Source of the DNA: Desulfuromonas sp.
Lineage (GTDB): Bacteria; Desulfobacterota; Desulfuromonadia; Desulfuromonadales; Geopsychrobacteraceae
Length of the DNA stretch: 32,816 nt
Direction: 5' to 3'
Assembly (NCBI GenBank): GCA_002869695.1
Contig: PKUD01000213.1
Span: 1 to 32,816, forward strand
Shown one piece after another: positions 1 to 32,816 of the stretch (the stretch's first letter is position 1; each line of letters begins with the position of its first letter). The notes under the pieces were generated by a model. The model was not told where the DNA came from and did no database searches. It worked only from the letters and a program-made list of their open reading frames with translations. The translations under genes were made by a program, and so were the position numbers.

Positions 1-60
1 AGTTCTTCGGTGCTTTTCCCACAATGCCTTAGATTTCAAGTCACATAGGACTCATAAATA

Positions 61-92
61 AAGAGCCGCTCTTTTCAGAGCGGCTCTTTTTA
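61..92. terminator. Bidirectional rho-independent terminator
   Basis: An 11-bp perfect stem (61-71 with 78-88) around the loop TTTTCA is followed by a T run on the plus strand and by a TTTATTT tract on the minus strand. It can therefore end a plus-strand gene left of the window and the leftward ZIP transporter gene. The 60 bases to its left show no clear coding signal, although a short open frame ends with TAG near base 30 and could be the tail of an upstream gene. Confidence 0.85.
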
Positions 93-115
93 GTTGTATA
101 AGGAAAACATCTTTA

Positions 116-1006
116 TCAACGCATCAGCAACAGGCTGAGCGCCATCACCAGCATCCCCGCCAGTAAGCCGAGCAGACTGTCATGCCCCTTGCCGTAAGCC
201 CGGCTGGTCGGCAGCAGCTCATCCAGGCTGATATAAACCATGATCCCGGCCACGCCGCCGAACATAATTCCCATCACCTGCGGCGGGACCACATTTGTCT
301 CGCCACCGACAAACAGGCGGATCCCCAGATAGGCGATAATCGCGCCAACCGGTTCGGCAAGGCCACTCAGGCAGGAATAGAAATAGGCCTTCATCCGGCT
401 GCCGGTAGCATAATAGATCGGCACCGAAACACTGATTCCCTCGGGGATATTGTGCAGCGCGATGGCAACGGCAATCGGAATCCCGAGGCTGGGGTCCTGC
501 AGCGCAGCCAGAAAGGTTGCCAGGCCCTCGGGAAAGTTATGGATTCCGATGGCCAGCGCAGTAAACAGACCCATCCGCAGCAGCTTGCGGTCATGTGCGC
601 CATGATCATGCAGATGGGGATTTTCTGCGGCAATCGCATCAAAGTCCGGGACCGGTGCGTTTTCATCATAAAGTGGCGCTCGTTCGGCCTCGGCATGAAC
701 CTCGTGGGGATTTTCAGCGGAAGGGATGAGATTGTCGATCAACCCGACAAATAGAATTCCGGCAAAAAAGGAGCCAACATTGACCCAGTGCCCCAGCGGG
801 TCACCGTAGGCTTCCTCCAGCGCAGTCGCCCCCTTGGCTAAGATTTCCACAAAAGAGACATAGAGCATGACCCCGGCGGAAAATCCGGTCGAGATCGACA
901 GAAACCGGTAGTTGGTCCGTTTGGCAAAAAAGGCGATGGTACTCCCCACCCCTGTCGCCAGACCGGCAAAGACGGTTAATCCCAACGCAAACCAGACACC
1001 ACTCAT
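116..1006 (-). CDS. zupT: ZIP-family divalent metal transporter (ZupT-like)
   Basis: Inner-membrane permease expected to import zinc and possibly other divalent cations. The 296-residue product has about eight hydrophobic segments. A cytoplasmic loop near residues 95-140 is rich in His and acidic residues, including HLHDHGAHD. The two ZIP signature helices are plain: [10 protein letters not shown] and, about 30 residues on, HNIPEGISV; their His and Glu residues line the metal path in this family. It is somewhat longer than E. coli ZupT because of the loop. The ATG at 1006 lies 24 bases after the stop of the transposase gene on the same strand, and transcription ends at the hairpin at 61-92. 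Metal specificity cannot be read from the sequence. Confidence 0.88.
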
Positions 1007-1030
1007 AGCCGCAGCTGTCTCACTTCCGGG

Positions 1031-1702
1031 TTACTCCTTCTGTTTCCGCGGCCGCCCCACCGGGTTCGCCTTGATGCGCATCTGAAGCCGCTGTTCGAGC
1101 AGGCTGATAAACGTCTCGCTGCCGAAAGGCCGGCCGTTGCTGGTCGCTTTGCGGATAGCGTTCTCAATATAGCTGTTGCTCTCTTTGGCAAAAGCCTTGA
1201 ATCCTTCCATATCCTCCGGTTTCAGCCATTCCCTGCTGCCAAGCTGACCTTCATCGTCCTGCAGGAAAAGCGCTGCGGCATTCGACCAAGGGTATTCTTC
1301 CGCTTTTTTAACCTGTCCAGCCTTGACCGGGTTGTTGATAATATAGCGCACAACTGCCCACAGGTAATGGTGATCTTCGACCACACAGGAGAAGAAACGG
1401 TTCTGCCAGACCCGTCCGCTGCAGCCATACTTGCGGTTGAAGTACTGGGTATAGACCTGGTTGGTCAGCCCTATCCCCCGGGAAAGAGCTGTGTCGTTAG
1501 CGGGCACGGCGAGCAGATGGAGGTGTTCATCCATCAGGCAGTAAGCCCAGACCTGCAGATCATGCTTGGCTGCGTAATCTCCGAGGAGTTCAAGATATTT
1601 ACGCCGATCGTCATCGTCGAGGAAAACCGGTGTCCGGTTGTTTCCGCGCTGGGTCACGTGATGGGGGTAGCCTACCGCTACGATTCGGGAAATTCTCGGC
1701 AT
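1031..1702 (-). CDS. REP-associated tyrosine transposase (RAYT / IS200-like HUH nuclease)
   Basis: A 223-residue single-strand DNA transposase of the Y1/HUH type, a family whose domesticated members process REP palindromes. Visible motifs are HHVTQRGNNR near residues 14-23, the HUH pair H60-L61-H62 in MDEHLHLL, and YIINNPVKAG at 120-129; Y120 or another nearby Tyr would be the nucleophile. The basic C-terminus (GRPRKQKE) is typical. The frame is intact with no obvious terminal repeats, which fits a resident RAYT better than a freshly inserted IS. A GC-rich hairpin at 1767-1793 lies just upstream and could be a substrate or simply the sfrA terminator. I see no tnpB partner. Confidence 0.85.
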   Translation of the reverse strand: MPRISRIVAVGYPHHVTQRGNNRTPVFLDDDDRRKYLELLGDYAAKHDLQVWAYCLMDEHLHLLAVPANDTALSRGIGLTNQVYTQYFNRKYGCSGRVWQNRFFSCVVEDHHYLWAVVRYIINNPVKAGQVKKAEEYPWSNAAALFLQDDEGQLGSREWLKPEDMEGFKAFAKESNSYIENAIRKATSNGRPFGSETFISLLEQRLQMRIKANPVGRPRKQKE

Positions 1703-1766
1703 AGATGCAATTTATGCGACCCCCACCGATCTTTCAAGCATAATAAACCGCGCAACCAACAGAAAC

Positions 1767-1793
1767 GGCCGGCTTGTCATGAACAGGCCGGCC
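1767..1793 (-). terminator. GC-rich hairpin after sfrA, probable terminator
   Basis: GGCCGGC (1767-1773) pairs with GCCGGCC (1787-1793). The stem extends through a T-G wobble and TGT/ACA to a CATGA loop, giving about 11 bp. On the minus strand it sits 33 bases after the sfrA stop and is followed by a T-rich but interrupted tract, so it is a plausible though imperfect terminator. Its left arm, GGCCGGCTTGT, recurs exactly at 26272-26282. Confidence 0.55.
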
Positions 1794-1825
1794 GATGCTG
1801 TAACGGAGAGGATCAGGAAAAGAGA

Positions 1826-4378
1826 TCAGGCTTTGCTGATGGTAACCTTAGAACGGTTCCTCCCGTCCTGAAGCAACTGCTGAATCCCCTGTTCGGTAAA
1901 ATGGTAGGGAGCAAACAGCAGGCCCACCGGTACGGACTCGCTCAGGCTGACCTTGCCGAACGCAACACCGGTGCTGGAGCTGAGCTTGACCGCCTCACAG
2001 TCCTTGACTCCGGCTGTCGAAGCATCTTCCGGATTGATCTCAATCTTTCCTTCGGGGACCAGCTCAAGCTGGGAGTCCGACCAGGTCGAGGTTGTCCCGA
2101 AGTGGAAAATCGATTTACCGCTGAGCAATTGCAAACCTTCAACAGGCTCAGAGCCGCTGACGGCGCGATAAGTAAAGCTCTTGTCAGCTGGGCTGAACGG
2201 CTGTTTGAGGCAGGGGCGAGTGCGGTCGTTGCCGACGAAACAGATATCGCCGTAAAGACCGGAAAGTCCGCTGACTTCACTCAGGATATCGGACCGGCTG
2301 ATGGTGAGCGGAGTCTTGGTCAGGCGGGCATAGAGGTCAGCAAAAATCTCCCAGTCCTCGCGGGCATCGCCCACCGGCCGAATCCCACGTTCCAGCGGCC
2401 GGACGCGATGGTCCAGCGAGGTCACGCTGCCGCTCTTTTCCGCGAATGTCGTCCCGGGCAGAACCACCGTGGCCAGTTCAGTCAGTTCGTTCGGCAGGAT
2501 ATCCTGTACCACCAAGCAGTCGACCTTCTCCAACGCCTTGCGCCAGCGGGAGGCATTGGGAAAGCTGAGCGGGTTGGTCGCCGCCAGGTAGAGGAAACGC
2601 ACCTGACCGTTTTCCATTCCCTGCAGGATTCCGTCAGCATCCAGGCCGCCTTTCGGCAACTCGGCGTTCCAGGCTTTTCCGAACGCGCTGCTATGTTCTG
2701 CATACGGCAGGAAGCCGGGCAACGCCTCAGGATAGACACCCATATCGAGCAGGCCCTGCATATTCCCTTTTTCATCGAGTGGGAACAGGCCGCCAGCTTC
2801 TCCACGCAAAGTCCCGGTGAGGATCGCCAGGTTGGCAATCGCAGCCGCCTTCTCTTCACCTCGCTCGCTCTTGCTGATATCCGCGCCGAAAATCAATGCC
2901 ACCGTGCTGGCCGTCCCGAGCATTTGCGCGGCTTCCTCCAACTGAGCCAGCTCAATACCGGTAGCGGCAACTGCCTGCGCCAGGTCAACGCCGGCCAGAT
3001 GACTCTTCAACTCATCAAGGTTGCCGACTGCCCGGTTGAGATAATCCTCATCGACCAGCCCTTTGTCGACCAGCAGACGGCCGAGAACATTGGCGAGTTC
3101 GATCTCGCTGCCGGGACGGTAATTGAGGAAGCTGTTGGCAAAGCGCTGCAGCTTGACCTTGCGCATATTGGCAACGATCAGTTTGCCGCTCTTCTGACGG
3201 GTGGCTTCCTGGATTTTCCAGTCTATTGCCGGAGCTTCCGCGGTCGGATCGGCCCCGAACACCAGCACCGCTTCGGCGCTGCCGATACTGCTGATCAGGT
3301 TGCTGGCCCCGTGCAGACCCAATACGCTGTCCAGGCCTTTAAGAGCTCGCAGCGCACCGTAGCGCGCTTCGGAGTCGATATTGTTACTGCCGATGGCGGC
3401 CCGGAACAGCTTCTGAAACAGGTAGTTTTCTTCGTTGGTCAGGCGGGGCGAGGAAAGACCGGCCACCGCTCCGGCACCGTGCTTGCCGATCACCTGCTCG
3501 ATGGCATCGGTGACATGGCCAAGGGCAACCCCCCAGGACGCCGGCTGTTGATCGACCAGCGGCGCCTGCAGACGCTGAGGGCTGTTGATATAACCGTAAC
3601 CAAAGAATCCTGCGGTGCAGAGATTGCCGTTGTTGGTCGTCCCTTCGTCGTCGGAAGTGACGCGGAAAATCTCGCCACCCTGAACATTGAGATCAATCTG
3701 GCAATGGCTGCCGCAATGGGTACAGACCGTCGGCACCTTGCGCAGCGCCCAGGGGCGCGCCTTGAATTTGAAAGGCTTGGAGATCATCGTCCCGGTCGGG
3801 CAGACGGAGACGCAGTTGCCACAGAATTCACAGCTTTCCAGGTCCTTGTCGATAAAAGCCCGATCGCCTTTTTCATTGACGAACAGTGAACTTGCGCCCA
3901 CCACTTCGTGGCAGACCTTTACGCACTTTTCACACATCACGCAACGGTTGGGAACCTGCTGAATCAACTGCCAATGGTCGATCGTCTCGGGATTGACATC
4001 TTCCGCCTTGAACTCCTGGCGATTGACCTCGAGTTCATAACAGGTGTTCTGCAGGTCGCATTCTCCACCGGCATCGCATACCGGGCAGTCGAGCGGATGA
4101 TTGACCAGGATCAGTTCCATGATCTGCTTGCGGATTTTGGTCAGTGCCTCGGACTGGGTGGTCACCTCGATCCCGTCCTTGACCGGGGTGTTGCAGGCGG
4201 TCATTGTCCGCTCAATCCCCTTGATTTCCACAGCACAGATCCGACAGGCACCGGTCGGAGAAACCTTCTGCAGCCAACAGAGGGTCGGGATCTTGATACC
4301 GACCTCTTGGGCGGCTTCCAGGATTGTCGTTTCGGCAGGCACACTGACCTGTTTGCCGTCAATCGTCAAACTGACCAT
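1826..4378 (-). CDS. sfrA: SfrA: NuoG-like iron-sulfur/molybdopterin-fold subunit of NADPH-Fe(III) oxidoreductase
   Basis: Large subunit of a soluble SfrAB-type complex that in Geobacter passes electrons from NADPH to Fe(III) or other acceptors. The 850-residue product starts with a 2Fe-2S ferredoxin domain (C34, C45, C48, C62). Next come a NuoG-type cluster site (H94, C98, C101, C107), two 4Fe-4S motifs (C146/149/152/156 and C183/186/189/193) and a molybdopterin-oxidoreductase 4Fe-4S site (C219, C222, C226, C254). A long bis-MGD-fold region fills the rest. Whether molybdenum is bound is unknown. The ATG has GAGGTG upstream. It lies 74 bases after sfrB on the same strand. The alternative is NuoG of a complex I or hydrogenase, but no other nuo genes are adjacent. 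Confidence 0.8.
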   Translation of the reverse strand: MVSLTIDGKQVSVPAETTILEAAQEVGIKIPTLCWLQKVSPTGACRICAVEIKGIERTMTACNTPVKDGIEVTTQSEALTKIRKQIMELILVNHPLDCPVCDAGGECDLQNTCYELEVNRQEFKAEDVNPETIDHWQLIQQVPNRCVMCEKCVKVCHEVVGASSLFVNEKGDRAFIDKDLESCEFCGNCVSVCPTGTMISKPFKFKARPWALRKVPTVCTHCGSHCQIDLNVQGGEIFRVTSDDEGTTNNGNLCTAGFFGYGYINSPQRLQAPLVDQQPASWGVALGHVTDAIEQVIGKHGAGAVAGLSSPRLTNEENYLFQKLFRAAIGSNNIDSEARYGALRALKGLDSVLGLHGASNLISSIGSAEAVLVFGADPTAEAPAIDWKIQEATRQKSGKLIVANMRKVKLQRFANSFLNYRPGSEIELANVLGRLLVDKGLVDEDYLNRAVGNLDELKSHLAGVDLAQAVAATGIELAQLEEAAQMLGTASTVALIFGADISKSERGEEKAAAIANLAILTGTLRGEAGGLFPLDEKGNMQGLLDMGVYPEALPGFLPYAEHSSAFGKAWNAELPKGGLDADGILQGMENGQVRFLYLAATNPLSFPNASRWRKALEKVDCLVVQDILPNELTELATVVLPGTTFAEKSGSVTSLDHRVRPLERGIRPVGDAREDWEIFADLYARLTKTPLTISRSDILSEVSGLSGLYGDICFVGNDRTRPCLKQPFSPADKSFTYRAVSGSEPVEGLQLLSGKSIFHFGTTSTWSDSQLELVPEGKIEINPEDASTAGVKDCEAVKLSSSTGVAFGKVSLSESVPVGLLFAPYHFTEQGIQQLLQDGRNRSKVTISKA

Positions 4379-4452
4379 ATCTATTCACCTCAAAAACCGG
4401 CAGCAAGACTTCTTTCGAGAGAACCTTACCGCCTTTGCTTGATTAATTATTT

Positions 4453-6474
4453 TCAAACTGCAATCATCGAGACCCGGTAACAGCGCAGACAACGTTCGGC
4501 TTCCTTGATCGCCTCCTGATCGCTGAAGCCGAGTTCGACTTCATTGTAGTTGCCAGCGCTGGCCCGTTCACGACCATGGATTTCGTGCTGATCGAAGCGA
4601 CCGATCGCATCCAGCCAGGACACCTTCTCGTCCTTGTCATAGACTCCAAGATGACTGAGGATATCCTCGTGGAAGTCATCATCGGTCAGGTAGGCTTCGC
4701 CCTCCTCAAAATAGCGCTGGATGACTTTGGCTGCCCGGTGGGCGTTGCCAACACAGGCCACCACCGTCAAGGGTCCAATTTCGGCATCACCGGAGGCGAA
4801 TACTCCATCCATGTCAGTGAGCAGAATCCGTGTGAGGGGGTTGCCCATCTCGTCATTCAGATCACGCCCCACAAGGTTCTTCTGCGGAACGAACTTGGTC
4901 ACTACCGTATTCCAGCGGGTAATTTCAATGCCAGTATCTTCGGTGATAAAGCTGAGGTCGGGGTCCTGACCGATGGCCGGAATCAGCGTGTCGCACTCGA
5001 CGACAAACTCACTTCCTTCGACCGGTTGCGGCCGACGCCGACCGGAATCATCCGGCTCGCCCAGTTCCATGCGGACACATTCAACACCGGTGACCTGCCG
5101 GTTGTCGTCGACAATGATCTTCTTCGGCAGGACCAGGAACTCGAACTGCACGCCTTCCTCATCGGCTCCATCAACTTCCCAGACATCGGCCGGCATCTCT
5201 TTCCGGGTCCGACGATAGAGCAGAATAGAATCTTTCGCACCTTCGCGCAGGGCCACCCGCACGCAGTCGATAGCGGTGTTACCACCACCGACAACGCAGA
5301 CTCGTTTACCCATGCCGGTCGGCCTGCCCATATAAGCATCACGCAGAAACTCGATCCCGCCAGCGAGGAATCCGCTGTAGCCCTCTTTCTCACCCTCGAC
5401 GCCCATCGGCTTGGACTTGTGTGCACCGGGAGCCAGCAGCACCGCATCATGTTTTTGTTTCAGCTCCATCAGCGAGATATCTTCGCCGACCTTGGTGTCG
5501 TAGATGATCTCGACGCCCATGGAACAGATGATATCAATATCGCGCTGGAGAATGTGCCGCGGCATCCGGTAGGCCGGGATGCCGACCGCGATCATACCGC
5601 CGCCGAAACCTTCCGGCAGTGCCTCATAGATGGTCACCGGGTAGCCTTCCAGGGCAAGGTAGTAGGCGGTTGTCAAACCGGCCGGACCAGCACCGACAAT
5701 GGCCACGGACTTGCCTTTGCGGGGCTTCGGCTGCATCGGCGGGGTCTGTTGGTGTTGCCACTCGTAGTCGGACGCCGTCCGCTTGAGCACCATGATGTTG
5801 ATCGATTCGTCAACATTTTTACGGCGACAGGCCGACTCGCATGGGTGCGGGCAGACCCGGCCGCACACGGCTGGCAGCGGCATGCTTTCGCGGATGACCG
5901 ACAGAGCCTCGTCGTAGCGATAATCTTTGATCGCCTCAATATACGCGGGAATATCGATGTGGGCCGGACACTTGTCCTGGCAGGGCGCTGTCAGCTTGAC
6001 CTTGTATTCAGCCGGCCTGGGTCGCCTTTCGCCACGGATATAGGCCAGATAGTCTTCGCGGAAATATTTGACCGTGTCCAGAACCGGAACTGCCGAGGTC
6101 ATGCAGAGGGTGCATTTACAGTTCTGTAGCAGATCGGCCAGAGCCTCGATCTCGGCCAGGTCCTTCTCTTCCCCCTCGCCATTGAGAATCCGCGCCAGCG
6201 TATCCTGTAACACCCGGGTCCCCTTCTTGCCGGGCGAACACTTGGCGCAGCAGTAATCTTCCTGAACCCGCTTTGCGTATTCGGCCGCCATGGCAACGAC
6301 ATCGACTTCCGGGTCTGCGACGATAATACCGTCCCACCCCATGAACGCCACCATGGACCGCTCGCCATCAAACGTAACGGGAAGTTTTTTCTGGACAATC
6401 TCCGACGTACCGTCGCCCCCCTGGCGGTTGTCGATGATCTCTCTCCCCCAACTGGAAAATACAAGCTGACCCAA
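4453..6474 (-). CDS. sfrB: SfrB: FAD/NADPH-binding, GltD-like subunit of NADPH-Fe(III) oxidoreductase
   Basis: Flavoprotein partner of SfrA, expected to oxidise NADPH in the cytoplasm and feed the iron-sulfur chain. Residues about 75-145 resemble the C-terminal 4Fe-4S domain of NuoF (CCAKC at 75-79; Cys 119, 121, 124). Residues 165-216 hold the eight-Cys-type two-cluster region seen in glutamate synthase small subunit and DPYD. GAGPAG at 261-266 binds FAD and GGGNTA from 396 binds NADPH; FASGDAEIGP near the C-terminus closes the FAD site. It starts at TTG, supported by AGGAGG five bases upstream, and no better start is in range. In Geobacter the pair was first isolated as a soluble Fe(III) reductase and later tied to acetate metabolism. 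Confidence 0.82.
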   Translation of the reverse strand: MGQLVFSSWGREIIDNRQGGDGTSEIVQKKLPVTFDGERSMVAFMGWDGIIVADPEVDVVAMAAEYAKRVQEDYCCAKCSPGKKGTRVLQDTLARILNGEGEEKDLAEIEALADLLQNCKCTLCMTSAVPVLDTVKYFREDYLAYIRGERRPRPAEYKVKLTAPCQDKCPAHIDIPAYIEAIKDYRYDEALSVIRESMPLPAVCGRVCPHPCESACRRKNVDESINIMVLKRTASDYEWQHQQTPPMQPKPRKGKSVAIVGAGPAGLTTAYYLALEGYPVTIYEALPEGFGGGMIAVGIPAYRMPRHILQRDIDIICSMGVEIIYDTKVGEDISLMELKQKHDAVLLAPGAHKSKPMGVEGEKEGYSGFLAGGIEFLRDAYMGRPTGMGKRVCVVGGGNTAIDCVRVALREGAKDSILLYRRTRKEMPADVWEVDGADEEGVQFEFLVLPKKIIVDDNRQVTGVECVRMELGEPDDSGRRRPQPVEGSEFVVECDTLIPAIGQDPDLSFITEDTGIEITRWNTVVTKFVPQKNLVGRDLNDEMGNPLTRILLTDMDGVFASGDAEIGPLTVVACVGNAHRAAKVIQRYFEEGEAYLTDDDFHEDILSHLGVYDKDEKVSWLDAIGRFDQHEIHGRERASAGNYNEVELGFSDQEAIKEAERCLRCYRVSMIAV

Positions 6475-6555
6475 ATTGACCTCCTATGACCTGCTTCGAC
6501 CTTCCCCGTGAGGAAGGCCGAAAAATCCTGAATCGGTGATAAGTTCCCGATGTTC

Positions 6556-6593
6556 TAACTGTTTGCAATAGTTACAAATCGTATACAGTATGC
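6556..6593. promoter_or_regulatory. Inverted repeats upstream of sfrB, candidate operator region
   Basis: TAACT (6556-6560) and AGTTA (6570-6574) form an inverted repeat centred on TTGCAA. Beside it is GTATACAGTATGC (6581-6593), which contains the palindrome GTATAC. The elements lie 80-120 bases upstream of the sfrB start in an otherwise non-coding 211-base gap. I could not pick out a convincing -35/-10 pair, so a regulatory role is an inference from position and symmetry. Confidence 0.3.
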
Positions 6594-6685
6594 AGTTGAT
6601 AACATAAACGACAAGCCGAAATCAAGGCTATTTTTCCCGTTTAAACAGCTTTTCACGGGAGCCCAGCGAGCCGAAAAATCGAAGA

Positions 6686-7117
6686 TTATTTCGCAGTTTC
6701 CGGGCCCGGGAATGCTGGCGGTGGCGCCTGTATCATCCACGTGCTTCCCCCGACGGAGGGCGTATCCATCCGCCGCCATTGCTGAGACCAGCGCCACTCT
6801 CTGACCGTGACCGAGGGGAGCAGGTAATATTCGACCAGCAAAACCGCCCCGGCAACCCCCTCTGCCTGGTTCAGATCGACCTGTTCGAAGCCGACCTCGA
6901 CCATATGCAGGTCCTTGTTACTGGGGAATTCATCAAGAAACGCATCCCGCTCTGCAGCAACCACAAGTCTGGCGGCTCCATGGAAATCCTGCCAGCGCAT
7001 CGCTTCGGCAAAGTGGTCACTCAGTTTGATGAAGTCTGATCCCAGCTCGATCGGCCGCGTGCAGGCGGGCATGAGCAACACCAGCAACAGTATGGACAAA
7101 GGCAACCGTTTCAACAT
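6686..7117 (-). CDS. Small predicted lipoprotein of unknown function
   Basis: A 143-residue product with a short basic N-terminus, a hydrophobic run and the lipobox LMPAC, so it is probably exported and lipidated. I do not recognise the mature domain. It is mixed alpha/beta in composition with several Trp residues (VREWRWSQQWRR) and a Pro-rich tail. The ATG at 7117 is chosen over the longer frame because AGGAGAG stands just upstream and the signal sequence begins immediately after it. It is divergent from the glutaredoxin gene and lies upstream of sfrB on the same strand, separated by about 210 bases with candidate operators. Confidence 0.75.
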   Translation of the reverse strand: MLKRLPLSILLLVLLMPACTRPIELGSDFIKLSDHFAEAMRWQDFHGAARLVVAAERDAFLDEFPSNKDLHMVEVGFEQVDLNQAEGVAGAVLLVEYYLLPSVTVREWRWSQQWRRMDTPSVGGSTWMIQAPPPAFPGPETAK

Positions 7118-7230
7118 GGGAATCTCTCCTTTATTAGGCCTCGGACCGGCCCGTCTGTAAATTTTTCCTTGAGGCGTTCCACGATCCATGGTATTCCCGC
7201 ATGAATTTTTGAAGAATCAAAGGATAGATT

Positions 7231-7488
7231 GTGAAAAAAATTGAGATCTACACCAAGGATTACTGCACATTCTGTCACAGGGCTAAACACCTGCTGATCG
7301 ACAAGGGTGTCGCATTCGTCGAATACGAGATCAGTGAGGACTCGGCCAAAGCCGTCCAGATGCAGCAACGGGCTCGACGTCGTACCGTACCGCAGATTTT
7401 TATCGATGACCAGCATATCGGCGGTTGTGACGATCTCTATGCTCTCGAAAACAGCGGAAAACTTGACCCCATCCTTCTAGACAGCTGA
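7231..7488 (+). CDS. grxC: Glutaredoxin (GrxC type) with a CTFC active site
   Basis: An 85-residue thiol-disulfide oxidoreductase of the glutaredoxin 3 family, acting in the cytoplasm. The active site reads YCTFCHRAK (Cys 13 and 16), with Thr where most members have Pro (CPYC or CPFC). The cis-Pro loop TVPQIFI and the glutathione-binding GGCDDL motif are both intact. Translation starts at GTG with AAAGGA upstream; no ATG is available in frame. It stands alone on the plus strand between divergent and convergent genes. The Thr substitution is likely to change the redox potential but should still permit both mono- and dithiol chemistry. Confidence 0.9.
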   Translation: MKKIEIYTKDYCTFCHRAKHLLIDKGVAFVEYEISEDSAKAVQMQQRARRRTVPQIFIDDQHIGGCDDLYALENSGKLDPILLDS

Positions 7489-7514
7489 TTTTCTGCCTCC
7501 TCGAAAGTCTCTCC

Positions 7515-8117
7515 TTACTCGCCACCGCCACCTATAGCCCTGTCGTCTGATTGAAAGAAGGGCTCCAGCCGGCTCAACAGCTGCCTAAGGATGGCCGCGG
7601 TCAACCCCCAGATCTCATTGTCATCAAGCCGATAAAAATCGACCGGCACTGTTCGCCCCCTGTGCTGCCAGTCCTCCTGATGGTAAATCTGCGGATCGCG
7701 TAACCGCTGCAATGGCAGCTCGATCACCTCGGCAATCTCTCCATAATCGATGCGATAGGGATAGGGATGGGTGAAGCTGCCGACGTAGGGCGTGACCAGG
7801 TACCCGTGAACTGAAACGATATCATCCAGTTGACCTAGGCAGGTCACATCCGCGGCAACGATCCCCATCTCTTCTTCGGTTTCCCGCAGCGCCGTCTGCC
7901 AGAGATCGGCATCTCCCGGCTCCGCACCACCCCCCGGGAAGGAAATTTCACCGGCATGCTTCGGCAGGTGTTCAGTGCGCCTGGTAAAGAGCACCCAGGT
8001 TTCATTATGCCGTTGGAAAAGTGGCACCAGAACAGCTGCCGGCCTCAGCTGCTGAGCCTCAAGCGATTGCGCCGGATGCTCCGCCAGATGTTGGGAAATC
8101 AGATCGAACGGGGACAT
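7515..8117 (-). CDS. CoA-pyrophosphatase-type NUDIX hydrolase
   Basis: A 200-residue NUDIX enzyme most like the NudL/CoA diphosphatase group, which cleaves coenzyme A or its derivatives to phosphopantetheine and 3',5'-ADP. The CoA-group lead-in HAGEISFPGGG runs straight into the NUDIX box, which ends with RETEEEMG. Upstream, LFTRRTEHLPKH also fits that group. Its ATG overlaps the rpe stop by one base (TGATG), so the two are translationally coupled. It is the last gene of the leftward def-to-NUDIX run. Substrate is assigned by subfamily resemblance only. Confidence 0.82.
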   Translation of the reverse strand: MSPFDLISQHLAEHPAQSLEAQQLRPAAVLVPLFQRHNETWVLFTRRTEHLPKHAGEISFPGGGAEPGDADLWQTALRETEEEMGIVAADVTCLGQLDDIVSVHGYLVTPYVGSFTHPYPYRIDYGEIAEVIELPLQRLRDPQIYHQEDWQHRGRTVPVDFYRLDDNEIWGLTAAILRQLLSRLEPFFQSDDRAIGGGGE

Positions 8118-8782
8118 CAGTTGCGCCCACGGTTGCCGTTCTGCTTGAGAGAGGCGATGGTCGCCGCGTAATCGTCGGTCCCAAACACCGCACTCCCGGC
8201 GACAAAAACATCAGCTCCCGCCGCGGCAATCCGCTCGATGTTGTCCGTCTTGACACCGCCATCAACCTCCAACTCAACGTCAAGTCCGAGCTGATCGATC
8301 CGCTGCCGCAGGGCTTCAATTTTCGGCAGGCAGTTCTCGATAAAGGACTGGCCGCCAAAACCGGGGTTGACCGTCATCAGCAGCACCAGATCAAGATCTG
8401 GCAGGATCATATCGAGGGCGGTCAGCGAGGTGCCCGGGTTCAGGGAAACCCCGGCCTTCTTGCCGAGCGAGCGGATCAGTTGCACCGTCCGGTGCAGGTG
8501 GGTGGAGGCCTCGGCATGGACAACGATAATATCCGCTCCCGCTTCGGCAAAAGCAGGGACATATTGATCCGGGTTCTCGATCATCAGGTGAACGTCGAGT
8601 GGCAGTCCGGTCACCGGTCGAACGGCATCGACGACCAACGGTCCGATGGTGATGTTCGGTACGAAATGCCCGTCCATTACATCGACATGAACATAGTCGG
8701 CGCCGGCGGATTCGATTGCGCGTACTTCATCCCCTAAACGGGCAAAATCGGCGGACAGGATCGAGGGGGCAATTTTTATCAT
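8117..8782 (-). CDS. rpe: Ribulose-phosphate 3-epimerase
   Basis: Interconverts ribulose-5-phosphate and xylulose-5-phosphate in the pentose phosphate pathway. The 221-residue product is full length for the family. It shows the family's strand-end motifs: the N-terminal [10 protein letters not shown], then [12 protein letters not shown] with metal-binding His and Asp, [27 protein letters not shown] and [11 protein letters not shown]. The ATG is immediately followed by the conserved start of the protein. It follows rsmB by 90 bases on the same strand and is coupled to the NUDIX gene downstream. Location next to rsmB is common in this bacterial group. Confidence 0.96.
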
Positions 8783-8872
8783 CTGCTATCTCCAGTGATC
8801 GAGGAAAAAAGCTTTCGCCACCGAGGCGCTGAGAAAACAAGAGCTAGAGTCTTCCCGCCCCTGGGAGAGTCG

Positions 8873-10231
8873 TTATCTTCTTCGCAACCGGGCCGCAAAG
8901 AAGGCATCCATCCCATCGTGGCGATGCGGGAACGTATGCAACAAACCGTCCGGGCCGACCAGCTCGCGCCAGTGCTCCGGCAGCGAACGACTCAGGCAGT
9001 CAAGTTCATACTCCTTGTGCCGCTCAAGAAATTCTGTAACGACAGTCGACGTCTCGCTGGTCGTAAAGGTGCAGACCGAATAGAGCAGCAGCCCTCCCAC
9101 CCGGACCAACGGTGCAACCTGGTCAAGAATCGTCGACTGCAGGCTGCTCAGCGCCCTTACATCCGCTGCTGTCCTATTCCAACGACTCTCCGGGTTGCGC
9201 CGCAAAACACCGAGGCCGCTGCAGGGTGCATCAACCAGAATCCTGTCAAAGCTCTGTGGTTCGAGGAATTCAGGCGGTTCGGTCAGGTCCCAGGTCCGCG
9301 CTTCGACAGCTGTGCACCCCAGCCGTTCAGCACTCCGTCTGATCAGCTCCACCCGTTGCGCATGCTTCTCCAGGGCCAGAATGGGGCTGCGATTTGCGGT
9401 CAGCGCGGCCAGATGAGTGGTCTTGCCCCCGGGTGCTGCACAAGCGTCCAGAATGCGCATCTCGGGCTGAGCATCCAGCAGATGCGCGATGAGCATACTC
9501 GCTTCATCCTGAACCTGATACCAGCCCTCCTCATCCCCGGGTAAAGACGGCCCGGCACGCTTTTCGACAATCACCCCGTCCGGCGCATAGTGGGTCGGGC
9601 GGGCCAGATGACCGGTCGCCGCCAGTTCCGACAGCAAGCTGTCCCGATCGGTTTTCAGCCTGTTGACCCGCACAGTTTGAGGTGCCTGCCCCGCCAGGGC
9701 CTCGCCGAAGGCCCTCGATTCAACGTTCGGAAACTGGCGCAACAGCTCCTTGGCCAGCCAGCCCGGCAGACTGCAGACATGTTGCAGGTAGGGTTTGATC
9801 TGCTCCGGCGAAGGCCAGGGGATGTCCTGCCGCTTCCTTTCGAGCCCGCGCAAGGTCCCATTCACCAGCCCCGCCACCCGCTCCATGCCAAGTTGCCGGG
9901 ACAGCCCGACCGACGCGTTGACCGCTGCATGCGCGGGGACCCGGTCAAGTTCAAGCAGCTGATATGCCACCAGGCGCAGCAGGCGCAAAACCCCCGGCTC
10001 CAGCCGCTTTAACGGCTGGCGGGAAACCTGCTCCAAGGCAAAATCGAGTCGCCCGCGCAAGCGCAGGGTCCCGTAGACAAGTTCGGTCACCAACGACCGA
10101 TCCCTCAGGTCGAGGCTGCTACGTCTCAATTCTCCGTCAAGAACCAGATCGGCGAAGCCGCCTTCGTCCACGCGGGTCAGGATTGCAAACGCGAGCCTGC
10201 GCGGTTCAATGCCCTGTTGGTTATCCGTCAA
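8873..10231 (-). CDS. rsmB: 16S rRNA (cytosine-967-C5) methyltransferase
   Basis: SAM-dependent RNA methyltransferase that makes m5C at position 967 of 16S rRNA. The 452-residue protein has an N-terminal NusB-like RNA-binding domain (about 1-145) and a C-terminal Rossmann methyltransferase domain. The SAM motif is LDACAAPGGKTTHLA; the motif IV cysteine is in VDAPCSGLGVLRRNPE and the motif VI cysteine in YSVCTFTTSE. The start is TTG placed directly after the htpX TAA stop, because the next in-frame Met is deep inside the conserved NusB region and the upstream codon is that stop. AAGGGA within the end of htpX can serve as ribosome binding site. Confidence 0.94.
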   Translation of the reverse strand: MTDNQQGIEPRRLAFAILTRVDEGGFADLVLDGELRRSSLDLRDRSLVTELVYGTLRLRGRLDFALEQVSRQPLKRLEPGVLRLLRLVAYQLLELDRVPAHAAVNASVGLSRQLGMERVAGLVNGTLRGLERKRQDIPWPSPEQIKPYLQHVCSLPGWLAKELLRQFPNVESRAFGEALAGQAPQTVRVNRLKTDRDSLLSELAATGHLARPTHYAPDGVIVEKRAGPSLPGDEEGWYQVQDEASMLIAHLLDAQPEMRILDACAAPGGKTTHLAALTANRSPILALEKHAQRVELIRRSAERLGCTAVEARTWDLTEPPEFLEPQSFDRILVDAPCSGLGVLRRNPESRWNRTAADVRALSSLQSTILDQVAPLVRVGGLLLYSVCTFTTSETSTVVTEFLERHKEYELDCLSRSLPEHWRELVGPDGLLHTFPHRHDGMDAFFAARLRRR

Positions 10232-11059
10232 TTAAAGACGCATCCCTTCCAGCCGCCGAATCCGTTCTTCCATCGGAGGATGGGTCGAGAACAGAGCCCG
10301 CATGCCCCCACCCTTGAGCGGGTTGACGATGAACATGTGAGCCGTCGCTTCGTTGACCTGGTTCATCGGGGCTATCCTGTTGGCGCCTTCCAGTTTACGC
10401 AGGGCATTCGCCAGTGAATGGGGATTACCGCACAAGCGCGCGCCGGTCTGATCGGCACCGTACTCACGCGAGCGGGAGATCGCCATCTGCACCAGCATGG
10501 CAGCAATCGGGGCCAGGATCATCATCACGATCATGGCGACGGGGTTGCTGTCTTCGTCGTCCCGACCACCGAAAATCATTGCCCACTGAGCCATATGTGC
10601 CATGTAGCTGATCGCCCCGGCGATGGTCGCTGCAATCGAGCCGATCAGGATATCGCGGTTCTGTACGTGGGCCAGTTCGTGGGCCATCACGCCCATAAGC
10701 TCGTCCCGGCTGAGGATGTTCATGATCCCCTGAGTCGCCGCAACAACCGCGTGTTCCGGGTTGCGGCCGGTGGCGAACGCATTCGGAGTCGGTTGCGGCA
10801 GGACATAGACCCTGGGCATAGTCAGGTTGTTGCGCCGACAGAGTTCGGCCACCACCTCATAGAGGGGGCCGCTCTCGACCTGCTGCCCACGATACATCTT
10901 GACCACGATCTTGTCGGAGAACCAGTAGGAACCGAGGTTCATCACCCCGGCCATGATCAGGGCAAACAGCGCCCCGCTCTGGCCACCGATAGCACCGCCG
11001 GCACCAACCAGGACCAGGGTTAATAATGTCATCAACATGACAGTGCGTAACGTATTCAT
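10232..11059 (-). CDS. htpX: Membrane zinc metalloprotease HtpX
   Basis: M48-family inner-membrane protease for quality control of membrane proteins. The 275-residue product has two N-terminal hydrophobic segments, then the zinc-binding AHELAH motif with its downstream glutamate in SREYGAD. Two further hydrophobic segments lie between them. The usual C-terminal [14 protein letters not shown] is present. ATG with AAGGAAAG upstream. It sits between the DUF116 gene and rsmB with a zero-base junction to the latter. Heat or envelope-stress control is known for HtpX elsewhere, but I see no specific operator here. Confidence 0.95.
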
Positions 11060-11107
11060 CTGTCTTTCCTTTTAGCTTTGTTTTTTGTTACTGGCCGACC
11101 TGCACCA

Positions 11108-11893
11108 TCAGGCCGTCCTGGGGATTACATATTGCGTCAGTGCCTGCTCCACCTCGGGCAGTACGATCCGGGTGTTGAAACAGGGCCCGTTGGGGCGCTT
11201 GTTGAGTACGCCGATCACCGGCAACGGGTAGGAGTCGCGAATTCCGGAAGTCAGGTCGCGCTCGCAGGCGACCGCGATAATCAGTCCGGGTCGCTTTTCG
11301 ACAATGATCTTGCGCGCCAGCGTCCCACCGGTTGCCACGGCCATATCGATCCCGAACTTCTGGGCCAGCTCAAGCAATCCCTTGATATCACACTTCCCGC
11401 AACGGACACACTGATCGACGTCACCGGTGATCTTGATCGCACAATCGAACAGCTGGATGCAATGCGGCAGCAGGATCAGGGTTTTCTCCGCGGGAACCCG
11501 CAAGCGCTTGGTATGAACCAGCTGATTATTCAGAGCGACAAAGGACTGACGCAGCAGATCCTTGTCGATACCGAACAGGCGCCCCATGCTGATAATGGCG
11601 GGAAACAGGTACTTGACCACAATCCGCCGCAGCCCCTGCAACAAAAACAGGTCGCGCCCGGTGAGCAGGGTCAGGATCAGCAGTGACAGCCCACCGATAA
11701 TGACGAATGCCAAGGTTCCCAGCGCCACCCCGAACACCAGCGGTAATGACGGATGAATCTGAGTGAGACCCACACTCGGCACATACCAGAGCAGAAACGC
11801 CAGCAGCAGCACCAGTCCACAGGCCACGCCGAGCAGGAGAATAAACAGCCGCTTGCGCGGCTGATCGATTGAGTCGCCCATTTGCTGTGTCAA
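11108..11893 (-). CDS. DUF116 membrane protein with conserved cysteines
   Basis: A 261-residue protein of the DUF116 family, with no established role that I know. Two transmembrane helices occupy residues about 16-36 and 50-78. The soluble remainder has a cysteine-rich stretch typical of the family: LPHC, FDC, then QCVRCGKCDIKG, ACERDL and GPCFNT. Their spacing suggests a metal or iron-sulfur site, which is inference. The start is probably TTG at 11893, since GGAG is eight bases upstream and overlaps the fmt stop; the ATG four codons later lacks a ribosome binding site. It lies between fmt and htpX in the same run, so a role linked to translation or membrane quality control is possible but unproven. 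Confidence 0.82.
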   Translation of the reverse strand: MTQQMGDSIDQPRKRLFILLLGVACGLVLLLAFLLWYVPSVGLTQIHPSLPLVFGVALGTLAFVIIGGLSLLILTLLTGRDLFLLQGLRRIVVKYLFPAIISMGRLFGIDKDLLRQSFVALNNQLVHTKRLRVPAEKTLILLPHCIQLFDCAIKITGDVDQCVRCGKCDIKGLLELAQKFGIDMAVATGGTLARKIIVEKRPGLIIAVACERDLTSGIRDSYPLPVIGVLNKRPNGPCFNTRIVLPEVEQALTQYVIPRTA

Positions 11894-11898
11894 AAAAC

Positions 11899-12840
11899 CT
11901 ACTCCAGTCCGGTACCGACCGGCAATTCACGACCACGCAGAAAATCTGCTGCCGCCAGCATCTTGCGGCCGGGTAACTGCAATCGACCGACCACCAAAGC
12001 GCCTGTGCCACAAGCGATCCGTACCCCGTCAGCATCCGCCGACAGCACCGTCCCGGAAGGGCCGTTAAGGGTTTCATCTACGGACGTATCTGCCAGCTTG
12101 AGCACCTCTCCAGCCAGATAGGTATAAGCTCCAGGCCATGGGGCCAGGCCCCGCACCAGGTTATGTACTGTTCGCGCCGACTGCTGCCAGTTGATCAATC
12201 CGTCCTCTTTTTTCATCATCGGGGCATAACAGGTCAGACTGTCGTCCTGCTTTTCCGGTTGAAGTTCTCCCGCGCAGAGCAGCCTTAAAGTCTCTTCCAT
12301 TGTTTCGCGCCCGAGCACGGCCATACGGTCGTGTAACTGACCGGCGGTTTCATTTTCACCGATGGCCAGGCTGCGCTTGACCAGCATGTCACCGGTGTCA
12401 AGTCCGGCATCCATCACCATGGTGGTGATTCCCGACTCTGTTTCGCCATCGACGATAGCCTTGTTGATCGGCGCCGCACCCCGGTACCTGGGCAGCAGCG
12501 AGGCATGCACGTTGATGCAACCGTACCGGGGGATGTCGAGAACCGCCTGGGGCAGGATCTGACCGTAAGCGACCACCACGATCAGGTCCGGCTTAAGCGC
12601 CGCCAGTTCTTCCACCGCCTCGGGGTTGCGCAGCCGGGTTGGCTGGAAAACCGGGATGCCATGCTGCACCGCCAACTCCTTGACCGGGGGTGCCGCAAGT
12701 TTCTTGCCACGGCCCTTGGGCCGGTCCGGCTGGGTATAGACCCCACAGAGATTGGCCCCTGCGTCGATCAGCCCCTGTAATGTCCCGACGGCAAACTCCG
12801 GGGTCCCCATAAAAACGGTACGGATGTCCTGTGGTGTCAT
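11899..12840 (-). CDS. fmt: Methionyl-tRNA formyltransferase
   Basis: Transfers a formyl group from 10-formyltetrahydrofolate to initiator Met-tRNA. The 313-residue protein is of standard length. It begins TVFMGTPEFAV, carries the catalytic region NVHASLLPRYRGAAPI and the conserved DTGDMLV, and ends with the C-terminal OB-like tRNA-binding domain (from about residue 205). The ATG overlaps the def stop by four bases (ATGA), giving the classic def-fmt pair. Downstream, the DUF116 gene follows after five bases. Confidence 0.97.
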   Translation of the reverse strand: MTPQDIRTVFMGTPEFAVGTLQGLIDAGANLCGVYTQPDRPKGRGKKLAAPPVKELAVQHGIPVFQPTRLRNPEAVEELAALKPDLIVVVAYGQILPQAVLDIPRYGCINVHASLLPRYRGAAPINKAIVDGETESGITTMVMDAGLDTGDMLVKRSLAIGENETAGQLHDRMAVLGRETMEETLRLLCAGELQPEKQDDSLTCYAPMMKKEDGLINWQQSARTVHNLVRGLAPWPGAYTYLAGEVLKLADTSVDETLNGPSGTVLSADADGVRIACGTGALVVGRLQLPGRKMLAAADFLRGRELPVGTGLE

Positions 12841-13358
12841 GCTTCTTCCAACTCCTGCTGCTGTAGCATCTTCAGGTATTTTTTCCGGAACATTGATCGC
12901 TTCAGCGAAGAGAGCCGGTCGACAAACAAGGTGCCGTCGAGATGGTCAATTTCATGCTGGATCGCCACCGCCAGTAGGCCGTCCGCATCACGCTCCTGGG
13001 TCTGACCCTCGAGGTCCTGGTAGCGCACCCTGACACGGGCACTGCGTGCGACCTTGGCAAAATAGCCGGGAACCGAGAGGCAGCCTTCCTCCTCCATGCA
13101 GTCCCCTTCACGGGCAATGACCTCCGGATTGACCGCAACGATCAGGTCGGCCGGTTCCTCATGCGCGGAACAGTCGATGACCACCATCCGCTTGAGGGCA
13201 CCGACCTGCGGAGCAGCCAGCCCGACGCCGGGGGCATCGTACATGGTTTCCGCCATATCCTCCGCCAGTTGTCGCAACTCCGCATCAAACGTTTCCACCG
13301 GCAGCGATCTTTCCTTAAGCAGCGGATTCGGATAGTGAAGAATTTCCAGTAACGCCAT
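12837..13358 (-). CDS. def: Peptide deformylase
   Basis: Removes the N-terminal formyl group from nascent proteins and is metal-dependent (usually Fe2+). All three family motifs are intact in the 173-residue product: GVGLAAPQVG, EEGCLSVPG with the metal-binding Cys, and QHEIDHLDG with the two His ligands and catalytic Glu. It is the first gene of the leftward def-fmt-DUF116-htpX-rsmB-rpe-NUDIX run and overlaps fmt by four bases. The promoter should lie in the 160-base gap upstream, beyond the terminator hairpin at 13404-13419. Confidence 0.97.
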   Translation of the reverse strand: MALLEILHYPNPLLKERSLPVETFDAELRQLAEDMAETMYDAPGVGLAAPQVGALKRMVVIDCSAHEEPADLIVAVNPEVIAREGDCMEEEGCLSVPGYFAKVARSARVRVRYQDLEGQTQERDADGLLAVAIQHEIDHLDGTLFVDRLSSLKRSMFRKKYLKMLQQQELEEA

Positions 13359-13394
13359 ATGTACCTTTCCACGATCTCATTTCTGCGCTGAAAA

Positions 13395-13419
13395 GCAGAA
13401 AAGGCCTTCCGAAGAAGGC
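13395..13419 (-). terminator. Rho-independent terminator after the TauE/SafE gene
   Basis: Read leftward, the six-bp stem GCCTTC/GAAGGC closes a UUCG tetraloop (stem arms at 13404-13409 and 13414-13419) and is followed by CTTTTCTGCTTTT. It separates the upstream tcdA/tauE transcript from the def operon. Confidence 0.85.
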
Positions 13420-13519
13420 TCAGTTCCCATGATACGTGGTGTGATCAAATCAGTCAATAACGGGCAAGCAATGAAACCGGGGAGCGGACTGGAAAATACC
13501 GGCCATCCCCCGAACAGGG

Positions 13520-14269
13520 TCAGAACCAGACCAACTTTATCGCGAAAATGACCACCACGATGATCACCAGGCGTTTGATCCAGTCATGCCCCTTCTTCAC
13601 CGCCAGGTGAGAACCGATCCAGCCTCCGGCGGAATTTCCCACCGCAAGTGCGATCCCCAGCGGATAATTGACCTGGTCATGCCAGATAAAGACAGCCATC
13701 GCGATGATCGTGTAAAAAAGAACGACAAAGACCTTGACCGCATTAATTTTTACCAGGTCAAGACCGTGCACCAGCAAACCGGACATGATTAGAAAACCAA
13801 CTCCTGCCTGGATAAAGCCACCGTAGATTCCGATCAGAAAAAAAGAGAACAGCAGCATTGCCGTACGCAACGGAGTCATGTGCTGTTCATCGACTTTCAA
13901 GCGTTTGTTCTGATCGAAAACCATCAGGATGATCACCCCGATCATCACTGCCGCCAGGATTTGCTTAAACAGCTCTTCGCTGATATCGATGGCCAGCTGC
14001 GCACCGATAATGCTGCCGATCAGGGCCGGCACCGTGCAGAGCAGCGCCAGCTTCGCCGGGAACACCCCCTTGCTCTTGAAGCCTCCCACCGCGACAATAT
14101 TCTGGCAGAGAATGGCAATCCGATTGGTCCCATTGGCGACTGGAGCCGGCAGACCCATAAAAATCAGGACTGGCAGAGTCATCAATGACCCCCCGCCGGC
14201 CAAGACGTTGAGAATCCCTGCGACCACTCCTAGTCCGGCCAGCAACAGCATCTGCAAAATATCCATCAT
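13520..14269 (-). CDS. TauE/SafE-family anion permease
   Basis: A 249-residue membrane protein with about seven to eight hydrophobic segments, of the TauE/SafE (DUF81) family that exports or imports sulfite, sulfonates or other small organic anions. The family hallmark is seen in the N-terminal repeat: AGILNVLAGGGSLMTLPVLI followed by ANGTNRIAI. A matching second half has GIYGGFIQAGVGFLI and GNSAGGWIGSHLAVKKG. The ATG overlaps the tcdA stop by four bases, so the two are co-translated. The substrate is not evident. Confidence 0.88.
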   Translation of the reverse strand: MMDILQMLLLAGLGVVAGILNVLAGGGSLMTLPVLIFMGLPAPVANGTNRIAILCQNIVAVGGFKSKGVFPAKLALLCTVPALIGSIIGAQLAIDISEELFKQILAAVMIGVIILMVFDQNKRLKVDEQHMTPLRTAMLLFSFFLIGIYGGFIQAGVGFLIMSGLLVHGLDLVKINAVKVFVVLFYTIIAMAVFIWHDQVNYPLGIALAVGNSAGGWIGSHLAVKKGHDWIKRLVIIVVVIFAIKLVWF

Positions 14270-15033
14270 TTATCTCCGAGCAGTTCCCGAATCACTTCAC
14301 CTGCCATGGTCAACCCGAACATGGGCGGAATATAGGACGAGCTGCCAAGGATAACCCGCCGGTCATCACAGCTCCACCGTTGCTCTTCTTTGTTCGGACA
14401 GACGCAGTTCTCAGCGCAGGCCGCAGTCTCGCCACTGAGTGGTCGGAACTCCTCGGTGGAATAGACGACCTTGACTCCCCGCTCAATACCCCGCTTGCGC
14501 AGTTCCCGCCGGATAATCCGCGCCAGGCGGCACTTCGTCGTATCAGCAAGGTCGGCCACCGCCAGTCGGGTCGGGTCGAGCTTGTTAGCCGCCCCCATCG
14601 AAGCAATAACCGGCAGATTGCGTTCCCGGCAACTCTGAATCAGGTGCAACTTAGCGGTGATGTGGTCGATGCAGTCGAGCACGTAATCGTAGCCCCGACC
14701 AAGCAGTTCTTCGCTGACCGACTGATCATAAAACATTTTCAACGGTTCGACCTGTACCTGGGGACTGATCGCCCGGCACCGCTCGGCCATCACCTCCACC
14801 TTCGGCTTGCCGATGGTTCCGTCCAGCGCATGAATCTGCCGGTTAACGTTGGTCACGCAGATATCATCAAAATCGATCAGCGTCAGTCGACCGACCCCGG
14901 CCCTCACCAGCGCTTCCGCCGCATAACTGCCGACCCCGCCGACCCCGAAAACTGCCACCGAAGCATTTTTCAGCCTCGCCATACCGTCGCTGCCAGCCAG
15001 CAGCTGCATACGGCTGAACCTCTGTTCCTGCAT
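14266..15033 (-). CDS. tcdA: tRNA threonylcarbamoyladenosine dehydratase (TcdA; ThiF/HesA family)
   Basis: ATP-dependent E1-like enzyme that cyclises t6A37 in tRNA to ct6A. The 255-residue product has the glycine-rich nucleotide site VFGVGGVGSYAAEALVRAG, then LIDFDDICVTNVNRQIHA, the typical TcdA signature. A Cys-containing segment with YVLDCIDHITAKL follows, and a C-terminal region with Cys pairs (ACAENCVCP). Length and the starting RMQLLAGSDGMARL distinguish it from MoeB and ThiF. It lies 34 bases after yitT on the same strand and overlaps the TauE/SafE gene. Confidence 0.9.
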   Translation of the reverse strand: MQEQRFSRMQLLAGSDGMARLKNASVAVFGVGGVGSYAAEALVRAGVGRLTLIDFDDICVTNVNRQIHALDGTIGKPKVEVMAERCRAISPQVQVEPLKMFYDQSVSEELLGRGYDYVLDCIDHITAKLHLIQSCRERNLPVIASMGAANKLDPTRLAVADLADTTKCRLARIIRRELRKRGIERGVKVVYSTEEFRPLSGETAACAENCVCPNKEEQRWSCDDRRVILGSSSYIPPMFGLTMAGEVIRELLGDK

Positions 15034-15067
15034 AAGTCTTTCTCACTTTAAATGGTGCTAAACTCAG

Positions 15068-15919
15068 TCAGCCATGCCCCCGCCCCAGCATCTCAGAGGC
15101 CTCCATGACCACCATAAACGCCTGCGGATCGTTGTTGCGGATAATATCGCGCAGCAGGGTGATGCGTCGCCCCTCGACCACGACAAAAATCATGGTCTTC
15201 TTCTCTTCCCGATGCAGTCCGGTGCCACTGAGAATGGTTCCCGAGCTGCCCAGGTTGCGGATGATCTGTTCACTGAGCTGTTCGACATGCTCAGACACGA
15301 TATGGACGATTTTCTCTGACGGCGCTCCAGTCAGCACCATATCGATACAGCGGGCGGTCACATAGATACTGATCAGACTCCAGAGCGCCCGCTCGATATC
15401 CTGGAAGACGATGCCCGAAAAGAGAATGATCAGCATATCGATTGCCAGAATCACCTGGCCCGGCTTGATGGCACTGCGCGATGAAACGATCCGGGCAACC
15501 GCCGTCGAACCACCCGCCGAGGCATTACCACGCAGGATCAGGCCGACCCCGAGACCGACGACAATGCCACCATACAGGGTGGCCAGCAACAGGTTATCGC
15601 TCAATGCGTCAAGTTGCAGCCCTTCGGTGAACAGGTCGACCAGTAGCGACGAAAGGAGGATCGCAGCAACCGTACGTCCAGCGAATTTTCCTCCAAGATA
15701 GCGGAATCCCGCCATCAGCAGTGGGACATTGATCGCCACCATCAGCGCGCCGGTAGGCAGGCCGGTCAGGTGGTGCAACAGGATCGCCATACCGGGGGTC
15801 CCGCCTGTGGCGATTTTGTTGGGCAGCAGAAACAAAACGATCCCCAGCGCCAGGGCGACAGAACCCAGGACGATATAGGCGACGTTCTTCAATTCCGCAG
15901 CCGGGACGAACTTTTTCAT
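15068..15919 (-). CDS. YitT-family membrane protein (DUF161 + DUF2179)
   Basis: A 283-residue protein with five or so transmembrane segments in the first 190 residues and a soluble C-terminal DUF2179 domain (from about 205, around VSEHVEQLSEQIIRNLG and the later TMIFVVVEGRRI). The family is widespread, mostly annotated as YitT or YebE/YczE-like transporters, without a firm substrate. Conserved membrane motifs seen here are NKIATGGTPGMAILL and RGNASAGGSTAVARIV. It lies 17 bases after tatD and 34 before tcdA, so it is likely part of one transcript. Confidence 0.85.
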   Translation of the reverse strand: MKKFVPAAELKNVAYIVLGSVALALGIVLFLLPNKIATGGTPGMAILLHHLTGLPTGALMVAINVPLLMAGFRYLGGKFAGRTVAAILLSSLLVDLFTEGLQLDALSDNLLLATLYGGIVVGLGVGLILRGNASAGGSTAVARIVSSRSAIKPGQVILAIDMLIILFSGIVFQDIERALWSLISIYVTARCIDMVLTGAPSEKIVHIVSEHVEQLSEQIIRNLGSSGTILSGTGLHREEKKTMIFVVVEGRRITLLRDIIRNNDPQAFMVVMEASEMLGRGHG

Positions 15920-15936
15920 CGTTCCTCAATCGTCAG

Positions 15937-16683
15937 TCATATTTTCAGCAGCCGGCGGGCACTATCGCCGGTCACCTGGCAGGTCTTTTCCAGCGTTTCG
16001 CCCCGCAGGGCTGCCAGCCTTTTCGCCACCTGAATAAGACCATCCGGGACCGCGATCATATCCGGCGCGTCGGTCTCCAGAACCATCGCCCCTTCGGGCA
16101 GCGTCAGCACAACCTGCGGCAACTTAAGCGCCGATTTCCGCAGCAGGATCGGTCCGATGCCGATCATGAAACCGCTGCGCACCAACTCCTGCGCAATCTG
16201 CACACTACCGGAAAACCCATGCCAGATACCGCCGATCCGCTCACCGATTTCCATCTCGCGCAGGATGTCCATCACCCTCCCGGTGGTTTTACGACAGTGC
16301 AGTAATACCGGCAATTCAGCCTCAAGGGCGATCCGTAACTGGGCACGAAAAACAACTTCCTGCTCTGCCAACGCGGGTCCGGCCACCGCATCCAGACCTA
16401 TCTCACCGATGGCCACCACCTGCGGTTCGCGAGTTAATGCCTGCAGCTGTTGCTCGGCCTGCGTGTTCCACTGGTTCGCATAAGCCGGATGCAGACCCGG
16501 CGCAACATACACCTCAGGCAGTTGCAGTGCAAGCTCCAGCAGCCCTGGCCAGTCACCAACACGCACTCCCGGCAGCAACATTCCGGCAATACCCGAAGCC
16601 AGAGCCAGCTGACACAGTTCCTCCGGGGATTGCTGCCATTCTGGGGCCAGCAGATGGATGTGAGTATCAAACCAAGTATGCAT
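15937..16683 (-). CDS. tatD: TatD-family metal-dependent hydrolase
   Basis: Probable 3'-5' DNA exonuclease/metallohydrolase of the TatD family. The 248-residue product begins with the metal site FDTHIHLL. It continues with IGEIGLDAV (Glu ligand), LLHCRKTTGRVMDIL (His ligand), GIWHGFSGS and ETDAPDM (Asp ligand), so all ligands look intact. The family's usual 'LHCR' and 'HxFSG' motifs match. The ATG at 16683 is preferred to a TTG two codons upstream because AGGA lies seven bases before it. It heads a run into yitT and tcdA. The upstream neighbour csaA is 124 bases away on the same strand. Confidence 0.88.
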   Translation of the reverse strand: MHTWFDTHIHLLAPEWQQSPEELCQLALASGIAGMLLPGVRVGDWPGLLELALQLPEVYVAPGLHPAYANQWNTQAEQQLQALTREPQVVAIGEIGLDAVAGPALAEQEVVFRAQLRIALEAELPVLLHCRKTTGRVMDILREMEIGERIGGIWHGFSGSVQIAQELVRSGFMIGIGPILLRKSALKLPQVVLTLPEGAMVLETDAPDMIAVPDGLIQVAKRLAALRGETLEKTCQVTGDSARRLLKI

Positions 16684-16807
16684 CAGCAAATCCTACAACC
16701 TTTGCCCGCTTACAACAATGACCGGAAAATCCTGGCTGCACGAATAAAGGACAGGGGTCCTCAAGTGATAGCAGTTATTGATATGACAAAGGTTATGAAC
16801 GGACGAT

Positions 16808-17167
16808 TTAGAATAGCCTGCTTCCGACTTTCGCATTTACAGCGGGAGAAACGAAGGTTGCCTCGCCGCTTTCGGCCTTGGGATACTGGACGCCCAAAAT
16901 CAACACCTCCGAAGCAACCTCGCCCATCTGGCGGGGAGCAACGTTCAAAACACCCAACACAAGCCTGTCTTTCACCTCTTCTACGGGATGTTGGGTAAAA
17001 CGGCCATAGCTTACCCGTTTTCCGTATTTGCCGAAGTCTACCGTCATTTTATAGGTCGGCTTACGTGTCCTGTTTTCAAAGACAACGTCGACAATGCGAC
17101 CCACCCTAATATCCAACCGATCAAAAGAGTCTTCAAAGGAAACAACTGGTTTCGTTTCTTTAACCAT
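16808..17167 (-). CDS. csaA: CsaA-like tRNA-binding-domain protein
   Basis: A 119-residue stand-alone tRNA-binding OB-fold protein, the same fold as the C-terminus of MetRS and B. subtilis CsaA, which binds tRNA and has been called a secretion chaperone. The match includes FDRLDIRVGRIVDVVFEN, RKPTYKMTVDFGKYG, LGVLNVAPRQMG and SEVLILGVQ near the C-terminus, in the family's order. The ATG at 17167 has only a weak ribosome binding site. About 1 kb without recognised genes lies upstream. Substrate and physiological role are not settled in the family. Confidence 0.85.
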   Translation of the reverse strand: MVKETKPVVSFEDSFDRLDIRVGRIVDVVFENRTRKPTYKMTVDFGKYGKRVSYGRFTQHPVEEVKDRLVLGVLNVAPRQMGEVASEVLILGVQYPKAESGEATFVSPAVNAKVGSRLF

Positions 17168-17466
17168 GTGCCAGTCCCGCTCTGCAGATGTCTACTCCGG
17201 GTTCACTGATGAATAGGGCACCTCCCGGCCTAACCGGTGCTTTCGAATTGCCTGTTTGCCACGTTTTGTCTTCAATAAATACTAACAGCAGTGGGTCGCC
17301 TATTTCCTGGATAAAATTGACACGTCAACAGACTGCCCTCGCGTCCATCTGCGACAGGGGAGAATATAGTCCAGAGAGAATGAATCTCTCATATCGCACT
17401 CGTCACCGGCCCCTGAAAAAAGCAACGCGAAAAATCGAACTGATCATTCCAATATGGAAATCTTCG

Positions 17467-17475
17467 TGCTATATT
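17467..17475 (+). promoter_or_regulatory. Candidate extended -10 promoter for the small transcript
   Basis: TGCTATATT matches the extended -10 form TGnTATAAT with one mismatch. No good -35 box is seen 16-18 bases upstream, as is common for extended -10 promoters. Transcription would start near 17482, directly before a GCCTC/GAGGC hairpin (17483-17502). Confidence 0.4.
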
Positions 17476-17524
17476 GAATTATGCCTCAATAGCAAAAGAG
17501 GCGCCTCACATGTAAAGGAGGAAG

Positions 17525-17581
17525 ATGGTTATGCCAAGCTTAGAACCACCAGACTCATCGAGGGAAGGCTCATCAATCTAA
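17525..17581 (+). CDS. Candidate very short ORF (16-18 residues)
   Basis: The frame reads MVMPSLEPPDSSREGSSI. AAAGGAGG at 17514-17521 is an excellent ribosome binding site, three bases from the first ATG and nine from the second (17531), so the second is the more likely start. The peptide is Ser/Pro/Glu-rich and hydrophilic, with no membrane segment. It might be a secreted or precursor peptide, a leader peptide, or a byproduct of a regulatory RNA. Nothing in it identifies a function. Confidence 0.4.
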   Translation: MVMPSLEPPDSSREGSSI

Positions 17582-17666
17582 CGCTAGACAAAACCAGGAT
17601 CGCAGCTGTTGGGTGATCCTACAAAGTGTCCCGCGAAGGGAACACGCAAAGAGAGTAAAAAAACCG

Positions 17667-17704
17667 CAAAGCGCTCCGGTACATCCGGGGCGCTTTGATT
17701 TTTT
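17667..17704 (+). terminator. Strong rho-independent terminator
   Basis: CAAAGCGC pairs with GCGCTTTG and the stem continues through a T-G wobble and CCGG/CCGG to a TACAT loop, about 13 bp in all, followed by ATTTTTT. A run of seven A residues just upstream (17657-17663) could let it act in the minus direction too. Its presence is the best evidence that something is transcribed rightward here. Confidence 0.88.
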
Positions 17705-18144
17705 ACGGCTCATCGCTAAGGCCAAAGACATCTCAGGCACGTCGTTTGCCTGCCTTCTCGCTTCTCGAGCGTACGTGCTAATGGATTGTTTTGGGACGCA
17801 TAATTAAATTAACTGTGCCAGGACTCAACAAATGCTCTCTTCCGTGGTCGGAGAGGAGGAGTTCGTCTTCTGTGACCCGCACAACACTCCCCTTGTCTGC
17901 TATATCCCCAATCTTCGGGAGAATCCCCAATTTAGCCGTATTTTATATGTATGCATATGCTTCCCCCGAAAAAATCAATCCCAGTGCAGAAAAAAACGTA
18001 CGGAATCCTCCTTCGGCAGGAGCAAATTAAACCTGAAAACAAACCCTACAACATGCAGGGACATTGTCAATTCAGGCAACATGCGGGAAGAGCATGTGAC
18101 GTTTTTTCCAGGGGAAAATCCAAGAAAGCCGCCTAAAGAAGGTC

Positions 18145-19137
18145 TCAAAGGGTCACATCAACAACCACTCGACCATCGATCTTTCCGGCCAGCAACTGTT
18201 CGGCTACGTGCGGAACTTCGTCCAGAGAAATGACTTTGTAGATCCGCTCCAGAACATCCCCGGGGAGCTCAGTCGTAAGTCGCGCCCAGGCTGTTTTGCG
18301 CAGGGGGATCGGGCAGGTGGTCACTTCCACGCCAACCATTTTAATCGCCCGCAAGATAAAGGGCATGACGGTTGTGTTCAACTCGGCACCACCGGTCAGG
18401 CCGGTCGCAGCAACCGTGCCACCATAATTCATCTCGGCCAGCAGGCGGGCCAACACCTTGCCACCGACTGTATCTATCGCTCCCGCCCAGCGCTGTTTCT
18501 CCAGCGGTCGCGACTGCTGTTCCAGATCCTCCCGGTCAACTATTTGCTTTGCCCCCAGCTGGTAAAGATAGTCGTCCGTACCCCTGCGGCCGGTCACTGC
18601 GGCAACCCTGTAACCCAATCCGGCCAACAGAGCGACGGCAACCCCTCCGACTCCGCCGCTGGCTCCGGTCACCAGTATGGTTCCCTGGTCCGGAGAGACT
18701 CCCTGCTCCTCCAGCGCCATGACGCAGAGCATGGCGGTTAAACCGGCGGAACCGATCGCCATGGCACGCAGTTTTTCCAATCCTTCAGGCAGCTGAATCA
18801 ACCATTCCGATTTCAAACGGGCCAGCTGGGTAAAACCTCCCCAGTAGCGCTCCCCGACACCCCAGCCGGTCAGTAACACCTTATCACCGGGCTGAAAATC
18901 CGCGGACTCAGAAGATAAAACGTCACCGGTCAGATCGACACCGGGGACCATCGGGTATTCGCGCACAATATTACCGCGCCCGAAAACGGCTAAACAGTCC
19001 TTGTAGTTGAGACTGGAATAGTTGACCGCAACCAGGACGTCACCCTCTGGCAGGGCATCGACTGAGAGTTGTCGAATCCGGTGTTCGACGACATCGTTCT
19101 CTTTCGTAACGACCAGAGCTTTGAATTTATCAGTCAC
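18145..19137 (-). CDS. acuI: AcuI/YhdH-type NADPH-dependent acrylyl-CoA (enoyl-CoA) reductase
   Basis: Medium-chain dehydrogenase/reductase of the zinc-free YhdH/AcuI group, which reduces acryloyl-CoA to propionyl-CoA with NADPH. From the GTG start the product is 330 residues. It shows SSLNYKDCLAV near the N-terminus, PGVDLTGDVL, GWGVGERYWGGFTQLARL, the cofactor loop TGASGGVGGVAVALLAGLGY with the NADPH-type TGRRGTDDYL, and AATGLTGGAELNTTVMPFILR near the end. The GTG at 19137 is preferred because GAGGA lies five bases upstream; an ATG at 19149 is possible. The gene overlaps the end of the GntR regulator, so the two are co-translated. Confidence 0.87.
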   Translation of the reverse strand: MTDKFKALVVTKENDVVEHRIRQLSVDALPEGDVLVAVNYSSLNYKDCLAVFGRGNIVREYPMVPGVDLTGDVLSSESADFQPGDKVLLTGWGVGERYWGGFTQLARLKSEWLIQLPEGLEKLRAMAIGSAGLTAMLCVMALEEQGVSPDQGTILVTGASGGVGGVAVALLAGLGYRVAAVTGRRGTDDYLYQLGAKQIVDREDLEQQSRPLEKQRWAGAIDTVGGKVLARLLAEMNYGGTVAATGLTGGAELNTTVMPFILRAIKMVGVEVTTCPIPLRKTAWARLTTELPGDVLERIYKVISLDEVPHVAEQLLAGKIDGRVVVDVTL

Positions 19138-19882
19138 TGCGTTCCTCATCTCGTTCACGACGCCACTCCTGGGCCTGTGCGTACTGCTCACACAGGTAAT
19201 TCATCTGCTCGGCCATAGCGGCTTCGGCAACTTCAATTTTTTGGTCTTTGATCGCCTGGTAGATGTGTTCATGCTGGGCGATGATCTTGTGCCGTTCCCG
19301 GAAGCGGAAAATAACCAGGTTGGTCGCCGGCTGCAGAGCTTCGATGACTGCAAACATAACAAACTGCATGACCGGGTTACCGGTGGCATCGACCATGGCC
19401 CGGTGAAAGCGCACGTCTGAGGCGCAGAACTCCACATCCGTGGTTTGCGGATTTTTTTGCCGTACGATCTCTTCCGCCATGATCTGGAGCTGCTCTTCCT
19501 CGCGACGCTCTGCGGCCAATCTGCAACAGATCAGCTCCAGCTCGCGGCGCGCTTCAGCAATTTCAGACAAACTGAACTTACCCATGCTGACCATGAGCAT
19601 GGCGGCGCCGGTCATCGATGAGCGAAGTTCTTCCTGGCTGGGACGATTGACAAAGGTCCCGCCGGTCGGTCCGCGTCGGCTGCGGATGAGATTTTGCGCG
19701 GCAAGTCTTTTTAATGCCTCGCGAATCGTTGGCCGGGAGACATTGTATTTTTCGGCCAGAACTTCCTCGGTCGGAAGCTGGTCGTCAACCTTAAGGCTGC
19801 CATCGACAATCGCGCTGCGAATATTTTCCGCGATCTGCTTGGCAAGGCTTTCCGTTACAGGGGGTTGAAAATTAATCGCCAT
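19130..19882 (-). CDS. GntR-family regulator with FCD (FadR-type) ligand domain
   Basis: A DNA-binding regulator of the FadR subfamily, probably sensing a small carboxylic acid or acyl compound. The N-terminal winged helix (about residues 10-75) reads LPTEEVLAEKYNVSRPTIREALKRLAAQ, with RGPTGGTFV as the wing. The all-helical FCD domain follows; its usual metal ligands look present in DVRFHRAMVDATGNP and HEHIYQAI. The ATG at 19882 is chosen over a GTG eight codons upstream because AGGAAGAG precedes it. It is coupled to the acuI-like gene and divergent from an MDR dehydrogenase; an inverted repeat overlaps both predicted promoters, so autoregulation and control of both sides is likely. Confidence 0.9.
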   Translation of the reverse strand: MAINFQPPVTESLAKQIAENIRSAIVDGSLKVDDQLPTEEVLAEKYNVSRPTIREALKRLAAQNLIRSRRGPTGGTFVNRPSQEELRSSMTGAAMLMVSMGKFSLSEIAEARRELELICCRLAAERREEEQLQIMAEEIVRQKNPQTTDVEFCASDVRFHRAMVDATGNPVMQFVMFAVIEALQPATNLVIFRFRERHKIIAQHEHIYQAIKDQKIEVAEAAMAEQMNYLCEQYAQAQEWRRERDEERSD

Positions 19883-19975
19883 TTTGTCTGCACTCTTCCT
19901 GTCCACTCCGGACCCAAGTGATATTATTTATCCTTGCGCCACAAGATAGCTTATTTTCAGAGTCATGGGAAGTAA

Positions 19976-20017
19976 TTTATATATTTGTTTGACAAATAAA
20001 CAAATACTGGTTACGGT
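19976..20017. promoter_or_regulatory. Divergent promoters with an overlapping inverted-repeat operator
   Basis: ATTTGTTT (19983-19990) and AAACAAAT (19998-20005) form a perfect 8-bp inverted repeat seven bases apart. On the minus strand TTGTTT (revcomp of 19998-20003) and TATAAA (revcomp of 19976-19981), 16 apart, form a good promoter for the GntR gene. On the plus strand TTGACA (19989-19994) sits inside the repeat, with a poor -10 (TACGGT, 20012-20017). A protein bound here would block both directions. The adjacent GntR/FCD protein is the obvious candidate. Confidence 0.6.
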
Positions 20018-20091
20018 GGTCATCCATAAAAAAATATATTCATCCATCAAAGACTGCTTACCGAACTCTAACTGATGTAAAAGGAGTAACC

Positions 20092-21156
20092 ATGAAAGCA
20101 CTCGTTTACCGTGATTACGCACCCGATGATAACTTTTCCAGCATCCTCAAGGTGGAGGATATCCCGGCTCCCGAGCCAAAAGCGAATGAAGTTTTGATTC
20201 AGGTAAAAGCGTCCGCATTGAACTACAATGACGTCTGGGGAATGCGCGGCAACCCGATTCCGGTTGAGCTGCCCCATATTTCGGGCTCCGATGCTGCAGG
20301 GGACGTCCTTGCGGTCGGCAGTGATGTGACCAGCATCAAGGTCGGTGACCGGGTCGCAGTTCACGCCAACATGTCCTGTCGCGTCTGCGAGGCCTGCACG
20401 AGTGGCCGGGAATATGACTGCGCCAAACGGATGGTCTGGGGCTTCCAGACGACCCCCGGAAGCCACGCCGAGCAGGTCTGCCTGCCGGAAGTCAATGTGG
20501 TGAAAATCCCCGATACGGTCAGCTACGAACAGGCCGCAGCAGCAGCCATGAACCTGCTCACCGCCTGGCACATGCTGGTCGGGCGCGCCCAGATCAAGCC
20601 GGGACAGCTGGTCCTGATTATGGGCGGGCGCTCCGGCGTCGGCCATCTGGGGATCCAGATCGCCAAACTCTACAACTGTACCGTGATCGCCACTGCCAGC
20701 CCGGAGAACGCCGAGCTGTGCAAGGAGCTGGGCGCTGACTATGTGGTCACTCACCGCGACGCGGACTGGGCCAAGCAGGTTCGTGGTCTCTGCAAGGAAA
20801 TCGCCAAGCAGAACGGTACCGCTCCGGGTATCGACGTCTCCTTCGACCATGTCGGCGAAACCCATTTCAATGATCAGCTGACTCTGCTGAAATTCGGCGG
20901 CACCTTGGTCAGCTGTGGCGCGACAACCGGTTTTGACGCCACGATTGACCTGCGTCACGTCTTCTTCAAGGGGACCAACATCCTCGGCTCAACCCAGGGA
21001 ACCAAGGCTGAACTTGAGCAGGGGCTCTACTGGATGGGTCAGGGCAAGATCAAGTCCGCCATCGGTGCAGAATACAGCTTCGACCAGGCCGCAGAAGCCT
21101 ATGAGCAATTCCTCTCTGGGAAAGGGCTGTTCGGCAAGATTATCATCAAACCATAA
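20092..21156 (+). CDS. Zinc-binding MDR dehydrogenase / quinone- or enoyl-CoA-reductase-like
   Basis: A 354-residue medium-chain dehydrogenase resembling crotonyl-CoA reductases and zinc alcohol dehydrogenases. The structural zinc lobe is present (CRVCEACTSGREYDC). Residues ALNYNDVWGMRGNP near 45-58 are of the crotonyl-CoA-reductase-like kind rather than the catalytic-zinc Cys/His type. The cofactor loop is IMGGRSGVGHLGIQIAK, and the segment FDHVGETHFNDQLTLLKFGGTLVSCGATTG is typical of the group. It follows AAAAGGAG and is divergent from the GntR regulator. It ends at a strong terminator. A role in fatty-acyl or other enoyl reduction together with the acuI-like enzyme is an inference. Confidence 0.85.
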   Translation: MKALVYRDYAPDDNFSSILKVEDIPAPEPKANEVLIQVKASALNYNDVWGMRGNPIPVELPHISGSDAAGDVLAVGSDVTSIKVGDRVAVHANMSCRVCEACTSGREYDCAKRMVWGFQTTPGSHAEQVCLPEVNVVKIPDTVSYEQAAAAAMNLLTAWHMLVGRAQIKPGQLVLIMGGRSGVGHLGIQIAKLYNCTVIATASPENAELCKELGADYVVTHRDADWAKQVRGLCKEIAKQNGTAPGIDVSFDHVGETHFNDQLTLLKFGGTLVSCGATTGFDATIDLRHVFFKGTNILGSTQGTKAELEQGLYWMGQGKIKSAIGAEYSFDQAAEAYEQFLSGKGLFGKIIIKP

Positions 21157-21229
21157 TTGTCCGGACCATAATCATAACCCGCTATGTGCGATAGAATTCT
21201 GCACATTGGCAACAAACCGGATATAATTT

Positions 21230-21262
21230 ATGGGCAGCTCTTATGGAGCTGCCCATATTTTT
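21230..21262 (+). terminator. Rho-independent terminator after the MDR dehydrogenase
   Basis: ATGGGCAGCTC (21230-21240) pairs perfectly with GAGCTGCCCAT (21246-21256) around a five-base loop, followed by ATTTTTG. The 11-bp stem plus T run is a textbook terminator for the gene ending at 21156. Confidence 0.92.
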
Positions 21263-21354
21263 GTTTTGTTCCATAGAGGAGAAGAGATCAAAGCCAACAG
21301 CACGAGAAACACGACCAATCAGCTGCGCCAATTGATGATAAAAAAGGACTCACG

Positions 21355-21867
21355 ATGAACAGCACAAGCAAGAAGCTTTTTATCTTCGCCTTGGGAGCGG
21401 CCGTGCTGATCAGCCTCTCCAGTTGTCAGTTACAGGATATCAGCAGTTATTTTGTCGGGTTGCAGACTGAGCCGGAGGAAAGCCTCCCCCTTCCCAATGC
21501 AGGCGTCCATAGCGGGCAATGGAAAACCTTCGACCTGCAGATCGACTATCATTATGCGGTCGAAAACCAATCCCTCAACATTTCCGGAAACATCATTTTC
21601 GGCAACTACTACCAGATAAATTTTGCCGCGTTGAGAGACCTCGAAATCTTTCTGTTCTTTCTCGATAAAGAGTCCAGGGTCTTGGAAACCGCGCGGATTC
21701 TGAGAGGACTGGGCAGAGACCTTTCCGCTTCACGCCATTTCGAAGAGATCCTAGCGATACCCGAATCGACGCGAGCGATCAGCTTTGGCTACCGAGGATC
21801 CGCAAGAGCAGAACGGCGACAACAGATCGAAAGGTTCCATCACCTGCCGAAACATACCCCCGACTAG
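21355..21867 (+). CDS. Predicted lipoprotein of unknown function
   Basis: A 170-residue product with a basic N-terminus, a hydrophobic stretch and the lipobox LSSC, so it is likely lipidated and anchored at the cell surface or periplasm. The mature part contains beta-rich and then Arg/Glu-rich sections; I do not recognise a domain. The ATG follows AAAAAGGA. Its TAG stop overlaps the stop of the convergent SIMPL gene within the palindrome CTAG. It sits after a strong terminator, so it has its own promoter, which I could not place. Confidence 0.75.
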   Translation: MNSTSKKLFIFALGAAVLISLSSCQLQDISSYFVGLQTEPEESLPLPNAGVHSGQWKTFDLQIDYHYAVENQSLNISGNIIFGNYYQINFAALRDLEIFLFFLDKESRVLETARILRGLGRDLSASRHFEEILAIPESTRAISFGYRGSARAERRQQIERFHHLPKHTPD

Positions 21868-22619
21868 GGACTTTTGGCCGCCTCACTGATCCGAAAAACC
21901 ACCGTCACCCCCGCACGAACGTCCACATTGCCGGAATTAACCGGGACAACATCTGCCGCTAACCCGGCCTTGGCAGCCATCATTTCTACGCGTGGAAAGG
22001 GACCGGGTGCAGCAGCCTGATCGAGGGTCAGCGACTGAATTGAACCAAGCTCGACCCCCGCTGCAGTCGCCAGGGCCTGGGCTTTTCTCAGAGCCCGTCG
22101 GGTGGCCAGGGCAATCGCTGCCTCGCGGTGATCTTCCGGTTCTGCCAGCGCAAAAACCAACCCGCCGATCTGATCGGCGCCGGCATTCTGGGCGGTGGCC
22201 AACAACTTCCCGGCCAGCTCAACCTGATCGGTTTTGATCAACAATTCATTGCTGACCGTGTAACCGACTATGCTGCGTTGCCAGTTGGCTGGGGCTGGCC
22301 GTGGCGGACGGCTCCATTCCGGTTGGGTTTGGAACTGCCCGGTGCGATAGTCTTCTTCCTCGAGGCCCAGGGCGCGTAACGATGCGATAAGGGCATTCAT
22401 CTTGCGATTGTTCTCCTGCAGCGCCAGCTCTGACTCAACATTACTGGTCACCACTGCAAGGCGCAGCCGCAATTGATCCGGAGGGACCTCAACCTTGGCG
22501 TCACTCTGCACCGTCAAATGTGAAACCCCGCCGACTCGATCCCCTTTCCGCACAATATGCGGATGTGCACAGGCTGACAGAAACAGTAAAAGCAGCATTC
22601 CAGCAATCAATCGATACAT
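21864..22619 (-). CDS. SIMPL-domain (DUF541) lipoprotein
   Basis: A 251-residue exported protein of the SIMPL/DUF541 family (BP26, YggE-like), of uncertain function but sometimes linked to oxidative stress. The N-terminus is a lipoprotein signal with LSAC. The domain body shows VQSDAKVEVPPDQLRLRLAV, then TGQFQTQPEWSR and VGYTVSNELLIK, ending with PVNSGNVDVRAGVTVVFRI, all in the usual order. ATG with GAGGGAG upstream. It follows pncB by 35 bases, so it probably shares the pncA-pncB transcript. Confidence 0.85.
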   Translation of the reverse strand: MYRLIAGMLLLLFLSACAHPHIVRKGDRVGGVSHLTVQSDAKVEVPPDQLRLRLAVVTSNVESELALQENNRKMNALIASLRALGLEEEDYRTGQFQTQPEWSRPPRPAPANWQRSIVGYTVSNELLIKTDQVELAGKLLATAQNAGADQIGGLVFALAEPEDHREAAIALATRRALRKAQALATAAGVELGSIQSLTLDQAAAPGPFPRVEMMAAKAGLAADVVPVNSGNVDVRAGVTVVFRISEAAKSP

Positions 22620-22654
22620 ACGTTCTCCCTCTCTTCCTGATGTGTTGAGTCAAC

Positions 22655-23878
22655 CTATTCCTGAATCCGCACGGTCTCCGGGTCGATGCCGTAGACCGAT
22701 GCAAGGTAGCGCAGATAATCAATATCTTCACACATGCTTTTGCCCGGCTCATCGGAAATTTTCGCCACAGGCTTGCCATTGGCCGCAACCATCTTGATGA
22801 CGATATCGAGTGGCTGGTTGCCAACATCGTTCATCAGGTTGGTGCCGATTCCGAACGAGATTTTTGCCCGGCCCTTAAAGTACCCATAGATTTCCAGCAT
22901 CCGGGGAAAATCGAGGCTGTCGCTAAAAACCAGCGTCTTGCCGCGGGGGTCGACGTTCATCCGCTGGTACATGTCGAACGCCTTCTCACCCCAGCCGAAA
23001 GGATCGCCGCTATCATGACGCAGGCCGTCATAAAGTTTGACGAAATAGGGGTCGGAAAAATCGCGAATAAAGGAATCCATCGAATAATTGTCCGTCAGGG
23101 CGATCCCCAAACGCCCGCGGTATTCACGCACCCAACCCTCCAGCGCGGCCTTCTGGGCATCGGCCAGACGGGTCACTGCCTGCCAGGACTGAAACCACTC
23201 GTGGGCCATAGTGCCGATGGGGGTCAATCCGAGAGTCCTGGCAAAATGCAGGCTGCTTGTCCCGGTAAAGGAGGCGTTAGCCTCGCGTTGAAGGGTAGAA
23301 AGCACCTCTTCCTGCCAGGCGCGACTGGCACGGCGCCGGGTACCGAAATCGATAAATGAAAAACCTGGAAGCTCGCCCTGTTTTTTCAGCAAAACGATCT
23401 TTTCTTCCAGGTTCCGCCTTGCAACTTGGAGGTCGATACCACCGCAATGCACAAAGGTGTGAAGTTCACTGATGATCGCCAGGGCGTAGATTTCGAACAG
23501 CGCGACATGGATCAGCGGACCGTGAAAACGCAGGTTAAGATCTTCTCCCTTCGGCTCCAGCTGAACAAAGCGCATATCCAGATGGAAGATACGCAGAAAT
23601 TCAATAAAATCGGAGGTAATGTAGGGGAAGGTCGCCAGGTAATCGAGCTCTTCAGCGGTAAAACGCAAACTGCAGACATGGTGCAACTGGCGTCGAATTT
23701 CCGGTATCAGTTCGGCCAGATTGAAACCGTTTCTGTTACGACAGGCAAATTTCCATTCGACAGCTACGGTGCGAAATTCCGGAGCATGGTAAAAAGCCTG
23801 CAGCATGGTGATCTTGTACAGATCGGTGTCCATCAGGCTGTCGATCAACCAGCGATCCAGCGTCGCTTGTTCGCTCAT
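22655..23878 (-). CDS. pncB: Nicotinate phosphoribosyltransferase
   Basis: Makes nicotinate mononucleotide from nicotinate and PRPP in NAD salvage. From the ATG at 23878 the product is 407 residues, normal for the PncB family. Seen motifs are DTDLYKITMLQAFYH near the N-terminus, SFIDFGTRRRAS, PIGTMAHEW (family His that is phosphorylated), RHDSGDPFGWGEK, VFSDSLDF and SFGIGTNLMND. The ATG at 23878 is taken rather than the longer frame because it forms the ATGA overlap with the pncA stop. Together with pncA this gives a route from nicotinamide to NaMN. Confidence 0.94.
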   Translation of the reverse strand: MSEQATLDRWLIDSLMDTDLYKITMLQAFYHAPEFRTVAVEWKFACRNRNGFNLAELIPEIRRQLHHVCSLRFTAEELDYLATFPYITSDFIEFLRIFHLDMRFVQLEPKGEDLNLRFHGPLIHVALFEIYALAIISELHTFVHCGGIDLQVARRNLEEKIVLLKKQGELPGFSFIDFGTRRRASRAWQEEVLSTLQREANASFTGTSSLHFARTLGLTPIGTMAHEWFQSWQAVTRLADAQKAALEGWVREYRGRLGIALTDNYSMDSFIRDFSDPYFVKLYDGLRHDSGDPFGWGEKAFDMYQRMNVDPRGKTLVFSDSLDFPRMLEIYGYFKGRAKISFGIGTNLMNDVGNQPLDIVIKMVAANGKPVAKISDEPGKSMCEDIDYLRYLASVYGIDPETVRIQE

Positions 23879-24522
23879 GAGGGAACCAGTTCTGCGCTGC
23901 TGGCGATACACTCGGCCCCGGCGCCGCGCATCTCGGCAATTGCCGTTTCACTGGTCTCCGCAGCAACCCCGCGACAGCCCCCCAGGTTGACGACTACCCG
24001 GAACCCCGCGCCCAGCAGTTGCAGCACCGTCGTCTTTACGCAATAGTCGGTGGCCAATCCGCCAACGACCAAGGTCGCTATCTGCCGCTCACGCAGCCAC
24101 TCGACCAACCCGGTGCTTTCCTGCTCAGCCTGGTCATGGTAACAGGCTCCATAGGGATGCTTGAGCGGGTCTTGGCCCTTGCGGACCACTAGATCATACT
24201 CTGACAATTCAGGCAGTCCCGGGACCAGCAAATTTCCCCGGGTGCCGACGACGCAGTGGGACGGCCACTTGACGTCCAGGTTCGGATAATCGCCTTCGAC
24301 CGGAGTCAGAACCTCCTTTACCGACCGCGCAACCCAGGGAGCCTCTGACGGGTGATCCTCCTGGCTGACGACCCGGTAAGCGGCGAGCGTGGCCTGGGCG
24401 TTCAACTCACCGGCGATTTCATCTCCCCCTGGGACCGGAAGTTCTTCCGGACACAGCGGAGTAAATCCCTGCTGGGGGTCAACATCCAGGCTGGCCGTTC
24501 TTTGTTTATCGATAATGACCAT
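23875..24522 (-). CDS. pncA: Nicotinamidase
   Basis: Hydrolyses nicotinamide to nicotinate. The isochorismatase-fold product has 215 residues. The catalytic Asp lies in LDVDPQQGFTP near residue 15, the Lys is probably in RKGQDP, and the nucleophile Cys is in GLATDYCVKTTVLQL, with GACYHD also typical of this branch. Two adjacent ATG codons exist; the second, at 24522, is five bases after GGGGAGG and is preferred. The gene overlaps pncB by four bases. The 281-base gap to the divergent TfoX gene holds its promoter, which I could not locate. Confidence 0.92.
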   Translation of the reverse strand: MVIIDKQRTASLDVDPQQGFTPLCPEELPVPGGDEIAGELNAQATLAAYRVVSQEDHPSEAPWVARSVKEVLTPVEGDYPNLDVKWPSHCVVGTRGNLLVPGLPELSEYDLVVRKGQDPLKHPYGACYHDQAEQESTGLVEWLRERQIATLVVGGLATDYCVKTTVLQLLGAGFRVVVNLGGCRGVAAETSETAIAEMRGAGAECIASSAELVPS

Positions 24523-24806
24523 CATTTCCTCCCCGATTTGACAGGAGTCCCGTATTCTCCATGCAGAGTCCGTTTCTGCCCCGTCATTACGGCCTACAGT
24601 TTTCCCTGCAGAAGATTAAACGATAGCGCTATTTAGTGGCATCTGCAACGACCCGGCAGCAAAGATCGCCGGGGACCAACGTTCAGCAACCGGCGGCTCT
24701 TATTGCACAACCAGAGACAGGACCTGTTAAACTTTTTGCCAGAAGTGTCCAGTCCGGAAAAACAGTGACCCGGCTGCCAGCAATGGTGCGTTAAAAGGGG
24801 CTGAAA

Positions 24807-25136
24807 ATGGCATTCAGTGAACATCTGGCCGGCAGGACAAGAGAGATCCTGGCTGCTCGACCCGGCCTTGAAGAAAAGAAAATGTTCGGGGGCGTCGCTT
24901 TCCTGCTGAACGGCACTATGACCTGCGGGATATTGCAGGACGATCTCGTTGTGAGAGTCGGCCCCGCCCAATATCAGTCATCTCTGGCAATACCACACAC
25001 CAGAGAATTTGACATCACCGGCCGGCCGATGAAAGGATGGGTCGTGGTTGCTGCGGCCGGAGTCGCGACCGAACCACAGCTGAACTGGTGGCTGAAGCAG
25101 GGGGTTGCCTTTGCATTGTCCCTGCCGGAGAAATGA
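24807..25136 (+). CDS. TfoX N-terminal-domain protein
   Basis: A 109-residue protein made only of the TfoX-N domain, related to the N-terminal half of the competence regulator TfoX but here without the C-terminal domain. The start AFSEHLAGRTREIL, the family core KKMFGGVAFLLNGTMTCGI and the later RPMKGWVVV segment are all visible. It is preceded by AAAAGGGG six bases before the ATG. Stand-alone TfoX-N proteins are common and their role is unknown. It is followed 26 bases later by a tiny membrane ORF. Confidence 0.86.
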   Translation: MAFSEHLAGRTREILAARPGLEEKKMFGGVAFLLNGTMTCGILQDDLVVRVGPAQYQSSLAIPHTREFDITGRPMKGWVVVAAAGVATEPQLNWWLKQGVAFALSLPEK

Positions 25137-25162
25137 TCAACCCACAACCGAAAGGTTCCCGC

Positions 25163-25258
25163 ATGTCACAAAAACTGGTTTTTGCCATCCTCGCCCTGGT
25201 TATAGCGCTGGCCGCATTTCTGGCCTACACCCAATACGGAATGCTGGTTCCGCAGTAA
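25163..25258 (+). CDS. Candidate 31-residue single-pass membrane protein
   Basis: Starts MSQKLVFAILALVI and continues as one hydrophobic helix (about residues 5-22) with a short polar tail ending in Tyr-rich and Gln-terminated sequence. AAAGG stands eight bases upstream of the ATG. It follows the TfoX-N gene by 26 bases on the same strand, so it could be co-transcribed. Small single-helix proteins of this form are typical of bacterial small membrane proteins but nothing here gives a function. Confidence 0.5.
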   Translation: MSQKLVFAILALVIALAAFLAYTQYGMLVPQ

Positions 25259-25390
25259 GGCAAATCACAGGAAAACATTTGCTGTGGTTATTGTCCCCTC
25301 TCCCCGGGTCTGCAGTGGCAGGGTAAGGCATTTTTCCCGGTGCGGAGAGAATGGTGAGATCCCATCCTGCGACGTAATGGCGAGTGCATA

Positions 25391-25415
25391 TAAAAAACCG
25401 GGAAACAAATCCCGG
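25391..25415 (-). terminator. Rho-independent terminator after the peptidoglycan-binding gene
   Basis: Read leftward, CCGGGA and TCCCGG (25398-25403 and 25410-25415) make a six-bp stem with a TTTGTT loop, followed directly by TTTTTTA. It lies about 60 bases after the stop of the gene at 25477. Confidence 0.9.
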
Positions 25416-25476
25416 CCGACTGTTGGGTGTCCTTGTTGCCATGGGTTAAATTTTTCTGGTGTCCGGTTGCCAGCAC

Positions 25477-25929
25477 TTATTCTTCATCCCCACCGAACTC
25501 AGGGGCAATACCGAAGAACTCATGCTGGGGAGTACTGAGAACGAGGGCTTTCAACGTTTCTTCGTTAGGCAATCCGGTAACCGTAAGCCCTTGATCCTTC
25601 TGAAAACTTTCGATTGCAGCCATTGTCTCGTCGCCGATACCGTCACATTCGCAATTACTGACGTAGTAGCCTCGATGATTCAGCAGGGCCTGCATCTCTC
25701 TCACCTGCTCAACACTGAGACGTCGCACCTGCATTTGGCTGTCCTGCGGGTGCATTTGGCTGTCCTGAGGGTGCATTTGAGCGACATGCCATTGTCGGAG
25801 TTGTTCACCGGACAGCGCCGCGACCTGCAGGGTCTCTTCTTGCGAGGGCTGTTCGGCTGCCAAGGCCTGACTGGTAAACAGCAGGCCACCTAAAAACACA
25901 AATACGAGTAACAGACCTAGGTGTCTCAT
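25477..25929 (-). CDS. Secreted protein with peptidoglycan-binding-1 domain
   Basis: A 150-residue product with an N-terminal signal peptide (MRHLGLLLVFVFLGG... ending near AALAAE-type cleavage around residue 25). The mature part has a linker, the duplicated HPQDSQM segment, and a C-terminal PG_binding_1 fold with VREMQALLNHRGYYVSNC, GIGDETMAAIESFQKDQGL and an acidic tail. The ATG at 25929 is chosen because AAAGGAG precedes it and the signal begins there. No lytic catalytic domain is present, so it is likely a small wall-associated or regulatory factor. It has a well-formed promoter about 140 bases upstream and a candidate leader ORF between. Confidence 0.78.
   Translation of the reverse strand: MRHLGLLLVFVFLGGLLFTSQALAAEQPSQEETLQVAALSGEQLRQWHVAQMHPQDSQMHPQDSQMQVRRLSVEQVREMQALLNHRGYYVSNCECDGIGDETMAAIESFQKDQGLTVTGLPNEETLKALVLSTPQHEFFGIAPEFGGDEE
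25730..25780. repeat. Tandem 21-base repeat within the peptidoglycan-binding gene
   Basis: Two units of TGCATTTGGCTGTCCTGCGGG-type sequence (25730-25750 and 25751-25771) differ at one base, with a partial third unit to 25780. In the protein they give a repeated HPQDSQM heptapeptide in the linker. In-frame copy-number change would alter linker length without breaking the frame. Confidence 0.9.
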
Positions 25930-25969
25930 GATGATTCTCCTTTGCGGAAAGGGGTCCACAAGGTCACCC

Positions 25970-26050
25970 TCAATCACCCTGGAGCGTCAAACCCACCTTG
26001 AGGCAGAAACACCAATAAAATAGATATTTTCTGGGGGGGCGCATAATCAT
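25970..26050 (-). CDS. Candidate 26-residue leader or small membrane ORF
   Basis: On the minus strand an ATG at 26050 follows AGGAGGGG by seven bases. The frame runs 26 codons to a TGA at 25970-25972. The peptide starts MIMRPPRKYLFYWCFC and then becomes moderately hydrophobic (KVGLTLQGD at the end). It lies between a good promoter and the peptidoglycan-binding gene, so it would be a leader ORF on that mRNA. It could be a real small protein, a translated leader, or chance. Confidence 0.35.
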   Translation of the reverse strand: MIMRPPRKYLFYWCFCLKVGLTLQGD

Positions 26051-26073
26051 GACACGTCCCCTCCTATACTTTA

Positions 26074-26101
26074 CTTATAGCACTTGAAGACGGGTTGTCA
26101 A
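26074..26101 (-). promoter_or_regulatory. Sigma-70-type promoter with extended -10
   Basis: On the minus strand TTGACA (revcomp of 26096-26101) and TATAAG (revcomp of 26074-26079) are 16 bases apart, with TG one base before the -10. Transcription would start near 26067 and give a leader of about 138 bases to the peptidoglycan-binding gene, including the candidate leader ORF. An inverted repeat CTATAA/TTATAG (26114-26134) lies just upstream of the -35 and is a candidate activator or repressor site. Confidence 0.7.
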
Positions 26102-26249
26102 AGTACAAAACCACTATAAAACGGATAGTTATAGAGGTTCGATCAGAATCGGAAGGATATCAGGAACTTTCGTTCGAACGGTCTCTCAGCTTGAGCCATG
26201 CGCTGTCTTTGAGGATCCGAGGAGGGCTCTAAAATTACGACGATAGATA

Positions 26250-26277
26250 CCGGCCAGATCAATTTTCAAATGGCCGG
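26250..26277. repeat. GC-rich hairpin sharing an 11-base core with 1767-1777
   Basis: CCGGCCA (26250-26256) pairs with TGGCCGG (26271-26277) over a 14-base loop. The right arm and following bases, GGCCGGCTTGT at 26272-26282, are identical to 1767-1777 next to the RAYT gene. It may be a REP-like element or just a weak folA terminator. Confidence 0.3.
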
Positions 26278-26364
26278 CTTGTGGCTCTGATCTGCCTCCG
26301 GTTCCGAGATCAAAGGAGTGCGTCAGGAGGTTAACCAGTCTCTTCTTGGACGAACTTTTGAGCG

Positions 26365-26835
26365 CTAGATTCTCTGCAGGACACTGAACCGGTACGGTTC
26401 GCCATCCGCAACCTGCTCATCCTCTATGCTCAGAAAGTGCTCGGGTATTTCCGGAAAAAACCTGTCTCCGGCGACCTCCCGGCGCAATTCGCTCAAGTAG
26501 ATCCGTTGCGCAAGCGGCAGTGCCTCTCGATAAAGTTGCTCTCCCCCACAGATAAACACCTCATCGTAATCCCATACCTCTTTCAGTGCCGCGTCCAGGC
26601 TGTTCAGCACAAGAGCTTCCGGTATCCGGTAATCAGATTTCCGGCTGAGGACGATGGTCTTACGCCCCGGCAGGACCCGGCCGATCGATTCGAAGGTTTT
26701 ACGCCCCATGATCAGCGGACAGCCCATGGTGATCCGCTTGAAACGGGCCAGGTCCCCCGGCAGGTGCCAGGGCAGCTGGCCCGCTTTGCCGATGGTTCGA
26801 TTGGCGGCCATGGCGACGATCAGTGAAAGACGCAT
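26365..26835 (-). CDS. folA: Dihydrofolate reductase
   Basis: Reduces dihydrofolate to tetrahydrofolate with NADPH. The 156-residue product has the usual size and motifs: SLIVAMAANRTIGKAGQLPWHLPGDL, with the substrate-binding acidic residue after PWHLPGD, then MGRKTFESIGR, LPGRKTIVLSR and VFICGGEQLYREAL. Two adjacent ATG codons exist; GAGGGA is seven bases from the second (26835), which is preferred, with 26838 as the alternative. No thyA is adjacent. The upstream neighbour is the pyridoxamine-oxidase-fold gene, 30 bases away on the same strand. Confidence 0.95.
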   Translation of the reverse strand: MRLSLIVAMAANRTIGKAGQLPWHLPGDLARFKRITMGCPLIMGRKTFESIGRVLPGRKTIVLSRKSDYRIPEALVLNSLDAALKEVWDYDEVFICGGEQLYREALPLAQRIYLSELRREVAGDRFFPEIPEHFLSIEDEQVADGEPYRFSVLQRI

Positions 26836-26865
26836 CATTTGTTCCCTCTTTTGGGGTCCGCCGAA

Positions 26866-27327
26866 TCAGACATTTCCCGCTTTCCCGGTCATGCTTTCGA
26901 CATTCAGCTTGAAGATCAAGGTCCGCGCAACCATCTCATCCGGGTAAAAGAATTCCCCTTCAGCGTACTGGCCCATGATCCGATCTAAAGCTGCCCGCTT
27001 TTCAGCGACATTTTCGACAACAACGATGTGGCCATGGCCGGTAACGCTCCGATAGCGGACACTCCACTCGCAACCCTGGTCACCACCATCGACGTCACCA
27101 AGATCGATACTGATGTCAAATCCAGCCTGAGGGTTCTGTTTGATCAGATTGATCTTATGACCATCGCGGGCCGCATGGAAATAGAGGGTCCGATCGCGGT
27201 AGCCGAAGCTCATCGGCACGATATAGGGCGCGGGCAGATCGTGCAGGGCCAGCCGACAGACCCGGGCCTGGCCGATAATCTCCTCGATCAGGGCCAAGTC
27301 ATCTATCCTGCGATCTTTTCTCCGCAT
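26866..27327 (-). CDS. Pyridoxamine 5'-phosphate oxidase-fold flavoprotein
   Basis: A 153-residue flavin-binding split-barrel protein, of the broad pyridoxamine-phosphate-oxidase-like family (NimA-like group) that mostly uses FMN or F420. Conserved features are LALHDLPAPYIVPMSFGYRDRTLYFHAARDGHKINLIKQNP-type core, here split as VCRLALHDLPAPYIVPMSF, LYFHAARDGHKI and VTGHGHIVVV. Real PdxH sequence motifs are absent. The ATG at 27327 is taken because AAGGAG lies seven bases upstream. It begins 11 bases after the DUF2905 gene on the same strand. Substrate unknown; nitroimidazole-type reduction is one family possibility. Confidence 0.84.
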   Translation of the reverse strand: MRRKDRRIDDLALIEEIIGQARVCRLALHDLPAPYIVPMSFGYRDRTLYFHAARDGHKINLIKQNPQAGFDISIDLGDVDGGDQGCEWSVRYRSVTGHGHIVVVENVAEKRAALDRIMGQYAEGEFFYPDEMVARTLIFKLNVESMTGKAGNV

Positions 27328-27338
27328 AAATGCTCCTT

Positions 27339-27539
27339 CTACTTTCTCAACAGCCACATAATCAGAGAGATCAACCCGCTGACCAGCAACATACTGGTGA
27401 TAGGAAAAAACAGCTTGAACCCGGGCTTATCAATAACAATATCGCCCGGTAGTCGGCCCAGGGGGAGCTTGCTCAGCCAGGGCCAGCCCAGTCCGACAGC
27501 AACGACCATCAGGCCTATCAGTATAAGGCTTTTCTGCAT
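27339..27539 (-). CDS. DUF2905 small membrane protein
   Basis: A 66-residue protein of the DUF2905 family with two hydrophobic helices, at about residues 4-20 and 45-63. The family core LPLGRLPGDIVIDKPGFKLFFPI lies between them. AAAGGGTGG stands upstream of the ATG. The function of the family is unknown. It is the first gene of the leftward trio that continues into the flavoprotein and folA. Confidence 0.88.
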   Translation of the reverse strand: MQKSLILIGLMVVAVGLGWPWLSKLPLGRLPGDIVIDKPGFKLFFPITSMLLVSGLISLIMWLLRK

Positions 27540-27637
27540 CGCTTAAACCACCCTTTCTGGCAAATTTTCGCGCAGCACAATATACCCCTCCCGGAATCTC
27601 AGAACAAGCATCCTGATAAACGATTTTTCTCTGCTAA

Positions 27638-27651
27638 ACTGTCATGACAGT
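27638..27651. promoter_or_regulatory. Perfect 14-base palindrome upstream of the 27681 gene
   Basis: ACTGTCATGACAGT is its own reverse complement and lies 30 bases before the ATG at 27681 in a short divergent intergenic region (27540-27680). Position and symmetry suggest an operator for a dimeric regulator controlling the unknown gene, the DUF2905 gene, or both. The cognate protein is not evident. Confidence 0.4.
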
Positions 27652-27680
27652 GCGATTTCCGTCGATAGGAAGGTGCCGTG

Positions 27681-28061
27681 ATGAGCAAAGACAATGTTCT
27701 CAATGTCCTGGAACAATCGGAAGAGAAGAACGAGCGGTTTTTCCAGGCCTGGAAGCGGGGTGTCGACTTTCTCGGTGAACACCTGTTCGGGCCCAAAACT
27801 ACTGGCGCCGCACTCTCCAAAGAGGACCTGACACCACTGAAGGGACCGATTCAGATCGAATTCGAGCAGGAAAGCTGCGGAGAAGAACAGTTCCTGGCAG
27901 CAATGGTCAGTTTTTATGATCCGGCGTGGGGAGAGGAGCTCGCCCTGCTGATCGACTGCGACAAATCTCTTGCCGGCCTGACCTATAATCTGGATCATGA
28001 GCGGATCGAAATCCTCTGTGAATTGCTACGGAACTATCAGGGCTGGCAAACAACTCCATGA
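27681..28061 (+). CDS. Conserved-looking cytoplasmic protein of unknown function
   Basis: A 126-residue soluble protein I do not recognise. The N-terminal third is helical and charged (VLEQSEEKNERFFQAWKRG), and the rest is mixed and acidic, with two Cys (ESCGEEQ and LLIDCDK) but no known motif or membrane segment. The ATG at 27681 follows AGGAAGG; a GTG immediately before it is less likely. A 14-base palindrome lies 30 bases upstream. Its TGA overlaps the ATG of the hydrolase gene by four bases, so the two are co-translated. Confidence 0.72.
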   Translation: MSKDNVLNVLEQSEEKNERFFQAWKRGVDFLGEHLFGPKTTGAALSKEDLTPLKGPIQIEFEQESCGEEQFLAAMVSFYDPAWGEELALLIDCDKSLAGLTYNLDHERIEILCELLRNYQGWQTTP

Positions 28062-28897
28062 TTGCGGCTCCTCGGCGAACAGTTCTCCTGCTTTTCTCCA
28101 TCAGCTTTCTGTTCATTTTACCAACCCGGGGCAACACAATGCTGGAAGAGACGTTTCTATACTTTCCGGAAAAAAATCTTTACGCCAACCCAGCCACCCT
28201 GGACCTGGCTTACCGCGATGTCCACTTTCCCGCCGATGACGGAACGACCCTGCATGGCTGGTATCTTCCGGGCGATCCGAACAAGCCCCTGCTGCTGTTC
28301 TTTCACGGCAATGCCGGAAACATTTCTCATCGGCTCGACAATCTAAAACATCTCCGTGAGTTGGGACTTTCCACCTTTATCTTCGACTATCGCGGCTACG
28401 GCAACAGCCTGGGAACAGTCAGTGAGCAGGGAACATACAGCGATGCGCGGGGAGCTCTGCACTATCTGCTCAAGCAAGGATGGAGCGCAAAGCGGATGAT
28501 CTATTTCGGCCGCTCGCTAGGGGCAGCGGTCGCCCTGCAAATGGCTTTGGAAAATCCGCCCGCAGCCCTGGTTATGGAATCGCCGTTTACCTCGGTATCC
28601 GCCATGGGCCGTCATCACTATCCGCTGCTCTCGCTGGTGGCAGGATGGCTGGTGCAGGCGCGCTATGAAAACCTGCTGAAGATTGCTGATCTGAAGGCCC
28701 CCCTGCTGATTTTTCAAGGGGAACGAGACATCATCGTGCCGCCAAGCATGGCCCGGCAACTCTACCGGAAAGCCCCGCAACCGAAACAGTTGATCATATT
28801 GCCAGGTGCCGGCCATAACGACACCTATGACACCGGCGGCGATGCCTACTGGGGAAAATGGCAGGAATTGATTAACGGTCTTGTCACAAAGAATTGA
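28058..28897 (+). CDS. Exported or membrane-anchored alpha/beta hydrolase (YfhR-like)
   Basis: A 279-residue serine hydrolase, family COG1073. An N-terminal hydrophobic stretch (about 9-22) indicates export or membrane anchoring. The fold is complete: FFHGNAGN for the oxyanion region, nucleophile elbow GRSLGAAVALQ, Asp in GERDIIVP and His in GAGHNDTYD. The ATG overlaps the preceding stop by four bases (ATGA). The substrate is unknown; relatives include YfhR and bacterial ABHD13-like proteins. No terminator follows before the DUF47 gene, 80 bases away. Confidence 0.88.
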   Translation: MIAAPRRTVLLLFSISFLFILPTRGNTMLEETFLYFPEKNLYANPATLDLAYRDVHFPADDGTTLHGWYLPGDPNKPLLLFFHGNAGNISHRLDNLKHLRELGLSTFIFDYRGYGNSLGTVSEQGTYSDARGALHYLLKQGWSAKRMIYFGRSLGAAVALQMALENPPAALVMESPFTSVSAMGRHHYPLLSLVAGWLVQARYENLLKIADLKAPLLIFQGERDIIVPPSMARQLYRKAPQPKQLIILPGAGHNDTYDTGGDAYWGKWQELINGLVTKN

Positions 28898-28977
28898 ATG
28901 GATCGATTGAATGCTGCCATGGTCTATAGCCGACAGACTGCTTTATTCTTTCGCCCATCTCCACCAAGAGGATTTCT

Positions 28978-29631
28978 ATGAGCATTGCCAGCATTTTTAA
29001 AACCAGGACGGGAATCGAAAAGGAAATAGACAGTTTTCTCAACCTTGCCAGCGAGTCGGGGCTTATCTTCATCCAGGGAATGAATGCTTTCCTGAACAAC
29101 CAGCTGGATTATTTTGATGAACACCTCACCCACATCATTGAAACGGAAAAAGAGGCGGACACGCTTCGTCGTTCCATCGAGGATCTTCTCTACAGAAAAA
29201 CCCTGATCCCAGAGTCGAGAGGGGACGTATTGAAACTCATTGAAACGATGGATGCGCTATTGGGCAAATTCAAAGGGGTCATGTTCCGTATCGAGATAGA
29301 AAGACCCACGATAGATCGCCGGTTTCATGATGATCTGAAAGCCCTTAACAACTGTGCAGTGCAAGCCGTCGAAGCCATGATTCTGGCGTTACGGGCGTAC
29401 TTCAAGGACATTGCCCAGGTTGCTGACCATATGCATAAGGTTGTTTTCTGGGAAACTGAGGCCGACAAAGCTTCGACCCGGATGCAAAAAAAAGTATTTG
29501 GTGACCAGAATCTAGGCCTGGACATGAAGATACAGCTGCGTGATCTCGTTAAACATATCGATGGAATCGCAGATCAAGCCGAAGACATGGCAGACAGCCT
29601 TGCGATTTACGTCATTAAACGATCCCTCTAG
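28978..29631 (+). CDS. PhoU-like DUF47 protein, partner of the Pit transporter
   Basis: A 217-residue all-helical protein of the DUF47/TIGR00153 family, related to PhoU and usually encoded beside Pit-type phosphate permeases, which it is thought to regulate. Charged helices alternate through the whole length, with the ending HIDGIADQAEDMADSLAIYVIKRSL typical of the family. The second-half E-T-E-A-D-K segment fits the PhoU metal-binding ExxxD pattern. AAGAGGA precedes the ATG. The pit gene begins nine bases after its stop. Confidence 0.92.
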   Translation: MSIASIFKTRTGIEKEIDSFLNLASESGLIFIQGMNAFLNNQLDYFDEHLTHIIETEKEADTLRRSIEDLLYRKTLIPESRGDVLKLIETMDALLGKFKGVMFRIEIERPTIDRRFHDDLKALNNCAVQAVEAMILALRAYFKDIAQVADHMHKVVFWETEADKASTRMQKKVFGDQNLGLDMKIQLRDLVKHIDGIADQAEDMADSLAIYVIKRSL

Positions 29632-29639
29632 TCGCTGTT

Positions 29640-30689
29640 ATGTTTTTATTTTTTCTTACGAGTGGCCTGTTCCTCGGCTGGTCCCTGGGAGCAAACGACG
29701 CCTCAAATGTTTTCGGCACCGCCGTTGGCTCGCGGATGCTCAGGTTCCGCACGGCAGCCACCCTCTGTTGCATCTTTGTTATTTTGGGGGCAGTCTTCAG
29801 CGGAGCCGGAACAACCCAGACGCTGGGGAAGTTGGGGGCTGTCAATGCAGTTGCCGGGGCGTTCGTTGTCGCTTTCGCTGCGGCCTTGAGTGTTTACCTG
29901 ATGACTCTGGCCCGTTATCCGGTTTCGACCTCCCAGGCTATTGTCGGCGCAATCATCGGATGGAACCTGTTCTCCGGGTCCCCGACCGACAGCGATGCTC
30001 TGTTAAAAATTGTCCTGACCTGGATAGCATGCCCGTTGCTGTCGGGAATCATTGCGGTCCTGTCGTACAAGGTTGTCTCCTTCTTCATCCTTAAGCTTAA
30101 AGTCCACATGTTCAGGTTGGATGAAATGACCCGCTACGGGCTTCTGCTGATGGGCATTTTCGGCTCGTTTGCACTGGGCGCAAACAATATTGCCAATGTG
30201 GTCGGGGTCTTTCTCCCGGTCTCTCCGTTTGAAGATATTATCCTGTGGGGCCGGCTGCAGCTATCGGCGGCACAGCAGCTTTTCTTCCTCGGGAGTATTG
30301 CAATATCTGTCGGGGTCGTGACCTATTCCAAGCGGGTGATGGGGACAGTCGGAAGCGGAATTTTCCGACTTTCACCGGTCATGGCGTTTATTGCGGTATG
30401 GGCTCACTCTGTCGTACTGTTTCTCTTTGCATCGCAACGGCTGGAGCAGCTCCTGGTGAACCTAGACCTGCCGCCACTGCCGCTCGTTCCTGTGTCCAGC
30501 TCACAGGCAATCGTGGGCGCAGTGGTCGGGATGGGGTTGCTGAAAGGGAGACATAATATCCGCTGGAGAACCGTGGCCGCCATCGCCGGAAGCTGGGTGA
30601 CCACACCCATCTTTGCCTGCCTGATCAGTTTTTTCTTTCTTTTTATCCTACAAAACGTTTTTCAACAAACCGTCTACACGGCGCAATAG
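29640..30689 (+). CDS. pit: Low-affinity inorganic phosphate transporter (PiT family)
   Basis: A 349-residue inner-membrane permease of the PiT/PHO-4 family that co-transports phosphate with cations. It has about ten hydrophobic segments and the two duplicated PiT signatures: GANDASNVFGTAVGSR with PVSTSQAIVGAIIGW in the first half, GANNIANVVGVFLP with PVSSSQAIVGAVVGMG in the second. The start has no strong ribosome binding site, and it lies nine bases after the DUF47 stop, so coupling with that gene is likely. No clear terminator follows before the convergent PLP-enzyme gene. Confidence 0.94.
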   Translation: MFLFFLTSGLFLGWSLGANDASNVFGTAVGSRMLRFRTAATLCCIFVILGAVFSGAGTTQTLGKLGAVNAVAGAFVVAFAAALSVYLMTLARYPVSTSQAIVGAIIGWNLFSGSPTDSDALLKIVLTWIACPLLSGIIAVLSYKVVSFFILKLKVHMFRLDEMTRYGLLLMGIFGSFALGANNIANVVGVFLPVSPFEDIILWGRLQLSAAQQLFFLGSIAISVGVVTYSKRVMGTVGSGIFRLSPVMAFIAVWAHSVVLFLFASQRLEQLLVNLDLPPLPLVPVSSSQAIVGAVVGMGLLKGRHNIRWRTVAAIAGSWVTTPIFACLISFFFLFILQNVFQQTVYTAQ

Positions 30690-30756
30690 TCAACCTCAAA
30701 CAACTGCTCGCGCTGGAATTTCAGCCGCTGCCCTTCTCGGGGGAGCTCAATACCAC

Positions 30757-31947
30757 TCAACTGTTCAGCAGGTTGCGCAGTTCATCGAGAAACACAGCGA
30801 GCTCTGTTTCCGTGTTGTAATAGTGCAGTGAAGCACGGACCAGCTCGGGAAGATGCTGCTGTTCGCAAAGCCTCGGATTGGCTGAAAAAGGGACGAGTGA
30901 AAGGTTGATCCGCCTGGCGGCCAACTGCTCCTGGGTTTCTGCCGCACTCAACTGTTCCGTAGAGAACGTCACAATTCCGCACTTTTCAATACCGCGGTCC
31001 CAGACTTCCACCCCGGCTATTCCCGCCAGCTCTGCGCGCAATGAAGCGGCCAGCGACTTGACCCGTTCCGCTATCATGCCCAGACCCCAGGAAAGGGCAT
31101 AATCGATGGCGATCCCGAGGGCAACCTGGCCAGCACAATTCCGCTCCCAGCTCTCGAAGCGCCTGGCGTCTGAGCGCACGCGGTAACGGTCTGAAGAGAG
31201 CAGGATGGCGGCATGGTGGTTGAGAAGCGGCGGCTCAAGCTTATCGCAAAGGGTGTTCCGCACGTAGAGTAATCCTGTGCCACGCGGCCCACGCAAAAAC
31301 TTCCGCCCGGTGCCGCAGAGGATATCGCAGCCGAGCAGATTGACATCGCACGGCAGTTGGCCGAGGGACTGGCAGGCGTCGAGCAGAAACGGGATCCCGG
31401 CGGAGTTGGCGACCTTGCCGACCGCGACCGCCGGGTTGACCAATCCCCCGCCGGAGGGGACATGGGTCAGTGCGATCAGCTTGACCCGGCTGTCGATCAG
31501 GCCCTGCAGCGCAGCAACGTCAACCTGGCCGTGCTGGTCTTCCGGCACGAAAACGATCTCGACCCCTCGATGCCTGGCCTGATGCAACATGGCAACCAGG
31601 TTGCTGCCATACTCGGCACTGCTGGTCAGAATCCGGTCTCCAGGCTGAAAGTTGAACGCGTAGAAGGCCATCGCCCAGCCACGCGTGGCACTGTCGACAA
31701 AGGCGATCTCCTCCTCACTGCAACTCAACATCCGGGCCGCCGCGGAGTAAAAATTCTCCAACGCCGCGGCCTGCTTTTCCATGACTTCGTAGCCCCCCTC
31801 CAGTTCCTCCCGGTTCAGATAGTCATGCAGGGCATCGCAGACGGGTACCGGCATCAGCGAGGCTCCGGCATTATTGAAGTGGATGAGATCGCTGCAGCCA
31901 CGGGTCTCGCCCCTGGCACGCTCGACATCGAAGCGAACCGCGCTCAT
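30757..31947 (-). CDS. Class V aminotransferase-fold PLP enzyme, candidate ovothiol sulfoxide lyase (OvoB/EgtE-like role)
   Basis: A 396-residue PLP enzyme of the aminotransferase class V superfamily, which includes cysteine desulfurases, kynureninase and the ergothioneine C-S lyase EgtE. Visible features are FNNAGAS at residues 24-30, VDSATRGWAMAF, the PLP-pyridine Asp190 followed by ACQSLGQ, and the likely Schiff-base Lys216 in GTGRKFLRGPRGTGLLYV. Its ATG overlaps the ovoA stop by four bases. In ovothiol synthesis OvoA makes a histidyl-cysteine sulfoxide that a PLP lyase cleaves to the mercaptohistidine. The tight coupling makes this the likely lyase. Activity and substrate are inferred; a generic desulfurase is the main alternative. 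Confidence 0.8.
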   Translation of the reverse strand: MSAVRFDVERARGETRGCSDLIHFNNAGASLMPVPVCDALHDYLNREELEGGYEVMEKQAAALENFYSAAARMLSCSEEEIAFVDSATRGWAMAFYAFNFQPGDRILTSSAEYGSNLVAMLHQARHRGVEIVFVPEDQHGQVDVAALQGLIDSRVKLIALTHVPSGGGLVNPAVAVGKVANSAGIPFLLDACQSLGQLPCDVNLLGCDILCGTGRKFLRGPRGTGLLYVRNTLCDKLEPPLLNHHAAILLSSDRYRVRSDARRFESWERNCAGQVALGIAIDYALSWGLGMIAERVKSLAASLRAELAGIAGVEVWDRGIEKCGIVTFSTEQLSAAETQEQLAARRINLSLVPFSANPRLCEQQHLPELVRASLHYYNTETELAVFLDELRNLLNS

Positions 31948-32816
31948 CGAACTCTCTCCCAGAAGGTCAGTTGCGAGACTGTGTGCTGGAACTTGCGTGC
32001 GGTTTCGCGAATGACGAACTCGACATCCTGCGGTTCTGTCAGGGGTTTGAAGTGGCTTTTGAGCAGATCGTGCAGCCCTTCCAGGGTGGTGTAAGGTTCG
32101 CCCGCCCTGCGAAGACCGCCGATCCAGTCCGTTTTTTTGGTGTATTCTTCCAGCCAGGTATAGGGAGATGCGAGAGCCAACACACCACCGGGCTTAAGCC
32201 GCAGATGAATATCCGCCAGAAAACGGGCCGGATCATACAACCGGTCAATCAGGTTTGCCGCGAGAATCAGATCGTAGTCGACAAACTGCGGCTTGAGGTT
32301 GTGGGCATCCCCCTGAATAAACTCGATCCGCTCGGCAGTGCCCTGCAGGCCGAAGTCGCTCAAGCGTTTTTCATGATAGGAGACGATCTCCCCCTCCTCC
32401 GGCAGCTGGTAGTGAACTACCCCTTTTTGCTGCAATTGATGAGCAATACGGATGAAGCGCGCGGAGAAGTCGATACCGGTGACAAACGCGAACTGCTTCG
32501 CCAGCTCGAAGCTGCCGCGACCGACCGCGCAGCCAAGATCGAGGGCGCGACGCTTCGGTCTATCATCCATCACCGCAAGGATGATTTCGACCAGTCTTAG
32601 TGGGAAGTTCCTGACCCTGAACTTGTCCGGACCGTAGTGGGCATCACAGTACTGCGCAACCAGATCGTCGCTTTCGTACATCTCTTCCGGCGACTCGACC
32701 GGCTGGGACGAAACAATGTAACGAAACCCGGCGTGCTGGAAAAAATGACGGCGAAAGGCATAGCGGCTGTCGCGGGTCGCCTCGTTACCGGTGGAGATCC
32801 AGGAGCCTCCCTTGAT
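31944..32816 (-). CDS. ovoA: Partial OvoA: 5-histidylcysteine sulfoxide synthase with C-terminal N-methyltransferase domain
   Basis: The 3' part of the ovothiol enzyme OvoA, open to the right edge of the window. The 45 residues before the internal Met at 32681 are in frame and uninterrupted. They include GGSWISTGNEATRDSRY and RHFFQHAGFR, matching the end of the FGE-sulfatase-like sulfoxide synthase domain. The rest is the SAM-dependent 4-mercaptohistidine N-methyltransferase domain, with RALDLGCAVGRGSFELAK as SAM site, FVTGIDFSARFIRIA, and DYDLILAANLIDRLYDP. OvoA joins cysteine to His C5 with O2 and Fe(II), then methylates the thiohistidine product. The true start is beyond the window. Treating 32681 as the start would wrongly split the gene. 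Confidence 0.9.
   Translation of the reverse strand: MKGGSWISTGNEATRDSRYAFRRHFFQHAGFRYIVSSQPVESPEEMYESDDLVAQYCDAHYGPDKFRVRNFPLRLVEIILAVMDDRPKRRALDLGCAVGRGSFELAKQFAFVTGIDFSARFIRIAHQLQQKGVVHYQLPEEGEIVSYHEKRLSDFGLQGTAERIEFIQGDAHNLKPQFVDYDLILAANLIDRLYDPARFLADIHLRLKPGGVLALASPYTWLEEYTKKTDWIGGLRRAGEPYTTLEGLHDLLKSHFKPLTEPQDVEFVIRETARKFQHTVSQLTFWERVR

Follow-up and report, generated by a model that had tools for sequence, protein, structure and literature searches.

OvoA joins histidine and cysteine oxidatively in a sulfoxide. A PLP lyase sets 5-thiohistidine free from this, and the C-terminal OvoA domain then adds the methyl group (PMC12631010). The described lyase, OvoB (5z0q), has a class I/II aminotransferase fold and belongs to the PatB family (TIGR04350). 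EgtE (8irk; TIGR04343), the hercynylcysteine sulfoxide lyase, is a class V enzyme; its substrate carries the sulfur at C2 of histidine, whereas the ovothiol pathway uses C5. The reaction of EgtE has a sulfenic acid as intermediate and also yields pyruvate and ammonia (PMC4493562). In the locus described here ovoA is followed by a class V enzyme. Judged from its sequence, we consider the locus a probable two-gene ovothiol A cassette with a second, non-orthologous OvoB.

Layout of the ovoA locus at the contig end

The window, i.e. the whole stretch of DNA that was analysed, is a single contig of 32,816 bases (G000:C193) from a genome of 3.29 Mb in 219 contigs that is 97% complete, and the end of the window is the end of the contig. 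The ORF running into this edge carries two domains fused in frame (Table 1). Residues 47-288 correspond to the methyltransferase model TIGR04345 over all 242 positions, and residues 1-34 to the end of the sulfoxide synthase model TIGR04344, which owing to the contig end is matched over its last 34 positions only, with 52 bits; the cut-off of this model is exceeded in 10 of 60 relatives. The following ORF is a class V enzyme (Aminotran_5, PF00266, E 2.5e-56). Chance is excluded as a source of either assignment by the match scores. Hence ORFs, domain scores and the ATGA confirm the first-pass annotation in its description of an OvoA C-terminus overlapping a class V PLP gene by four bases. Its reading of the pair as an ovothiol biosynthesis cassette is supported by the score of the methyltransferase domain (338 bits) and by the position of the PLP gene in the lyase slot.

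Table 1. Coordinates of the cassette, its neighbour and the standalone methyltransferases. Positions are those of the window unless a locus is given.
Feature	Position	Strand	Evidence or remark
OvoA, C-terminal 290 aa	31944..32816	-	5' end cut by contig end; reading frame open at edge
End of 5-histidylcysteine sulfoxide synthase domain	32715..32816	-	TIGR04344 positions 411-444
5-thiohistidine N-methyltransferase domain (OvoA C-terminal, OvoM-like)	31953..32678	-	TIGR04345 1-242, 338 bits, cut-off 170
ATGA overlap of ovoA stop and PLP gene start	31944..31947	-	read within GTTCGATGA
Class V PLP enzyme, 396 aa, proposed second (non-orthologous) OvoB	30757..31947	-	PF00266, adjacency, co-occurrence, tree
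Codon of Lys216, predicted Schiff-base lysine in TGRKFLRGPRGTG	31300..31302	-	alignment
Codon of Ser355, position of the desulfurase nucleophilic cysteine (VPFSANP)	30883..30885	-	alignment
PHO4-family phosphate transporter, convergent neighbour, outside the cassette	29640..30689	+	domain match
Standalone OvoA-type methyltransferases	L113:6935-7738, L108:6965-7771, L110:5172-5963, L111:2523-3323		TIGR04345

The OvoA C-terminus is 71-81% identical to OvoA of relatives and matches them at each of the 53 columns in which they do not vary. It shares the complete methyltransferase domain, the end of the synthase domain and the in-frame fusion with the solved OvoA 8khq, with which a full-length relative aligns end to end. 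The iron ligands are kept in the full-length relatives: HX3HxE was found in 70 of 70 ORFs of at least 636 aa (loci first gathered, with a few duplicates among them), and the alignment of 81 near-full-length OvoA relatives shows no variation in the three histidine ligands, the glutamate and one tyrosine. Because the contig ends at position 32816, the iron site of the window's own copy is not readable. The missing N-terminus is not on any other contig of the assembly (E 0.001), and weak matches to formylglycine-generating-enzyme-like regions in the genome search were rejected as candidates for it. As the gene is cut and its N-terminus is absent from the assembly, a full-length OvoA is inferred here from the relatives. 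Apart from this missing part, no difference from 8khq is visible, and in our view this is an ordinary OvoA gene that the assembly has truncated.

The position of the gene at the edge of one of the genome's 219 contigs raises the question whether the junction of ovoA and the PLP gene was created by assembly or binning. However, the same gene pair is present in the same order in 12 other genomes, and the two-gene stretch aligns in one piece, with 74% identity, to a genome of the same family (G034), which makes an artefact exceedingly improbable. The G+C content does not shift abruptly at the cassette.

Elsewhere in the window (1826-6474), a molybdopterin oxidoreductase with NADH-dehydrogenase-G-type iron-sulfur domains adjoins an NADH-dehydrogenase-F/pyridine nucleotide oxidoreductase fusion; together they form an electron-transfer module.

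Standalone OvoA-type methyltransferases (TIGR04345) were observed in 27 genomes in which no sulfoxide synthase was detected, among them Malonomonas rubra and Geomobilimonas luticola; the two that were checked score 285 and 335 bits. Inspection by eye revealed no conserved or obvious ovothiol-specific neighbour of those in Malonomonas, Geomobilimonas and Desulfuromusa. In one genus (g72, G192-G199) all eight genomes have the standalone methyltransferase, and seven of them also a PatB-type lyase.

Family and active-site residues of the class V partner

By score, the best PDB and HMM relatives of the class V partner are cysteine desulfurases, and with SufS, CsdA and NifS it shares the class V fold and about 25-30% identity. 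Taken at face value, these database neighbours would mislead as to the identity of the enzyme. With the SufS model TIGR01979 it reaches 174 bits, far under the curated cut-off of 475. To compare its residues, 13 full-length members and 9 remote homologues were aligned with 5 desulfurases and with 26 class V paralogues taken from relatives. The catalytic cysteine is kept in all five desulfurases and in 22 of the 26 paralogues, the remaining four being gapped there, whereas all 13 members have a serine at this position (Ser355, VPFSANP). Likewise, Arg-Lys replaces His-Lys in the members, with Lys216 as the predicted Schiff-base lysine. In the class V tree, which does not contain EgtE, the members form a clade of their own (98/97); the remote homologues join it, and the desulfurases stand apart (100/100). 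The first-pass annotation had named a firm grouping with desulfurases, coupled with a lack of conservation beside ovoA in relatives, as an outcome that would refute its reading; the tree separates the partner from the desulfurases. In addition, OvoA obtains its sulfur directly from cysteine, so no desulfurase is needed. We thus rejected the identity as a cysteine desulfurase, and a SufS/NifS-type enzyme that supplies sulfur to the pathway is very improbable.

The motif around the lysine, Arg-Lys-aromatic-Leu-x-Gly-Pro-Arg-Gly, is instead shared with the class V enzyme EgtE (TGRKFLRGPRGTG in the partner versus SRKWLAGPRGVG in EgtE), for which substrate and reaction may be analogous to those proposed here. 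The partner differs from EgtE in its score with TIGR04343, 157 bits against a cut-off of 400, and in having OvoA as its genetic partner. Of the 'EgtE-like architecture' ascribed to it earlier, the class V assignment and the Arg-Lys motif stand, while the curated model does not identify it as EgtE. Another class V enzyme, the cystine C-S lyase C-DES (1elq), cleaves a cysteine derivative, as the partner is proposed to do; it is only weakly similar (58 bits) and has another substrate. A predicted structure of the partner, derived from a two-sequence alignment, had a pLDDT of 45 and was set aside.

The lyase slot downstream of ovoA

Some members of the class Desulfuromonadia, Geomonas and Citrifermentans among them, have a PatB-type C-S lyase gene as the ORF after ovoA (464-527 bits, cut-off 340). 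It overlaps ovoA by four bases in several of these members, Geomonas and Citrifermentans included. In Sulfurovum mangrovi, a gene of this type begins 2 bp past ovoA. A PatB-type lyase lies directly downstream of ovoA in 32 of the 61 genomes having both. The best PDB relative of the Geomonas slot enzyme by sequence is 5z0q (403 bits versus 276 for the next), the record of which is titled 'Crystal Structure of OvoB'. Hence, the position taken by the class V enzyme here is elsewhere occupied by the established OvoB family.

The class V partner shares with OvoB the slot directly after ovoA, a short overlap and the use of PLP, and presumably the reaction. It differs in belonging to PF00266 and does not meaningfully resemble the PatB-type slot enzyme over its length: BLASTP against that of Geomonas gives 27 bits over 81 residues, and the PatB model is absent among the best 25 of its 29 NCBIfam matches. 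No PatB match was found anywhere in this genome at E 1e-40. If OvoB is defined by 5z0q and the PatB family, the partner therefore lies outside it; if OvoB is defined by context, the partner lies within, as its gene is directly downstream of ovoA and excluded by the other lyase.

Of 277 Desulfuromonadia genomes, 15 contain a homologue of the class V gene (at least 62% identity). OvoA is also present in 14 of these; in the fifteenth, which is 80% complete, the homologue is a fragment located where a 3466-base contig ends. Both genes share a contig in 12 relatives, and in each of these the class V gene lies directly downstream of ovoA on the same strand, so that the conservation of the pair, which the first-pass annotation had made a point to be checked, is borne out. 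The two genes overlap by 1 to 19 bases at 10 of the 13 loci with the PLP gene, as judged from first-start ORFs. Within one family (f12) the class V gene occurs in 10 of 10 genomes with OvoA and in none of the 12 others. Among the 128 OvoA genomes of the class, the class V enzyme is present in 14 and the PatB type in 61; no genome has both, and 53 (e.g. G007, G010, G005) have neither, with PatB counted by its curated cut-off and with many genomes being incomplete. The mutual exclusion has a Fisher P of 7e-5, not corrected for shared ancestry. The class V enzyme is thus a well-supported candidate for the ovothiol C-S lyase, as which it had been put forward: it fills the slot, co-occurs with OvoA, is mutually exclusive with the PatB/OvoB-type lyase and lacks the cysteine of the desulfurases.

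In the OvoA tree the class V gene is limited to one Desulfuromonadales branch of 24 rows. This distribution fits one gain followed by losses; separate gains would be an alternative reading. A sample of 168 genomes from the phylum contained no member of the family outside the class at E 1e-60. One genome (G027) has a decayed class V remnant directly after an open ovoA (L041:11122-11779), and in another (G055) the class V gene carries a one-base frameshift. The class V gene is therefore dispensable in some lineages.

More remote relatives with 46-54% identity are found on plasmids beside amino-acid transporters and other genes, not ovoA; the wider family therefore has other roles. The neighbours of the remote homologues are amino-acid transporters, LysR regulators or a homocysteine S-methyltransferase gene. 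At four loci with remote homologues of 47-54% identity (L159, L162, L193, L191), the Streptomyces and Meiothermus plasmid copies adjoin polar amino-acid ABC transporters, and the Paroceanicella homologue overlaps a homocysteine S-methyltransferase family gene. The remote homologues are possibly a catabolic C-S lyase family, and the family to which they and the partner belong probably acts on amino-acid conjugates more broadly.

These neighbourhoods also bear on another origin of the gene beside ovoA. The enzyme may have been recruited from such a family catabolising amino-acid conjugates and modify or degrade thiohistidine or another cysteine conjugate, with a generic PLP enzyme acting as the lyase. 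The 53 OvoA genomes with neither lyase and the decay of the class V gene beside ovoA would agree with this, as would the amino-acid ABC transporters and the homocysteine S-methyltransferase gene next to distant relatives. Yet the class V gene fills the slot of the OvoB-type lyase with the same kind of overlap, and the two enzymes are mutually exclusive. Such a role is hence unlikely, though clearly less so than a desulfurase. OvoA is probably an ordinary family member, and its class V partner a second, non-orthologous OvoB.

The proposed pathway would start at the N-terminal iron domain of OvoA, where cysteine, C5 of histidine and O2 give 5-histidylcysteine sulfoxide. The middle, lyase step is likely that of the class V enzyme. 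With PLP on Lys216, it would form an aldimine with the cysteinyl part of the sulfoxide, take the alpha proton and eliminate the sulfur. Pyruvate and ammonia would be released along with 5-thiohistidine, which would arise by way of a sulfenic acid with the help of a reductant. The C-terminal domain of OvoA would then methylate 5-thiohistidine to ovothiol A. The class V enzyme would thus be a second family recruited to the step that is held by PatB-type OvoB in relatives.

Oxygen and the meaning of a probable second lyase

The first-pass annotation had pointed to a conflict between the O2-dependent OvoA and an anaerobic host and suggested either oxygen defence or a different oxidant. OvoA does occur in a mainly anaerobic class: the sulfoxide synthase was found in 128 of 277 Desulfuromonadia genomes, this genome being counted by its truncated copy. 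The anomaly is weaker than claimed, given oxidase genes and documented O2 tolerance. Heme-copper oxidase genes for subunits I and III are located on contig C105 together with an SCO1-like protein and a prenyltransferase of the UbiA family, which includes heme O synthase; cytochrome bd had no match in this genome. For Geobacter and Desulfuromonas, oxygen tolerance, caa3 and cbb3 oxidases and growth with (low) O2 have been described (PMC8235581). As the genome encodes an oxygen-using respiratory oxidase, an oxygen-dependent pathway is no paradox here, and together with the documented tolerance and growth this means that O2-dependent ovothiol synthesis during exposure would need no new oxidant.

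The opposite view, that OvoA here is independent of O2 and uses another oxidant to make ovothiol under anoxia, can draw on its wide occurrence in a class regarded as mainly anaerobic (PMC8235581) and on the existence of anaerobic routes to the sister compound ergothioneine (PMC9516567, PMC9103826). However, the iron ligands and the conserved tyrosine are unchanged in the 81 relatives, and heme-copper oxidase genes are present in this genome. Of the 128 OvoA genomes, 126 encode an oxidase of the heme-copper or bd family, but so do 131 of the 149 others (P 7e-4, ancestry uncorrected; PF00115 may take in nitric oxide reductases too). Nothing points to a different oxidant, and we regard an anoxic route as highly unlikely. 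With O2 as the probable oxidant, the oxygen puzzle is mostly resolved.

A review names only two anaerobic species among the surveyed bacteria with OvoA (PMC9103826), and a full-text search of papers available without subscription found no discussion of OvoA in Geobacter. Ovothiol genes are, by contrast, common in Geobacter-type bacteria, and cultured strains would therefore allow a direct test of whether they help the cells to survive exposure to oxygen.

Of the steps in ovothiol biosynthesis, that of the sulfoxide lyase is the least fixed: a recognisable dedicated lyase is missing from many OvoA genomes. We find it rather likely that a class V lyase without close sequence relation to OvoB independently took over the C-S cleavage in Desulfuromonadales. 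If so, ovothiol C-S cleavage evolved at least twice, as did sulfurisation in ergothioneine biosynthesis, and the cassette would show how a fixed operon slot can be taken over by a non-orthologous enzyme. An unrelated second lyase that is linked to ovoA could then guide the search for ovothiol producers, and it would be a class V enzyme to set beside EgtE in asking how the two histidine sulfoxides are distinguished.
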